Assembly: GCA_028819295.1 (NCBI GenBank)
Contig: JAPPMA010000019.1
Coordinates: 1-64,000 of the forward strand
Direction: 5' to 3'
Source of the DNA: a bacterium
GTDB taxonomy: Bacteria > Actinomycetota > Acidimicrobiia > Acidimicrobiales > Bin134
Length of the DNA: 64,000 bases
The notes beneath the pieces were generated by a model. It searched no databases and was not told the DNA's origin. It was given only the letters and a program-made list of their open reading frames with translations. Of this stretch, positions 1 to 64,000 are shown piece after piece. Within the stretch, counting starts at the first letter, position 1, and each line of letters starts with the position of its first letter. The position numbers and the translations under genes are program-made.

Positions 1-177
1 GGGGCGTCGATGCCTAGCAGGACACGCGCGAATAAACCCAAGACACACCACTAGCTAGAGTGCCCATAGAGGTTGCGTACGCGCGACGAGGTTTTGGCCG
101 CAGTGCTCCACGACTACGCCGCCTGGGTTTACCGCTTGGACTGACTCATCTGATGGGCGCGCCGGTACGCTGGGCTG

Positions 178-1323
178 ATGGCTCTGGTAGTTCCTGCGGC
201 AACCGTCACCGACGCCTGCGGCCCCGACCCGGGATTCTTCTGCGAGCTGGTCTTCGACAACACGGAGAACGAGCGGCTGGCCGAGATCATCGGCTGGGTG
301 GTGGAGCGGCCACTGCGGATCATCCTCATCCTGCTGGGGGCGTGGATCATCAAGAAGATTGCCCACAAGGTGATCGACCGGGCCGTGGCCCGACTGGTTC
401 GCCAGAGCGAGAGCGATACCGAAGAACAGCTCGAGAGCGCCGGCAAGCTGGACTTCGGCGCTCGTGCGGCCAAGGCCATCCACCGGATCCAAGAACGCCA
501 AGCGCGAAGCGCGCAGCGAATCGAGACCATCGCAGCGGTGCTCAAGAGCCTGGCCACCGCGCTCATCCTGGCCGTGGCCGCCCTGTTGTGTCTGAGCGAG
601 CTCAACATCGATCTAGCGCCCTTGATTGCCGGTGCTGGTATCGCCGGCTTGGCTGTGGGCTTCGGCGCCCAGTCGCTGGTACGGGACTTTCTGGCCGGGA
701 TGTTCATCTTGATCGAAGACCAATTCGGCGTGGGCGACGTGGTGGACGTGGGCGACACCTCGGGCACCATCGAAAAAGTCAGCCTGCGCACCACCACGCT
801 TCGAGACGTGAGCGGCGTGGTATGGACCGTTCCCAACGGGGAGATCCACCGCACCGCCAACCACTCACAGCTTTGGTCGCGGGCCATTTTGGACATCGGG
901 GTCAGCTACGACACCGACATCGACGAGGCCAGCGAAATCATGAAAGCGGTGGCCGACGAGCTGTGGCGAGAGAACAGAGAAGACACCACCATTCTGGAGG
1001 AGCCTTCGGTGTGGGGGGTTCAGGAACTGGGTAACGACGCGGTGGTCATCCGCCTGGTGGTAAAGACCGACCCCAGCGAGCAGTGGGGCGTCGGGCGCAT
1101 CCTTCGGGCACGCATCAAGAGGGCTTTCGACGAGGCCGGCATCGAGATTCCCTTCCCCCAGCGTACCGTGTGGATCCGCAACGAGGGCGAAAGCGACGAG
1201 AGCGACGGGCCGCGCTCAACCGGTAGGCGTGAACGTGCCGTCGACACTGGCGACGACGCGGCACCCGCAGAACTCCCCGGCAACAGCGGAGGCCATGACG
1301 GCGGGAATGGCGGAGACGAGTAG
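178..1323 (+). CDS. MscS-family mechanosensitive ion channel
   Basis: A 381-aa small-conductance mechanosensitive channel that would release solutes across the cytoplasmic membrane on osmotic downshift. Three hydrophobic segments lie near residues 44-62, 121-140 and 147-178. The third contains the pore-lining motif GAGIAGLAVGFGAQSLVRDF (153-171 region), followed by the conserved EDQFGVGD entry to the beta domain. Residues 320-381 are a polar, Gly/Asp-rich tail with no recognisable domain, and the last 108 bases of the gene overlap the convergent thiolase-like gene. The ATG at 178 puts TM1 about 44 residues in. The upstream 177 bases show no gene. Family assignment is firm; the ion preference cannot be seen. 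Confidence 0.93.
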   Translation: MALVVPAATVTDACGPDPGFFCELVFDNTENERLAEIIGWVVERPLRIILILLGAWIIKKIAHKVIDRAVARLVRQSESDTEEQLESAGKLDFGARAAKAIHRIQERQARSAQRIETIAAVLKSLATALILAVAALLCLSELNIDLAPLIAGAGIAGLAVGFGAQSLVRDFLAGMFILIEDQFGVGDVVDVGDTSGTIEKVSLRTTTLRDVSGVVWTVPNGEIHRTANHSQLWSRAILDIGVSYDTDIDEASEIMKAVADELWRENREDTTILEEPSVWGVQELGNDAVVIRLVVKTDPSEQWGVGRILRARIKRAFDEAGIEIPFPQRTVWIRNEGESDESDGPRSTGRRERAVDTGDDAAPAELPGNSGGHDGGNGGDE

Positions 1324-2694
1324 GGTTCGGGCGCCGTCGGGAAACTCGCCGATGACCACCGCCCGCTCTGGGCCTTCCCGGCCCCAGATCACGGTGTAGG
1401 ACACCACGGTGGCCTGCTCGCTGTCGCCCGCCCGATAGGGCTTGGGCTGGAGTTCGGCGGCCACCGCATCGCTCACGTCCAAGTTGGCGAACGGTTGGGC
1501 CGGGGGCAGGGCCGACCACGCGCTGGCCCCCTGCTTGGTGATCATGCCGCTGATCGAGGTGAGCAGACCGGTCGACCCGGGATCGGCCCGCAGCACCTGG
1601 GCCAGCTTCACCGCGGCCTGGATCACGTAGTTGTTGAGCGGACCCCCAGCCCAGGTCATGCCCCCGGTCACGGTCAGATCCCGGTCCAAGTCAATGCCCA
1701 GCTCCAAGGCTTGGGTTCGCACCGCGATAGGGAAGCAGGAGTACAGGTCTATGTAATCGGCCTCATTCGGGGCCATCCTCAGGTGGTCGGCCACGGCCCG
1801 TCCGGCGTGGGCGAACCCCGGACTTCGGTGGAGTTCGGGACGCTCGGTCACCGGCACCATGTGGTTGGACTCGGCCGCGGCCCAGGGGAACACCCAGCGA
1901 TCCGAGGAGATGCCCAGCGCCCGAGCGGTGCCCGCCGAGCAGAAGATCAGCGCGGCGGCCTGATCCACGTTCCACTGGGAGTTGTGCCACTTGGTGTAGG
2001 GCCAGGCCAGCATCCGGTTGCCGTTCTCGGGAGTGGCGATGGCGGCGGCGTCCAATCCGTCGCGGAACCAGGCATCGGGATTGGCTGCGGCCACTTGGGC
2101 GAAGCGAGCCCACAGACCGGCCACCTCGTCTCGGTGCTCTTCGATGGTCTGGCCGTCGGCGAACCGGCGGGCGTTCTCGATCATGGCGTAGTGGTGGGTG
2201 GCCATCACCAGCCCGGTATCGATCTCCGCCCGGCTGATGATCATCCCGTGGGGGGTGACGAAGTCATCGGGCTCGGCCCCGCCCTGGTCGGTGTCAGGGG
2301 CGTCCACGCCGGTGATCGACGTCCGCAAGCCCCGGTACTTGGCCTCGCCGCCCACCACGGCGATCACATCAGCCGACCCCGACGCGATGGCCGCGGCCGC
2401 ATCACCCATCACCGCGGTCTGCAAGATGCCCACATCGGCCAGATAGCTGCGGGCCTGAGACGCCCCCACCGCATCGGCCACCCAGCGGGCCGGGTCGGCA
2501 TAGCCCCATGTGCCCTTGGTGACCCTCACCTGGTCCAGCCGCCCCACCAGTCCACTGGCACCGGAGTCATCAGCGGCCGCAACCAGCGCCTCCGCCATGA
2601 GCCCAACCGCCTCCTTCGCCTCGGTGGGATCGTCCAACCGCTGCGCAGCCGTCCCTACCCCCACCAACACCGGAGTTCTGTCGTCAATCGCCAC
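1216..2694 (-). CDS. Thiolase-like protein (TLP1 / acetyl-CoA acetyltransferase family)
   Basis: A 492-aa thiolase-fold protein starting at GTG. The N-terminal fold is recognisable (PVLVGVGTAAQRL and SADVIAVVGGE segments), as are the central LYSCFPIAV motif and the GGMTWAGGPLNNY region. Residues about 415-492 match the extra OB-like C-terminal domain of mycobacterial TLP1 proteins. The nucleophile cysteine of true thiolases is not visible in the N-terminal half: the corresponding stretch reads GILQTAVMGDAA. By family knowledge such proteins bind CoA esters, but thiolytic activity is doubtful. The 3' end overlaps mscS convergently by 108 bases. It is divergent from the SnoaL-like gene, with about 50 bases between them. 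Confidence 0.85.
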   Translation of the reverse strand: MAIDDRTPVLVGVGTAAQRLDDPTEAKEAVGLMAEALVAAADDSGASGLVGRLDQVRVTKGTWGYADPARWVADAVGASQARSYLADVGILQTAVMGDAAAAIASGSADVIAVVGGEAKYRGLRTSITGVDAPDTDQGGAEPDDFVTPHGMIISRAEIDTGLVMATHHYAMIENARRFADGQTIEEHRDEVAGLWARFAQVAAANPDAWFRDGLDAAAIATPENGNRMLAWPYTKWHNSQWNVDQAAALIFCSAGTARALGISSDRWVFPWAAAESNHMVPVTERPELHRSPGFAHAGRAVADHLRMAPNEADYIDLYSCFPIAVRTQALELGIDLDRDLTVTGGMTWAGGPLNNYVIQAAVKLAQVLRADPGSTGLLTSISGMITKQGASAWSALPPAQPFANLDVSDAVAAELQPKPYRAGDSEQATVVSYTVIWGREGPERAVVIGEFPDGARTLLVSAIPAVMASAVAGEFCGCRVVASVDGTFTPTG

Positions 2695-2743
2695 GCTCGC
2701 ACCCTAACGGCCCCCACACCACTAGACGATGTAGCGTCGGGTC

Positions 2744-3205
2744 ATGGAGCAGTGGGAATTGATCGCTCGGGATTCGATCCGAGACCTCGTGGCCCGGTAC
2801 AACGCCAACGGAGACTCAGGCCGCTTCGACCAAGTCATGGAGTTGTTCGCCCCCGACGCGGTCATGCGAACGCCAATGCAGCCCGACAAGCACGGCGTCG
2901 ACGAGATCCGCACCATCTTCACCGACGCCCAAGACACGTTGTCGGAGATCGGCGGCGGCACTCCCAAATACATCCGCCACCACACCGCCACCCACCAGAT
3001 CGACCTGATCTCGCCCACCGTGGCGAGAGGCCGCTGCTACTACCACGTGATCATGGAGCACGGGCTCGACCACTGGGGACGCTACATCGACCGCTACGGG
3101 GTGGTGGACGGCCGCTGGCTGTTCACCGAGCGGACAGCAACCATGGATGGCTCTATCCCCGGCGGCTGGGGCCACCAATTCGGCCACCGGGGCACAGACC
3201 GCTAG
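2744..3205 (+). CDS. SnoaL-like / NTF2-fold protein
   Basis: A 153-aa protein with the cone-shaped NTF2/SnoaL pattern: N-terminal helices (ARDSIRDLVARYNANGDSG), an acidic VMELFAPDAVMRTP segment, then strands rich in His and Tyr (YIRHHTATHQI, GRCYYHVIMEHG), and the typical WLFTERT strand near residue 123. Members are small hydrolases, isomerases or ligand-binding proteins; the substrate cannot be predicted. Next to a CoA-binding thiolase-like protein and a second SnoaL protein at 5671, a lipid or aromatic catabolic role is possible but unproven. ATG at 2744 is the first good start after the divergent thiolase gene. Confidence 0.8.
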   Translation: MEQWELIARDSIRDLVARYNANGDSGRFDQVMELFAPDAVMRTPMQPDKHGVDEIRTIFTDAQDTLSEIGGGTPKYIRHHTATHQIDLISPTVARGRCYYHVIMEHGLDHWGRYIDRYGVVDGRWLFTERTATMDGSIPGGWGHQFGHRGTDR

Positions 3206-3221
3206 GCTACATACACTATTC

Positions 3222-3249
3222 ATACACGCTATACATGTGTAGTGTGTAT
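3222..3249. promoter_or_regulatory. 28-bp near-perfect palindrome, likely VapBC operator
   Basis: Twelve of fourteen base pairs of this 28-bp dyad are complementary (core ACATGT flanked by ATACAC/GTGTAT arms). A further half-site, ATACACTAT, lies at 3211-3219. The dyad sits 11 bases before the antitoxin ATG. Position and symmetry fit the DNA target of a ribbon-helix-helix antitoxin that represses its own operon. Confidence 0.75.
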
Positions 3250-3260
3250 ACAATGGCCGT

Positions 3261-3494
3261 ATGGAGCAGCCCAGCACCCGTACTCGCACCAACATCGAGA
3301 TCAACGATCAGCTCCTCGACGTGGTGATGCGCCGGTACAACCTGCGTACCAAGACGGAAGCCGTTGACATCGCCTTGAGCCGCCTGGCAGGACTTCCTCT
3401 GACCACTCAGGAGATGCTGGGGATGCAAGGAGCGCAACTCATCGGCGAGATCCCGCCCGACACCGGCCTCCACCCCATCGGATCCCAACCGTGA
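3261..3494 (+). CDS. vapB: VapB-type ribbon-helix-helix antitoxin
   Basis: A 77-aa antitoxin. Residues 8-45 carry the RHH pattern (RTNIEINDQLLDVVMRRY followed by TKTEAVDIALSRL). The C-terminal LTTQEMLGMQGAQLIGE segment is the toxin-binding tail typical of VapB proteins. It would bind DNA through the beta strand and neutralise the adjacent PIN toxin. Its stop overlaps the toxin GTG start by four bases (GTGA), the usual translational coupling in type II toxin-antitoxin operons. The 28-bp palindrome immediately upstream fits autoregulation. Confidence 0.88.
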   Translation: MEQPSTRTRTNIEINDQLLDVVMRRYNLRTKTEAVDIALSRLAGLPLTTQEMLGMQGAQLIGEIPPDTGLHPIGSQP

Positions 3495-3895
3495 TCCTGG
3501 CTGACACCTCGGCATGGATGGAATACGACCGCAACACCAACTCCCCGGTCCACGCTCGGCTGAGCGAGCTCATCGCCGAAGGCGGCCACGGCGTAGCCGT
3601 CACCGAACCAGTTCTCATGGAGGTGCTGGGAGGGGCCAAGGACGACCAAAACCACCAGCGGCTTTACAACCTGCTCACATCGGTGTCGTGGCTGGCCATG
3701 AACCCGGCCGCCGATTTCGAGGGCGCGGCCCGCATCAACCGGGTCTGCCGAGCCAACGGGGTGGCCGCACCGGGCTACATCGTGTGCATGATCGCCAACA
3801 TCGCGCTGCGAACCGGATCAGAGGTTTTGACCGCCGACCAGGATTTTCACCGCGTGGGCGAGCTGTTTCCCCTCAAACTTGCCGCGACGCCCTAG
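3491..3895 (+). CDS. vapC: VapC-type PIN-domain toxin (third acidic residue replaced)
   Basis: A 134-aa PIN-domain ribonuclease partner of the preceding antitoxin, starting at GTG. Visible active-site elements are Asp5 (ILADTSAWM), Glu44 (VLMEVLGG) and Asp116/Asp118 (TADQDFHRV). The helix that normally reads D-C-L-I-A carries Val98 instead of Asp (GYIVCMIANIAL). By family knowledge the acidic quartet binds Mg/Mn, so activity may be weakened or lost while antitoxin binding remains. Length is normal for the family. The stop overlaps the stop of the convergent amidohydrolase. Confidence 0.85.
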   Translation: MILADTSAWMEYDRNTNSPVHARLSELIAEGGHGVAVTEPVLMEVLGGAKDDQNHQRLYNLLTSVSWLAMNPAADFEGAARINRVCRANGVAAPGYIVCMIANIALRTGSEVLTADQDFHRVGELFPLKLAATP

Positions 3896-5595
3896 CGGTT
3901 TGGCACCGGAGCATTGGCGTCAAGCACCGCGCCGGGGTTGGCGCCGGTAAGCGACCCCTCCACCTGGGTGAGCACGCCGTTGACCGCCGTGGCCCGGTAG
4001 CCCCCCGCCGGGCGGCGCAAGCGGGGAGCACCCGAGGGCAGGTCAGCGACGAACCCATCAGCGTCCCACGACAATTCGTCTAAGTCGAACACCGTTACGT
4101 CGCCGGCGTATCCGGGCAGCAGGCGGCCCCGGTCGTTGAATCCCAAGATCTCGGCTTGGCGACCGGTGATCTCATACACCGCTTGCTCCAACTCGAGGTC
4201 GCCCCGATCGCGCACATGACGGGTCAAGAGCAGGGTGGTGTCGCCCGCCGCACACATCATCTGCACGTGGGCGCCGGCATCGGAGGCGCTGACGAGACAG
4301 CGCTCGTCGGCAATCATCTGGGCCACGCCGTCGATGTTGCTGTTGCTCACCCCCATGGCCACCACCCCCGGCTCCAGGTCGTTCTCCAGAATCCAGTCGG
4401 CGAACACATCCGAGGGGTGTCCACCCCGAGCATCGGTCAGATCAGCCAGCGAGCGGCCCAGCCAAGCCTCATTGTCGGGTCGGGTCACCGAGGTGAAACG
4501 GGCAAAGTCGGGCCGGTTGATGGGAAACAGCGATTTCTCGGTGGCGTCCCACTCGGTGCGGGCGATCTCCCTCCAGCCGGGATCGGCCAGCATCTCCCGC
4601 CGGGCCTCGCCGGTCACCCCCATGATCTGGTTCCAACCCTTGGGGAGCATCATGAACACCATGGTCTGCTCCCAGCTCACGTTGAGGTCCACGGTGCGGG
4701 GCGAGGAGATGGGCCACATGTCGCAGCCCTCATCGCGGATCGCCTGGGTGAACGCCATGTACTCCTCCGGCCGGTGCGGAGCCATGTCGGAGTGTGAAAT
4801 CCCATTCCAGATGGAGGTCACCCCTCGGGGGCCGAGCACCCGGGCCATCCGGCGGATATCGGCTTCGGGATCCTCGCCGGTGAGATTGGGAATGAACTCG
4901 ACCAACCCGTGGCCTGCGGCGGCCAGCACGTCGGCCAATGCGCTCAGCTCCCCATCGCAGGCCAGCCGGCTGGGCACTGGGCGGCTGCGCCGGTCCAAGT
5001 CGAAGAACGAGGTGCTGAAGCCATAGCAGCCCGCCTCCATGGCATCGGCCATCTCGGCGGCCATGGCCGCGATCTCATCCTCGGTGGCCTCTCGGGTCCA
5101 GGCATCGTCGCCCATGGCATAGATCCGCAGCATGGAGTGGCCGATCAGCGAGGCCATGTTCAGGGCGATGCCCCCCTGGTTCATGGCGTCGCGGTATTGG
5201 CGCCACGATCCCCAGGTCCAGGGAACGCCCGACTCGAAGTCGGCGATGGGCATGTCCTCGATGTAGCAGAACACATCGATGAGCTCGTCGAGCTGCTCGG
5301 GCTTGGCCGGCGCCAGCGACAGCGAGCAGTTGCCTATCAGCGCGGTGGTCACCCCGTGCTGGGGCATGGGGTCGCACCCCCGGTCCCAGAACATCGACGG
5401 ATCCAAGTGGGTATGCGAGTCGATGAAGCCGGGGGCCACGTAGCAGCCGCCGGCATCCAGCTCGGTTTCGCCACCGGGGGCCAGATTGGAACCGACCTCG
5501 GTGACAACGCCCCCGTTGATGCGCACGTCGGCGGATCGGGCCAGAGCCCCGGTACCGTCGATCAGATTGCCGCCGCGAATGATCAGGTCAGACAT
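3892..5595 (-). CDS. N-acyl-D-amino-acid deacylase family amidohydrolase
   Basis: A 567-aa metal-dependent hydrolase of amidohydrolase family 3 (D-aminoacylase/dihydroorotase-like). The metal-binding DSHTHLD motif lies at residues 59-65, followed by QHGVTTALIGNCSLSLAP and the late SDAGAHVQMM motif with its catalytic-type Asp. The C-terminal small beta domain (YAGDVTVFDLDEL, AVNGVLTQVEG) closes the composite barrel. I place the start at the ATG at 5595 because MSDLIIRGGNLIDG is the family's usual N-terminus; an ATG six codons upstream (5613) is possible. The expected role is hydrolysis of an amide or N-acyl bond; the substrate is unknown. Confidence 0.87.
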   Translation of the reverse strand: MSDLIIRGGNLIDGTGALARSADVRINGGVVTEVGSNLAPGGETELDAGGCYVAPGFIDSHTHLDPSMFWDRGCDPMPQHGVTTALIGNCSLSLAPAKPEQLDELIDVFCYIEDMPIADFESGVPWTWGSWRQYRDAMNQGGIALNMASLIGHSMLRIYAMGDDAWTREATEDEIAAMAAEMADAMEAGCYGFSTSFFDLDRRSRPVPSRLACDGELSALADVLAAAGHGLVEFIPNLTGEDPEADIRRMARVLGPRGVTSIWNGISHSDMAPHRPEEYMAFTQAIRDEGCDMWPISSPRTVDLNVSWEQTMVFMMLPKGWNQIMGVTGEARREMLADPGWREIARTEWDATEKSLFPINRPDFARFTSVTRPDNEAWLGRSLADLTDARGGHPSDVFADWILENDLEPGVVAMGVSNSNIDGVAQMIADERCLVSASDAGAHVQMMCAAGDTTLLLTRHVRDRGDLELEQAVYEITGRQAEILGFNDRGRLLPGYAGDVTVFDLDELSWDADGFVADLPSGAPRLRRPAGGYRATAVNGVLTQVEGSLTGANPGAVLDANAPVPNR

Positions 5596-5670
5596 GGGCC
5601 AAACGATAAACAACCGAACTGCCGCTCATCTCATCAGCGCCGAGGCACTCCCGCGAACGAGAATAGGGCC

Positions 5671-6192
5671 ATGACCAATCCCATCAGCACCGACGCACTA
5701 GAGGCTCTGGCCGCCAAGCAGTCCATCACCGAGGTGATCTACGGCTACTGCCGAGCGCTCGACCGCATGGACAAGGAGGCGGCCTACGCCGTGTGGCACC
5801 CGGACGGGACGGCCAACTACGGCGAGGGCATCTTCAAGGGAACGGGCCGGGAACTCGTGGACTGGGTGTGGACCGCCCACGCCGCGATGTCAGCCCACAG
5901 CCATCAGATCGCCAACGTGCTGATACAGGTGGACGGCGATCGAGCCGTCAGCGAGGTCTATGTGACCGTTGCGCTGCGCACCCTGCCCTTCGGAGACGGT
6001 GGCGACGTTGCCGACATCTACATCCGGGGCCGCTATGTAGACCAGTGGTCCCGCCGTGACGGGCGGTGGGCCATCAACCACCGCGACTACATCTCCGACC
6101 ACTCCGTAACCGTTCCCAACTCCGACCCCGCCCCCCACGATCCCCGGTCAATCCGCGGCCCCGAGGACCTCTCTGTCGCCCTGTTCAGCTAA
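5671..6192 (+). CDS. SnoaL-like / NTF2-fold protein
   Basis: A 173-aa protein of the SnoaL_4 type: LAAKQSITEVIYGYCRALDRMD followed by a WHPDGTANYG loop, an AHSHQIANVLIQ strand and a terminal RDGRWAINHRDYISD strand. This form is common in actinobacterial lipid, steroid and aromatic catabolism loci, where it serves as a dehydratase-like or accessory domain. No catalytic assignment is possible here. It is divergent from the amidohydrolase (75 bases between starts). ATG at 5671 gives the canonical N-terminus; the open frame extends further upstream only into antisense of the amidohydrolase. Confidence 0.8.
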   Translation: MTNPISTDALEALAAKQSITEVIYGYCRALDRMDKEAAYAVWHPDGTANYGEGIFKGTGRELVDWVWTAHAAMSAHSHQIANVLIQVDGDRAVSEVYVTVALRTLPFGDGGDVADIYIRGRYVDQWSRRDGRWAINHRDYISDHSVTVPNSDPAPHDPRSIRGPEDLSVALFS

Positions 6193-6231
6193 CGGATGGC
6201 GCGCTTTGGACATACGTAGCGCAGCAACGAG

Positions 6232-6259
6232 TTGAAACGATATAGCGAATCGATATAAT
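6232..6259 (+). promoter_or_regulatory. Sigma70-type promoter of padR-ino1, near-leaderless
   Basis: TTGAAA at 6232-6237, a 16-base spacer, and a perfect TATAAT at 6254-6259. A start of transcription about seven bases after the -10 box would fall at 6265-6267, only two to four bases before the padR ATG (6269). No Shine-Dalgarno sequence is visible, which fits a leaderless mRNA. The direct repeat CGATATA (6238-6244 and 6251-6257) overlaps the spacer and -10 box and could be the PadR target. Confidence 0.7.
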
Positions 6260-6268
6260 TGCGGGTCG

Positions 6269-6907
6269 ATGTTGGATCTCGCGGTGCTCGGGTTGCTCAA
6301 AGAGGGCGATCTTCACGGCTACGAGCTGAACAAGCGCCTCAAGTCGCTGGTCGGCGGTTACTCCACCTCGTTCGGCGCCCTGTACCCCGCGCTGGCCCGC
6401 TTGGAGCGCCGCGGCTGGGTGAGCTCCGCCGCCGTGGCCCCCGAGCTCATCGCCGATGAGGAGGCTTCCGAGGGGCCGGCTCGTCGCAGCCGAAAGCGCA
6501 GCGCCAAGCCCAAGTCGGGCCGCACCCGCAAGGTGTACCACATCACCGAAGCCGGCGAAGATCACCTGCTGGAGCTCTTGCAGGAAGATGCCAACAACGA
6601 GCGCCGCTTTCGATTGCAGCTAGCGTTCTGCCGATTCCTGACCCCCGACCGGCGGCTGGCGCTCTTCGAGCTGCGCCGGGCCCACTTGGTGAGCCTGCAA
6701 GCCATGGCCCGCCGAGACCCCGTTCAATCCACCGATCCCTACGTGCGCTCCCTGTTCGAATGGGACCAGGAGCGCCGCGAGCACGACTTGGTCTGGCTCG
6801 ACCGGCTGATCGCCGGTGAGCGCAACAGCCAGCCGAGTTCCCAAACAACCGACCCCATGATCGATGCTGATCGATCCGACTTCCCCACGGGAGGACAACC
6901 ACAATGA
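6269..6907 (+). CDS. PadR-family transcriptional regulator
   Basis: A 212-aa winged-helix regulator. Residues 1-95 form the PadR DNA-binding domain ([49 protein letters not shown]), interrupted around residues 66-92 by a basic insert rich in Arg, Lys and Ser. The C-terminal half contains helices of the vinculin-like PadR dimerisation type. Its stop overlaps the start of ino1 by four bases (ATGA), so the two are co-translated. The same pairing (Rv0047c with Rv0046c/ino1) is known in mycobacteria, suggesting control of inositol phosphate synthesis. The effector is unknown. Confidence 0.88.
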
Positions 6908-7983
6908 GCAATCCCATTCGCATCGCCATCGCCGGTGTCGGCAACTGCGCCAGCTCCTTGGTGCAGGGGCTGTACTACTACGCCGATGCCGAGCCCGACG
7001 ACCACGTTCCCGGCCTGATGCACGTGGTGCTGGGGGGCTACCACATCAACGACGTGGAGCCGGTGGCGGCTTTCGATGTGGACGCCTCCAAGGTCGGCCT
7101 GGATCTGGGCAAGGCCATCGGGGCCGAACCCAACAACACCGTGCAGTTCTGCGACGTACCCGAGCTGGGCGTGCGAGTGCAGCGGGCCCCCACATTGGAC
7201 GGGTTCGGCGAGTACTACCGCGCCCAGTGCGAGGAGTCTCCGGCTGAGCCGATCGATGTGGCCGAGGCATTGCGGGAATCCGGCGCCGACGTGCTCATCT
7301 CCTATCTGCCGGTGGGCTCTGAGGAGGCCCAGCGCCATTACGCCGAGTGTTGCCTCGAGGCCGGTGTGGCCTTCGTCAACGCCATCCCGGTTTTCATCGC
7401 CTCCGATCCCGAGTGGGGACAGCGCTTCACCGACGCCGGTGTGCCGGTGGTGGGCGACGACATCAAGAGCCAGGTGGGCGCCACCATCTTGCACCGCACC
7501 CTGGCCCGGCTCTACGAAGACCGAGGGGTGGAGCTCGACCGCACCTACCAGCTCAACTTCGGCGGGAACATGGACTTCATGAACATGTTGGAGCGGTCCC
7601 GGCTGGTGTCCAAGAAGATCTCAAAGACGCAGTCGGTCACCAGCCAGCTCGACAAGGGCATCGCCGCCGATGACGTACACATCGGCCCCAGCGACCACGT
7701 CCCGTGGTTGAACGACCGGAAGTGGGCCCATATCCGCCTCGAAGGCCGGGGCTTCGGCGATGTCCCCCTCAACATCGACCTCAAGCTGGAAGTGGTGGAC
7801 TCGCCCAACTCCGCCGGCGTCATCATCGACGCCCTGCGCTGCGCCAAGCTCGGCTTGGACCACGGCATCGGCGGCCCCCTGCTCGGCCCATCGGCCTACT
7901 TCATGAAGAGCCCGCCCATCCAGTACCGCGACGAGGTCGCCCGAGAAATGGTCGAGGCCTACGCCCGAGGCGAGGTCATCTAG
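6904..7983 (+). CDS. ino1: Myo-inositol-1-phosphate synthase
   Basis: A 359-aa NAD-dependent cyclase converting glucose 6-phosphate to 1D-myo-inositol 3-phosphate, the entry point to mycothiol and phosphatidylinositol in actinobacteria. The Rossmann motif [11 protein letters not shown] is at residues 8-18. Conserved family segments include [36 protein letters not shown] and [12 protein letters not shown]; lysines in the central SKKISKTQ segment correspond to the catalytic region. Length matches the short actinobacterial/archaeal class. It follows padR with a 4-base overlap and ends an apparent two-gene operon; 286 bases without a gene follow. Confidence 0.95.
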
Positions 7984-8176
7984 CCCCTTCCTCAACTCAC
8001 ATCGGAGCCTGTCCAAGGTCTGAACTGCGTGGTCACCTTCTTGAGCCCACCCCTACTCAGCGGCGAATCAGGGGCCAGACATGGGCCGCGTGTGACGCAT
8101 ACTGTTAACATGTATTCCTCATGTCTACTTAATAAACGTGTAAACGAATAGCTATCCATAGAAATGAGCAAAAGAT

Positions 8177-8327
8177 TAAGAGGCCGAGCGGATAGGTGAA
8201 CCACATCGTTTCCTGAATCGCTCAGCGGACGCGCGGATTGGCGCGTATCCGCAGGTAAAAGGTTTCTCAATGAGATATCCCTCGACAGCGTTATCCCAGG
8301 TAGGCTACCTATCCGAGCGCCCTCTTA
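8177..8327. repeat. Pair of 21-bp inverted repeats around a lipoprotein start
   Basis: Arm 1 at 8177-8197 and arm 2 at 8307-8327 are inverted copies matching at 18 of 21 positions, separated by 109 bases. Arm 2 lies inside the first codons of the lipoprotein gene. The surrounding 7984-8300 region is clearly AT-richer than its neighbours and holds no other gene. The arms could be ends of a small mobile element or paired operator sites. Confidence 0.55.
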
Positions 8328-8767
8328 GTCGTTGGTGGTTATGCTCATATCTGACCTTTGTCGTTGTTGGAATCCTAGTATCAAGCTGTAATTTATCGTC
8401 TGAAAAAGATCAGCTGTTGACAGATATTCCTTGCACAGATGAATCTGAATGTGGTGACGGATTCCGACACGGCAAGGTTGACTATTTTATCACCTGCGGA
8501 CAGATTGATCTCAGAAGACACGGCCTTGCAGAATCGACACTTGCTCATGGAGATGTAGCGTGGAGCGATGAGTCTATTGAAGTTCGAGAAATCGTCAATT
8601 GGCCACCATCGGAATTCGTGGCAGTGAGATTCGACGGAGACATCTGCCAGGACAATCCTGGCTTGCATTGGTATATAGCCAGCGCTACTGACTCGATGGA
8701 CCGGGCTGCATTCTGCGGTCTCGTGGGTGGTTCCATGACACCGGAGAATGAGTGTGAGGAGCCGTAG
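8270..8767 (+). CDS. Putative lipoprotein of unknown function
   Basis: A 165-aa protein with a basic/polar N-terminus, a hydrophobic stretch (residues 26-39, YLTFVVVGILVSS) and a lipobox-like VSSC with Cys40, which suggests a lipid-anchored extracytoplasmic protein. The mature part is acidic, contains several Cys (55, 61, 77, 123, 148, 161) and has a Trp-rich middle; I recognise no family. AAAGG lies about eight bases before the ATG. Codon use and base composition are much AT-richer than ino1 or cca on either side, a sign of recent acquisition. The long n-region (about 25 residues) leaves some doubt about the start. Confidence 0.55.
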   Translation: MRYPSTALSQVGYLSERPLSRWWLCSYLTFVVVGILVSSCNLSSEKDQLLTDIPCTDESECGDGFRHGKVDYFITCGQIDLRRHGLAESTLAHGDVAWSDESIEVREIVNWPPSEFVAVRFDGDICQDNPGLHWYIASATDSMDRAAFCGLVGGSMTPENECEEP

Positions 8768-8807
8768 ACTTTCTGCGACCCATAGTAAAGAATTTTGTCA
8801 ACCGAAG

Positions 8808-10034
8808 TCAGCCAGAGAACCGCTTCAAGAGGTGGGCGCGGGCCTCATCTGGGGTGAGCGGGCCAGTATCGAAGCGGTGGCGGCGCAACTCGTCGACCGC
8901 TGCTCCTACTTCGGGACCGGGTTCTAGGCCCAGCAGGGCCATAATCTCCTGGCCGTCGAGCACGGGCGGTCCACACAGGTCGGGCTCGGCTTCCAAAAGG
9001 TCGGCTACGTCAGCAGCCAGTGAGACCATTTCTCCCAGTGCTGACGCTACCTCTACCGACTGGTCCACATAGCCACCGGCATCGACCACCCACCTCCGCA
9101 GATCGGGAAGAGTCCGGGGCGGTTGTTCTACGGCCTTGCCAGCCGCGGTCAATACGGCTGCTACCGCTCGGCTGACCGCGGTGGTCGCCCTCCGCTCCGA
9201 CAGAGACGACCCCACGTCATTAGGGGTTCCCGCATCGGCCAGCAACACTGCCAACCGGGTGATCGGATCATCGCCAACCCGGTTGAGTCGGTCCAGTGCG
9301 GTAGCAGTATCGGCAACTGGACCAAGAACACGCTCAGCCAGACCAGTATTGAACAACAGCTCGAAGCCAGGCCGGGGATCGGGCAAGGCCAGAAGCCGAT
9401 CCAATTCGTCGCCAATGCGCTCGTGGGCCACGATTGCAAGACGGTCGGCCATGGCAACCATTGCGGCCACCAGAGGTGCCTCCGCGGCCAACTCGAACTG
9501 GGCCAGGAAGCGGGCCGCCCTCAACATGCGGAGGGGATCGTCGCTGAACGTTGCCTCAGGGTCCAGGGGGGTGCGGAGACGGCGGTCAGCCAAGTCGGCG
9601 ACCCCACCGAAGGGATCAACCAGCTCGCCGTCGGGCAGTTCGACGGCCATTGCGTTGATGGTGAAGTCGCGGCGGGAGAGATCGGCCTCGATGGCGTCGG
9701 CAAAGACCACGTCGGGCTTGCGAGAGCCGGGCTGGTACCGCTCAGTGCGGTGGGTGGTTATCTCGATCCGGCGGTTGCCTCGGCGGGCGCCGATGGTTCC
9801 GAACCGCTCCCCCTGGGTCCACAGGGTGTCGGCCCAACCATCCAAGATCGATTTCACCGCGGGCGGTTGGGCATCGGTAGTGAGATCCAGATCGAAGGCC
9901 GCGTCGAGCCGCAGGCCCAACATGGCGTCGCGCACAATCCCGCCCACCAGATAGATCCGGTAGCCATCGGCGGCAAACCGGCTAGCCAGCTCGCGGGCTT
10001 CCTCGCGCACCGGCGCCAGCCGTTCCAAGCTCAT
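8808..10034 (-). CDS. cca: CCA tRNA nucleotidyltransferase (degenerate HD region)
   Basis: A 408-aa class II nucleotidyltransferase that adds or repairs the tRNA 3' CCA end. The head domain shows LVGGIVRDAMLG (29-40), the metal-binding Asp pair in FDLDLTTDA (47-55), and RRDFTINAMAVELPDG followed by DPFGGVADL. The neck continues with RMLRAARFLAQF. Actinobacterial homologues usually carry an HD phosphohydrolase domain; here the expected L-L-H-D-I-G reads LLADAGTP and the upstream His is absent, so that domain looks dead and shortened. I start at the ATG at 10034, which overlaps the deacetylase stop by four bases. Three of the four tRNAs in this window lack an encoded CCA, so the enzyme is needed. 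Confidence 0.92.
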   Translation of the reverse strand: MSLERLAPVREEARELASRFAADGYRIYLVGGIVRDAMLGLRLDAAFDLDLTTDAQPPAVKSILDGWADTLWTQGERFGTIGARRGNRRIEITTHRTERYQPGSRKPDVVFADAIEADLSRRDFTINAMAVELPDGELVDPFGGVADLADRRLRTPLDPEATFSDDPLRMLRAARFLAQFELAAEAPLVAAMVAMADRLAIVAHERIGDELDRLLALPDPRPGFELLFNTGLAERVLGPVADTATALDRLNRVGDDPITRLAVLLADAGTPNDVGSSLSERRATTAVSRAVAAVLTAAGKAVEQPPRTLPDLRRWVVDAGGYVDQSVEVASALGEMVSLAADVADLLEAEPDLCGPPVLDGQEIMALLGLEPGPEVGAAVDELRRHRFDTGPLTPDEARAHLLKRFSG

Positions 10035-11029
10035 GACAACAACGCGGCCGCCGCGGCCGCCACCTCCGCGCCCGGCCCGCCCCCCGTGGCCGGCTCCGGC
10101 CGCCAAGCTGTCCCGGCCAATACGGCCACCGCCGCAGCGGCGCAGTCGGCCAAGGCAGCCAGGTCATAGCCGCCCTCCAAGAACGCGATGCGCCGACCGG
10201 GGGACACCACGCTGATGATCGCTTCGGTCAGATCGGCGAAGTCCCCGGCGGCCAACCCCAGGTTGGTCAATGGATCGGCCCGGTGGGCATCGAATCCGGC
10301 CGACAGCACCAGCCAACCAGGCTCAAACTCTTCCACCGCGGGCAGCACCGCCTCTTCCCAGCCTTGGCGGTACACGTCTCCGGTCGCCCCCACGGGCATA
10401 GGCAGGTTGATGGTGGTGCCCAAACCTGCGCCCTCACCCCGCTCCAACAGCCCGCCGGAGCCCGGGTAAAACGGATACTGGTGCCACGACACGAACATCA
10501 CCCGGCTGTCTTCCCAGAACACATCCTGGGTGCCGTTGCCGTGGTGGGCGTCGTAGTCCACCACCAGTACCCGTTCACCCCGATCGGCCAGCGCTTGGGC
10601 GCACACCGCCGCACTGTTGAACATGCAGAATCCCATCGATCGCGCCGGCGTGGCGTGGTGGCCCGGCGGGCGCACAGCGCAGAATGCGGCATCAGCAACT
10701 CCGTTGTCCAGTGTCTCGATGGCGGCCAGCCCCGCCCCTGCGGCCAGCCGAGCCGCTGCTTCCGACTCGGCAGACAGCACCGTGTCGGGGTCGAGTCGAC
10801 CACCCCCTGCTTGGACCACCTGGTACACCGAGTCGAGCACCGAGGGATGGTGGACACAGAGCAGCTCGGCATCGGTAGCCATCCGAGGCTCGGTCGGAAC
10901 CAACGCGTCCGCCAGCCCCGCCCTCTGCACCCCGTCGATCACCGCGCGCAAGCGGGCCGGCCGCTCCGGGTGGGAGCGCCCGGTATCGTGGTCGAGAAAG
11001 CGCTCGTCGGTGATCCACAGAACCGACAC
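10031..11029 (-). CDS. Histone-deacetylase-family (AcuC-like) protein
   Basis: A 332-aa zinc-dependent deacetylase of the arginase/deacetylase fold. Motifs are the paired histidines of RPPGHHATP (His124/His125), the zinc ligands in DYDAHHGNGT (Asp160, His162), a GFDAHRADPL segment supplying the second zinc Asp near residue 246, and the FLEGGYDL glycine loop. Bacterial members remove acetyl groups from protein lysines or from small acetylated amines. A link to the acetyl-CoA synthetase at 30586, whose activity is classically regulated by lysine acetylation, is only a possibility. Translationally coupled to cca downstream. Confidence 0.9.
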   Translation of the reverse strand: MSVLWITDERFLDHDTGRSHPERPARLRAVIDGVQRAGLADALVPTEPRMATDAELLCVHHPSVLDSVYQVVQAGGGRLDPDTVLSAESEAAARLAAGAGLAAIETLDNGVADAAFCAVRPPGHHATPARSMGFCMFNSAAVCAQALADRGERVLVVDYDAHHGNGTQDVFWEDSRVMFVSWHQYPFYPGSGGLLERGEGAGLGTTINLPMPVGATGDVYRQGWEEAVLPAVEEFEPGWLVLSAGFDAHRADPLTNLGLAAGDFADLTEAIISVVSPGRRIAFLEGGYDLAALADCAAAAVAVLAGTAWRPEPATGGGPGAEVAAAAAALLS

Positions 11030-11114
11030 AGTCCCACGGTACCCTCGCCGCCTCAGCCACCCCCTCCATTATCCCTGTAGGGCCGGTGTGCCTACAGGCC
11101 ACTAGCCTCGTTCC

Positions 11115-11855
11115 ATGAATTGGCGGCAACGGTCATACGCTGCCGAGACGCTCCGGCTCGGTGGTGGCCGCCTGCGGCTCAGGCCTTGGGCCAGCGAGGC
11201 CGGAATCGGACTGCTCATTCAGCTGACCCCGGGCACAGCGGTGTCCGACAATGCCACAGCCGCGGCGGTTGAATCCGCGGTTGCCCAGGGCTACCACCGC
11301 CTGAGAACGTCGGCGCTGTCGCACATCGAATCGGAGCCGTTCCTGCGGGCTGGCTTCAAGCCCTGTCAGCAACTCGCCTTGCTAACCCGCCCCATCCAAA
11401 GCGGACTCCCCAACCTCGACGGCCGCATTGCCCTCCGACGGGCCCGTCGCCGTGATCGCACTTCGGTTCTGTCCGTGGACCATGCCGCCTTCGAGCCCTT
11501 CTGGCAGCTCGACCCAGTCGGGCTGCATGAAGCGCTCGGCGCGACACCCTTCCGACGGTTTCGTGTGGCCCGCCAAGACTCTGATAACGCCCTCGCCGGA
11601 TACGCCATATCCGGGCGCAGCGGCCCCTCCGGCTACCTCCAGCGATTGGCAATCTCACCCAGCCAACAGGGCCAGGGGGCCGGAACCGCTCTGGTGATCG
11701 ACGGGCTGATGTGGATGGCCCGCTGGGGCGCTACCCAAGCCTGGGTCAACACACCTCAGCACAACACCGGTGCCCTGCGCCTCTATGAGCGACTGGGTTT
11801 CGAGCCGATTCCCCCCGGCCTGCAAGTTCTAGAGTTGGAAATCAGTGGGCCGTAG
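11115..11855 (+). CDS. GNAT-family N-acetyltransferase
   Basis: A 246-aa protein with a C-terminal GNAT domain: YLQRLAISPSQQGQGAGTAL supplies the acetyl-CoA-binding Q-x-x-G-x-G/A loop near residues 177-190, followed by ALRLYERLGFEPI. The N-terminal half (LRPWASEAGIGLLI, GYHRLRTSALSHIES, FLRAGFKPCQQLALL) looks like a second degenerate GNAT-like half, as in two-domain acetyltransferases such as mycothiol synthase. The substrate is unknown. Its stop lies 11 bases inside the following secreted-protein gene. Confidence 0.8.
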   Translation: MNWRQRSYAAETLRLGGGRLRLRPWASEAGIGLLIQLTPGTAVSDNATAAAVESAVAQGYHRLRTSALSHIESEPFLRAGFKPCQQLALLTRPIQSGLPNLDGRIALRRARRRDRTSVLSVDHAAFEPFWQLDPVGLHEALGATPFRRFRVARQDSDNALAGYAISGRSGPSGYLQRLAISPSQQGQGAGTALVIDGLMWMARWGATQAWVNTPQHNTGALRLYERLGFEPIPPGLQVLELEISGP

Positions 11856-13875
11856 ATGCCGAAGAACCCGCCCAGAAAGGAAGCGGCTGGCGTTGGCGAC
11901 GGCTTTTGTCATTTTCGCCGCGCCAGCCCTGATGACCCCCGCCGCAACCGCCCAGAACGACAGCGGTGCCTCCGATAGAGAAGCCCCCTCCATCGAGCTG
12001 GTCAGCCAGAGCGTGTGGATCGCCGAAGAGGATTACTTCCAGATCTCCTTCCGCCTCATCAACGCCCCCGATGACTCCACCGTTGACATCAACATCGGGG
12101 GGCCCATCCGATCTCGCTCCGCTTTCCTGGATCGACTGGCCGGGCCGTCAACCGGACCAGTACTGCACCGGTTCTCCCAATTGGCCGTGCCCGAGCGCAA
12201 TGCCGACGGGGTCGCATCGCTGCAAATCGCCACCACCACCGGCCAGGCCCGCGAGGCAGGAGCCCCGGATCAGCTGATTCTTCCGCTGACCGCCGAAGGG
12301 GTGTATCCGGTGAGCCTCGTTCTTCGGGATCCAGACGGCATAGCACTCGACACCGTCCACACCTTCCTGGTTCGCACCCCCCCTTCAGACTCCAACCAAC
12401 CACCGCTGCTCGTGAGCACTGTTCTAGCGGTGAGCGGGCCCCCAGCCGTCGACCAAGAAGGCAACGTGGATCTGGGTCCCACCGGTCGGAGCCTGCAAAC
12501 GCTGGCCACCGTGCTCGACCCCCTGGTTCGCCCCCAAATCCTGGCCACGGTCTCGCTCGACCCCCATCTGATCGACGCCCTGGCCATCAGCGACCGGCCC
12601 GAGCACGCCCAACTAATGACCCGACTCCAACAAGCCACGATCAACCGCCAGATCACGAGCAGCACTTACGTACCCCTGGACAGCGATGCGTGGATCGCCC
12701 AAGACCTCAGCCTCCAGATCGGCTGGCAGATCGAGGCGGGGGCTGCGGTATTGGACGAGTATCTCGGCTCTCAGCCCGATCGCACCATCATGGTTCTGAC
12801 CACGTCGGCCTCCCCCGAGTTGCTCCAACGGCTTCAACGAGAACAGGTAGAGCTGGTGCTGGTTCCCGATGCCCTGCTCAACCCGGCTGATGAACTGGTC
12901 AGCACGTCGGCCAAAACGTCATTCCTGCTGCCGGCATTCGATCAACCGGCTCGGGCGGTGGCTATCGACAGCAGCGCGACCGCTCACTTCACCCGGGCCA
13001 GCAGCACCGAAACCGCTCCCTATTTGGTGCTGGCCGATCTGGCCGTCCGCTGGTTCGAAGATCCTCAGAGCCTCCGGGGGATCGTCCTGGCACCGCCTCT
13101 GGCTTCGCTGCCGGATTCGACCGGGCTGGGGGTGCTGCTGGACCAGATCGGCGCCAGCCCCATCCTCTCGTCCACCGACCCCACCACGATTGTCGAGAGG
13201 CTCGAGCCGGATACTTTCCGAGAGGTGCGCCCCACCGAGGAGAACGGATTCGGCGAGGACTACAAGGCCGCCTTGACGAACGGCCAGCGCATCGCCCGGT
13301 CGTACCAGAACATGGTGGACCCGATCGCCACCGTGGGCACCCCCGAGCGAAAGTTGATCGAGACTTTGGAGCGGGCCCTGCTGCTGTCGGGGGCCTATGG
13401 CCTCACCGAGACCCAGCGAGATGCCTACTTGGCCGTGGTCGCCCAGACCGTGCGGGACACTGTGGCCGCCATCGAGCCCCCGAGCCAGCAGCGGATCACC
13501 CTAACCAGCCGCTCGGGCAGCATTCCGATGCTCATTCGCAACAGCCTCAACCACGATGTCGTCGTCCGCTTGGATTTCAACAGCGACAAGCTGGACTTCC
13601 CCAACGGTGACTCTTTGCTCTGGCGCCTGTCCCCCGGAGTCAACCAGGTCCAAGTAGCAGTGCGGGCCAAGACCTCGGGCGACGCCGTGTTGGAGATCAG
13701 CGTCAACTCCCCCACCGGCCTGCTGGCTCTGGGCGAGTCCCAGCTGACGGTGCGGGCAACTTCTCTGTCGGGCGCCGGGGTGGGGATCGCGGCCGCCGCA
13801 CTGGCCATCCTGATGGTGTGGTGGGCTCGAAGCTGGTGGTCTCGCCATAGCCCCAAAACTCAGCCCGCGGAGTAG
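11845..13875 (+). CDS. Secreted/membrane-anchored DUF6049-type protein
   Basis: A 676-aa envelope protein. The GTG start gives a classical signal peptide: basic MGRRCRRTRPERKR, a hydrophobic core (15-33) and a probable A-T-A-Q cleavage near residue 37. A C-terminal membrane helix spans about residues 645-663, ahead of a short basic tail. The body is beta-rich at its N-terminus and alpha/beta in the middle. Position next to cca, and architecture, resemble the mycobacterial Rv3909-type family located between pcnA and the MurJ-like Rv3910. MurJ itself does not follow here; degV does. No enzymatic motif is visible. A role in envelope assembly is inferred from context only. Confidence 0.65.
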   Translation: MGRRCRRTRPERKRLALATAFVIFAAPALMTPAATAQNDSGASDREAPSIELVSQSVWIAEEDYFQISFRLINAPDDSTVDINIGGPIRSRSAFLDRLAGPSTGPVLHRFSQLAVPERNADGVASLQIATTTGQAREAGAPDQLILPLTAEGVYPVSLVLRDPDGIALDTVHTFLVRTPPSDSNQPPLLVSTVLAVSGPPAVDQEGNVDLGPTGRSLQTLATVLDPLVRPQILATVSLDPHLIDALAISDRPEHAQLMTRLQQATINRQITSSTYVPLDSDAWIAQDLSLQIGWQIEAGAAVLDEYLGSQPDRTIMVLTTSASPELLQRLQREQVELVLVPDALLNPADELVSTSAKTSFLLPAFDQPARAVAIDSSATAHFTRASSTETAPYLVLADLAVRWFEDPQSLRGIVLAPPLASLPDSTGLGVLLDQIGASPILSSTDPTTIVERLEPDTFREVRPTEENGFGEDYKAALTNGQRIARSYQNMVDPIATVGTPERKLIETLERALLLSGAYGLTETQRDAYLAVVAQTVRDTVAAIEPPSQQRITLTSRSGSIPMLIRNSLNHDVVVRLDFNSDKLDFPNGDSLLWRLSPGVNQVQVAVRAKTSGDAVLEISVNSPTGLLALGESQLTVRATSLSGAGVGIAAAALAILMVWWARSWWSRHSPKTQPAE

Positions 13876-13884
13876 GGTCTGTCC

Positions 13885-14724
13885 ATGGCAGTTCGCATCG
13901 TGACCGACAGTTCCTGCGACCTCAGCGCCGCCGACATCGAGCGCCACCAGATCACCGTGGTCCCGCTCACCATCCGCTTCGGCAACGAGGAGTTCACCGA
14001 CGGCCAAGACCTCTCGGGTGATGGCTTCTACGAGAAGATGGCAGCCAGCGACGATCTGCCGTCCACCGCCGCCCCGGCGCCGGGGGCGTTCGAGGCGGTG
14101 TTCCGGGAACTGGCCGCTGGCGGGGCCGATGCGGTGGTGTGCGTCAACTTGTCTTTCGCCCTGTCGGCCACCGGGGAGTCAGCTCAGAGTGCGGCCCGGT
14201 CGATGGAGGGAGAGGTGGATGTCCGTGTGATGGACTCCGGCAAGGTTTCAGTAGGGCTGGGCCTCATGGTCAAGGCCGCGGCCGCGGCTGCCGAAGCCGG
14301 TCACAGCGCCGATGAGATCGAGGCCCAGCTGGCCCAACTGAAAGACCGGGTATTCATCTATGCCGTGCTGGACACCCTGGACAATCTCAAGAAGGGCGGC
14401 CGCATCGGCACCGCTCAGGCCCTTTTGGGCAGCGCCCTGTCGATCAAACCCTGCCTGGATCTCACCTCAGGCGCCGTGGAAGAGGCAGGCAAGCAGCGAA
14501 CCAGAGGCAAGGCCCGCACCTGGCTGGCCAAGCAAGTGGCCGAAGCCGGAGAGTTGGAGCAATTGGCCTTGGCCCACGGTGCGGCCGACGACATCGACGC
14601 GTTCACCGCCAGCCTGGGCGGCGCCCCCGCCCAAAGCCCGTTGACGGTGACCCTCATCGGCCCCGTCGTGGGCACCCATGCCGGACCTGGGGTTATTGCC
14701 GTCGCCTTTGTCCCGGCCCCCTAA
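13885..14724 (+). CDS. DegV-family fatty-acid-binding protein
   Basis: A 279-aa DegV/FakB-like protein. Family landmarks are VRIVTDSSCDL (3-13), FYEKMAASDDLPSTAAPAPGAF with the TSxPS-like lipid-binding motif, and DTLDNLKKGGRIG with the downstream SIKPCLDL. DegV proteins hold a fatty acid between two domains. In Firmicutes the FakB members present it to the FakA kinase; no FakA is visible here. It starts nine bases after the DUF6049-type gene and ends 44 bases before nuoA. Confidence 0.9.
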   Translation: MAVRIVTDSSCDLSAADIERHQITVVPLTIRFGNEEFTDGQDLSGDGFYEKMAASDDLPSTAAPAPGAFEAVFRELAAGGADAVVCVNLSFALSATGESAQSAARSMEGEVDVRVMDSGKVSVGLGLMVKAAAAAAEAGHSADEIEAQLAQLKDRVFIYAVLDTLDNLKKGGRIGTAQALLGSALSIKPCLDLTSGAVEEAGKQRTRGKARTWLAKQVAEAGELEQLALAHGAADDIDAFTASLGGAPAQSPLTVTLIGPVVGTHAGPGVIAVAFVPAP

Positions 14725-14768
14725 GTACGTATTGGCCCGCAGAAAACGCCATCGGTAACCTTCGAGCC

Positions 14769-15134
14769 GTGTCGGAGTTCCTCCGCGATTACCTACTCGT
14801 CGTCTTATTCCTCGTGCTGGCTGGCGCGTTGGTTTTCGGGATGCTGGGGCTCGGAAGCCTGCTGCGGCCCACCAGATCGCAGCCCCAGAAGTACATCACT
14901 TATGAGAGCGGCGTCGACCCCGTGGGACTGGGCTGGTCGCAAAGCAACATCCGCTACTACGTGTTCGCCCTTTTGTTCGTGATGTTCGACGTGGAGGCGG
15001 TGTTCATCTTCCCCTGGGCCACCCGGCTGGAGGCCTACGGAACCTTCGGCTTGGTCGAGATGGCCATCTTCATCTTCATCCTTGCGCTGGGCTTGGTGTA
15101 CGCCTGGCGAAAGGGCGTTCTCCGATGGATCTGA
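14769..15134 (+). CDS. nuoA: NADH-quinone oxidoreductase subunit A
   Basis: A 121-aa membrane subunit of complex I with three transmembrane helices (about 7-30, 65-86, 92-114). The YESGVDP loop and the FDVEAVFIFPWA motif, with its membrane acidic residues, are diagnostic. GTG start. First gene of the eleven-gene nuo operon. There is no clear promoter in the 44 bases after degV, so part of the transcription may come from upstream. Confidence 0.95.
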   Translation: MSEFLRDYLLVVLFLVLAGALVFGMLGLGSLLRPTRSQPQKYITYESGVDPVGLGWSQSNIRYYVFALLFVMFDVEAVFIFPWATRLEAYGTFGLVEMAIFIFILALGLVYAWRKGVLRWI

Positions 15135-15142
15135 GGTAGGCA

Positions 15143-15643
15143 GTGGGACTGGTTGCCAGCGGCAAAGCTCCAAAACCCCTGACCAAGCTGCTAAACCTCG
15201 GCCGGAAATACTCCATCTGGATGTACCAATGGGGCTTGGCCTGCTGCGCCATCGAGATGGGCGCGGTTATCGGCTCTCCCCGCTACGACGTGATGCGCCT
15301 CGGGGTGATCCCGTTTCCCGCCAGCCCCCGGCAGGCCGACCTAGTGGTTATCTCGGGGACAGTCACCGACAAGATGGTGCCCTCGATTCTCCGCCTCTAC
15401 CAGCAGATGCCCGACCCGAAGTACGTCATATCCATGGGCTCGTGCGCCAACTGCGGAGGCCCGTACTGGGACTCCTACTCAGTGACCAAAGGCGTAGACC
15501 AGATCATTCCAGTGGATGTCTATGTGCCCGGCTGCCCCCCCCGGCCCGAGGCTCTGCTGGAAGGCATCGTGCTGCTTCAAGAGCGCATCATGAACGAGGA
15601 CCCGGCCGCGCGGTGGCGAGGTGACCCAATTGTCGTCGACTGA
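15143..15643 (+). CDS. nuoB: NADH-quinone oxidoreductase subunit B
   Basis: A 166-aa peripheral subunit carrying the terminal 4Fe-4S cluster N2 that passes electrons to quinone. Ligands are the adjacent pair Cys34/Cys35 ([10 protein letters not shown]), Cys101 (GSCANCGG) and Cys131 ([11 protein letters not shown]). GTG start eight bases after nuoA. Its 3' end overlaps the nuoC start by 23 bases. Confidence 0.96.
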
Positions 15644-16280
15644 CACCGACGCAACGACGGACGCAGGGGCCCAGGCCGACGAGCTCCGGGAAGCTTGGGC
15701 CGCCCGGCTGGCCGACGCGCTGGGCGACGGCTACGTGGAACACCACATCATCCCGGGCGGCGACCTGTGGGTGCGGGTGACCCGCGACTCGTGGACCGAT
15801 GCGGCCACGGCCGCCCGCGACCAGCTCGGCTGCCAATTCTTCGATTGGCTGTCGGCCATCGACTGGCTGCCTTCCCCCTACGGGCGGGATATGGACGCCC
15901 AAGAGGACAACCCCCAACCCAAGGCAGCCGACCCCATGGAACAGGGCCACGCCGGGGGCCAGACCCGGTTCCAGATGGTGGTCCGCCTGTATTCCATCAC
16001 CGAGCACATGGGCGTCACCATCAAGGCCGACCTGCCCAAAGACGATCTGAGCATCGACACCCTGATCCAGGTATACGCCGGTGCCGACTGGCACGAGCGG
16101 GAGGCCTGGGAGATGTTCGGGATCCACTTCAACAGCCATCCCGACCTCCGCCACATCTATCTGCCCGGCGAGTTCGAGGGGAATCCCCTCCGCAAAGACT
16201 TTCCGCTGCTGGCCCGGCGAGTGAAGCCCTGGCCCGGCATCGTGGATGTGGAGTTGTTCCCCGGCGAGGAAGGCCCGTGA
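15621..16280 (+). CDS. nuoC: NADH-quinone oxidoreductase subunit C
   Basis: A 219-aa subunit of the connecting arm (30-kDa subunit). The C-terminal half has the signature around [20 protein letters not shown] and the LRKDFPL motif. The first 20 residues are a Thr/Asp/Ala-rich extension. GTG start inside the end of nuoB; the stop overlaps nuoD by four bases. NuoC is separate from NuoD here, unlike the fused form of enterobacteria. Confidence 0.95.
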
Positions 16281-17455
16281 CCGCGGTAGGCGCCGACCAG
16301 CGCCAGCAGATGGCCTATGTCGCCACCCAGGCGGCCGACGCCCGGCTGAACGTGGAGGTCGAGACCGAGGGCATGACCCTCAACATCGGCCCCCAGCACC
16401 CGGCCACCCACGGCACGCTGCGGCTGGTGGCCCGACTCGACGGCGAGCAGGTGGTGGAAGCCGAGCCCATCATGGGCTACATGCACCGGGGCTACGAGAA
16501 GCTGGCCGAAGTGCGGACTTACCCCCAGGTCACCACCCTCATCAACCGCATCGACTGGCTGGGAAGCTTCGCCAACGAAGTGCCGTTCATCCTGGCCGCC
16601 GAGAAGCTGATGGAAGTGGAGGCCCCGCCTCGGGCCCAGTGGATCCGCACCGCGCTGTTCGAGCTGAGCCGAATCGCCAACATCACCCTGTTCTTGGGCG
16701 ACATGGCGGTGCAGCTCGGCGCCCTCACCCCGGTGTTCATGGCCTTCCGCGACCGGGAGTTCGTGCTGAACCAGATCGAAGCGGTCACCGGCGGGCGCTT
16801 CCATCCCAACTTCGACCGCATCGGAGGCCTCAAAGACGACCTGCCCCAGGGCTGGATCAACGACACCAAGCAGGCCATGGAGAAGATCCGCGACTTCTGC
16901 GACGAGTTCGAGGAACTGGTGCTGGGCAACGAGATCTTCGAGGCCCGCAGCCGGGGAATCGGCATCGTGCCTCCCGAAGTCGGACTTTCCTACGGGCTCT
17001 CAGGCGCCAACATACGGGCCAGCGGGGTGGACTGGGATCTGCGCCGCGACGGCCATGAGGCCCTGGCCTACGACCAGGTCGACTGGAAGGTGTGGACCCA
17101 CCCCGACGGCGACTCGTTCGCCCGCTACTGGGTGAGGCTCCAGGAGACCCGCGAGGCCACCCACATCGTGGATCAGCTTCTGGACGGGCTCCCCTCGGGG
17201 CCGATCATGGCCAAGGTGCCCCGCATCATCAAGGTGCCCGCGGGCGAGGCCTACGCCGCCACCGAGAACCCGTTGGGCGAGATGGGCTACTACATCGTGA
17301 GCAAGGGCGATCTGGTGCCGTTCCGGGTCAAGATCCGCTCAGCCAGCTTCTCCAACATCTCCATCACCCCGTGGCTGCTGAAGGGCGTTTACGTGCCCGA
17401 CATAATCACGATTCTGGCCAGCCTGTACTTCATCCTGGGAGATATTGATCGGTGA
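16277..17455 (+). CDS. nuoD: NADH-quinone oxidoreductase subunit D
   Basis: A 392-aa 49-kDa subunit that lines the quinone site. IGPQHPATHG (38-46) carries the quinone-site histidines. MGYMHRGYEKLAE includes Arg71, the equivalent of the arginine dimethylated in mitochondrial NDUFS2. The C-terminus ILGDIDR is conserved. GTG start, four-base overlap with nuoC. It is followed directly by nuoH, again with a four-base overlap, so there is no room for nuoE, nuoF or nuoG. Confidence 0.96.
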   Translation: MTAVGADQRQQMAYVATQAADARLNVEVETEGMTLNIGPQHPATHGTLRLVARLDGEQVVEAEPIMGYMHRGYEKLAEVRTYPQVTTLINRIDWLGSFANEVPFILAAEKLMEVEAPPRAQWIRTALFELSRIANITLFLGDMAVQLGALTPVFMAFRDREFVLNQIEAVTGGRFHPNFDRIGGLKDDLPQGWINDTKQAMEKIRDFCDEFEELVLGNEIFEARSRGIGIVPPEVGLSYGLSGANIRASGVDWDLRRDGHEALAYDQVDWKVWTHPDGDSFARYWVRLQETREATHIVDQLLDGLPSGPIMAKVPRIIKVPAGEAYAATENPLGEMGYYIVSKGDLVPFRVKIRSASFSNISITPWLLKGVYVPDIITILASLYFILGDIDR

Positions 17456-18504
17456 GCGCGGCCACCTTGATTTCGGGCCTGCTGGCCGTGGAGGTGCCCT
17501 ACTGGGCGTCGGCCATCATCAAGTTGGGCGTCGTCGCCCTGGTCGTCCCCACCGCCGCGCTGGTGCTGGGCTATGTCTTCTTGCTGAAGATGATGAGCTT
17601 CATGCAGAGCCGGCTCGGCCCCATGGAAGCCGGCCCTTACGGCACCCTGCAACTGCTGGCCGACGGGCTGAAGTTCATCCAGAAAGAGGACATCTTCCCC
17701 GAGAAGGCCGACCGGGCGGTGTTCGCCCTGGCCCCGCTGGTCGTGCTGGTCTCCACGTTCTTGATCTATGTGGTGATCCCCACCGGCCCCGACGCGGTGG
17801 TGGCGCAATTGGACGTGGGCATCTTCTACGCCCTGGCGGTGTCGTCGCTGTCGGTGGTGGGCATCTTGATGGCCGGCTGGGCCTCGGCCAACAAGTACGC
17901 CCTCATGGGAGGATTGCGGGCCGCCGGCCAGCTCATCGCCTACGAGCTCCCCCTGGTGCTGGCGGTGATGGGAGTGGTGATCCAAGCCGGCACCCTCGAC
18001 CTCCAGAAGATCGTCGCCGCCCAGGCCAACGGGGAGATCTTCGGATGGGGCGGCATCGGCAACCCGTTCATCCTCACCCAGTTCGTGGGCTTCTTCATCT
18101 TCTTGGTGGCGGTGCAGGCCGAGACTACCCAGCCCCCCTTCGATATGCCGGTGGCCGAGTCGGAGATCGTGGGCGGCTACCAGGTGGAGTACACCGGCTT
18201 CCGGTTCCTGTTCTTCTTCATGGGCGAGTTCGGCACCGCCTTCGCATTCGCCGCGCTGGCTGCGGTGCTGTTCCTCGGCGGTTGGGCGCTCCCGTGGGGC
18301 GACCTCACCCACTGGGGGTTCAATATCGCCGGACCGGCCATCATGCTGGTGAAGGTCTTGGCCGTGTCGGCGCTGATCTTCTGGTTCCGCTTCACCTATC
18401 CCCGCCTGAGAGAGGACCAGCTTCAGCGCCTCGCGTGGAAATTCTTGATTCCGCTGTCGCTGGTCAACATCGTTGTCACCGGTATTTTCAAGGTCGTTTT
18501 GTAG
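17452..18504 (+). CDS. nuoH: NADH-quinone oxidoreductase subunit H
   Basis: A 350-aa membrane subunit with about eight helices that seals the quinone tunnel. Diagnostic features are MQSRLGPMEAGPYGTLQLLADG-type sequence (residues about 46-67, with only slight changes from the family) and AETTQPPFDMPVAESEIVGGY in loop 5. GTG start overlapping the nuoD stop. Its direct junction with nuoD is the structural evidence for an eleven-gene operon. Confidence 0.95.
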   Translation: MSAATLISGLLAVEVPYWASAIIKLGVVALVVPTAALVLGYVFLLKMMSFMQSRLGPMEAGPYGTLQLLADGLKFIQKEDIFPEKADRAVFALAPLVVLVSTFLIYVVIPTGPDAVVAQLDVGIFYALAVSSLSVVGILMAGWASANKYALMGGLRAAGQLIAYELPLVLAVMGVVIQAGTLDLQKIVAAQANGEIFGWGGIGNPFILTQFVGFFIFLVAVQAETTQPPFDMPVAESEIVGGYQVEYTGFRFLFFFMGEFGTAFAFAALAAVLFLGGWALPWGDLTHWGFNIAGPAIMLVKVLAVSALIFWFRFTYPRLREDQLQRLAWKFLIPLSLVNIVVTGIFKVVL

Positions 18505-18513
18505 GAGCTTGCC

Positions 18514-19047
18514 ATGGCACTGGTACCAGGACTGATCACGGGGCTCAAGGTCACCGCCCGCACCATGTTCCGCACCCTGTTCGGCGACGGCCCCCCGGTG
18601 GTCCCCGCCCCCTCCAAGCACGCCCACACCGTGCAGTACCCCCATGTCAAGGAGATGCCCGCCGACCGATCACGAGGGGTGATCGCCCTCCACGAGGAGA
18701 ATTGCACCGCCTGCATGCTCTGCGCCCGTGAATGCCCCGACTGGTGCATCTACATCGAGGGCCACAAGTACCTGGCCCCACCCCGCCGGGAGGGCGGCAA
18801 GCCCCGCCAGAAGAACGCGCTCGACCGCTTCGACATCGACTACGCCCTGTGCATGTACTGCGGCATCTGCGTAGAGGTATGCCCGTTCGAGGCCCTGTTC
18901 TGGAGCCCCGAATACGAATACTCCGAACCTCGCATCGCCGATTTGCTCCACGACAAGGAGCGCCTCAGCGAGTGGATGGATACCGTCCCCGACTTCGAGC
19001 CCTACGAGGCCGGATCCGAGCAGAAGGTGCTGAAGGTTCCCCGGTGA
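18514..19047 (+). CDS. nuoI: NADH-quinone oxidoreductase subunit I (2x 4Fe-4S)
   Basis: A 177-aa ferredoxin-like subunit holding clusters N6a and N6b. Ligands are Cys64/67/70/74 and Cys113/116/119/123. In an eleven-subunit complex it would be the first cluster-bearing subunit reached by an external reduced electron donor, since the NADH module is absent. The stop overlaps nuoJ by four bases. Confidence 0.96.
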
Positions 19048-19541
19048 TCGCCGAGCACGTCGCCTTCGGGATCATCGCCGCGGTGATGGTGGCCTCCGCC
19101 CTGCGGGTGGTGACCACCCGCGACATCGTCCACGCCGCCCTGTATCTGGTGATCGTGCTGGCCGGGGTAGCAGCCCTGTTCCTGTTGGTGGGCGCCGAGT
19201 TCACCGGCATCACCCAGGTGCTCATCTACATCGGCGCGGTGATCGTGCTGTTCCTGTTCGGCATCATGCTCACCCGGTCCGACTTCGACCAGGATGAGGA
19301 GACCGACCACAAGCGAAAATTCCCCGCCATTCTGACCGCCCTCCTGCTGCTGGCGGTGATGATCGGCGCGCTGGTAGACCGCTTCGGCGACATGGAACTG
19401 GACGCTGCACCGCAGACCACCGCGGAAGTGTCCGACGAGCTGTTCTCCCAGTACATCGTGCCCTTCGAAGCGGTATCGGTGCTGCTGTTGGCCGCCCTTA
19501 TCGGCGCCATCGTGATCGCCCGCCGAGAGGAGGGCGGCTGA
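19044..19541 (+). CDS. nuoJ: NADH-quinone oxidoreductase subunit J
   Basis: A 165-aa membrane subunit with five helices; [18 protein letters not shown] contains the pi-bulge helix typical of NuoJ. GTG start, four-base overlap with nuoI. Residues 75-90 are an acidic/basic loop ([15 protein letters not shown]). The stop (TGA) overlaps by one base an ATG that opens a 14-codon mini-ORF leading into nuoK. Confidence 0.94.
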
Positions 19542-19585
19542 TGTCGACGATTTGGTGCTCGCTCTCATGGGGAACTGATCGCTGA
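19541..19585 (+). other. 14-codon mini-ORF bridging nuoJ and nuoK
   Basis: ATG at 19541 overlaps the nuoJ stop as TGATG. The frame [14 protein letters not shown] ends with TGA at 19583-19585, which overlaps the nuoK ATG as TGATG. The arrangement would let ribosomes pass from nuoJ to nuoK without a gap. There is no evidence that the peptide itself has a role. Confidence 0.35.
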
Positions 19586-19884
19586 TGCTGTTGAATGAGA
19601 TGCTTCTTTTGGGCGCGGTGCTGTTCTGCATCGGGGTCTACGGCGTGCTGGCCCGCCGCAACGGCGTGCTGGTGCTCATGTCCATCGAGCTCATCCTCAA
19701 CGCGGTGAACATCAACCTGGTCGCCTTCGGGGCGTTCCACGACAACGTGATGGGCCAGATCTTCGCCCTGTTCGTGATAACCGTGGCCGCCGCCGAGGTG
19801 GGAATCGGCTTGGCCATCGTGTTGCTCTTGTACCGGAACCGGCGATCCATCGACTTGGACCAAGTCGATCTGATGAAGGGGTGA
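19585..19884 (+). CDS. nuoK: NADH-quinone oxidoreductase subunit K
   Basis: A 99-aa membrane subunit with three helices, homologous to MrpC. The membrane glutamates are in [15 protein letters not shown] and in [12 protein letters not shown]; both are part of the proton path. Normal length. It is followed seven bases later by nuoL. Confidence 0.96.
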
Positions 19885-19891
19885 CGGACCG

Positions 19892-22096
19892 GTGCTGAGT
19901 GCCAACATCGCCGCCGCCGAAACTGCGGGCAAGGCCGTCGCCGCCTCGGGCTGGTTCCTGGAGAACGCCTGGCTCATCTGGCTGTTCCCCGCGGTGTCGT
20001 TCCTGCTGATCTTGCTGTTCGGCAAGCGGTTCCCCCGAGGGGGCTCGGAGATCGGCATCGCCGCGGTGGGGGCCTCCTTCGTGTTCGGCCTGATCACCGC
20101 TATCCAGTGGATCAGCGAGGTAGAGGGGGCAAGTGGAGGAAGCGCCGAGGGCGAGTACGCGCTGGGAGCGGGCGGCCTCGCGGCAGCCGCCGAGGGCGAG
20201 GCCTCCGGCGGGGTGGGCGCGCTCACCCGGTCGATCACCTGGCTCACCAACGGGGCCGAGGCCATCGGCGCGGGCATCATGATCGACGGCCTGGCCGTGA
20301 TGATGATCTTCGTGGTCACCGTGGTGTCGCTGCTGGTACACATCTACTCCACCGACTACGTGGCCGGCGACCGCCGCTACACCCACTTCTTCGCCTTCTT
20401 GAGCCTGTTCACCGCGTCGATGCTCTTCTTCGTCACCGCCTCCACCACCATCCAGATGCTGGTGGGCTGGGAGCTGGTCGGCGTGTGCTCGTTCGTGCTC
20501 ATCGGCCACTGGTGGGAGGAGAAGGACAACTCCGACGCCGCCCTCAAGGCCTTCTTCACCAACCGGGTGGGCGACATGGGCATCATCATCGGGGTGTCGA
20601 TCCTGTTCTTCGGCGCGGGCACCTTCGACGTGATCGGAGTGAACGAGGCCGCCATCAACGGCAGCATGAGCCACACGGTCACCCTGGCCGCCGCGCTGTG
20701 CTTGACCGCGGCGGTCATGTCCAAGTCGGGGCAGTTCTTCCTCCACACCTGGCTGCCCGACGCCATGGCCGGACCCACCCCGGTGTCGGCCCTCATCCAC
20801 GCCGCCACCATGGTGGTGGCCGGCGTTTTCATGGTGGCCCGGCTCTACGGCGTGTTCTTCGAGGGGTACGCCATCGGCGGCTCCAGCATCAACACGCTGG
20901 CCCTGATCGGTGGGCTGACCACACTGGTGGGCGCCACCCTGGCCTTCGTCCAGAACGACATCAAACGGGTGCTGGCCTACTCCACCGTCTCCCAGCTGGG
21001 CTACATGGTGATGGCGTTGGGCGTGGGAGCGTGGACGGCGGCCCTGTTCCACCTGTTCACCCACGCCTTCTTCAAGGCCTGCCTGTTCCTGGGCTCGGGA
21101 TCGGTCAGCCACGCCGTCCACTCTTTCGACATGAAGAAGGACATGGGCGGCCTGCGCAAGGCCATGCCCCACACCTACCGAACGTTCATGCTCGGCACGG
21201 TGGCGCTGGCCGGTTTGCCCATCCTGTCGGGGTTCTGGTCGAAAGACGAGATCTTGGCGGGCACTGGGGGCTGGGGGCTGTTCGGGGGCACTGGGGGCAA
21301 CGGGGCCTACACCGTGATGCTGGCCATGGGCATGATCACCGCCGCGCTCACCGGGGCCTACATGACCCGGGTGGTGTACCTCACCTTTTTCGGGGAGTTC
21401 CGGGGCCACGGCACCCCCCATGAGTCCGGGCCTCGGATCATCGTGCCGCTGTGGATCCTGGGTGGTATGGCGGTGGTAGCCGGGTTCATCAACCTGCCAG
21501 CCGGGTTCCAACTGGTGCCCGAGTCGTGGGAGGAGAAGTTCCTCCAGTGGGTGGAGCCCGTGGGGGTGAGCTACTTCCCGTCTATCGCCCATGCCACCCC
21601 GTCGTGGACGCTGGCCATCGTGTCGGTGATTGTGGCCCTGATCGGCATCGGCGCCGCCTACTACTACTACTTCGTGCGAGTCCGGGCGGTGAGCCCGGTC
21701 GCCACCGAGCTGCCCGACGGCCCCACCTCAAGATCGGCAGTGGCCCGTCTCGGCCACCGAATCCTGGTCAACAAGTACTACCTCGACTGGCTGTACACCA
21801 CCGTGATCGTCGGCTTCATCAAGGGACCCCTGGCCAAGGCGGCCTACTGGACCAACCAGAACGTCATCGACCGGGTGGTCAACGAGGCCGGCACCCGCTC
21901 GGTGCAGGCCGGGAACGTCGTCTACCACAAGGTGGACCAGCTAGTGGTGGACGGCATCGTCAATGCCGCCGGCAAGATCTCCGACAGCTCGGGGGAGGAG
22001 CTGCGCCGCATCCAAACCGGCAAGGTGCAGCAGTACGCCGCCATCATGTTCATCGCCGCCACCATCCTGGCCGGGATCTTCATAATCGTCATCTAG
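19892..22096 (+). CDS. nuoL: NADH-quinone oxidoreductase subunit L
   Basis: A 734-aa Mrp-antiporter-like proton-pumping subunit with at least 14 helices and the long C-terminal lateral helix. The family core includes GWELVGVCSFVLIGHWW (Glu in TM5), the THAFFKACLFLGSGSV motif, and the proton-path lysine region SKSGQFFLHTWLPDAM. A Gly/Ala/Glu-rich loop at residues 75-110 is an insertion relative to shorter homologues. GTG start. The stop at 22094-22096 is directly followed by the first copy of a duplicated start region of nuoM. Confidence 0.95.
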   Translation: MLSANIAAAETAGKAVAASGWFLENAWLIWLFPAVSFLLILLFGKRFPRGGSEIGIAAVGASFVFGLITAIQWISEVEGASGGSAEGEYALGAGGLAAAAEGEASGGVGALTRSITWLTNGAEAIGAGIMIDGLAVMMIFVVTVVSLLVHIYSTDYVAGDRRYTHFFAFLSLFTASMLFFVTASTTIQMLVGWELVGVCSFVLIGHWWEEKDNSDAALKAFFTNRVGDMGIIIGVSILFFGAGTFDVIGVNEAAINGSMSHTVTLAAALCLTAAVMSKSGQFFLHTWLPDAMAGPTPVSALIHAATMVVAGVFMVARLYGVFFEGYAIGGSSINTLALIGGLTTLVGATLAFVQNDIKRVLAYSTVSQLGYMVMALGVGAWTAALFHLFTHAFFKACLFLGSGSVSHAVHSFDMKKDMGGLRKAMPHTYRTFMLGTVALAGLPILSGFWSKDEILAGTGGWGLFGGTGGNGAYTVMLAMGMITAALTGAYMTRVVYLTFFGEFRGHGTPHESGPRIIVPLWILGGMAVVAGFINLPAGFQLVPESWEEKFLQWVEPVGVSYFPSIAHATPSWTLAIVSVIVALIGIGAAYYYYFVRVRAVSPVATELPDGPTSRSAVARLGHRILVNKYYLDWLYTTVIVGFIKGPLAKAAYWTNQNVIDRVVNEAGTRSVQAGNVVYHKVDQLVVDGIVNAAGKISDSSGEELRRIQTGKVQQYAAIMFIAATILAGIFIIVI

Positions 22097-22180
22097 GGAG
22101 CACACGTACACATGGGTGAAATATCGATTCCACCGACGCCAAGGCGGTGGCTGAGAGGGAGCACGCGTACACATGGGTGA
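22095..22180 (+). repeat. Duplicated nuoM initiation region with a 22-codon mini-ORF
   Basis: Two 25-bp copies, 22095-22119 and 22156-22180, differ at one base. Each contains a GGGAG ribosome site followed by CACATGGGTGA. The upstream copy opens an ORF at 22112 (MGEISIPPTPRRWLRG..., 22 codons) whose stop at 22178-22180 lies just inside nuoM. The second copy supplies the true nuoM start at 22173. Both copies have the same ribosome site and spacing, so both should be initiated. Confidence 0.7.
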
Positions 22181-23744
22181 TTTTCTCAACGACTGGGGGC
22201 TGAGCATCCCGACGTTCCTGCCGATCATCGGCGCGGCCGTCATGCTGCTCATTCCCAAGGACCGAGAGCATCTGCACAAGCTGATCGCCTTGGCCACCAC
22301 CGTGGCGGTGGCCGTTTTCGGCTTGCTGCTGTTGATCCAGTTCATCGACAACGACAACTACGGCGCCCTGAACTTCGTGGTGGACAAGGGCTGGATCGAC
22401 GTCATCGACTCCCGCTACATCATGGGCGTCGACGGGATCTCCCTGCCGCTGATGCTGCTCACCATGCTGATCGTGCCCCTGTGCGTGATCTACTCCTGGA
22501 ACCACTTCCCCGAGCCGCACAACCCCAAGGCATTCTTGATGCTGCTGCTCATTCTGGAAACGGGGATGATCGGCACTTTCGCCGCCCAAGACCTGATCCT
22601 GTTCTTCGTGTTCTTCGAGGTCGTGCTGCTGCCCATGTACTTCATGATCGGGGTGTGGGGCGGTGAGAACCGGCGCTACGCCGCCATCAAGTTCTTCTTG
22701 TTCACCCTGTTCGGCTCGGCGCTGATGCTGGTGAGCTTTTTGGCCCTCTACTTCCTGGCCGACGCCAGCACCTTCGACATGCGGCTGCTGCCCGAGGCTG
22801 CGGCCGGCATCGCCAAGTCGTCGCAGGTGTGGGTGTTCGGCGGCATGTTCCTGGGGTTCGGGATCAAGGTGCCCATGTTCCCGTTCCACACCTGGCTGCC
22901 CGACGCCCATACCGAGGCTCCCACGGTGGGCTCGGTGATCCTGGCCGCAGTGCTGTTGAAGCTGGGCACCTACGGATTCGTCCGCATCGCCATTCCCATC
23001 CTGCCCGAGGCCGCCGCCGAATGGGCCCCGTTCATCGGGCTGCTGGCGGTGATCGGGATCATCTACGGCGCCTTGGGCTGTCTGGCCCAACGCGACCTGA
23101 AACGCCTGGTAGCGTTCTCCTCGGTGGCCCACATGGGCTTCGTGATGCTGGGCATCGCCACCCTCACCGACTTCGGCATCAACGCCGCGGTGTTCGGCAT
23201 GGTGGCCCACGGCCTCATCACCGGGATGCTGTTCTTCTTGGCCGGATCGGTGAAGGAGCGCTACCACACCCTGGACATGTCCCGACTGGGCGGGCTGCTG
23301 GTGCAGGCGCCCCGCATGGGCTGGATCCTCGGATTCTGCGCCATGGCCTCGCTGGGGCTGCCCGGCCTGGCCGGCTTCTGGGGCGAGTTCCCCGCCATCC
23401 TGGCCTCCTACAACCCCGCCGAGGTGCTGGCCGAGGAAACCTTCCGGTCTTACATGGTCATCGCCGCGCTGGGCACGGTGCTGGCCGCTGGCTACCTGCT
23501 GTGGATGCTCCAGAAGACGGCCTTCGGCACCCCCCGGGAGGAGTTCGTCAACGATCCGCACGTTCACGACGCCACGGCCTCCGAGTACATGGCCTGGGCC
23601 CCGCTGCTCATCTTGATCTTGGTGCTGGGCGTATACCCCCACCTGCTGTTCGGGGCCACCGACCCTGCGGTGGTCAACTCGCTCAGCGACTGCCTCGACT
23701 CCGTGACCAGCGGAGCCTGTTTCGACGCCGCGGCCGGGAAGTAG
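22173..23744 (+). CDS. nuoM: NADH-quinone oxidoreductase subunit M
   Basis: A 523-aa antiporter-like proton-pumping subunit with about 14 helices. FFVFFEVVLLPMYFMIGVWG contains the TM5 glutamate, FPFHTWLPDAHTEAPTVGSV the TM7 loop, and the discontinuous TM8 lysine region follows. The ATG at 22173 is preceded by GGGAG at normal spacing. An identical initiation signal 61 bases upstream is annotated separately. Confidence 0.96.
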   Translation: MGDFLNDWGLSIPTFLPIIGAAVMLLIPKDREHLHKLIALATTVAVAVFGLLLLIQFIDNDNYGALNFVVDKGWIDVIDSRYIMGVDGISLPLMLLTMLIVPLCVIYSWNHFPEPHNPKAFLMLLLILETGMIGTFAAQDLILFFVFFEVVLLPMYFMIGVWGGENRRYAAIKFFLFTLFGSALMLVSFLALYFLADASTFDMRLLPEAAAGIAKSSQVWVFGGMFLGFGIKVPMFPFHTWLPDAHTEAPTVGSVILAAVLLKLGTYGFVRIAIPILPEAAAEWAPFIGLLAVIGIIYGALGCLAQRDLKRLVAFSSVAHMGFVMLGIATLTDFGINAAVFGMVAHGLITGMLFFLAGSVKERYHTLDMSRLGGLLVQAPRMGWILGFCAMASLGLPGLAGFWGEFPAILASYNPAEVLAEETFRSYMVIAALGTVLAAGYLLWMLQKTAFGTPREEFVNDPHVHDATASEYMAWAPLLILILVLGVYPHLLFGATDPAVVNSLSDCLDSVTSGACFDAAAGK

Positions 23745-23753
23745 CCAACCCAG

Positions 23754-25256
23754 ATGCTCTCGTCGCTGCCATCGATCGTCGGCTTCGTCCGACCGGACAT
23801 CGACTGGCACGCCGTCGCGCCCGAGCTCACCCTGCTGGGGGTGGGCGCGGTGGTCACCCTGCTCGACATCGTGCTGCTGGAGCGGGGTCGGGCCTACACC
23901 TCGGCATTGGCCGGCATAGGGCTGCTGATGGCGTTGATTCCCATCGTGACCTTGGCCGCGTCCGGCGACACCCGGGAGATGTTCGGCGGGGCCTTCGTGG
24001 TGGACGATTTCGCCCTCATCTTGAAGGCCATGTTCATCGTGGTCGCGTACATCGTGGTGCTGCTGTCCACCAACTACATCGCCGAGGGCGACTACTGGGA
24101 GAACGAGTACTACGGCCTCCTGCTGGCGTCGGTGATGGGCATGGTGCTGATGGCCTCGGCCCGCGATCTGGTCACCATCTTCGTGGCCCTGGAGCTGCTG
24201 TCCATTCCCGCCTACCTGATGGCTGCGTGGCGCAAGGCCGACCCTAGGAGCAACGAGGCCGGGCTCAAGTACTACCTGATGGGGGTGTTCGCCTCAGCGA
24301 TCATGCTGTACGGCATGTCGCTGCTGTTCGGGCTGGCCGGCGACACCCGCCTGGCCGCAATCTCAACCGCAGTCACCGAGGAAGGCTCCAACCCGGTGGT
24401 CATTCTCGGGATCATCTTCGTGATCGTGGGGTTCGCCTTCAAGGTGTCGGGCTTCCCGTTCCACACCTGGGCGCCGGACACCTACGAGGGCGCGCCCACT
24501 CCGGTGACCGCCTTCTTGGCCGTGGCCTCCAAAGCGGCCGGGTTCGTGGCCCTCATGCAGCTGGTGCATGTCGGCTTCCCCGACGCCCAAGACGTCTATC
24601 AGCCGCTGTTGTGGATCCTGGCTGTGGGCTCGATGACCGCTGGCAACCTCATCGCCCTGCGCCAAGAGAACATCGTGCGCCTCATGGCCTACTCCGGGGT
24701 GTCGCAGGCCGGCTTCATGCTGGCTCCTCTGGCCGTGGCCGGCGACATCGGCGAAGAGGCCCTGTCCGCGGTGATCATCTACGTGCTGATCTACGCGGCC
24801 ATGAACTTGGGGGCCTTCGCGGTGATCATCGCCGTGGCCCGCCGCACCGCCTCCGGCGCCATCAGCTCCTACGCCGGGCTGTTCAAGTACGCCCCCGGCA
24901 TGACCATTCTCATGTCGGTTTTCCTGTTCTCCCTGGCCGGCATTCCCCCGCTGGGCGGCTGGTTCGCCAAGTTCGCGGTGTTCCGGGCCGTGGTGGAAGC
25001 CGACACCGGCTGGGGCTATTCCCTGGCCGCCATCGCCGCCGTGAATTCGGTGATCGCGCTGTTCTACTACGCCAAGGTGGCCCGCATGATGTGGTTCGAG
25101 GACACTCCCGAAGAAGCCGACACCACGTCCATCCGGGTGCCCCCCTCGCTGGTGGCCGCCCTCGGCCTCACCGCCGCCGCCACCCTCCTGTTCGGCATCT
25201 ACCCCGCCGTCATCACCCACTTCACCGACGGAACCCTCATCGCCCTGCCCTACTGA
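23754..25256 (+). CDS. nuoN: NADH-quinone oxidoreductase subunit N
   Basis: A 500-aa antiporter-like subunit, the last gene of the operon. ALELLSIPAYLMAAWRK carries the TM5 glutamate, SGFPFHTWAPDTYEGAPTPV the TM7 loop, and MSVFLFSLAGIPPLGGWFAKF the broken TM12 region. It starts nine bases after nuoM. No strong hairpin terminator is visible in the 213 bases downstream (25257-25469), which hold no gene; a perfect 12-bp palindrome GCATAGCTATGC lies at 25390-25401. Confidence 0.95.
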   Translation: MLSSLPSIVGFVRPDIDWHAVAPELTLLGVGAVVTLLDIVLLERGRAYTSALAGIGLLMALIPIVTLAASGDTREMFGGAFVVDDFALILKAMFIVVAYIVVLLSTNYIAEGDYWENEYYGLLLASVMGMVLMASARDLVTIFVALELLSIPAYLMAAWRKADPRSNEAGLKYYLMGVFASAIMLYGMSLLFGLAGDTRLAAISTAVTEEGSNPVVILGIIFVIVGFAFKVSGFPFHTWAPDTYEGAPTPVTAFLAVASKAAGFVALMQLVHVGFPDAQDVYQPLLWILAVGSMTAGNLIALRQENIVRLMAYSGVSQAGFMLAPLAVAGDIGEEALSAVIIYVLIYAAMNLGAFAVIIAVARRTASGAISSYAGLFKYAPGMTILMSVFLFSLAGIPPLGGWFAKFAVFRAVVEADTGWGYSLAAIAAVNSVIALFYYAKVARMMWFEDTPEEADTTSIRVPPSLVAALGLTAAATLLFGIYPAVITHFTDGTLIALPY

Positions 25257-25469
25257 CGCGGCAGCGCTTATCGGAGTCAGGCTGATCCCAGTTTTTCTTC
25301 AAGGACTCTGGCCCGCGCAGCCTCGCAACTCAACCGGCAGGGATTTCCTCCGAGTGAGCGTTAACTCAGATTGAGCCGCAGCATTCTATGCATAGCTATG
25401 CTTGCGATCTACGTCCGCCTTGACTCCAGCAGATTGGTCAGGGCATGAGATTTGAGCTCAAAAGGCGGC

Positions 25470-25664
25470 TCAACTGAAGACGACAACCTGGAGACCAAGT
25501 GCAAAAGGTGCAATTGTGGCCTCCAGCATGGAGATCGGCGAAAACCGCACCCTGCCCCCTCGAATCGCTTCTTCAATTGTGCCCCTGGTTTCCTTGCCCA
25601 ACCGTGAACTGCCTTGAGACATCCACAGCAAGGCGTCGGTGTCCACGATGATGTCCACGCTCAA
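25470..25664 (-). pseudogene. Truncated PIN-domain toxin
   Basis: A 64-codon frame that starts like a PIN toxin (IIVDTDALLWMSQGSSRLG, with the first catalytic Asp) and keeps the following helix and FSPISMLEATI segment, but ends at a stop near residue 64. The normal length is about 130 residues, so the remaining acidic ligands are missing. Its start overlaps the Phd-like antitoxin stop by four bases, so this was a toxin-antitoxin operon. The sequence beyond the stop shows no obvious in-frame remainder, suggesting deletion rather than a point mutation. Confidence 0.65.
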
Positions 25665-25951
25665 CCTTGTTCGTCGACTGTGGATCCGGTCAGGATCCGG
25701 TCGGGATCAGCGACCACATGCCAGTGTTCGGGAGGTATAGCCGGTTGCGTCAGATCTCGGTCAAGGACCATGTCATCAGCCCATCCAATTGCGCTCCCCC
25801 GAGGCTGTTCGACAAACGGGACGACAGCAGCCACTGGCCGTCCATGCTTAGTGACAACCAGTGTGTTGCCGGTAGCCATCACAACATCGAGAAGCTTCAG
25901 ACACTTGTCACGGAACTGAGCCGCGGGAACTGTCCACTCTGGAGCACTCAT
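25661..25951 (-). CDS. Phd/YefM-type antitoxin
   Basis: A 96-aa antitoxin. WTVPAAQFRDKCLKLLDVV followed by TLVVTKHGRPVAAVVPF is the Phd DNA-binding fold. The acidic C-terminal part (GWADDMVLDRDLTQP) is the usual disordered toxin-binding tail. ATAGGAG precedes the ATG at proper spacing. It remains complete although its partner PIN toxin is truncated, so it may persist as an orphan autoregulator. Confidence 0.82.
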   Translation of the reverse strand: MSAPEWTVPAAQFRDKCLKLLDVVMATGNTLVVTKHGRPVAAVVPFVEQPRGSAIGWADDMVLDRDLTQPAIPPEHWHVVADPDRILTGSTVDEQG

Positions 25952-25980
25952 GAAACACTCCTATCAAAAATGTACAGAAA

Positions 25981-26009
25981 ATTCTAGCGTTTTTTGCACT
26001 CTCCTCCAA
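25981..26009 (-). promoter_or_regulatory. Promoter of the phd-pin operon
   Basis: On the minus strand, TTGGAG (26009-26004) and TAGAAT (25986-25981) are separated by exactly 17 bases and lie about 30 bases before the antitoxin ATG. This is a good match to a housekeeping sigma promoter in an otherwise high-GC genome. Confidence 0.6.
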
Positions 26010-26063
26010 GAGCCATCGAAACTCAGGGGCAATTTGGTGGATTGGCGGTGTAATGATCTGTGT

Positions 26064-26276
26064 ATGGCACATGAGGACGTAGACAGCGACGAGGCGGTTA
26101 GCCCCAGCGGAATCCAGCGAAACCAGCAGCATACAAAGCTAGAAGCAGGCAATTTGGCCTCGAACACGGTGGCTGTCGAACCGTTCACAGTGGAGGAGGC
26201 CCTTCAGATGCAGGGGGCCGGTTGGGAGGGCGACCTCGAGGAGATGCGTACCTCACCGGTGCGGGCGTCCTTCTAG
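26064..26276 (+). pseudogene. Remnant of a VapB-type antitoxin (C-terminal part)
   Basis: A frame of 70 residues whose last 25 match a VapB tail (FTVEEALQMQGAGWEGDLEEM). The first 45 residues (MAHEDVDSDEAVSPSG...) show no ribbon-helix-helix domain and look unrelated. No toxin follows. I read it as a decayed antitoxin whose DNA-binding half was replaced or lost; a short expressed fusion cannot be excluded. Confidence 0.55.
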
Positions 26277-26313
26277 CCTCTCTATGTGACCACAACGGGA
26301 AGGAAGCACCAGA

Positions 26314-26520
26314 GTGCCTGAGATGCCTGATGTGGTGGTCTATCTGGAGGCGTTGGACCGGTATGTCGTAGGTCGGAAACTGCGCAGGATCCGGGTGGTC
26401 GGCATCAGCCTGCTCAAGTCATTCGATCCGCCGGTTAGCGCGGCCGAGGGTCGAAGACTTAGAGGATTGATCACTTTGATCGGTAGTCTCCCGTTCTCGC
26501 CCAGGAGGAAAGCATCATGA
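26314..26520 (+). pseudogene. N-terminal fragment of Fpg/Nei DNA glycosylase
   Basis: A 68-codon frame from a GTG start. Residues 1-51 match the N-terminus of formamidopyrimidine-DNA glycosylases, including the catalytic Pro after the initiator (MPEMPDVVVYLEALDRYVVG) and SAAEGRRLRGL. The match then stops abruptly, and the last residues (ITLIGSLPFSPRRKAS) come from the leader of the next gene. The DNA-binding helices and zinc finger are absent. A deletion has joined the fragment to the SDR gene, with a four-base stop/start overlap. Confidence 0.7.
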
Positions 26521-27461
26521 GTTCGTTCAGTCGAGAGTCCACTGCCGAGGAGGTCGTTGATGGACTCGACCTGTCGGGTCAGGTCTACATGATCACCGGC
26601 ACCACTAGCGGACTGGGGGAAGAGTCAGCCCGGGTGCTGGCCGCCCGAGGAGCCCGGGTAGCGATGCTGGCCCGGAATGCCCAGGCCAATCTCGAGGCCG
26701 CCGATCGCATTCGCTCTTCGATATCCGACGCTGATCTGTCGACACACAAACTCGACCTTTCCGAATTGGCCAGTGTGGAGAGCTTCGCCGCCGAAGCCGC
26801 TGAACAGTTCGACCGCATCGACGTGCTCTTGAACAACGCGGGGGTGATGTGCTGTCCGTTCGGGCGGACGGCCGACGGCTTTGAGATGCAGTTCGGCACC
26901 AACCACTTGGGCCATTTCGCCTTGACCGCTCGGCTGATGCCGCTCTTGCGCCGGGCCGAGAGTCCCCGGGTGGTCACCCTCTCGTCCGGCGGCCATCGCA
27001 TCTCCGACGTGGACCTCGACGATCCCAACTTCGAGCACACCCCCTATGACCCCTGGATGGCCTACGGCAGGTCGAAGACCGCCAACATCCACTTCGCCGC
27101 CGAGTTGGCCCGGCGCTTCGGCAATGAATTGCTCTCGCTCTCTGTACACCCTGGCGCCATACCCACCAAGCTGGGCCGGCACATGACCAAAGAGATGATC
27201 GAGGGCATGAGGGCCCGGGCCAAGGCCAGTTCATCCTCGGGAGAGGGGCTTCAATACAAGACCCTGGAGTCCGGCACCGCCACCCAGGTATGGGCCGCAA
27301 CCGCACCGGAACTTGCCGACCAAAACGGCAAGTATCTGGCCGACTGCAACGTGGCCGAGCCGGGGACAGGCGAAATCGGCTACGCCCCCCACATATACAG
27401 CCCGCCCACCGAGGCCGCTCTGTGGGAGCTCAGCGAACGCCTGGTTGATTTGTCGTTCTAG
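26517..27461 (+). CDS. Short-chain dehydrogenase/reductase (retinol-dehydrogenase-like)
   Basis: A 314-aa NAD(P)-dependent oxidoreductase. The cofactor loop TGTTSGLG is at residues 27-34, NNAGVM in the middle, a serine in VVTLSSGGHR, and the catalytic YGRSK motif follows. The C-terminal extension (PEL.DQNGKYLADCNVAEP) is of the type seen in WWOX/retinol dehydrogenase-like SDRs. A strong AGGAGG lies eight bases before the ATG (26503-26508), so this gene is well translated despite following a gene fragment. The substrate is unknown. Confidence 0.88.
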   Translation: MSSFSRESTAEEVVDGLDLSGQVYMITGTTSGLGEESARVLAARGARVAMLARNAQANLEAADRIRSSISDADLSTHKLDLSELASVESFAAEAAEQFDRIDVLLNNAGVMCCPFGRTADGFEMQFGTNHLGHFALTARLMPLLRRAESPRVVTLSSGGHRISDVDLDDPNFEHTPYDPWMAYGRSKTANIHFAAELARRFGNELLSLSVHPGAIPTKLGRHMTKEMIEGMRARAKASSSSGEGLQYKTLESGTATQVWAATAPELADQNGKYLADCNVAEPGTGEIGYAPHIYSPPTEAALWELSERLVDLSF

Positions 27462-27468
27462 CTAGCCA

Positions 27469-28233
27469 CTACGGCTTGCGGGGTCCGCCCCGGGTGCCGG
27501 GCCAGCGGGAGCCGCTGATGACATCGGCCATCGGCCAGAACGCATCGGGGTCCAGCGGGCCGGCGTTGGTGATCTGCCGGTCGATCATCCGGTTGGTCAC
27601 CAACTGGGCCGACAACTGCTCGACGATCGGGAAGTAGCGGGCCACTGGATCCCAGGGGCTGTCCAGAAGCCGCAGCTCACCGTCAATATCCTCGATGTGG
27701 ACCTGTTCGAAGGTGGTGGCCACGTCCACTACGTGGGGCGGGAAGTCGTACTCCTTCTCGGCGCCGCCGATGGCCCGGGAGTACTTGGTCCACCACTCGT
27801 GCTCGGTGTACTCGCCCGCCTTCGGCTCCACCGCCCTGGTCACATCGCCCTCGAACTCGATGAACGTGTAGCCCTGGTGGATGGTCCGGGCCTCCACCCG
27901 GTTGCCCAGGCGGTAGAAGCGGATGTGGCACGGATACTTGGGCTGGCCGTTGGTCTCGCCGCTGATGAAGATGGCGGCCTCCTGGTCGATGCCCAGACCC
28001 AGGCTGTATTGGCCGCTCACGCCCTTCCAGCTAGCCGGAACCTTGACGCTGACGCCGTACTCCGGCTCGCCCAGCACCGGCACGCAGTACACCCCCACCG
28101 TGACGATCGGATCGCCCGCAATGAGCCCCGGCGGGAGGATTTGCTCAATGCCCGCCGGGTCGGTCCGGTACTCGACGGTCAGCTTCGGCCAGCCGGCAAC
28201 CTCGCCGGGCCGGGTCATCGGGGTCTCAGTCAT
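27469..28233 (-). CDS. Acetoacetate decarboxylase family protein
   Basis: A 254-aa protein of the acetoacetate-decarboxylase-like fold (LPPGLIAGDPIVTVGVYCVPVL, GISGETNGQPKYP, FYRLGNRVEARTIHQGYT). The Lys of the QPKYP segment may correspond to the Schiff-base lysine region of true decarboxylases, but that is inferred. The ATG at 28233 has GGAGG six bases upstream; longer open sequence upstream has no ribosome site. Many actinobacterial members act in secondary or lipid metabolism as hydrolases, dehydratases or decarboxylases. It converges with the SDR gene. Confidence 0.8.
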   Translation of the reverse strand: MTETPMTRPGEVAGWPKLTVEYRTDPAGIEQILPPGLIAGDPIVTVGVYCVPVLGEPEYGVSVKVPASWKGVSGQYSLGLGIDQEAAIFISGETNGQPKYPCHIRFYRLGNRVEARTIHQGYTFIEFEGDVTRAVEPKAGEYTEHEWWTKYSRAIGGAEKEYDFPPHVVDVATTFEQVHIEDIDGELRLLDSPWDPVARYFPIVEQLSAQLVTNRMIDRQITNAGPLDPDAFWPMADVISGSRWPGTRGGPRKP

Positions 28234-28399
28234 GGTGCCTCCAGTGCCAGATACCGCGATCCACGCGGTTCCGCTAATTCGATGGGCACAGTGTATTGAG
28301 AACAAAAATGCGGCGCACTGCTGAGGTTCTCCATCAACCGCATCGCCATACTGGAACCGTGGGGTTATCAGTGACAAGCAGCCGGTCTCTCACGGTGAA

Positions 28400-29308
28400 A
28401 TGACCGGTTTCGCCGAGTTCATGGAACGGGCGCTGTATGACCCCGAGAATGGGTTCTACGAGTCTGGCCAAGCCGGACGGCGTGGCGGCCACTTCATCAC
28501 CAGCCCTGAAGTCGGACCGCTGTTCGGCGCCGTTGTGGCCCGGATGGTCGACCGCCGTTGGACTGAGCTGGGCCAGCCCGACCCGTTCACTGTGGTTGAC
28601 GCTGGGGCCGGACCAGGAACCCTGGCCCGAACCGTGGCCAAAGCCGAACCCCGATGCACCCCAGCCCTGCACTGGATCAACGTGGAGCGCAGCGCCGCGG
28701 GACGGGCGACTCACACCGTGGGAGAGTCCACCTCCGCTATGCCCGACGGACCGATCACCGGTGTGATCGTGGCCAACGAACTGCTCGACAACCTGCCACT
28801 ACGCCTTTTCGATCCCGAGGGAGGCGAGATTGGCGAGCATCCTCCGAGCCCGGAGACCCGGCTGGCGCCCCGCCAAGACCAAGCCTGTGTCTGGCTGGAA
28901 CAGGCGCTGTCCATCCTGATCCGGGGCACTGTGGTGGTCATCGACTACATGAGCACCACCGAGGAGATGGCCTCCCGACCCTGGCCTGAGTGGCTGCGGA
29001 CCTATCGGGGCCACGAGCGGGGCAACGACCCGTGGACCGCCCCCGGCACCCAGGACATCACCTGTGAGGTGGCCTTGGATCAACTCTCGGCGATATGTCC
29101 TCCCACCAGGGTCAGCGACCAAGCCGCCTGGCTCAAGGCCCACGGCATCGACGATCTGGTGGTCGAGGGCAATGCCGCCTGGCGAGCCGGGTCTGCCCAG
29201 GGCGATCTCGCCGCGCTGGCCGGACGCAGCCGAGCCATCGAAGCCGAGGCCCTGCTCGACCCCGCCGGGCTCGGCGGATTCACCGTGGCAGAATGGGACG
29301 CGGCTTAG
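28400..29308 (+). CDS. SAM-dependent methyltransferase, NDUFAF7/DUF185 family
   Basis: A 302-aa class I methyltransferase. The family hallmark is FAEFMERALYDPENGFY (4-20) followed by GGHFITSPEVGPLFG; VDAGAGPGTLA is the SAM loop and VIVANELLDNLPLRLF the post-motif segment. The mitochondrial homologue NDUFAF7 dimethylates an arginine of the complex I 49-kDa subunit during assembly. Bacterial roles are not settled, but the nuo operon ends only about 3.1 kb upstream. ATG at 28400 is the only standard start after an in-frame stop. The gene converges on the following membrane protein gene with overlapping stops. Confidence 0.85.
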   Translation: MTGFAEFMERALYDPENGFYESGQAGRRGGHFITSPEVGPLFGAVVARMVDRRWTELGQPDPFTVVDAGAGPGTLARTVAKAEPRCTPALHWINVERSAAGRATHTVGESTSAMPDGPITGVIVANELLDNLPLRLFDPEGGEIGEHPPSPETRLAPRQDQACVWLEQALSILIRGTVVVIDYMSTTEEMASRPWPEWLRTYRGHERGNDPWTAPGTQDITCEVALDQLSAICPPTRVSDQAAWLKAHGIDDLVVEGNAAWRAGSAQGDLAALAGRSRAIEAEALLDPAGLGGFTVAEWDAA

Positions 29309-29835
29309 AAGAGAACTCCCATCAATACCCAACTTGTCCAAACCCAAATCTGAAATGGAGCAAGCGCCAGGGCGAGCACAAAGACAAGCTTCCGTTGTAT
29401 CCACCATGCGAATTGCAAGGAGAACAGTATAGAACTTCCTGCCAGAATCCACGAAGCAATTTTCCATACCTGAATCATAATAGGACTGGGAAGAAGATCC
29501 TCATGCCCTTCAATCAAATGTCCTAAATCTGGACCAAACATAAGAACAAAGGATGCTGCTGTATAGAATGCTGATACTGTGGACATGAGCCACAGAATAA
29601 CCAAATGGAGCACACTACAACGCCCCATCCACTGAGGTCGAGTTGTTCCAACTTCAAACGCTGCGCTAAGCCTATCTACCCTGAGAAAAGAATATGCAAA
29701 AAGTAGTGATGATAATATCACATGCAACCATATAACTGGCAATATTGCTATGCCTAAGCTGAGGATAATCCAAGGTCTTAAAAACGTCTCTAACCTATCA
29801 TCAGGATATATCCAGCCAAACAGCCATCGCTTCAT
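29305..29835 (-). CDS. Hypothetical multi-pass membrane protein, AT-rich
   Basis: A 176-aa protein with four or five hydrophobic helices (LRPWIILSLGIAILPVIWLH, VILWLMSTVSAFYTAASFVL, ASWILAGSSILFSLQFAWWI, LVFVLALALAPFQIWVW). I recognise no family. Codon use is far AT-richer than the methyltransferase and DUF6941 genes on either side, suggesting transfer. I prefer the ATG at 29835; a TTG at 29895 would add 20 residues. Nothing else is visible between 29836 and 30062. Confidence 0.55.
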   Translation of the reverse strand: MKRWLFGWIYPDDRLETFLRPWIILSLGIAILPVIWLHVILSSLLFAYSFLRVDRLSAAFEVGTTRPQWMGRCSVLHLVILWLMSTVSAFYTAASFVLMFGPDLGHLIEGHEDLLPSPIMIQVWKIASWILAGSSILFSLQFAWWIQRKLVFVLALALAPFQIWVWTSWVLMGVLF

Positions 29836-30062
29836 ATTAGTTCTACACAAGAAACGATTGTCAACAACAAGCTGCTGTTGACACCACCTCTGCAAGGCCG
29901 AATGTTGCTATTGCAACCACCAAAAGAGCGACTGTAGCCATGCGAAGCCGGGAAACAACGTCTATGGCAATTCACGAGCGGTGAGCTTAACTGTTCAGGG
30001 CCCGCCGATGCGCAACTCGCCCAAACATCCGATCAGATGTGTTGAGTCGGGGTCTATCAGCC

Positions 30063-30470
30063 TCAGCCGCGCACCGCGGCCCGAAAACCCAGGGCCACCG
30101 GGTTGGCCCCGTCGACTTCGGGGTGAATTGCCACCTGGTAGCGGCCCGGCGAGGGCAGCTTCATCGCCCGGAAGTCGGCCACAAACGGCACATTGACCAG
30201 TTCGCCGGGATCATGGCCCGATCCCAGCTTCACCTGGACCTCTCCCACCATCTCAGCCAGCTTCTTTCCGTCGGCATCCTCCACCCGCACCCTGATCTTG
30301 CTGGGCTCGGCCGCCTCAACCGGCGACATCTCCAGCACCAGCGCCAGCATGACCCCGACCGGCGCGGGAAACGACTCCCGATAAACCCGAGTGATGCCCG
30401 CCGAGCTCACAAACAGCAGCCCCTCCCGCACCTGGGCGAAATCACACAGCGTTGCAACCCTTATGTCCAT
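30063..30470 (-). CDS. DUF6941-type conserved protein
   Basis: A 135-aa protein beginning MDIRVATLCDFAQVREGLLF and continuing with a compact beta-sandwich pattern (VGVMLALVLEMSPVE, IRVRVEDADGKKLAE, GRYQVAIHPEVDG). I recognise this as a small actinobacterial conserved family of unknown function, from memory of the pattern rather than a search. Divergent from acs, with 115 bases between; that gap shows no clear regulatory element. Confidence 0.6.
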   Translation of the reverse strand: MDIRVATLCDFAQVREGLLFVSSAGITRVYRESFPAPVGVMLALVLEMSPVEAAEPSKIRVRVEDADGKKLAEMVGEVQVKLGSGHDPGELVNVPFVADFRAMKLPSPGRYQVAIHPEVDGANPVALGFRAAVRG

Positions 30471-30585
30471 GACTACCGATCAGCGTTCTTCCCGCAGCAG
30501 GTCCACTAGATGACCATAACCTCTTCGGGGCGGCAGAATGTAGGCTCGCCACGCTGTCACGCGAGAGCTTCGGAAAGGACCGACT

Positions 30586-32544
30586 ATGGCCGACGCCACC
30601 ATTGAAGACTATTACGTCGAGGAGCGCACCTTTGCCCCGACGGCCGACTTCGCAGGCGCCGCGCTGGCCAACGACCGCTCGCTCTACGACGAGGCCGAGG
30701 CCGACTACGAGTCGTTCTGGGCCCGGCAAGCCCGGGAGCTGCTGAGCTGGGACACCGACTTCCACACGGTGCTGGAGTGGGACCTGCCCTTTTCCCGGTG
30801 GTTCATCGGCGGCGCCCTCAACGTGTCGTACAACTGCCTCGACCGCCACGTCGAGGCCGGCAAGGGCGACAAGGTCGCCTTCCACTGGGAGGGCGAGCCG
30901 GGCGACACCCTCACCATCACCTACGCCGAGTTGCTCGCCGAGGTGTCCAAGTTCGCCAATGTGCTCAAGGGCCTGGGCCTGGGCGCGGGCGACCGGGTGG
31001 CCATCTATATGCCGATGATCCCCGAGCTGGCGGTGGCCATGCTGGCCTGCACCCGCATCGGGGTGGCCCACTCGGTGATCTTCGGCGGCTTCTCCCCCGA
31101 CGCCATCGTCGACCGGTGCGAGGACGCCGAAGCCCGCCTCATCATCACCGCCGACGCCGGCTACCGCCGCGGTGCGCCCTCCATGCTGAAGCCCAACGTG
31201 GACACCGCCCTCAGCCAAGGAGCGGCCTCCGTTGAGCACGTGGTGGTGGTCAACCGCTGCGACACCGAAATCGAGATGGCCGAGGGCCGGGACCTGTGGT
31301 GGCACGACCTCATGGCCGATGCCGCCGCAGACTGCCCGCCCGAGCCCATGGACTCCGAGGCGCTGCTCTACCTGCTCTACACGTCGGGCACCACCGCCAA
31401 GCCCAAGGGCATCATGCACACCACCGGCGGCTACCTCACCCAGGTGGCGTTCACCCACAAGTACGCGTTCGATCTGAAGCCCGACACCGACGTGTACTGG
31501 TGCGCGGCCGACATCGGCTGGGTCACCGGCCACAGCTACATCGTGTACGGCCCGCTGGCCAACGGCGCGACCTCGGTGATCTACGAGGGCACCCCTGACA
31601 CCCCCGGCCGGGATCGGCTGTGGGACATCGTGGAGCGCTACGGCGTCACCCAGCTCTACACCGCCCCCACCGCCATCCGCACGTTCATGAAGTGGGGCGC
31701 CCAGGAGCCGGCCAAGCACGACCTGTCCAGCCTGCGGGTGCTGGGCACGGTGGGCGAGCCCATCAACCCCGAGGCGTGGATGTGGTACCACACCCACATC
31801 GGCGGCAACAGCTGCCCCATCGTGGACACCTGGTGGCAGACCGAGACCGGCGGCCACATGATCTCCCCGCTGCCCGGCGTCACCACCACCAAGCCGGGGT
31901 CGGCCACCCACCCCATCCCCGGGGTGTTCGCCGAGCTGGTGGACGACGACGGCCGCCCGGTGGAGCGGGGCGGGGGTTATCTCACCATCACCCGCCCGTG
32001 GCCGTCGATGCTGCGGGGAATCTGGGGCGATCCCGAGCGATACCGAGAGACCTATTGGAGCCGGTTCGAGGGCCGGTATTTCGCCGGCGACGGGGCCAAA
32101 GTCGACGACGACGGCTACCTGTGGCTGCTGGGCCGGGTGGACGACGTGATGAACATCTCCGGCCACCGCATCTCCACCACCGAGGTGGAATCAGCCCTGG
32201 TGGACCACGCCGCGGTGGCCGAGGCCGCCGTGGTGGGCGCCGCCGACGACACCACCGGCCAGGCCATCATCGGCTACGTGATATTGCGGGGCAGCCACGA
32301 CGCCACCGACGAGCTGGGCGAGGAGATCCGCCAACACGTGACGACCAAGTTAGGGCCCATTGCCCGGCCCAAGACAGTGGTGCTGGTTCCCGACCTGCCC
32401 AAGACCCGGTCGGGCAAAATCATGCGCCGCCTGCTGCGGGATGTGGCCGAGGGCCGCAGCCTGGGCGACACCACCACCCTGGCCGACCAGTCGGTGGTAG
32501 ACGAGATCCGCACCCGGGCCGCCGAATCCCCCCAAGAAGATTGA
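30586..32544 (+). CDS. acs: Acetyl-CoA synthetase (AMP-forming)
   Basis: A 652-aa ANL-family ligase that activates acetate with ATP and CoA. Motifs in order: AIYMPMIPELAVAML, the P-loop LLYTSGTTAKPKGIMHTT, TWWQTETGG for acyl binding, GDGAKVDDDGYLWLLGRVDD (A8 hinge) and ISTTEVESAL. Lys611 in KTRSGKIMRRLLRDV is the lysine controlled by reversible acetylation in this family. Length equals the standard Acs. The ATG has GGAAAGGA at good spacing. The stop overlaps the next gene by four bases (TTGA). Confidence 0.95.
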   Translation: MADATIEDYYVEERTFAPTADFAGAALANDRSLYDEAEADYESFWARQARELLSWDTDFHTVLEWDLPFSRWFIGGALNVSYNCLDRHVEAGKGDKVAFHWEGEPGDTLTITYAELLAEVSKFANVLKGLGLGAGDRVAIYMPMIPELAVAMLACTRIGVAHSVIFGGFSPDAIVDRCEDAEARLIITADAGYRRGAPSMLKPNVDTALSQGAASVEHVVVVNRCDTEIEMAEGRDLWWHDLMADAAADCPPEPMDSEALLYLLYTSGTTAKPKGIMHTTGGYLTQVAFTHKYAFDLKPDTDVYWCAADIGWVTGHSYIVYGPLANGATSVIYEGTPDTPGRDRLWDIVERYGVTQLYTAPTAIRTFMKWGAQEPAKHDLSSLRVLGTVGEPINPEAWMWYHTHIGGNSCPIVDTWWQTETGGHMISPLPGVTTTKPGSATHPIPGVFAELVDDDGRPVERGGGYLTITRPWPSMLRGIWGDPERYRETYWSRFEGRYFAGDGAKVDDDGYLWLLGRVDDVMNISGHRISTTEVESALVDHAAVAEAAVVGAADDTTGQAIIGYVILRGSHDATDELGEEIRQHVTTKLGPIARPKTVVLVPDLPKTRSGKIMRRLLRDVAEGRSLGDTTTLADQSVVDEIRTRAAESPQED

Positions 32545-33032
32545 ACAAGCCAACCACCCCATCCCACTGGACATGGCGGGATGCCCCCCTCGACGGGGGT
32601 ACCGCAGTGATCGTGGATGTGGACGGGGTCATCTCCGACGGCAGCAACCGCCAGCATCTGGCCCAGGCCCGCCGCTGGGATGAGTTCTTCGCCGGCTGCC
32701 CCGACGACCCCCCGCTGGAGGCGGCGGTGGCCTTGGTCAACTCACTGGCCTCCGACATCAAGGTCGTGCTGCTTACCGCTCGCCCCTGGCCGCTGCTCGA
32801 CGACACGGTGGCCTGGCTCAAGACCCACCAAGTCCGCTGGGATCTGCTGATCCTGCGACCCCCCAACAGCGGCGACCGGTCACGGGCATATAAGGCCGCC
32901 GAAGTGACCAATCTCCGCCAGCATGGCTTCGATTTGCTGTGCGCCCTCGAAGACGACCCCCGCAACGTGGAGATGTACGCCGAAGCCGGCGTCCCCTGCG
33001 TCTACGTCTACTCCGGTTACTACGACCGCTGA
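32541..33032 (+). CDS. HAD-like phosphatase (PNKP 3'-phosphatase type)
   Basis: A 163-aa protein with the HAD motif I VIVDVDGVISDGSNR, motif II-like LLTARPW, and motif IV LEDDPRNVEMYAEAG. The pattern resembles the polynucleotide-kinase 3'-phosphatase branch of HAD proteins, as found in T4 Pnkp and actinophages. I use the TTG at 32541, which overlaps the acs stop; a GTG at 32608 would begin just before motif I and is an alternative. The substrate is unknown. The 3' end overlaps the convergent ferredoxin gene by 13 bases. Confidence 0.72.
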   Translation: MNKPTTPSHWTWRDAPLDGGTAVIVDVDGVISDGSNRQHLAQARRWDEFFAGCPDDPPLEAAVALVNSLASDIKVVLLTARPWPLLDDTVAWLKTHQVRWDLLILRPPNSGDRSRAYKAAEVTNLRQHGFDLLCALEDDPRNVEMYAEAGVPCVYVYSGYYDR

Positions 33033-33382
33033 CGAGCGATTGGAGCGGGTGCCTCAGGAGGAGGGGGCTGCGGCCAGCCACCCACTAAGGGATGATCCGC
33101 ATCCACAGCTTTGACATGCGCGGCGCCGCCTGGTGCGCCGAGACCCGCGATCTGGAAGAAGTCGGCATTGACTTTTGTAAACGCCTTAAAATCACTGGGG
33201 AGGAACGACTCGGGATAGATGGCCTCAACGGGGCAGACTGGTTCACAGGCACCGCAGTCAATGCACTCATCAGGCTGGATATAAAGCATCCGCCCACCCG
33301 TATAGATGCAGTCCACCGGGCACTCGGCCACGCACGCGGCATCCTTGATGTCGATACAGGGGGGTCCGATGACGTAGGTCAT
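33020..33382 (-). CDS. 7Fe ferredoxin (3Fe-4S/4Fe-4S), FdxA-like
   Basis: A 120-aa ferredoxin. Cysteines 9, 17, 21 and 25 lie in DIKDAACVAECPVDCIY, and 40, 43, 46 and 50 in CIDCGACEPVCP, the layout of seven-iron ferredoxins of mycobacterial FdxA type. The C-terminal 50 residues are a Pro/Ala-rich tail. Its ATG overlaps the stop of the small dehydrogenase subunit by four bases, which fixes the start and places it last in a GMC-small-subunit-ferredoxin operon. It could take electrons from the flavoprotein. Confidence 0.9.
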   Translation of the reverse strand: MTYVIGPPCIDIKDAACVAECPVDCIYTGGRMLYIQPDECIDCGACEPVCPVEAIYPESFLPSDFKAFTKVNADFFQIAGLGAPGGAAHVKAVDADHPLVGGWPQPPPPEAPAPIARQRS

Positions 33383-33798
33383 AAGCACTCCCGGTATCCC
33401 GGGTGTCGCTCATAAACCCGTTCCAGTAGGTCGAGGTAGTCTGGCTCGGCCGCTACTGACAGCGGATTGGGCTGCTGGCCGGGGTAGCCAATCAGCTCCC
33501 GGACGTCCTCGCTGAGGTAGTAGGCGGCCACCACAGTCGTGGACAGGACGGCGAAATCGTCGGGACGCTCGACTTCCAGCCGCCGTACGAAAGCGTCTAG
33601 GCCGTCATCAGGCACGTCGTCAAGCAAGGCAAGCAGCGGTTCAAAAAAGGAGGGTGCGGCCGCAAGACTTCGGTCCAGCAGGTCGCCTGCCACGCCGACA
33701 GTGGTGGCGGCAGGCATGCCTAGTCCTTCGGGCACGAGGATGTCAGCCAGACGCGCCAGAGTTAGGCGCTGAGCCGGAGTCGGCTCGGAACTACCCAT
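33379..33798 (-). CDS. Gluconate 2-dehydrogenase subunit 3-like small subunit
   Basis: A 139-aa helical protein (TPAQRLTLARLADILVPEG, LLALLDDVPDDGLDAFV, VAAYYLSEDVRELIGYPGQQ) matching the small subunit of membrane or periplasmic GMC/gluconate-type dehydrogenases. Such subunits help maturation of the flavoprotein. I see no twin-arginine signal here, so the complex may be cytoplasmic. Its start overlaps the GMC stop by one base (TAATG) and its stop overlaps the ferredoxin start by four. Confidence 0.75.
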   Translation of the reverse strand: MGSSEPTPAQRLTLARLADILVPEGLGMPAATTVGVAGDLLDRSLAAAPSFFEPLLALLDDVPDDGLDAFVRRLEVERPDDFAVLSTTVVAAYYLSEDVRELIGYPGQQPNPLSVAAEPDYLDLLERVYERHPGYRECL

Positions 33799-35426
33799 TA
33801 AGGCACCTCCTGCGAGACCCTGGTCTCGATCATGTGATCGACGACGCGCAGCGCGTTGGCCATGATGGTGGCCGTCGGATTGGCCGATCCCCCGGTGACG
33901 AACACGCCCCCGTCGATCACGTACAGATTGGGCACGTCGTGGCTGCGGCACCAACGATCTACCACCGAGGACTCAGGATCGTTGCCCATCCTGGTTGTGC
34001 CCAGGACGTGACCGATGCCAGTGGGCCAGACGTCGCGCACCATGGTAGTCACCGCTCCCGACTCCCCTGCCGCCTCGACGGCCCGTGCCACATTGAAATC
34101 GAGCATCCGACGGGTGTTTTCCGACACCCGGTACTCGATGCGAGCTGCCGGAAGGCCTGATGAGTCGTGCACAGACGGATCAAGAAGTACTCGGTTGTCG
34201 TATTCAGGTAGGTCTTCCGCTTGGATACCCCAGGTAAAAGAGTGCCCGAATACCTCCGCGGCTGCTCGATGGAAGTTCGCGCCCCACACAGCCTCAAACC
34301 CCTCGTGGCGGTGCGCTTCCTGGTATTCCGCTACGGCAAACATCGGTCCGCCGTGCGGCATGACCATCCACTTTGCCCCGCGGATGAAGTCTCGATCGGG
34401 ATGGGTTTCGGCAAATTCCAAGGAGTAGATGTTCTGTCCCCATGGACCTTGCCAGCTGTCGAGGGGATCCTCGCAGACGACCGTCACTGTTCGATAGGGA
34501 TGCTGCATGAGTCGTCGCCCCACCAGGCCCGAAGAATTGGCCAGGCCATCAGGGAATCGCGACGACGCCGACAACAGCAAGAGACGGGCAGTTCCCACCG
34601 CGTTGGCGGCCAACATCACCACTTGCGCTGGTTGAAAGTGCTCGACGCCATCGCGGTCTCGGTACACAGCACCGCCTACTCGGCCTCTTTTGTCCACGGG
34701 AATCTCCATAACGCGGGCGCCAGTCACCAGACGGGCACCCGCGGACTGAGCGGAAGGCCAATGCGTGAGCGATGGGGTGGCCTTGGCGTTCTCCGGACAT
34801 CCGGTCATGCACGTACCCCGCCGTTGGCAGGCTTGTAAGGATCGGTGGCGGCGCGAGGCGATTGCATTGGCACCGGGCCACCAGTGCCAGCCGAGGCGGT
34901 CCATGCCTTCTGCTGCGACCCGCCCAATCTTTCCAATGGGTATCGGCGGGTTGGGATAGGGGTTCATCTCGGGCAAAGCCGGATCGCCGCCCAAGCCCGA
35001 CACCGACATGTCGCCGGCCACCCGCGCATAAGCATCAGCCAGATCGCCCCAGCTGATCGGCCAGTCGTCGGCAACACCGTCGAGCGTGCGCACTCTGAAG
35101 TCTGAAGCCAGCAACGGTTGCCACATGGCCGCCCACTGCACCAGCCCGCCGCCAACACCGTTGTACATGACCGGGCGCACATCAGCATCCCCGGTCAGCG
35201 GATAGTCAGCCATACCTCGGCGGGCGTTGGGATCGGGATTCCAGCGCTCAATCCATGCCAGCTCAGCTTCCGGTTGGGCGCCCATATAGTCTGCGGGACC
35301 AACCCAGTCGCCCTGTTCAAGGCAAACAACCTCGAAACCGGCGGCTGCCAGGCGAGCAGCGGCGACTGAGCCTGAGGCACCAGCGCCGATTATCACTACT
35401 TCCGATTGGTGTCCCTGCGTCACCAT
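33798..35426 (-). CDS. GMC-type FAD-dependent oxidoreductase
   Basis: A 542-aa flavoprotein dehydrogenase acting on alcohols or polyols. The FAD motif VVIIGAGASGS lies at residues 10-20. Substrate and C-terminal GMC segments are seen in NGVGGGLVQWAAMW, CPENAKATPS and the terminal VIDGGVFVTGGSANPTATIMANALR. GRRLMQHP and TRMGNDPESSVVD are typical of the gluconate/cholesterol-oxidase-like branch. The start at 35426 lies inside an inverted repeat shared with the divergent regulator. Together with the small subunit and ferredoxin it forms a three-gene operon. The substrate is unknown. Confidence 0.87.
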   Translation of the reverse strand: MVTQGHQSEVVIIGAGASGSVAAARLAAAGFEVVCLEQGDWVGPADYMGAQPEAELAWIERWNPDPNARRGMADYPLTGDADVRPVMYNGVGGGLVQWAAMWQPLLASDFRVRTLDGVADDWPISWGDLADAYARVAGDMSVSGLGGDPALPEMNPYPNPPIPIGKIGRVAAEGMDRLGWHWWPGANAIASRRHRSLQACQRRGTCMTGCPENAKATPSLTHWPSAQSAGARLVTGARVMEIPVDKRGRVGGAVYRDRDGVEHFQPAQVVMLAANAVGTARLLLLSASSRFPDGLANSSGLVGRRLMQHPYRTVTVVCEDPLDSWQGPWGQNIYSLEFAETHPDRDFIRGAKWMVMPHGGPMFAVAEYQEAHRHEGFEAVWGANFHRAAAEVFGHSFTWGIQAEDLPEYDNRVLLDPSVHDSSGLPAARIEYRVSENTRRMLDFNVARAVEAAGESGAVTTMVRDVWPTGIGHVLGTTRMGNDPESSVVDRWCRSHDVPNLYVIDGGVFVTGGSANPTATIMANALRVVDHMIETRVSQEVP

Positions 35427-35439
35427 ATTGAAATAATAT
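35425..35439. promoter_or_regulatory. Inverted repeat between GMC and XRE-cupin genes
   Basis: ATATT and AATAT arms separated by five bases, in an AT-rich patch of a GC-rich locus. The repeat overlaps the GMC start codon and lies about 27 bases before the first possible regulator start. It is a candidate operator for the XRE-cupin protein, controlling both directions. Confidence 0.4.
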
Positions 35440-35465
35440 ACTTTGCTGAAGATAGCCACCCTCTC

Positions 35466-36119
35466 GTGGAAGTGACCGCCGTGCATTCGCCAGATCCCAA
35501 CAGCGACAAATCCAACTGGCACACTCCGGCCCCCGCCACCCGCCTTGCCGTCGCCGACCGTCCGCCGCTCACCGTGCAGGTGGTGGGCAATGAGATCAAG
35601 CGGTTGCGCAAGCTTCAAGGGTGGACGCTAGAGCAGCTTGCCTCGGCCTCCGGGGTCAGCGCGGGGCTGCTCTCACAAGTCGAGCGGGGGCAGGGCAACC
35701 CGTCGTTCAACACTCTTGTGCAAGTGGCCCACGCCCTCGGCATCCCAGTGGCGCGTCTCGTCGCTGGTGAGCAGATGACCTCGCCGGTTCTGAGACGCGA
35801 GGACCGTCGCCGGCTCAATCTTCCTAACGACGAACTCATCGTGGCTGAATTGCTCACTGCACGACCCGACAGTGCCCTGGAAGTAATCCGCATTGTGACC
35901 GAGCCGGGGTACTCAAGCGAGGACACGCCGTTCGCACACGAGGGCGAGGAATTCGGCATCGTCTTGGAGGGTACCCACGCCGTCAACGTGGGCGGTACCC
36001 ACTATGTGCTTCGAGCGGGCGACTCCATCTCCTACGACTCCACTATCCCCCACTGGTACGAGAACCCCGGCGAGGGCACGTCGGTGTCGCTGTGGGTGGT
36101 GACCCCACCGAGCTTCTGA
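35466..36119 (+). CDS. XRE-family regulator with C-terminal cupin domain
   Basis: About 217 aa. The helix-turn-helix is at GNEIKRLRKLQGWTLEQLAS through VSAGLLSQVERGQGNPS. The cupin-2 domain (HEGEEFGIVLEGTHAVNVGG, YVLRAGDSISYDSTIPHWYE) would sense a small ligand. Such regulators typically control amine, amino-acid or organic-acid catabolism. The start is uncertain: GTG codons at 35466, 35472 and 35481 are all possible, and none has a convincing ribosome site. Divergent from GMC and four bases ahead of the FAD oxidoreductase gene, it is placed to control the whole 33-44 kb locus. Confidence 0.85.
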   Translation: MEVTAVHSPDPNSDKSNWHTPAPATRLAVADRPPLTVQVVGNEIKRLRKLQGWTLEQLASASGVSAGLLSQVERGQGNPSFNTLVQVAHALGIPVARLVAGEQMTSPVLRREDRRRLNLPNDELIVAELLTARPDSALEVIRIVTEPGYSSEDTPFAHEGEEFGIVLEGTHAVNVGGTHYVLRAGDSISYDSTIPHWYENPGEGTSVSLWVVTPPSF

Positions 36120-36123
36120 AGCG

Positions 36124-37485
36124 ATGCGCTCCTCCGTCACCCGAGCGGCCGCCGACGCACCGGTGATGGCCCAAAGCGACGTGGTCGTCGTCGGGGGCGG
36201 ACCGGCTGGGCTGGCCGCGGCAGTGTCGGCGGCCCGCCAAGGGGCGAGCGTGACCCTGCTGGAGCGCTATGCCTATCTCGGAGGTCTGGCGGCTGGAGGA
36301 ATGGTCTTGGTGCTCGACGACTTTGCCGACGGCGCCGAAGAGATCACCGTTCATGGCATCGCCCAAGAGATGGTGGAGCGCCTCGACGCGCTGGGGCTGG
36401 CTATCTACCCACCGCCTGAGGACCGAATCCTGAGTGACGAAATGTGGAGTCGCTGGTCTCGGTGGGGGGTGTTCGACCTCTACGCCAAAGGCCCCAAGAA
36501 ATCCATCGTGTATGCCGCAGCCTTCGATCCCGACGGATGGAAGCGGGTATCCAACAACCTCGTGGAGGAAGCGGGAGTCGACGTTCGGCTCCACTCGTGG
36601 TTTTCGGCGCCGATCATGGAAGGCGACACCGTCTCCGGCGTGATCTGCGAGACCAAGGCCGGCCCCCAAGCCGTCCTCGGCGATGTCGTCATCGACGCCA
36701 GCGGTGACGCCGATGTGGCTGCCACCGCGGGCGCACCCTTCGTAGAAGGGTCGTACATGGTGACTACGGTCTTTCGCCTCGGCAACGTGGACACCGACGC
36801 CGCCGAAGAATTCGAGCGCTCCCAACCCGCCGAGTGCCATGCCGTGAACCGCGGGGCGCGGCGCATCCTCGGCGGCTCCTGGGCTCTGTGGTGGCTGAAA
36901 ACACCGCTAGCGGGGGTGGTCTGGTGCAACTGTCCACACATGACCGGCTATGACGGGCTGAGCGTGGAGGATCTCACCGCCGCCGACCGGGAGGGTCGTA
37001 AGAAGATCGCCGGCCTAGTGGACTATGTGCGCGAGCACTATCCGGGGTTTGAGAAGGCCGTGGTGGTCGACGTGGCGCCTCAGATCGGAGTACGCCAGTC
37101 GCGTCTCATCAATGGCGAATACGTCGTCACCAAAGACGATGTTGTGAATCGGGTTCATTTCGCTGACAGCGTGGCCCGCGGCCGCGGCTACTACACGCCG
37201 TATCGGGCGATGCTGCCGCGCAATGTGGAGCAGCTTCTGGTCGCCGGACGGCACTATTCGGTGACCCCCGAGGCCCAGAAGCTGTCGCGGGAGATTCCGC
37301 CCTGCATGGCGATGGGCGAGGCGGCGGGCACGGCCGCCGTCGAGGCGCTGGACACTGGCGTTGCCGTCCGCAAAGCGGACGTCGCCGCGATCCAGCGCCG
37401 GCTGCGCCGCCACGGCGCCGACCCGGGAGACATCCCCTCCACCCGGGCGCGCCCGGCCAGCCCCCTACCCAAGGGGGCCCCGTGA
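36124..37485 (+). CDS. FAD-dependent oxidoreductase
   Basis: A 453-aa flavoprotein of the FAD_oxidored type: VVVVGGGPAGLAAAVSAARQ (19-38) is the dinucleotide-binding fold, ERYAYLGGLAAGG the second contact, VVIDASGDADVAATAGAPF the middle glycine-rich strand, and LVAGRHYSVTPEAQ followed by CMAMGEAAGTAA the C-terminal FAD contact. The extended N-terminus (MRSSVTRAAADAPVMAQ) suggests the true start may be the internal ATG 14 codons in. The stop overlaps the CoA-transferase GTG by four bases. Substrate unknown; by context it oxidises the compound that is then CoA-activated. Confidence 0.87.
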   Translation: MRSSVTRAAADAPVMAQSDVVVVGGGPAGLAAAVSAARQGASVTLLERYAYLGGLAAGGMVLVLDDFADGAEEITVHGIAQEMVERLDALGLAIYPPPEDRILSDEMWSRWSRWGVFDLYAKGPKKSIVYAAAFDPDGWKRVSNNLVEEAGVDVRLHSWFSAPIMEGDTVSGVICETKAGPQAVLGDVVIDASGDADVAATAGAPFVEGSYMVTTVFRLGNVDTDAAEEFERSQPAECHAVNRGARRILGGSWALWWLKTPLAGVVWCNCPHMTGYDGLSVEDLTAADREGRKKIAGLVDYVREHYPGFEKAVVVDVAPQIGVRQSRLINGEYVVTKDDVVNRVHFADSVARGRGYYTPYRAMLPRNVEQLLVAGRHYSVTPEAQKLSREIPPCMAMGEAAGTAAVEALDTGVAVRKADVAAIQRRLRRHGADPGDIPSTRARPASPLPKGAP

Positions 37486-38681
37486 GCGGTTGGGCCGTGG
37501 AGAGCAACGCGGCCCAACCGCTGGCCGGGATACGTATCCTGGATTTCTCGCAGATCATGATGGGCCCAGTCGCCACCCAGCTATTGGCCGACCACGGTGC
37601 AGACGTGTTGAAAATCGAGCGCCCCGGCAACGGCGACATCTTCCGCCACGCCATCGTCGATCCCGACGGTGACGAGCACCCCGCCTTCGGGGCGGTGAAC
37701 CGCAACAAGCGCAGCGTGGTGGTTGATGTCCGCGAACCTGAGGGATTGGCCCTGATCGACGATCTGGTGACGGCGGCCGACGTGGTGGTGAACAACTACC
37801 GGCCAGGCGTGATGGACCGCTTGGGTCTGGGGTACGAGCGCCTTTCGGGGATCAACCCCGGCATCGTCTACGCCCAAGGGACCGGCTTCGGAACCGAGGG
37901 GGTGTACGCCCACAAAGGCGGCCAAGACATCTTGGCCCAAGCTCTAACCGGCGCCATGGCCCACAAGGCCGACGACGACCACCCCACCGCGATTTATCCC
38001 CTGTCGCTGGCCGACTACACCGCCGGAATGCACATGGTGCAGGGCATCCTCATGGCATTGCTCCAGCGCACCCGTACCGGACAAGGCCAAAGGGTCGAGG
38101 TTTCGCTGTACGACTCCCTTCTCGCCATGCAGATCTTGGAGGCCACGATGTCGCTGATGGGCCGCGGCATCGTGAACTGGGCCCGACTCCCCTTGGTTGG
38201 CACGTTTGCCGCTTCCGATGGCGAGGTTGTTGTGGTGGGCGCCTTCAAGCCGAATCCGCTGCGCGACATTTGCGCCGCTCTTGAGATGCCCGACCTTTCG
38301 GCCGAGCCCGACTTCGCAACCATGGCCGAACAGACCGTCAACCGGCCCCGCCTTCAGGCGTTGATCGCCGAGGCCATCGAGCGGTTCACCTCTGCTGAGG
38401 TGATCGAGCGTCTCGAAGCCCAGGACGTGCTTTGCGCGCCGGTGCGGACCCTCGAAGAGGCCTTGGACGACCCGCATACCGCACCGATGATCGTGGAGAT
38501 GCCCCGACCGGCTCTAACGCCGCTGCGCTCGCTGGCTTCTCCAGTACACCTGCCGGACACACCATCCTCCGTGCGGCACTCCCCACCGGGCCTCGGCGAG
38601 GGAACAGTCGAGGCACTGGCTGACTACGGAATCGAACCTGAGCGCGTGCATGCGCTCATCGCAGAGGGAGTACTGGCATGA
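37482..38681 (+). CDS. CaiB/BaiF-family (class III) CoA-transferase
   Basis: A 399-aa class III CoA-transferase that moves CoA between carboxylic acids. The N-terminus LAGIRILDFSQIMMGPVATQLLADHGADVLKIE is typical (first 35 residues of the domain). NYRPGVMDRLGLGYERL and the KGGQDILAQALTGAM segment contain the aspartate expected to form the acyl-anhydride intermediate. GTG start, overlapping neighbours on both sides by four bases. It would activate an acid arising from the preceding oxidoreductases. Confidence 0.92.
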   Translation: MSGWAVESNAAQPLAGIRILDFSQIMMGPVATQLLADHGADVLKIERPGNGDIFRHAIVDPDGDEHPAFGAVNRNKRSVVVDVREPEGLALIDDLVTAADVVVNNYRPGVMDRLGLGYERLSGINPGIVYAQGTGFGTEGVYAHKGGQDILAQALTGAMAHKADDDHPTAIYPLSLADYTAGMHMVQGILMALLQRTRTGQGQRVEVSLYDSLLAMQILEATMSLMGRGIVNWARLPLVGTFAASDGEVVVVGAFKPNPLRDICAALEMPDLSAEPDFATMAEQTVNRPRLQALIAEAIERFTSAEVIERLEAQDVLCAPVRTLEEALDDPHTAPMIVEMPRPALTPLRSLASPVHLPDTPSSVRHSPPGLGEGTVEALADYGIEPERVHALIAEGVLA

Positions 38682-39451
38682 GCATCGATCTGGTTGTGGC
38701 CAATCACGTCGCCCGGGTAACGATCAACCGCCCCGACCGGCTCAACGCCATCGACGAGGCCCACCAAGACGAACTGCTGCGGACCTGGGAGGCCATAGAA
38801 GCGGACCGCTCTGTGCGAGTCGTGGTGCTCACCGGTGCCGGTGACCGCGCCTTCTGCGCTGGCGACGACATGCGCGCCGAGGGCGCCAAAGACCTTGACT
38901 ACTGGCTGCGGCCCCGCCGAGATGGCTTTGGCCACCTCCCACTGCGCGACTCCCTGGATGTGCCAGTACTAGCCAGGGTCAATGGATATGCCCTCGGAGG
39001 CGGACTAGAGCTCGTGGTGGGATGTGACCTGGCGGTGGCATCGGAGGACGCCGTGCTGGGCTTCGTGGAACCAAGGCTGGGCCGCCTTCCGCTGGATGGG
39101 GGGATCGTGTCACTGGCAAGGCAGTTGCCGGCCAAGTGGGCCATGGAGGTGCTGTTAACCGGTAAGCGATTCAGCGCCGCCGAGGCACTGGGGCTGGGCC
39201 TGCTGAACGAGGTCGTTCCCGCGGAGGACCTGGACACCGCGGTGGACCGCTGGCTGGAGGAGCTGCTGGCATGCGCCCCGCTGTCGCTGCGGGCCATCAA
39301 GCAGATCGTACACCGCACCTCTCACATGACCGCGGCCGACGCACGTATGGCCAATCTCCCCGCCCTGGTGGAGGTGCTGACGTCGTCGGATTGCGAGGAA
39401 GGGATTCGTGCCTTCAGCGAGAAGCGGGCTCCGCTCTGGGAGGGCCGCTGA
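38678..39451 (+). CDS. Enoyl-CoA hydratase/isomerase
   Basis: A 257-aa crotonase-fold protein. INRPDRLNAIDE (residues about 17-28), the oxyanion-hole segments GDRAFCAGDDM and VNGYALGGGLELVVGCD, and the catalytic-region FVEPRLGRLPLDGG are present. The first catalytic glutamate position (VEPRLG) is kept. The position of the second, usually in P-G-x-G, reads L-P-L-D-G-G, so the precise reaction (hydration or isomerisation) is uncertain. Last gene of the regulator-led operon; 115 bases separate it from the transporter genes. Confidence 0.9.
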   Translation: MSIDLVVANHVARVTINRPDRLNAIDEAHQDELLRTWEAIEADRSVRVVVLTGAGDRAFCAGDDMRAEGAKDLDYWLRPRRDGFGHLPLRDSLDVPVLARVNGYALGGGLELVVGCDLAVASEDAVLGFVEPRLGRLPLDGGIVSLARQLPAKWAMEVLLTGKRFSAAEALGLGLLNEVVPAEDLDTAVDRWLEELLACAPLSLRAIKQIVHRTSHMTAADARMANLPALVEVLTSSDCEEGIRAFSEKRAPLWEGR

Positions 39452-39485
39452 GCCACCCTGGCCGGTCGAGCCCTCAGCCGATTTT

Positions 39486-39535
39486 GATTAATTGAAAATC
39501 TACACTTTCGATTAATTGAAGAACTGCATTATAGT
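39486..39535 (+). promoter_or_regulatory. Direct-repeat operator and promoter before the BMP transporter
   Basis: GATTAATTGAA occurs at 39486-39496 and again at 39510-39520, 24 bases apart, in an AT-rich island. A -10-like TATAGT lies at 39530-39535, with the second repeat in the -35 area. A good GGGAGG ribosome site follows at 39555-39560. The repeats are likely regulator sites for the importer operon. Confidence 0.5.
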
Positions 39536-39566
39536 GAACTCACTGCCCCGAGCAGGGAGGAATCTG

Positions 39567-40682
39567 ATGAGAAATCGACTGAAGTTCGCGGCCATCCTGC
39601 TGGCCCTCACCCTCGTTGCCGCTGCCTGCGGAAACGATGATGACGGAGGCAGCGCCGCCCCCGAGCCCTCCCCTGCCCCAACAGAAGCGCCGACAGAGGC
39701 ACCGACGCCGGCGCCTGAGCCTGATCCCACCGAGGCGCCGACACCCGCCCCGGAGCCAGCCGATGCACCATCGGTTGCCCTCGTGGTCAACCAGAAGGCG
39801 GGCGACATGGGGCCGATCGACGACCTCGTGCGGGGGCTCGAGATGGTGGAGGCCGACTTTGGAGCGGAAACCACCTTCATCGAGACCACCGACCCGTCCA
39901 CATTTGAGACCACGCTTCGCAACCTGGCTAATCAGGGCACAGACATCATCGCTGTGACTTTCCCGCCCATGCAGGATGCCGTCACAGCCGTGGCCCCGGA
40001 CTTCCCCGACACCCGTTTCATTCACGTCTTCGGTTTCGAAGGAGGCATCGACAACCTCGTCTCCATCGGATTCGACTACTACAAGGGCACTTATCTGGCC
40101 GGTATCCTGGCCGGCGCGTTGAACACCACTGGCAAGGTCGGATTCGTGGGCGGCGTGTCGATCCCGCCGCTGAATGCCGACTACAACGCCTTCGTGGCCG
40201 CAGCCCAAACCAAGGATTCCGAAATCACCGGCGAGGCCGCTTTCGCTGACTCTTTCGAGGATCCCGCCAAGGGTCGTGAGCTCGGCGCGGCACTGTACGA
40301 CGGCGGCGTGGACATCATCATGACCGACGCGGCCGCCACCGATCTCGGCGTCATCCAGGCCGCCGAGGAGAAGGGCGGCTATGTGATCGGCGGCTCGGAG
40401 AACTACTTCAACAGCCCCGCCGTGATCGCCAGCGTCCTGCTGTACTGGGCACAGGTTCTCTACGACCAAGTCGAGCACGCCCTCAGCGACGACTACACGC
40501 CCGGCTACGTCGGCGCCGGGGTGGCCGAAGGCGGGGTGGACCTGTTGGTCAACCCCGACTTCCTTGCCAACGGCCCGGCCGAGATGGTGGACATAATCAA
40601 CGCCACGCTTGGTGAAATCGACAATGCTCGCTCGCAGATTACCGATGGATCCCTCGAGGTGCCCTTCGACCCCGAACTCTGA
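39567..40682 (+). CDS. BMP-family ABC transporter substrate-binding lipoprotein
   Basis: A 371-aa extracytoplasmic binding protein. The signal MRNRLKFAAILLALTLVAAAC ends in a lipobox with Cys21. Residues 31-70 are a Pro/Ala/Glu/Thr linker containing an internal repeat (TEAPTPAPEP twice). The Bmp/PnrA domain follows: GDMGPIDDLVRGLE, DIIAVTFPPMQDAV, GFDYYKGTYLAGILAGAL and GAGVAEGGVDLLVNPDF. The family carries nucleosides and related small molecules; here a different substrate fits the catabolic neighbours. GGGAGG six bases before the ATG at 39567 decides the start over an ATG 17 codons upstream. Confidence 0.9.
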   Translation: MRNRLKFAAILLALTLVAAACGNDDDGGSAAPEPSPAPTEAPTEAPTPAPEPDPTEAPTPAPEPADAPSVALVVNQKAGDMGPIDDLVRGLEMVEADFGAETTFIETTDPSTFETTLRNLANQGTDIIAVTFPPMQDAVTAVAPDFPDTRFIHVFGFEGGIDNLVSIGFDYYKGTYLAGILAGALNTTGKVGFVGGVSIPPLNADYNAFVAAAQTKDSEITGEAAFADSFEDPAKGRELGAALYDGGVDIIMTDAAATDLGVIQAAEEKGGYVIGGSENYFNSPAVIASVLLYWAQVLYDQVEHALSDDYTPGYVGAGVAEGGVDLLVNPDFLANGPAEMVDIINATLGEIDNARSQITDGSLEVPFDPEL

Positions 40683-40701
40683 GGCCGGTAACCTCGCATC
40701 G

Positions 40702-42255
40702 ATGACGGCGCCGAGCGATTCGGCATCCGCCGAGACTCCGGCGGTTCGCTGCCGGTCGCTCGGCGTCTCCTTCGGTGCCGTTCAGGCACTGCGCGACGTC
40801 AGCCTCGACCTTGTACCGGGTCGAATCCATGCGCTGGTCGGCCAAAACGGGGCTGGCAAGACCACGCTGGCCAAAGTGCTCGGCGGTCTGCAAGCACCCA
40901 ACACCGGAGAGGTGCATGTCGGTGGTCGAAAGATTCCTCCCGGCGACGTGCGGGCCGCCCAAATCGCCGGACTGTCGATGGTCCACCAGCACTTTTCGCT
41001 GCCCCCGTCCTTCACGGTCGCGGAAGCTCTCGAGCTAGCCGCAGCCCGAAAGGACGGCCGTTCGTTCTTCCGGCGGACCGAACTGCAACGGAAATGGCAG
41101 AACGAGGTGGCCGAACTAGGCGGCCCGACAATACTGTCGACTCGCATCCGGGATCTGCACGTGGAGACCCGCCAGTCGCTGGAGATTGTGCGGGCACTGG
41201 CCGGAGACGCGCGAATTCTGCTGCTGGACGAACCCACGGCCTTACTTACGCCTGCGGCCACCGACCAGCTATTCGAGCGGTTGCTGCGCCTTCGTGACAA
41301 TGGGGTCACCATCCTCATCGTGCTGCACAAGCTGCGGGAGGTGGCCGCCGTCGCGGAAACGGTGAGCGTGCTGCGCGACGGAGAACTGGTCCTCGGCCCC
41401 AGCGAGATGGCCGAGGTTTCTGAAGGACAGCTGAGCGATGCCATCGTCGGGCCCGCATCCGGTGCGGACCGCACGGTCGGGATGGCACCCGCAGCTGAAG
41501 CAGCTCAGGAGACGCTGCTGGAGTTGGCAGGGGTCTCCACCCGGGAATCAGCCTTCGAACTCGGTCTCAACGAAATCAACCTCCGAGTCGAATCCCAGGA
41601 GATCGTGGGCATCGCCGGCGTGGAGGGAAACGGGCAGCGAGGCCTTGTCTCTGCGATCGCTGGGCTGACTCCCATCGCCGACGGCTCTATGCGCCTCGGC
41701 GGTGTCGACGCAACCCGCGCTGGTCCCGCTCGCAGAAGGCTGCGGGGACTGCGCCTGGTGCCCTTTGACCGAAACACCGAAGGGATCAGTCGCAGTGCCC
41801 CTCTGTGGCTGAACCAATCGGCGCTTCGCCTTGTTGGGCGGCACCCCCGGCGGTTCCCGCTGATCTCGCTTCGCCAATACAAACGTCAAGCAGCCGAGGC
41901 AATGGACGTTTGGCGAGTGCGCTATGACACCGTCGCGCAACCAGCCGAGAGCCTCTCCGGCGGAAACGTGCAGCGCCTGATCCTGTCAAGAGAGCTGGCT
42001 CCTGGAGTCGAGGTGCTGGTGGCAGCCCAGCCCACTCGCGGCCTCGACTTCTCCGCCACCAATTTCGTGCGCCGGTCGCTGCGTGAGCTGCGCGACGGCG
42101 GCGCGGGCGTCCTGTTGGTGTCCTCCGACCTCGATGAGCTGTTTGAGCTCTCCGACCGCCTCCTCGTTATGTACGGCGGGCGCATCGTGGCGAGATTCGA
42201 AGCACCATACGACCGCCGCACAGTGGGTGACGCAATGACCGGAGCTCTGCGGTGA
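40702..42255 (+). CDS. ABC transporter ATP-binding protein, two NBDs (BMP/sugar type)
   Basis: A 517-aa ATPase with two nucleotide-binding halves. The first has Walker A GQNGAGKTT and Walker B ILLLDEPTALL, but its signature region reads LHVETRQSLEIVRAL where relatives have S-V-G-E-Q-Q. The second has GVEGNGQRGL in place of a Walker A (normal for this subfamily) and a canonical LSGGNVQRL. One competent composite site is therefore expected. The stop overlaps the first permease by four bases (GTGA). Confidence 0.9.
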   Translation: MTAPSDSASAETPAVRCRSLGVSFGAVQALRDVSLDLVPGRIHALVGQNGAGKTTLAKVLGGLQAPNTGEVHVGGRKIPPGDVRAAQIAGLSMVHQHFSLPPSFTVAEALELAAARKDGRSFFRRTELQRKWQNEVAELGGPTILSTRIRDLHVETRQSLEIVRALAGDARILLLDEPTALLTPAATDQLFERLLRLRDNGVTILIVLHKLREVAAVAETVSVLRDGELVLGPSEMAEVSEGQLSDAIVGPASGADRTVGMAPAAEAAQETLLELAGVSTRESAFELGLNEINLRVESQEIVGIAGVEGNGQRGLVSAIAGLTPIADGSMRLGGVDATRAGPARRRLRGLRLVPFDRNTEGISRSAPLWLNQSALRLVGRHPRRFPLISLRQYKRQAAEAMDVWRVRYDTVAQPAESLSGGNVQRLILSRELAPGVEVLVAAQPTRGLDFSATNFVRRSLRELRDGGAGVLLVSSDLDELFELSDRLLVMYGGRIVARFEAPYDRRTVGDAMTGALR

Positions 42256-43295
42256 CCGGCAGCCTCCAACGGGTGGCTTCCACCGTGGTGCTGGTGGTGG
42301 TCTCCCTTCTCTTGACGGCACTCATCCTGTGGGCCAGCGGCTACCCCGTGGGTGATGTGTTCTCCGGCATCATCCAAGGAGCTGTCACCGCTACGGGGGC
42401 TTCCACTTCGACAATCCGTTGGGCAATTCCGCTGCTGCTCATCGGCTTGGGGGTGGTGGTCGGGTTTCGGGCCGGATTCTTCAACATCGGTGGCCAAGGG
42501 CAGTTCTACATTGGCGCATGCTGCGCCCTGGCCGTGTCGCTGGGATGGCGCGAGGGTCCGGCGCCGTTGGTGATCCTGTGCGGAACGCTCGCGGCCATCG
42601 GCGCCGGGACAGCCTGGTCGCTGCTCCCCGGCTACCTGCGGGTGCGCTTCGGCACCGATGAGGTGCTGACCACGCTAATGATGAGCTTCATCGGCGCGTT
42701 GGTGCTCCAGTACCTGACCGCCGGGCCCATGCGAAACCCGTCGGGCACGGGCCAGACCGCGGCCAGCGAGCGCATCCCAGACTCGTTCCGCATCACCGAT
42801 AGTTCCGGCGTTTCAGCCACCGTGCTTGTACTCGTCGGCGGCGTGGCCGTGCTGGTGTGGCTCTTGCTAGAGCGCACTCGCTTTGGGCTGTCCATGACCC
42901 TGGTGGGCCGGAACCCCACGATGGCCCGTTGGCAGGGCATTGATGTGCGCCGCGTCGGCCTTGCTGCCTTCGCCTTGTCCGGGGCACTGGCAGGTCTGGC
43001 CGGGGCGGTGGAGTTGTATGGCCCCGGTGCTCGCCTGGTTACGGGATTCTCCCCTGAAGTGGGCTTCACTGCCGTTGTTGTAGCACTCGTTGGATTGCTG
43101 ACGGTTGGAGGCACAGTGGTGGCCGCCATCCTGTTCGGGGGATTGCAGTCAGCCATCTTGTTCTTGCCGATCGTGACCGATCTTCCCCCACCTGCCCTGG
43201 TGCTGCTGCACGGCATGGTGGCGTTCTTGGTCACCATCAAGTTCAAAGCGGTGTGGCGGCGAACGGGCCCCGAAGCGAAAGCAGCGGCAGGCTGA
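42252..43295 (+). CDS. ABC transporter permease (BMP/nucleoside type), first
   Basis: A 347-aa inner-membrane permease of the BPD_transp_2 class with about nine or ten helices. [19 protein letters not shown] is the family hallmark and [14 protein letters not shown] the cytoplasmic coupling region. GTG start. It pairs with the next permease as a heterodimer, as in nucleoside uptake systems. Confidence 0.92.
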
Positions 43296-44212
43296 TGGAG
43301 CAGATTCTCGCCACTACGCTCCGCTCGGCCGCACCCCTGGTGCTGGTGGCAACCGCAGGCGTCTTCGCCTTCCGAGCCGGGATCTTCCATCTGGGGCTCG
43401 AAGGGCTGATGATCACTGGTGCATTCACAACCGTGGCCGTGGGCGATGCCACCGGTTCGGTGGAACTTGGGATTCTCGCCGCCGTAGGCGTCAACCTGGT
43501 CCTTTCCGCGTTGTACTGGTGGGTGATCGGTCCCCTCGGCGCCAACGTCATCATCGCCGGGCTGGGGCTCACTTCCATCGGCCTCGGCGGCACGGCCTTC
43601 GCCCTTGGCGCCATCTTCGACAAACGAGGCTCCATTTTCACCGATGTGGTGCTGCCTCGACCGGTGCGCGGGATCACCTCGGGGGCGGGGGTTATCGTCT
43701 CCGAACTCTCAATCCTGGTGTGGATCACACCGTTGATTGTCCTGACCGCCTGGGTGGTGCTGCGGCGCAGCCGGTTCGGGCTGCGGCTCGCCGCAGTGGG
43801 CGAGTATCCCTTCGCTGCTCGATCCGTAGGCGTGAACCCTTCAATCGTGCGGCTTCAGGCGCTGCTCATCGCCGGCGCGCTCTGCGCGCTCGGCGGTGCC
43901 GAGCTGTCGGTAGGAGCGCTGCGCAACTTCACCGAGAACATGACCAACGGCCGGGGGTTCATCGCCTTTGTGGCCGTCATCTTCGGGGCATGGCACCCCA
44001 TCGGCGCGGCTTTGGCTGGGTTGTTTTTCGGCTTCGCCGACGCCATCGGCATCCAATCGCAGATCAACATCACGGAGCGAGTTCCGCGCGAGTTCGTGCT
44101 GATGATCCCCTTCGTCATCACCATCTTCGCCGTGTGGCTGGGCGGGCTTTGGCGACGCCGATCCCTGGAAGCCGAGGCTGGTTACGCCGAACTGCGAGAA
44201 CCCGACTACTAG
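43295..44212 (+). CDS. ABC transporter permease (BMP/nucleoside type), second
   Basis: A 305-aa permease with about eight helices. [19 protein letters not shown] is the hallmark and [20 protein letters not shown] the coupling loop. The ATG at 43295 overlaps the previous stop by one base (TGATG). Last gene of the importer operon; the 110 bases to htpX show no clear terminator. Confidence 0.92.
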
Positions 44213-44322
44213 CGGAGCAGTCCCGTCAAGAATGTGCCGCGGTCCGCGTCCAACCGGTCATTGCCGCACACTCGCTACGCTCCGATAACCTGCTAGCAGA
44301 TCGAAAGGGAGTGGCGCTGAGC

Positions 44323-45183
44323 ATGAACACGATCAAAACAATCCTGTTGCTGGTGCTGATGGCAGCGCTTTTCGTGGCCGTCGGCGGGCTGCTGGGCGGG
44401 AGCGGCGGACTGGCCATCGGCATTGTCATCGCGGTGATCGTGGTGGGCGGTTCGTACTGGTTCAGCGACAAGCTGGCCATCGCCTCGGCCCGGGCCGTGC
44501 CGGTCACCCCCGAGCAACTTCCGCAGTACCACGCCATCATGGAAGAGCTCACCGCCAAAGCCCAGATTCCCATGCCCAAGCTGTACGTGAGCCCCAATCC
44601 CCAGCCCAACGCCTTCGCCACCGGCCGCAATCCCAAGCACGCCGCGGTCGCGGTTACCGAGGGACTCATCAACCACCTGACGTGGGATGAGATCCGAGGG
44701 GTGCTGGCCCACGAACTGGCCCACATCCGCAACCGCGACATCCTCATCGGATCGGTGGCTGCGGCCATCGCCATGGCCATCACCTTCGCCTCTCGCATCG
44801 CGGTGTGGGGCATGATCTTATTCGGCGGACGAGACCGCGACCGGGGCGCGGGCGACCTGATTGGAGTGCTGGTGGCCGCCATCTTGGCCCCCATTGCCGC
44901 CAGTCTGATCCAGATGGCCATCAGCCGCACCCGGGAATACCAGGCCGACGCCTCCGCGGCTCGGCTCATCGGGGATGGCGAACCGTTGGCCCGAGCATTG
45001 GAGAAGCTGAACGCCGCCTCCCAGCGCATCCCGGTCAACGTTCCGGTGGAGCAGGCGTCGCACTACATCGTGAACCCGCTCACCGGCCGGGCCAGCTTCC
45101 GCAGCCTGTTCAGCACCCACCCCCCCGCCGAGGAGCGCATCCGCCGCCTCCGCTCCGGCGAGTGGGTCCCCCAGGCGTACTAA
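44323..45183 (+). CDS. htpX: HtpX-type membrane zinc metalloprotease
   Basis: A 286-aa M48-family membrane protease for quality control of membrane proteins. The zinc motif HELAH is at 130-134 and the third ligand Glu205 is in [14 protein letters not shown]. Hydrophobic helices lie at 6-45, 142-165 and 178-200. The C-terminal [13 protein letters not shown] is the normal family end. ATG at 44323 with GGGAG 11 bases upstream; an in-frame GTG at 44311 lacks spacing for a ribosome site. Confidence 0.93.
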
Positions 45184-45223
45184 TCGCCGCCCTGCCCTCC
45201 AGAAAACCCCAAAGAATCAGCGC

Positions 45224-45316
45224 GACGGCGTTGTGTTAGGATTTTTCTGAGAGAAAGCCCTAACAATTCCCTCTGACGGCGTTGTGTTAGGATTTTTCTG
45301 AGAGAAAACCCTAACA
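45224..45316. repeat. Two 42-bp tandem repeats, each a two-part hairpin
   Basis: Copies at 45224-45265 and 45275-45316 (period 51 bases) differ at one position. Each folds by pairing TGTTAGG with CCTAACA (45234-45240/45259-45265 and 45285-45291/45310-45316) around an inner TTTTCT-GAG-AGAAAR stem. The only difference is G in copy 1 and A in copy 2, opposite a T: in RNA this keeps U-G or U-A pairing. A weaker third right half (AGAAAACCCC, 45201-45210) precedes them with the same 23-base distance to the next GACGGCG. Copy 2 ends 11 bases before the Schlafen-like GTG start. Confidence 0.8.
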
Positions 45317-45327
45317 GGGATGGACTC

Positions 45328-47070
45328 GTGGACCGCACAACCTTCACCTACTTGCCACAACCGCAACGCCGTGAAGAGGTCGAGCGCGTTCTGCGAGTCT
45401 TGAGCCAAGGCGGCACCTCTGCCGACGAGTTGGAATCAGCCATCGTCGACATCAAGGAGGAGGCTGGTCGCCGAGCTGCCGACGGATCGATCCTGCCCGG
45501 CTCTCCGCACAACGACGAGGCGGCAGAGAGGCTGGCTGAAGCAGCGGCCTGCATGGCCAACTCGGCTGGAGGGGGAGCGCTGGTAGTTGGCGTGGACGAC
45601 AAGACTGGCCGGATCATCGGAGCAGAGACCGAGCCGCAGTGGTTGAGGGGCCGGATATACGACCTAACCGAGCGAAAGCTGGCGGTGCAGATCGACCGAG
45701 TCGCGGCCGGCGGGGCAAAGCTGCTGATCATCGAAGTGCCCCAAGCTCTAGAGCCAGTGCCGTACAAGGGAAAATACCAGCACCGGGTAGATGCTAGGTG
45801 CGTGCCAGCCACGAGGACCGAACTCATGGGAGCGCTGTTCGCCAACCTTGCCGCTGACCCTTCGAGCATGCCGTCGCAGACCCTTATCAGATCGATAGCA
45901 CCGTCTGCGATGGAGACGCTTCGAGGCCATCTGTCAGACGATGATTCCCCTCGGGCGGAACTTCCCACACGCGACCTGTTGGGCAGGCTCGGGCTGGTTG
46001 CAGACGACGGCGAGCATCTGAACAAGGCAGGCGAGATGTTACTCATGGCGCGTCGGCAGCCAGCCATCGACTACTCGTACCGGCAAGTTCCCGGTGGGCC
46101 TTCCATCGTGCGGATCATGGAGGGTGGCCGCTCGCTGTTGGAAGAGGTTCTGACAGTCGAAGCTCGGGCCAACGATCACAATTTCGTGACGGAGGTCACC
46201 ATCGGGCTTCAGGTCCACAAGGTGTGGGCCATCCCGCGGCGGTCGCTGCGGGAGGCGTTGTTGAATGCGGTATGCCACAGAGAGTGGAGCCTGCCGGGCC
46301 CCACGGTAGTGGAGCACATCGGAAATCACCTTCGCGTCACCTCGCCCGGCGGGCTCATCGGCGGCGTCACCGAAAACAACATCATTACGCACCCCTCCGT
46401 ACCCCGCTATCGAACGATCATGAACGCATTGAGGTTGATCGGCCTTGTGGAGCAGGAGGGCGTCGGAGTGGACATGATGTTCGCGGAGATGGTCCGAATC
46501 GGCAGCCGGCCGCCTGCCATCACATCCCTGCCCGACCCTGCCGTCTGCATAGACCTCTACGGTCAACCGGTGAACGAAAACTGGTACAAGCTGTTTGCCG
46601 ACTTGGAGCCACCGCGTGGCCGCGACGATGTAGACGCCGCTCTGCTCGTCTGGCGGGGGGCGCAGCCGCAATCGCCATTCCTCACCAGTGAATCCTGTGC
46701 TCCGTTACTGCAACGCACTCGAGGAGACACTGAAGCAGCGCTGAAGCGGGCGGCCGAGTACAGGCTGGCCACTCCGGGGTCGCCCCTGCTTGCACCCATA
46801 GCCGTGCCTTATGACACTCCTGCTGCCTGGCAACTCAGCCCACAGACAAAGGCAGCCCTCGGCTTGCGACCCAGTACTGAGTCCGATCAATGGGTACTGG
46901 ATTGGGCCCGCGAGCGGGGGCGGATTTCCTCTGGCGAATATCGCGAGGTGACCGGGGTATCGCCCAGCACCGCAACCAACCGGCTGAAAGAGATGGCGCA
47001 ACAAGGCCAGCTCGTGCCGAGCTCAAACGTAGGCCGGGGAAGGGGGTTCCACTACCTGCCTGCTCAATGA
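45328..47070 (+). CDS. Schlafen/AlbA-domain ATP-binding regulator
   Basis: A 580-aa protein. Residues about 38-165 resemble the AlbA_2/Schlafen nucleic-acid-binding domain (AACMANSAGGGALVVGVDDKTG, LLIIEVPQALEPVPYKG, HRVDARCVPATRTE). Residues 300-365 are a GHKL-type ATPase segment (SLREALLNAVCHREW, then VTSPGGLIGGVTENN). The C-terminal 60 residues form a winged helix (YREVTGVSPSTATNRLKEM). This architecture is usually annotated as an ATP-dependent transcriptional regulator; some relatives act in phage defence. The tandem hairpins directly upstream are a possible autoregulatory site. GTG start with AGGGA eight bases before. Confidence 0.82.
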   Translation: MDRTTFTYLPQPQRREEVERVLRVLSQGGTSADELESAIVDIKEEAGRRAADGSILPGSPHNDEAAERLAEAAACMANSAGGGALVVGVDDKTGRIIGAETEPQWLRGRIYDLTERKLAVQIDRVAAGGAKLLIIEVPQALEPVPYKGKYQHRVDARCVPATRTELMGALFANLAADPSSMPSQTLIRSIAPSAMETLRGHLSDDDSPRAELPTRDLLGRLGLVADDGEHLNKAGEMLLMARRQPAIDYSYRQVPGGPSIVRIMEGGRSLLEEVLTVEARANDHNFVTEVTIGLQVHKVWAIPRRSLREALLNAVCHREWSLPGPTVVEHIGNHLRVTSPGGLIGGVTENNIITHPSVPRYRTIMNALRLIGLVEQEGVGVDMMFAEMVRIGSRPPAITSLPDPAVCIDLYGQPVNENWYKLFADLEPPRGRDDVDAALLVWRGAQPQSPFLTSESCAPLLQRTRGDTEAALKRAAEYRLATPGSPLLAPIAVPYDTPAAWQLSPQTKAALGLRPSTESDQWVLDWARERGRISSGEYREVTGVSPSTATNRLKEMAQQGQLVPSSNVGRGRGFHYLPAQ

Positions 47071-47077
47071 AAACCGG

Positions 47078-47566
47078 TCAGTCTCGGAAGTTGCCGAACT
47101 GTAAGGGGATGGCGAAGTCGGCCTCTTTGAGGGCGGCGATCACATCTTGAAGCATGTCCCGCTTCTTGCCGCTCACCCGCAGCTGACCACCCTGGGTTTG
47201 CGATGAGACCCCCTTCATGCCCAGGTTCTTGATGAACTTGTTCAGCTCCCGGGCTTTGTCGGCCGAGATTCCCGCAGCCAGCGCCGCCTCCTGGCGAACC
47301 GTCCCGCCAGCCGCGTCGGCCACCGGCCCGTAGGTCACGCCCTTGAGAGACACCTTGCGCCGCACCAGCTTCTCCTCCAGCACCTGGCGGGCCGCGGCCA
47401 GCCGGTCCTCGTTGGACGATCGCAGCGTGATGACCCCCTCGCCCAGCGCCACTTCGCTGCCGGTGTTCTTGAAGTCGTAGCGGCTGTGGATCTCCCGAGC
47501 CGCCTGGTCCACGGCATTGCGGACCTCCTGCATGTCGAGCTCAGAAGAAACATCAAATGTCGGCAT
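47078..47566 (-). CDS. YajQ-family nucleotide-binding protein
   Basis: A 162-aa protein of the UPF0234/YajQ family: MPTFDVSSELDMQEVRNAVD, YDFKNTGSEVALGEGVITL, EDRLAAARQVLEEKL, KFIKNLGMKGVSSQTQGG and the conserved end ALKEADFAIPLQFGNFRD. Members bind RNA or cyclic di-GMP in a few species. It starts at the ATG at 47566; a GTG one codon earlier is possible. Convergent with the Schlafen-like gene, seven bases apart. Confidence 0.93.
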   Translation of the reverse strand: MPTFDVSSELDMQEVRNAVDQAAREIHSRYDFKNTGSEVALGEGVITLRSSNEDRLAAARQVLEEKLVRRKVSLKGVTYGPVADAAGGTVRQEAALAAGISADKARELNKFIKNLGMKGVSSQTQGGQLRVSGKKRDMLQDVIAALKEADFAIPLQFGNFRD

Positions 47567-47645
47567 CACCCGAACCTACCGCACCCTTGCCTACAGAATT
47601 CGAGTGGGGAAGCCATCCCACGGGCCGGTAGGGTTGTCCCTCGTT

Positions 47646-47728
47646 GGGTCGGTGCCCGAGCGGCCAAAGGGAACGGGCTGTAAACCCGTCGGCATTCGCC
47701 TTCGGAGGTTCAAATCCTCCCCGGCCCA
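47646..47728 (+). tRNA. tRNA-Tyr (anticodon GTA)
   Basis: An 83-base class II tRNA with a seven-pair acceptor stem (GGGTCGG/CCGGCCC, one T-G pair), anticodon loop CTGTAAA on an ACGGG/CCCGT stem, long variable arm, T loop TTCAAAT and discriminator A. CCA is not encoded. Its 3' 39 bases plus two downstream bases recur at 50146-50186. Confidence 0.97.
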
Positions 47729-47730
47729 CT
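47690..47730. repeat. 41-bp direct repeat, proximal copy (tRNA-Tyr 3' end)
   Basis: Identical at all 41 positions to 50146-50186. This copy is the 3' part of the intact tRNA-Tyr plus two bases. Location at a tRNA 3' end is the classic attachment-site position, so it is a candidate att site. Confidence 0.85.
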
Positions 47731-48401
47731 CTGCAATGCGTCAGAACATAGGAACCTTGCGAACCAGAGTGTTCTCTTCGCATCCACCAAGTCCGATGTT
47801 CGGGATGGTGCCCGACTGACCGGTCCCTTCGCCGAGTTACCGTCTTGTCGGGCGGTAGTCCCTTGGGTCGCGGCAAGCGTCATAGGTCGCTTTGTCGATG
47901 GGAACCCACCTTGTTCCAGGAACACCTCTGTTTGACGAACTCCCTGGACCAACAGGGAATGCGGATTCAAATGCCAGGTTCCGTCCCTGCGACTGGGTGA
48001 TGGCTTTGGCGAGCCGTACGGCGGGACCAAAGTCCCAGTCCTGGCTGACAATGATCGCGACTTCATACCGCTGCTCGTGGGTTGCTTGGACGAGATCGAG
48101 CGCGAGGCTGACATCCACCCCCTTCTCCTGTCCTCCCGAGTTCACTCTGCCTGCATAGACGTATACGCCCCTGTTCCGGAGATGCCGAAGTTTGTTCGTC
48201 CAAAAGATGTGCCAGAACCTCTGCGACAACCGATCAGGCACACCGGTGTAGAAGCGGACCTCGCTGAGGACTCGCCCGGGGACTCGAGAAACCAAGGCGC
48301 CAGCAAGCATCTCAACGTCGTAACTCGGCCACGCGTACTGGGATGAAGAGCTTGCATCAGCGGGTGCCCATGCACGCTTGGCAAGGTGAAAGAGGTTTTG
48401 A

Positions 48402-49844
48402 GGCTCTACGCGTTTAAGCGGGGACGTCGGGTTCTGATTTTTGTGGCGGGTTGATTGTGGCCGGGTTTTTGTCCGGCTGCAAGCAGGATTCTGAGCCGGT
48501 AGTCGGCGAAGTTCCGGGAGCCTCTGGCGGTGCGTTTGACGTCTTTGATCTCGGGGGTTGGCTGCTTCGGTTCTGCCGTTGTGGGCGCCGGTTGAGGTGC
48601 TGGTTTCGGTCTCGGTTCTCCACCGGTTGAGGGTGCGGGCGAGGCGGTGCAGCTCGGGGGCTGCCTCTGGGGCTGCGCAGTAGTCGATGGCGTCGTCGAG
48701 CAGGTCTGAGGCCTGTTCGGGGTCTGAGGCTTTGAACACCGAGCGGATCTTCTCCTTGGCCGCCCAGCAGTCGGCGACCTCGTCGTACGGGTCGCCCTGA
48801 TCGAGCGCTTCGCGCATCTTGTCCCGGCCGCGGACGTCGAGACGCTCTGCGCCGGCCAGCAGCAGCTCGCGCGCGGTGTAGAGGGGGTCGCCTCGGCGGC
48901 CGCGGTGGCCGGTGGCGTCGTTCTGGGTTCTGCGGCGGCAGTCGTCGAGAGCCCGGTTAGCCAGACGCACGATGCGGGGACGGGTCCGCCGCGGCCCTCA
49001 CATTCGAGCCGAGCACGCCTTCTGCCTTGAGGCGGCGGACGGCTTTGCGGTAGCCCTCGTGGGGGTCCAGGCACACCACCTCCACGGCGGCCATCTGCCC
49101 ATCGGGCTGCTGGTGGGCCCATTGCTCCAGGTCAGCGGCATCGCGGCCGTCGAACACGTCCATGATCTGGCCGGTGCCGGCGTCGACCGCCGCGGACACG
49201 AACCGGCGCCGCCGCCTTCGCGCCGCAGATGACATGACGGTCTCGTCGAACCCGACCCGGGCCCCAAAAGCGACCCTTCCGGGATCGCCCACCGCCTGCT
49301 GCGCGATCGGGGAGATCGCGGCCCACAGAGTCTGCCAGCCCACGCCCAGCCTGCGGGCCAGCGACGCCACCGACCCCTCGACGTCGCCCAGCCTTCCCGC
49401 AGCCCACTCGCCGGCCCGCCAGGTCAGCACCCGGCGGGGCCCGGCCAGACCCGACTGCTCGGTCCACGTCTTGGCCTCGCACTCGGAATCCGGACACGCC
49501 CAGACCCGCTTGTCCCACAACACCCTCACCGGGACCGACCCCGCCGCCCCAGCGTCACGCAACACCACCGGGCGCCGCCCCTTGGACCGGGCCCTGACCC
49601 CGCAACCAGCGCAGAACACCGCCTGCCCGCCGGGGGACTCCACCTCCACCACCAACTCGCCCGCCTCAACGCGCTCAGCGACAACCGCCAACCCGAACAC
49701 GCCGAAACCCACAACAGAACCAGCCTGAACCACCAGGGGCCTCCCGACTCTTGGACAAACTCACAGTCACAAGAATCGGCGAGGCCCCCGACTCAGCGGC
49801 GGACCCTCACAAAACCCCCAGTCCCAGCTTCATAGAGAAGAGCC
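48402..49844 (-). mobile_element. ISL3-family insertion sequence (1443 bp)
   Basis: The ends are GGCTCTAC... and, inverted, GGCTCTTC...; the first 32 bases of the two terminal repeats match at about 22 positions. The element is flanked by an 8-bp target duplication GGTTTTGA (48394-48401 and 49845-49852), the size normal for ISL3. It carries one transposase gene on the minus strand. Just upstream of that gene, an internal inverted repeat (49736-49753 with 49770-49788, GGGGCCTC arms) may shield it from outside transcription or translation. Confidence 0.92.
48406..49733 (-). pseudogene. ISL3-family transposase with two frameshifts
   Basis: The coding sequence runs in three successive frames. 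Part 1 (49733 to about 48980, GTG start) has the zinc-ribbon CAGCGVRARSKGRRP, the first DDE Asp in RVGFDETVM and the second in VVCLDPHEGYRKAV. Part 2 (about 48980 to 48560) has RLANRALDDCRRRTQND, GHRGRRGDPLY and the catalytic Glu in WAAKEKIRSVF. Part 3 (to 48406) has IKDVKRTARGSRNFADYRLR, and its stop codon lies inside the terminal repeat. Each shift is one extra base near a C run, so sequencing error is possible; if real, the transposase is dead. Confidence 0.85.
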
Positions 49845-49880
49845 GGTTTTGACCGTCGATCAGCACAATGGACCGCATAA

Positions 49881-49931
49881 CAAAAAACACCCGCCCGGGG
49901 ATGGATCAAAGCGATCCGTCCAGCGGGCGGG
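49881..49931 (-). terminator. Hairpin with T tract directly before the NYN start (terminator or attenuator)
   Basis: On the minus strand, CGGGCGGG/CCCGCCCG arms (49924-49931 and 49890-49897) enclose an inner GGATC/GATCC stem (49913-49917 and 49903-49907). They are followed by TGTTTTTT, which ends two or three bases before the NYN ATG (49878). This is a typical intrinsic terminator by sequence, placed in the leader of the gene rather than after one, so attenuation is a possibility. Confidence 0.6.
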
Positions 49932-50145
49932 GAATAGATGACTGAAAGGTAGCGCCAGAACGACCGGATGTCAACGCATATCGCTGTTTGACGCTCTTTC
50001 CGATCTTGCGGATGACGAACCAGCCCTTGACCAAGTGCCGCCGGCGCACCCAGCAAGGGAGGACCGACCCCCGAGACCGCAAGAGCGATGCCCTCCGCGG
50101 GTTTCGTAAGCTGCTGTTGACCGGTGCCGAGCGCCTCGACCCCGC

Positions 50146-50186
50146 CGGCATTCGCCTTCGGAGGTTCAAATCCTCCCCGGCCCACT
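50146..50186. repeat. 41-bp direct repeat, distal copy
   Basis: An exact copy of 47690-47730. The 40 bases before it (CCGGTGCCGAGCGCC...) also resemble the 5' half of tRNA-Tyr with gaps, but the anticodon arm is missing and no tRNA can fold. It is either the displaced attachment site of an integrated cassette or the remains of a second tRNA-Tyr. Confidence 0.85.
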
Positions 50187-50201
50187 TAGTGACAGCTTCA
50201 T

Positions 50202-50477
50202 TTAGACAACCTTGCTAGAACGCCATATCCCGTTTTTCATCGCGAACTTCTTGAGCTGCTTTGCCTTCCTGTCCGTCCCGTTCGATCCGCAGCTACGCAA
50301 GTCTATGTATGCGTGGCCGTACGGCACGGCACTGACAGCAGAATCGTCAATGGTGCGAAGTTCGCAGTCTTCGACTTCGAATACTGCAATGAAGCAGAGT
50401 GAACTTCTTTGTTTTTTAAGGATATTTCTGTGGAATTGTGTCATTGGAGTTGATATACTTTCATCTATGGAATTCAC
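50202..50477 (-). CDS. Hypothetical small protein
   Basis: A 91-codon frame. Its C-terminal two thirds (FEVEDCELRTIDDSAVSAVP, YGHAYIDLRSCGSNG, KAKQLKKFAMKNGIW) has a codon bias more like real genes than the antisense frame, and is rich in Lys, Cys and Tyr. I do not recognise it. The N-terminal third is AT-rich and overlaps the promoter and first codons of the divergent DUF222 gene. It could be the tail of a lost gene at the edge of the cassette. Confidence 0.3.
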   Translation of the reverse strand: MNSIDESISTPMTQFHRNILKKQRSSLCFIAVFEVEDCELRTIDDSAVSAVPYGHAYIDLRSCGSNGTDRKAKQLKKFAMKNGIWRSSKVV

Positions 50478-51756
50478 GAAAAATCCCAGTACAGGTGGTG
50501 CCGATGTTGGCGCTGGTGTGGGATTCGGGTTCCCGGACTACTCCGAAGCTGGCGCTTCGGAACTGCTGGGTTTGATGGGCAGGGCCGATCTGCTGCGGCG
50601 CCGGGCGGAGGGCTATCTGGTCGGTCTTGTTGCGCGCTACGGCGAGCTCGAAGGGCCGGGCGCGGCGACAACGGTGTGCCACCAGTTCGGCATCAGCGCC
50701 TACCAGGCCCGTCGGCTAGCCAAGACGGCCGAGAGCCTCACAACCATGCCGCAGATTCTGGGCGCAGTCCAAGACGGACACATCTCCGCTGAACAGGGCG
50801 CGCTGGTCGCCGAATCGCACAAGCGGGCGCCAATGAGCACACAAGACCAGCAGGAACTTCTAGATCTGGGCGGCTGGCAAGGCCACGATGAGTTCAAGAA
50901 GTCAGTCGCCGCCCGAGAGGACAAGCGCCGGGCCGACGACGGGATGAGTCGTGCCGAGCGGCAAAGAGCCCGCCGCTCTTTCAAGGTGTTCGACGGCAGC
51001 GGCGGCATGGTCGTGTTGCACGCTGAGCTGGACCACGTTGCCGGCGAGCGGGTCAAAATCGCTGTTGACGCCATGAGCGCGAAAATGCTCGTCGACGACA
51101 TCGCCTTCGATCCCATCCGCACCTTCGAGCAGCGCAACGCCGACGCGCTGGTCGCGCTCATCACCCAGCAGCCTGCCGAGACCGCCAGCGCTGTAGCGGA
51201 AGGCACCTCCGGCTGCGGGACCCCAAACGAGGTGGCGGCGGGTGGGCCGGATTGCGGGATCAAGCCGCAAAAGACAATGCTGGTGGTGTCTGCCGACTAC
51301 GACGCCATCGAGGGCCAGCTCAAGAACGCCGGGTTGATCGACGGCACGCCCATCGAACTCGATGAACTCCGCCGACTGGCCTGCGAAGCCCAGATCATGC
51401 CGATGATCTTCGGATCCGACGGGCAGCCCCTCTACATGGGCAGAGCCCAAAGAGCAGTCACCAAAGCCCAGAAGCTAGCCCTGTACCGCCGGGACCGCGG
51501 CTGCGTGGGCTGCGGCCTCAGACCCCAAATCTGCGACGCCCACCACATCCAACCCTGGGACCACAACGGCCCCACCGACATCACCAACCTGGTGCTGCTC
51601 TGCCCCAAATGCCACACCAAAACCCACAAACACCACCACACCATCGAACACGACACCCAAACCGGCCGGCACCGCCTCCAACCCCCACCCCGCCCCAGCC
51701 CCACAACCCACCCGCCGCCACAGCCCCCACACCGCCAACAACAAGCCGCCGCCTGA
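50467..51756 (+). CDS. DUF222 / HNH endonuclease (13E12-repeat family)
   Basis: A 429-aa protein. Residues 25-290 form the helical DUF222 domain (LLRRRAEGYLVGLVARYGELEG, ISAEQGALVAESHKRAP). Residues 345-390 are an HNH nuclease with zinc-binding cysteines: CVGCGLRP, CDAHHIQPWDHNGPTD, NLVLLCPKCHTKTHK. The C-terminus is His/Pro-rich. This family is highly copied in actinobacteria and often sits in variable regions; its role is not settled. TATACT at 50454-50459 lies only eight bases before the ATG, so a leaderless transcript is likely. Confidence 0.87.
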   Translation: MEFTKNPSTGGADVGAGVGFGFPDYSEAGASELLGLMGRADLLRRRAEGYLVGLVARYGELEGPGAATTVCHQFGISAYQARRLAKTAESLTTMPQILGAVQDGHISAEQGALVAESHKRAPMSTQDQQELLDLGGWQGHDEFKKSVAAREDKRRADDGMSRAERQRARRSFKVFDGSGGMVVLHAELDHVAGERVKIAVDAMSAKMLVDDIAFDPIRTFEQRNADALVALITQQPAETASAVAEGTSGCGTPNEVAAGGPDCGIKPQKTMLVVSADYDAIEGQLKNAGLIDGTPIELDELRRLACEAQIMPMIFGSDGQPLYMGRAQRAVTKAQKLALYRRDRGCVGCGLRPQICDAHHIQPWDHNGPTDITNLVLLCPKCHTKTHKHHHTIEHDTQTGRHRLQPPPRPSPTTHPPPQPPHRQQQAAA

Positions 51757-51870
51757 ACTCACACCCGCCGACCCCCGCAAATCCTTCGGCCATTCGAGAA
51801 GCTCCTCGATGGGGTTCAGCCCGTGCATAGGAAGCGGTCACAGGCCAGCAAGAACAGGTCGCCTAGCGAA

Positions 51871-52413
51871 TCAGCCTTCTGGCCCACTCCAATCTCGCAG
51901 CATGAGCTGCATCACGGTGACGTCGAGCCAGCGGCCGAACTTGCGGCCTGCTTCGCGCTCGACGCCCACCACCTCGAACCCCACCGAGCGGTGGACGGCC
52001 ACCGATGCTTCGTTGCCTCCAGAGATCCGGGCGATCACGGTGTGGAACCCGTGGCTCTGGGCGAGGGCGATCAACTCTTCCAGCAAGGCTCGGCCGACGC
52101 CCTTGCCCCGGTGGTCGACATGGACATACACCGAGTTCTCCACGGTGGTGTTGTAGGCCGGTCGAGTGTGGAAGGGTGACAGGGAGGCGTATCCGACCAC
52201 GGTGTCGTCGTCATCGTCGGGCGTGGCCACCAGCACGGCGTGAACACCGCTGCGATCCTGCAACCACGACTGCTGGGCGGCCAACGACCGGGGCTTGATG
52301 TCGAAGGTGCTGGTTCCGTTCAGCACCTCGTGGTTGTAAATCTCACGGATGCCCTCGGCATCAGCCAGCCGGGCTGCTCGAATGGCCACGGGCTGCACCG
52401 TATCGCCCGTCAC
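51871..52413 (-). CDS. GNAT acetyltransferase, phosphinothricin-acetyltransferase-like
   Basis: A 180-aa GNAT: IRAARLADAEGIREIYNHEV and GTSTFDIKPRSLAAQQSWL are typical of the Pat/YncA branch. HRGKGVGRALLEELI is the acetyl-CoA loop, and SGGNEASVAVHRSVGFEVVG the end of the fold. Pat-like proteins acetylate phosphinothricin, methionine sulfoximine or similar amines. The start is uncertain: the GTG at 52413 follows GGGAGG with no spacer, while the GTG at 52398 would leave 14 bases. Confidence 0.85.
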   Translation of the reverse strand: MTGDTVQPVAIRAARLADAEGIREIYNHEVLNGTSTFDIKPRSLAAQQSWLQDRSGVHAVLVATPDDDDDTVVGYASLSPFHTRPAYNTTVENSVYVHVDHRGKGVGRALLEELIALAQSHGFHTVIARISGGNEASVAVHRSVGFEVVGVEREAGRKFGRWLDVTVMQLMLRDWSGPEG

Positions 52414-52488
52414 CTCCCAATTCTGGCTTTCCCGCCGCAGGTGCAGAGTGGCAATATTGGCTTCTCATAGGGATAGAGTTCCCAGCCC

Positions 52489-52561
52489 GCCTCCTTAGCT
52501 CAGTCGGCAGAGCGTTTCCATGGTAAGGAAAAGGTCGAGAGTTCGATTCTCTCAGGAGGCT
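52489..52561 (+). tRNA. tRNA-Thr (anticodon GGT)
   Basis: 73 bases. Acceptor GCCTCCT/AGGAGGC, anticodon loop ATGGTAA on a TTTCC/GGAAA stem, T loop TTCGATT, discriminator T, no encoded CCA. A spacer hairpin (GTCTCT/AGAGAC with an inner GGCGG/CCGCC stem, 52566-52598) separates it from tRNA-Met. Confidence 0.96.
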
Positions 52562-52603
52562 CAGGGTCTCTCAGGCGGCTGTCCGCCGCTCAAGAGACTC
52601 CGG

Positions 52604-52680
52604 GGCGGCGTAGCTCAGTCGGTAAGAGCGCTCGACTCATAATCGAGAGGTCGCCAGTTCGAGTCTGGCCGCCGCTACCA
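52604..52680 (+). tRNA. tRNA-Met (anticodon CAT), CCA encoded
   Basis: The acceptor stem GGCGGCG pairs with CGCCGCT (G-T at position 1). The anticodon loop is CTCATAA on a CTCGA/TCGAG stem and the T loop TTCGAGT. Discriminator A is followed by an encoded CCA (52678-52680), unlike the other tRNAs here. The context next to tRNA-Thr supports an elongator Met tRNA; a lysidine-modified Ile tRNA is the alternative for any CAT anticodon. Confidence 0.93.
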
Positions 52681-52767
52681 CCAATCTTTCGCCCCACTGC
52701 GGGCTAGGGATAATCTGCCGTCATCGAACCCGCAGCAATTCGTGAGCCGATTTCCGACGACGCCGAG

Positions 52768-53346
52768 TTGGTGGAAGCCGCCCGCCGGGGCGACCGCGAT
52801 GCGTTCAACGAGTTGGTTCGGTCCACCTATCGAGATACCTACTCCCTGGCCTACCGGCTCACCGGCAACCGGGATGAAGCAGCCGACGTGGTGCAAGACG
52901 CCTACGTTCGGGCTTACCGGGCGATCCGGCGCTTCCGAGGCGACTCCAGCTTTTCCACCTGGATGTACCGCATCACCAGCAACTGCGCGTCGACACATCT
53001 GAGCCGCCGAACCCGCCAGCGCACCGAGGAACTGAGCAACGATGCCCCAATCGTCGACCTCAGTCCGGACCAAGACCCGAGCCTGCGGGCTGAGGCGGCC
53101 GTCTTGCGGCACCACATCGACCGGGCAGTGCGGTCGCTGCCCGAGCGGCTGCGCCAAGTGGTGGTGCTGCGCGATCTGCATGATCTCACCCACAACGAGA
53201 TCGCGGCCGAATTGGGCATTACCCCCTCAGCGGCCAAGGTCAGGCTGCATCGTGCCCGCCAGAGGCTTCGAGCCGTGCTGCAACGCTCGGACGAGCTCGG
53301 CGCTGGCCAGTCTGCACCCCCAGTCCGAGACGAGGAGGCCTCATGA
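52768..53346 (+). CDS. ECF-type RNA polymerase sigma factor
   Basis: About 192 aa. Sigma region 2 is DAFNELVRSTYRDTYSLAYR to FRGDSSFSTWMYRITSNCA. Region 4 is LPERLRQVVVLRDLHDLTHN and EIAAELGITPSAAKVRLHRA. Members direct RNA polymerase to stress or envelope promoters. The GTG at 52768 is the only usual start with the right frame, but homologues normally include the preceding Asp-Ala-Glu-Leu residues, so an unusual start further upstream is possible. The stop overlaps the next small gene by four bases. It occupies the place where rpmG often follows tRNA-Met. Confidence 0.87.
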   Translation: MVEAARRGDRDAFNELVRSTYRDTYSLAYRLTGNRDEAADVVQDAYVRAYRAIRRFRGDSSFSTWMYRITSNCASTHLSRRTRQRTEELSNDAPIVDLSPDQDPSLRAEAAVLRHHIDRAVRSLPERLRQVVVLRDLHDLTHNEIAAELGITPSAAKVRLHRARQRLRAVLQRSDELGAGQSAPPVRDEEAS

Positions 53347-53528
53347 CCAACGACGCCTCCCGAACTCTCAGCCGCCGGGCGCCGACCGAGGCGCACCCCA
53401 CCCTGGTGTGGAAGGTCATGGCCCGGCTCGACCGGTACGACCGTCGCCGCCAACTCATCAGGCGCTCCCTGGCCGCGACCGCCCTGGCTGTGCTCACCGT
53501 CGTCTTCCGACGCCGCAGCCGCAAATAG
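53343..53528 (+). CDS. Small membrane-associated protein coupled to the sigma factor
   Basis: A 61-aa protein whose ATG overlaps the sigma factor stop (ATGA). The N-terminal 40 residues are polar and basic (RLDRYDRRRQLIRR); residues 41-55 (SLAATALAVLTVVF) are a short hydrophobic stretch followed by RRRSRK. It could be a minimal membrane-linked anti-sigma or tether, inferred only from position. There is no zinc-binding anti-sigma motif. Confidence 0.5.
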   Translation: MTNDASRTLSRRAPTEAHPTLVWKVMARLDRYDRRRQLIRRSLAATALAVLTVVFRRRSRK

Positions 53529-53600
53529 CCAAAACCGGACCGCGGTTTTGCATTGCGGGTTGCGGCCCTCGACACGGTAGCCTTGAGCAACCCCTGACAA

Positions 53601-53673
53601 AGGGCAGTGGCTCAATTGGTAGAGCACCGGTCTCCAAAACCGGCGGTTGGGGGTTCGAGTCCCTCCTGCCCTG
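53601..53673 (+). tRNA. tRNA-Trp (anticodon CCA)
   Basis: 73 bases. Acceptor AGGGCAG/CTGCCCT, anticodon loop CTCCAAA on a CCGGT/ACCGG stem, T loop TTCGAGT, discriminator G, no encoded CCA. It precedes secE, the usual actinobacterial arrangement. Confidence 0.97.
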
Positions 53674-53718
53674 CGCAAGCAATCCCGTCTCCGCAGTGCC
53701 AGATGCACTGGAGTCCCA

Positions 53719-54024
53719 ATGAGCGACCTGAACAGACAACAGAAGCGGATGGCCAAAAGGCAGGGCTTCGTCGACGAGCAAGGCGACCCGGTCCGCGAGC
53801 GCCGACAGCCCCGGAACCAGCCTCGGCCCGGTGAGGAGCGGGTGGGGCCCGCCCAGTTTCTGCGCGAGGTCCGCGGCGAGCTCCGCAAGGTGTCCTGGCC
53901 TCGCCGCGAAGAGGTCGTCAACTACTCCATCGTGGTGCTGGTGGTGCTGGTGCTGCTCACCGCCGCCATCGGCTTGCTCGACTGGGGCTTCAGCGAGGCC
54001 ATCTTGAAGTTGTTCGACCGATGA
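53719..54024 (+). CDS. secE: Preprotein translocase subunit SecE
   Basis: A 101-aa subunit of the SecYEG channel. The first 60 residues are polar; the conserved amphipathic segment FLREVRGELRKVSWPRREEV is followed by a single membrane helix (about 74-94, YSIVVLVVLVLLTAAIGLLD). The ATG at 53719 lies 45 bases after tRNA-Trp. The stop overlaps nusG by four bases. Confidence 0.94.
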   Translation: MSDLNRQQKRMAKRQGFVDEQGDPVRERRQPRNQPRPGEERVGPAQFLREVRGELRKVSWPRREEVVNYSIVVLVVLVLLTAAIGLLDWGFSEAILKLFDR

Positions 54025-54908
54025 GCTCTGAGGTAGACGGGGGCGAGATGACGGACCTCTTCCCTGCAAACGCAGACCCAGTCGCAGCCGAACCCGATGC
54101 TGCGGACGCTGCCGATAGCGCCGATGCTGTCGATGGCGCCGATGCTGTGGATGCTGTGGATGCTGCGGACGCCGCCGCAGCGCTGCTTCCCACCGGGCCA
54201 GTTGCCCAGCCCGACTCCTTCGCCGACGGCCAGGCCGAAGTGCTCGACCTGCCCGGCGATGCCGCCGCGGTGGACGACGCCGACACCCTCATCGATGCCG
54301 ACGAATTGGTTTATGAGAAGGCCGAAGAAGAGGAAACCGAGACCATCAGCCCCTACGACATGCCCGGAAAGTGGTATGTGGTTCACACCCAATCGGGCTA
54401 CGAGAACAAGGTCCAGCAGAACATAGAGGCCCGTCGCAAGACCATGGACACCGAGGGCCACATCCATGAGACGGTCATCCCCATGGAAGACGTGGTGGAG
54501 TTCAAGGGAGGCAAGAAGGTCACCGCCAAGAAGAAGATGTTCCCCGGCTATCTGCTGGTTCGAGCCGAGATGAACGACGTCTCCTGGGATGTGATTCGCA
54601 ACACCCCGGGCGTGACCGGTTTCGTGGGCCACGGCCAGCGCGGCAGCAAGCCGTCGGCCCTCAAACGCAAGGACGTGGAGAACTTCCTCCAGGTCAAAAC
54701 CGATGGCGAGCAGACCGTCCGCCGCACCAAGCCCCGCCTGCTGTATGAGGTGGGCGAGACCATCCGGGTCAAAGAGGGCCCGTTCGCCGACTTCTCCGGC
54801 GAGGTGGCCGAGATAAACGAGGATCAGCTCAAGGTGAAGGTACTGGTCAACATCTTCGGCCGAGAAACACCGGTCGAACTCGAGTTCTCCCAAGTCGCCA
54901 AATTGTAA
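54021..54908 (+). CDS. nusG: Transcription termination/antitermination protein NusG with long acidic N-terminus
   Basis: A 295-aa NusG. The NGN domain starts near residue 117 (KWYVVHTQSGYENKV, MFPGYLLVRAEM, TPGVTGFVG) and the KOW domain near 238 (GETIRVKEGPFADFSGEV). Residues 1-110 are a very acidic, Ala/Asp-rich extension with repeated D-A-V/A-D units. Streptomyces-type NusG also has an N-terminal extension. ATG at 54021 overlaps secE; an internal ATG at codon 10 is possible. The last eight codons (EFSQVAKL and stop) are duplicated downstream. Confidence 0.95.
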   Translation: MSSEVDGGEMTDLFPANADPVAAEPDAADAADSADAVDGADAVDAVDAADAAAALLPTGPVAQPDSFADGQAEVLDLPGDAAAVDDADTLIDADELVYEKAEEEETETISPYDMPGKWYVVHTQSGYENKVQQNIEARRKTMDTEGHIHETVIPMEDVVEFKGGKKVTAKKKMFPGYLLVRAEMNDVSWDVIRNTPGVTGFVGHGQRGSKPSALKRKDVENFLQVKTDGEQTVRRTKPRLLYEVGETIRVKEGPFADFSGEVAEINEDQLKVKVLVNIFGRETPVELEFSQVAKL

Positions 54909-54936
54909 ATCGATTCGAGTTCTCCCAAGTCGCCAA
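54880..54936. repeat. 22-bp direct repeat: duplicated nusG tail
   Basis: 54880-54901 and 54915-54936 are identical. Both copies encode EFSQVAKL followed by a stop, but the ends differ synonymously: AAA-TTG-TAA in the gene, AAG-CTC-TAG in the extra copy. The extra copy is outside any start-codon-led frame. Confidence 0.85.
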
Positions 54937-54972
54937 GCTCTAGAGGGGACCTAGCCAAAAAGGGGCACAGCC

Positions 54973-55398
54973 ATGGCTCAAAAGAAGGTAGCCACCACAA
55001 TCAAAATCCAGATTCCCGCGGGCCAGGCCACCCCGGCACCCCCGGTGGGCACCGCGCTCGGCCCTCACGGCGTGGCCATCATGGACTTCTGCCGCGATTA
55101 CAACGCCAAAACCGAGGACAAGCGGGGCCAGATCATCCCAGTTGAGATCACCATCTTCGAGGACCGCACGTTCTCGTTCATCACGAAGACCCCGCCAACC
55201 TCGTTCCTAATCCGAGAAGCCGCCGGCTTGGAGAAGGGCTCCATGGAGCCCGGCCGCGATGTAGTGGGCGCCATCACCGATGCCCAGTGCGCGGACATCG
55301 CCAAGACCAAGATGCCCGATCTCAACACCGACGACCTTGAGCAGGCCAAGCTGCAAGTGGCCGGAACCGCCCGCAGCATGGGCATACGCGTGGAGTAG
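54973..55398 (+). CDS. rplK: 50S ribosomal protein L11
   Basis: A 141-aa ribosomal protein that binds 23S rRNA at the GTPase centre. [23 protein letters not shown]-type N-terminus (residues about 8-30), [30 protein letters not shown] and the C-terminal rRNA-binding domain are all standard. It starts 64 bases after nusG, beyond the duplicated nusG tail. Confidence 0.97.
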
Positions 55399-55412
55399 GG
55401 AAGGGAGCCGAC

Positions 55413-56114
55413 ATGGCAAGAAATGGAAAGCGGTACAGCGATGCCGCCCAGCGTTACGACAAGCAGCGCCCGCACACCGCCAACGAGGGGGTTGAGCTGG
55501 TGAAGAGCTTGACCGCGGCGAAATTCGACGAGACCCTGGAGCTCGCGGCCCGGCTGGGGGTGGACCCCCGCAAGGCCGACCAGATGATCCGGGGCACCGT
55601 CAGCCTGCCGTCTGGCACCGGCACCGATGTTCGGGTGGCGGTGTTCGCCCAGGGCGAGGCGGCCGCCCAAGCAAGCGAGGCCGGTGCCGACGTGGTGGGC
55701 GCCGACGACCTCGCCGAGCAGGTGCAGGCGGGCAACATGGACTTCGACGTGGCCATCGCCACCCCCGACATGATGCCGGTGGTGGGCAAGCTCGGGAAGA
55801 TCCTGGGTCCCCGAGGGCTCATGCCCAACCCCAAAACGGGCACCGTCACCGATGACGTGGCCAAAGCAGTGGGCGAGTTCAAGGGCGGCAAGGTGGAGTA
55901 CCGCACCGACCGCCAGGGAAATGTCCATGTGCCGGTGGGCAAGGTCAGCTTTGAGGCCGATGCCCTGGTGGCCAACATCCGAGCGGTCATGGAGGAGCTG
56001 ACCCGGGCCAAGCCCGCTGCCCTCAAGGGCCGCTACATCCGCAAGGTCACCATCTCCTCCACCATGGGCCCCGGCATCCGGCTGGATCCGGCCGACTTGG
56101 GCGCCGGCAACTGA
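55413..56114 (+). CDS. rplA: 50S ribosomal protein L1
   Basis: A 233-aa protein of the L1 stalk. GKRYSDAAQRYDKQRPHTAN, ELAARLGVDPRKADQMIRGT, PRGLMPNPKTGTVTDDV and GNVHVPVGKVSFEADAL are family landmarks. By analogy with other bacteria it may repress its own rplKA message; no target site was identified. It starts 14 bases after rplK. Confidence 0.97.
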   Translation: MARNGKRYSDAAQRYDKQRPHTANEGVELVKSLTAAKFDETLELAARLGVDPRKADQMIRGTVSLPSGTGTDVRVAVFAQGEAAAQASEAGADVVGADDLAEQVQAGNMDFDVAIATPDMMPVVGKLGKILGPRGLMPNPKTGTVTDDVAKAVGEFKGGKVEYRTDRQGNVHVPVGKVSFEADALVANIRAVMEELTRAKPAALKGRYIRKVTISSTMGPGIRLDPADLGAGN

Positions 56115-56225
56115 TCTGGTACCTTCAACCGGCTTACAACTAATCGATTTGCCGCAGACATCAGGCGCAGTGCCTAGCACCGCTTAATCAGCTCTAGTTG
56201 ATCAGCTCTAGCTGGCCTGACGAGG

Positions 56226-56296
56226 TGAACCCTCCCGAAACTCCTGGGGCGTTCGCATGTCGGCGGCGCCCCATTGCTGCATCTCACGGAGGGTTC
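56226..56296 (+). ncRNA. Structured rplJ leader (L10-leader-like)
   Basis: GAACCCTCC (56226-56234) pairs with GGAGGGTTC (56288-56296) over nine bases, enclosing a second stem TGGGGCG/CGCCCCA (56244-56250/56266-56272). The structure lies in the 229-base gap between rplA and rplJ. Position and nested-stem shape fit an L10 leader, where the L10-L7/L12 complex binds its own mRNA to limit translation. A small direct repeat ATCAGCTCTAG occurs shortly upstream (near 56189-56211). Confidence 0.7.
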
Positions 56297-56305
56297 GGCA
56301 ACGTG

Positions 56306-56344
56306 ATGGAAACTCTGCGTCCCGAGGAAAGGGCTGGTACGTGA
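56306..56344 (+). other. 12-codon mini-ORF: duplicated rplJ start
   Basis: ATG at 56306 opens METLRPEERAGT and stops at TGA 56342-56344, overlapping the rplJ ATG by one base. Its first codons parallel rplJ (METLRPEE versus MENPRPEK), and both starts lie in the shared context ACGTGATGGAAA (56301-56312 and 56339-56350). It looks like a diverged tandem copy of the rplJ start region. Confidence 0.55.
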
Positions 56345-56925
56345 TGGAAAACCCCCGCCCCGAGAAAGTGGCCGTGGTACACGAGGTGCTCGAGCGCATC
56401 TCCAATGCCGAGGCAGTGGTCATCACCGACTACCGAGGCCTCGACGTGCCAGCCCTGGCCAACCTCCGCCACCAACTGCGCGAGGTCGGCGGCGAGTACA
56501 AGGTGTACAAGAACACGCTGACCCGCTTCGCCGCTCGAGAGCTGAAACTGGATCTCGATGGGATCTTGGTGGGCCCAACCGCCCTGGCTTTCACGGGCAC
56601 CCGCCAAGACGGTTCCCCCGGCGATGCGGTGTCATTGGCCAAAGCCCTGTGCCGGTACGCCGACAGCTCTGAATTCCTGTCGATCAAGGGGGCCGTGCTC
56701 GACGGCCAAGTGCTCTCGGCCGACGATGTGAGCGCCTTGTCGAAGCTCGGGACCCGAACCGATTTGCTGGCTGAGATCGTCGGGCTGCTGGAAGCCCCCT
56801 TGGCCGAGATGGCCGGATTGCTGGAAGCCTCGCTCGTCGAGATGGCCGGTCTCCTTGATGCCCCATTGGTCGAGACCGCCGGGCTGCTTGAGTCGCTGAG
56901 CGAAAAAAGCGGGGCCGCGCCATGA
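56344..56925 (+). CDS. rplJ: 50S ribosomal protein L10, four-repeat C-terminus
   Basis: A 193-aa stalk base protein. The globular part (EVLERISNAEAVVITDYRGL, YKVYKNTLTRFAAREL, FLSIKGAVLDGQVL) binds 23S rRNA. Residues 144-187 are four exact 11-residue units (EIVGLLEAPLA, EMAGLLEASLV, EMAGLLDAPLV, ETAGLLESLSE) forming the helix that anchors L7/L12 dimers. ATG at 56344, preceded by GGAAAGGG; a GTG one codon earlier is an alternative. The stop overlaps an ATG (ATGA) of a 28-codon frame that runs into rplL. Confidence 0.95.
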   Translation: MENPRPEKVAVVHEVLERISNAEAVVITDYRGLDVPALANLRHQLREVGGEYKVYKNTLTRFAARELKLDLDGILVGPTALAFTGTRQDGSPGDAVSLAKALCRYADSSEFLSIKGAVLDGQVLSADDVSALSKLGTRTDLLAEIVGLLEAPLAEMAGLLEASLVEMAGLLDAPLVETAGLLESLSEKSGAAP

Positions 56926-57008
56926 CCCGCACCCCGGCACCCACGCGAACCACCGACAACAACAAACCAAAGACAGAAGGAAAGAGGGACTGCCATGTCC
57001 AAAGTTGA
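56922..57008 (+). other. 28-codon frame bridging rplJ and rplL
   Basis: The ATG at 56922 overlaps the rplJ stop as ATGA. The frame ([17 protein letters not shown]...) stops at 57006-57008, 11 bases beyond the start of rplL (56995). It could keep ribosomes moving between the two genes. It is short enough to be chance. Confidence 0.25.
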
Positions 57009-57387
57009 CGAGATTCTGGACTCCATCGGGTCCATGACCGTGCTCGAGCTGTCCGAGCTCAAAGAGGCGTTCAAAGAGCGCTTCAACGTGGAGGCGGCGG
57101 CACCCGCCGCGGCCATGCCGATGATGGTGGCCGCACCGGGCGCCGACGGCGACGGCGATGACGCCGCTGAGGAGCAGAGCGAGTTCGACGTGGTGCTGAC
57201 CAGCGCGGGCGACAAGAAGATCCAAGTCATCAAAGAGGTGCGCACCCTCACCAGCCTGGGTCTCAAAGACGCCAAGGAGCTGGTGGACAACGCCCCCAAC
57301 CCGGTCTTGGAGAAGGCCTCCAAAGAAGACGCTGAGAAGGCCAAAGAGCTCATCGAGGCAGCCGGCGGGGCTGTCGAGCTCAGATAG
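56995..57387 (+). CDS. rplL: 50S ribosomal protein L7/L12
   Basis: A 130-aa stalk protein. N-terminal dimerisation helices ([20 protein letters not shown]), an Ala/Pro/Gly hinge near residues 34-60, and the C-terminal factor-binding domain ([37 protein letters not shown]). The ATG is preceded by GAAAGAGGG. It ends the ribosomal part of the block before the rpoB promoter. Confidence 0.97.
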
Positions 57388-57419
57388 CGCTCTACCGGCG
57401 CAATCCAATCGGGCACGGT

Positions 57420-57448
57420 TTGTAAACCACGCCCGCGCCGCGTATCAT
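57420..57448 (+). promoter_or_regulatory. Promoter in the rplL-rpoB intergenic region
   Basis: TTGTAA (57420-57425), a spacer of exactly 17 bases, and TATCAT (57443-57448). The -35 box overlaps a GGTTT/AAACC dyad (57417-57428). The 209-base intergenic region contains no gene and leaves a leader of about 140 bases before rpoB. Confidence 0.6.
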
Positions 57449-57596
57449 TCCCGGATACGTGCTCGCTCGTCTCCCTGGCCATGCTTTCTCTTTTGTCGCG
57501 GCCGCGTTTGCGGGATTCCGCCCTCCCGTTGACGTCTAGGGGTTCGAGGAGCCAACCCGGCGTTGCCCATCCATCACACCATCTCAGGAGCTCACC

Positions 57597-61181
<3,585 letters not shown>

Positions 61182-61225
61182 ATGTTGGATGTCAATGCAA
61201 CCGCGCCACGGGGAGAAGCTTGCAG

Positions 61226-61232
<7 letters not shown>
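61182..61232 (+). other. 16-codon mini-ORF: duplicated rpoC start
   Basis: ATG at 61182, preceded by GGGAGG (61167-61172 area), opens [16 protein letters not shown] and ends with TAG at 61230-61232, inside codons 2-3 of rpoC. Its first six residues equal those of rpoC (MLDVNA), but three of the six codons differ synonymously. It is a diverged tandem duplicate of the rpoC N-terminus that would be translated first. Confidence 0.65.

Positions 61233-64000
<2,768 letters not shown>

What the first reader, a model, noticed from the sequence alone, without database searches (positions are those of the whole stretch)
45201..45330. Tandem hairpin repeats directly before a Schlafen/AlbA-type gene
Two 42-bp units plus a decayed half unit form nested hairpins. 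Their single difference (G to A) keeps U-G or U-A pairing, suggesting selection on an RNA fold. The last hairpin ends 11 bases before the start codon, over the ribosome site. A self-binding nucleic-acid sensor is an attractive idea.
Basis: partly seen in the sequence, partly recalled or inferred. Interest (0 to 1): 0.6.

Follow-up and report, generated by a model that had tools for sequence, protein, structure and literature searches.

The report
Self-control DNA switches of bacterial Schlafens
The repeated hairpins are really an evenly spaced row of DNA binding sites at the start of a bacterial Schlafen-like (possible anti-phage) gene; the same spacing, with changing site letters, precedes many relatives across actinobacteria, which suggests that each of these proteins controls its own gene by binding there.

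Summary
Two 42-bp units, differing at one base, lie at 45224-45265 and 45275-45316, with a period of 51 bp. An upstream half-unit lies at 45203-45212.

The RNA-fold reading is not supported. The array is five 10-bp half-sites, R-L-R-L-R, at fixed offsets (R +33 L +18 R). The 'decayed' half-unit is a conserved half-site. Close orthologues keep the half-sites (92-96% identical) while the spacers drift (39-69%). Distant homologues have different half-sites in the same lattice. In 35 non-redundant test loci, 20 have their best repeat period at 50-54 bp (2.2 expected) and 19 have strong palindromes (0.85 expected).

Mismatches show no G-U preference. In one Micrococcales branch the distal arm carries a -10 box 7 nt before the start codon. 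That fits leaderless transcription, so no hairpin would be in that mRNA. Exact palindromes occur nowhere else in the genome. Paralogues in one genome have different half-sites, so the site follows the protein.

Best explanation: an autoregulatory operator array bound by the gene's own AlbA_2-GHKL-winged-helix protein (bacterial Schlafen, PDB 3LMM family). No binding was measured. Three genomes carry the array before a different gene, which is unexplained. No prior description was found in the open papers searched.

The parts
45203..45212 (-). Half-site R0 (AAAACCCCAA), the unpartnered 5' half-site
   Evidence: position conserved in orthologues
45236..45245 (+). Half-site L1 (TTAGGATTTT)
45254..45263 (-). 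Half-site R1 (AAAGCCCTAA); with L1 forms the first narrow palindrome
45287..45296 (+). Half-site L2 (TTAGGATTTT); contains TAGGAT (45288-45293), a possible -10 element
   Evidence: the -10 role is inferred only. No sigma-70 consensus promoter was found, and TANNNT is not significantly commoner in L than R arms
45305..45314 (-). Half-site R2 (AAAACCCTAA); with L2 forms the second narrow palindrome
45203..45314 (.). Whole operator array R0-L1-R1-L2-R2 (offsets 33, 18, 33, 18; period 51 bp)
   Evidence: the exact palindrome pattern occurs nowhere else in this genome
45316..45324 (+). Probable ribosome-binding region (AGGGATGGA)
   Evidence: Sequence, inference
45328..47070 (+). Gene for a 580-aa AlbA_2 (60-161) - GHKL ATPase (329-399) - winged-helix (about 515-578) protein, bacterial Schlafen / DIP2311 (3LMM) family
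   Evidence: Pfam, PDB sequence match 3LMM E 1.8e-63, AlphaFold model and fold search

Best explanation
The feature is a double-stranded DNA operator array, not an RNA device. Five 10-bp half-sites (R-L-R-L-R) lie at offsets of 33 and 18 bp, so the array repeats every 51 bp, about five helical turns, and equivalent sites face the same side of the DNA. The most likely reader is the gene's own product, a bacterial Schlafen-type protein (AlbA_2 nuclease-like domain, GHKL ATPase, C-terminal winged helix). Its oligomers would sit side by side on the array, covering the promoter and limiting their own expression; a change in the GHKL/AlbA_2 part, or drawing the protein away, would release the promoter. 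Shown here: the array, its lattice, its conservation, its divergence together with the protein, and (for exact palindromes in three genomes) its restriction to this one locus. Inferred: binding by the product, repression, and the triggering signal.
For: Close orthologues in the genus carry the array in the same register. Half-sites are 92-96% identical between genomes, spacers 39-69%. In 75 homologue upstreams the best repeat lag is 51 in 14, 54 in 10 and 52 in 7; lags 50-54 hold 36 versus 4.65 expected. In the 35 non-redundant test loci this is 20 versus 2.2, and automated palindromes number 19 versus 0.85. Distant homologues use other half-sites, such as CTTAACTTTTT, CTTATACTTA, GTTACACTTT and TGTTAGATTAG, in a lattice of about R +33 L +18-19 R in the 51-52-bp group and more loosely spaced in the 54-bp group (17 hand-chosen loci). 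Paralogues in one genome differ in half-sites: L007/L026, L044/L070, L040/L063. So the site follows the protein rather than the genome, as expected if each protein reads its own. A search of 7 genomes (fixed spacer, up to 3 mismatches) hit only this locus (the fixed 8-bp spacer misses the 9-bp sites of two of them). A variable-spacer exact search of 3 genomes did the same. The protein has a C-terminal winged helix, a GHKL N-box invariant in 51 of 51, and Schlafen-like acidic residues E36 51/51, D/E41 51/51, D91 43/51. A predicted -10 box in the distal palindrome arm, 7 nt before the start codon (L081, L082, L084, L090, L092), places the array on a promoter.
Against: No binding or expression data. 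Half-site distance correlates with every domain of the protein about equally, so co-evolution cannot be pinned on the winged helix. Three closely related genomes (G003, G013, G020) carry a perfect array before a different, unrelated gene pair, although they lack a close orthologue. Either the array is a recent left-over or something else reads it; their divergence is too small to decide (0 of 50 half-site and 2 of 62 spacer columns vary). Some distant homologues show no clear array (L058, L072, L110). The DIP2311-like_C Pfam hit is just below its cut-off (25.1 versus 27 bits). TANNNT is not significantly commoner in the L than the R arm.
Confidence: 0.72

Rival explanations
1. RNA leader: the transcript folds into tandem hairpins over the ribosome site, and the protein (or another factor) binds the RNA to control translation.
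For: Stable predicted fold, z -3.3; the array ends close to the start codon in many loci; AlbA_2 domains bind nucleic acid (own knowledge).
Against: Arm mismatches are A-C as often as G-U (16 versus 13). Unpaired half-sites are conserved. Some arrays are clear direct repeats with poor palindromes (L051, L063). In the TAAANT-N7-RTG branch the mRNA would not contain the hairpin. No Rfam match.
Confidence: 0.08
2. The array is an operator read by an unrelated host regulator that controls whatever cargo sits between htpX and yajQ.
For: G003, G013 and G020 have the same array before a different gene pair; the htpX-yajQ gap is a cargo site, empty in five genomes checked.
Against: Across distant genomes, arrays with quite different half-sites precede members of this gene family whatever the neighbours. 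Paralogues in one genome have different half-sites. Exact palindromes of this type occur at no second locus in three genomes.
Confidence: 0.12
3. Mobile-element end, repeat family or recombination site (MITE, REP, cassette-exchange site) that happens to sit before the gene.
For: Local tandem amplification of the 50-52-bp unit is seen (L037, L040, L044, L063); gene content after the array is exchangeable in the genus.
Against: No second copy by exact palindrome pattern in three genomes, nor by a fixed-spacer pattern with up to 3 mismatches in seven; array and gene stay together while the site sequence changes completely between clades.
Confidence: 0.05

Closest known systems
DIP2311 of Corynebacterium diphtheriae, PDB 3LMM (structural-genomics entry, no function assigned)
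   Same: Same full-length fold and family: phmmer E 1.8e-63, Foldseek E 1e-44, VIA-align Z 35.9 over 477 residues (rmsd 11.1, so domains are placed differently). Corynebacterium homologues L094 and L108 also have dyads before the start.
   Different: No operator or DNA-binding work on it was found in the library searched.
Bacterial Schlafen RNases with minimal histidine-kinase (GHKL) and wHTH domains, listed as BREX-linked effectors (PMC12839542) and reported as anti-phage in a cited preprint (Taboada et al. 2025, doi 10.1101/2025.07.24.666596, known only from the citation)
   Same: Same domain order, AlbA_2 - GHKL - wHTH; conserved Schlafen-type acidic residues.
   Different: No BREX neighbours at this locus: the gene stands alone between htpX and yajQ. 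I could not read whether the preprint covers regulation.
TrlG of Photorhabdus (AlbA_2 + HATPase_c_4; PMC7554251)
   Same: Same two Pfam domains; the paper ties mutations in it to growth at the higher temperature, so the gene can restrict growth.
   Different: Different phylum; no operator array is described in the passage read.
CapK/CapS control of bacterial immune operons (PMC13373217)
   Same: Works alike: GHKL protein, winged helix, promoter-overlapping wide and narrow palindromes of one half-site, cooperative binding, immune-gene control.
   Different: Two proteins (GHKL kinase plus STAS-wHTH repressor) against one here; half-site TTAA with 1- or 10-bp gaps, not a 51-bp lattice.

Membership tests
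Bacterial Schlafen (AlbA_2-GHKL-wHTH; DIP2311 family) | Schlafen AlbA_2 domain | tested here: met
   PF04326 51.8 bits, cut-off 25.3; fold match to SLFN11/13/14 N-terminal domains
Bacterial Schlafen (AlbA_2-GHKL-wHTH; DIP2311 family) | GHKL ATPase-like domain with N-box | tested here: met
   PF13749 41.6 bits, cut-off 26; E309 and N313 invariant in 51 of 51
Bacterial Schlafen (AlbA_2-GHKL-wHTH; DIP2311 family) | C-terminal winged helix | tested here: met
   Three helices then two strands in the model at 520-578, pLDDT about 90; full-length 3LMM match. Pfam PF22168 is slightly below cut-off
Bacterial Schlafen (AlbA_2-GHKL-wHTH; DIP2311 family) | Three acidic residues of the Schlafen RNase site | tested here: met
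   E36 51/51, D/E41 51/51, D91 43/51; equivalence to SLFN13 E205/E210/D248 is from my own knowledge and spacing, not from a residue-level superposition
Bacterial Schlafen (AlbA_2-GHKL-wHTH; DIP2311 family) | RNase or anti-phage activity | not testable with these tools
   Needs biochemistry and phage assays
BREX-associated Schlafen | BREX core genes next to it | tested here: not met
   Flanked by htpX (M48 peptidase) and yajQ (DUF520); no conserved neighbours in relatives
Autoregulatory DNA operator array | Repeated dyad half-sites at fixed spacing before the regulator's own gene, conserved over the spacers | tested here: met
Autoregulatory DNA operator array | Site follows the regulator, not the genome | tested here: met
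   Paralogues in one genome have different half-sites. Unexplained arrays before another gene in G003, G013, G020
Autoregulatory DNA operator array | Binding by the product and repression of the promoter | not testable with these tools
   No experimental data
Structured RNA leader / riboswitch | Match to a described RNA family | tested here: not met
   No Rfam hit up to E = 1
Structured RNA leader / riboswitch | RNA-specific pair changes (G-U favoured over A-C) | tested here: not met
   13 G-U versus 16 A-C
CapK/CapS | Separate STAS-wHTH repressor phosphorylated by a GHKL kinase | tested here: not met
   The gene stands alone, no STAS domain
Dispersed repeat (REP, MITE) | Copies elsewhere in the genome | tested here: not met
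   Only this locus in the pattern searches

The most novel reading that the evidence does not exclude
A family-wide operator code: bacterial Schlafens assemble as an oligomer whose geometry (R-33-L-18-R, every 51-54 bp) has been kept across actinobacterial classes while the letters read have changed freely. One protein would be both effector nuclease and its own repressor, parked on its array in uninfected cells and freed, with derepression, when ATP state or nucleic acid changes.
Probability: 0.25. Interest if true: 0.8.

Novelty: new variant of a known kind. Interest (0 to 1): 0.55.

Why it matters
Schlafens are antiviral RNases in animals and are now proposed as phage-defence effectors in bacteria; how the bacterial ones are kept safe until needed appears open. 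This gives a concrete, cheap-to-test answer for a large actinobacterial branch: a predicted self-operator with exact half-sites and spacing, present upstream of cultured genera too (Jiangella, Micrococcus, Cryobacterium, Rothia). It also offers many natural protein-site pairs with a shared geometry and different letters, useful for working out winged-helix specificity.

Tried and rejected
RNA hairpin selection: tested by mismatch type, unpaired half-sites, leaderless promoters and Rfam; rejected as the main explanation. Specific co-evolution of half-site with winged helix: partial Mantel tests gave similar values for all domains, so not shown. L arm as -10 box in the 51-bp group: TANNNT in 30 of 36 L arms against 26 of 36 R arms, p 0.22, inconclusive. 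Sigma-70 consensus scan: none found. Defence-island context: no conserved neighbour; 102 Pfam families in 95 neighbouring ORFs, few defence hits. Tandem Repeats Finder gave no row for the window array. Phage and plasmid collections: only distant or partial matches. Papers: no description of these arrays found; subscription papers and bioRxiv were not searchable.

Full report
WHAT IS THERE. Two 42-bp units (45224-45265, 45275-45316) differ at one base and repeat at 51 bp. An additional right arm lies at 45203-45212, and the last unit ends 11 nt before the GTG start at 45328. In half-site terms (L = TTAGGRTTTT, R = its reverse complement) the order is R0 L1 R1 L2 R2, with starts at 45203, 45236, 45254, 45287 and 45305, that is offsets of 33, 18, 33 and 18. 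The exact palindrome pattern is found at no other place in this genome.

THE GENE. 45328-47070 encodes 580 aa with AlbA_2 and HATPase_c_4 domains. It matches the crystal structure 3LMM (DIP2311, C. diphtheriae) over most of its length. An AlphaFold model has mean pLDDT 89.7 and ends in a winged helix. The AlbA_2 part matches Schlafen 11, 13 and 14 and the SAMD9 tRNase domain; the middle matches histidine-kinase ATPase domains. In 51 homologues E36 and the GHKL N-box residues are invariant, position 41 is always D or E, and D91 is kept in 43. [quoted passage not shown]

CONSERVATION IN THE GENUS. Orthologues of 69-90% protein identity in six further genomes of the genus carry the array, always between htpX and the gene (coordinates corrected for strand). 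Genomes G005 and G006 have an additional unit. Half-sites are 92-96% identical between genomes and spacers 39-69%. Five genomes without the gene have no array and an empty htpX-yajQ gap.

CONSERVATION BEYOND THE GENUS. 80 loci from one genome scan gave 75 upstream regions. An automated search for the best direct-repeat period gave 51 (14 loci), 54 (10) and 52 (7); periods 50-54 hold 36 of 75 against 4.65 in dinucleotide shuffles. After removing loci related to those from which the 51-bp idea came, and clustering at 70% identity, 20 of 35 remain against 2.2 expected (maximum 6 in 60 shuffles), and 19 of 35 have a strong narrow palindrome in the last 120 nt against 0.85 expected. Extending the band to 53-54 was decided after seeing the data; 51-52 alone hold 9 of 35. 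The half-site letters differ widely between clades but keep the lattice: in 17 representatives chosen by hand, about R +33 L +18 or +19 R in the 51-52-bp group, and somewhat looser offsets in the 53-54-bp group. Within palindromes the two arms agree at 84% of core positions against 60% when arms are dealt between loci; these arms were picked partly for their symmetry, so that figure is biased upwards, unlike.

DNA OR RNA. Four observations favour DNA. (1) Half-sites without a partner are conserved. (2) Mismatches between arms are A-C as often as G-U. (3) Some arrays are strong direct repeats with weak palindromes (L051, L063). (4) In Brevibacterium, Isoptericola, Promicromonosporaceae and Microbacteriaceae loci (L081, L082, L084, L090, L092) TAAANT lies in the distal arm exactly 7 nt before the start codon, the usual layout for leaderless transcripts in actinobacteria (own knowledge), so the palindrome would not be transcribed. 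For the window gene the analogous -10 would be TAGGAT at 45288-45293; this is inferred only, and the L/R comparison was not significant.

WHO READS IT. The protein has a DNA-binding-type domain. Sites track the protein: paralogues in one genome have different half-sites (L007/L026, L044/L070, L040/L063), while orthologues in different genomes share theirs. Neighbours are not conserved (95 neighbouring ORFs, 102 families, none in more than 4). Site distance correlates with all protein domains alike, so the winged helix is not singled out. The best reading is self-control, probably repression, since the array covers the likely promoter region and ends next to the ribosome site. Side-by-side binding on one DNA face is inferred from the roughly five-turn period.

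WHAT DOES NOT FIT. In G003, G013 and G020 the array is perfect but is followed by a small ORF and a 186-aa protein of no Pfam family. These genomes have only a 40%-identical paralogue elsewhere, with other half-sites. In G010 the array is followed by what looks like only the last codons of the Schlafen gene before yajQ, near a contig end. So the gap behaves as a cargo site and arrays can outlive the gene; the three genomes are too similar to say whether the orphan array is under selection.

NOVELTY. Palindromic self-operators are common in bacteria, and immune-gene control by wide and narrow palindromes is known for CapK/CapS (PMC13373217). A conserved operator lattice with freely changing half-sites for bacterial Schlafens was not found in the papers that could be searched; unavailable preprints may cover it.

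Noticed in passing
L151:260-1176 (G013), with equivalents in G003 and G020: A perfect R-L-R-L-R array of the window type sits after htpX but before an 81-aa ORF and a 186-aa protein of no Pfam family; the usual Schlafen gene is absent.
   Followed up: partly
window 45181-47100: The htpX-yajQ gap is a cargo site in this genus: Schlafen gene plus array, other cargo plus array, a remnant (G010), or empty.
   Followed up: partly
window 47646-47729: A tRNA-Tyr gene follows yajQ, so the cargo gap lies near a tRNA gene.
   Followed up: no
L017/L028 (G012) and G015:C1:2713900-2714671: Homologues of the gene appear broken into pieces (frame changes, a stop), suggesting decay of the family in some genomes.
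   Followed up: no
L037, L040, L044, L063 upstream regions: The 50-52-bp unit is tandemly amplified almost without change (4.5 units in L044), suggesting array growth by slippage or unequal exchange.
   Followed up: no
L090, L092, L096, L112 upstream regions: In the 54-bp group the narrow palindrome often has a G-rich spacer (such as TTAGAGGGGGGTCTAA); its meaning is unknown.
   Followed up: no
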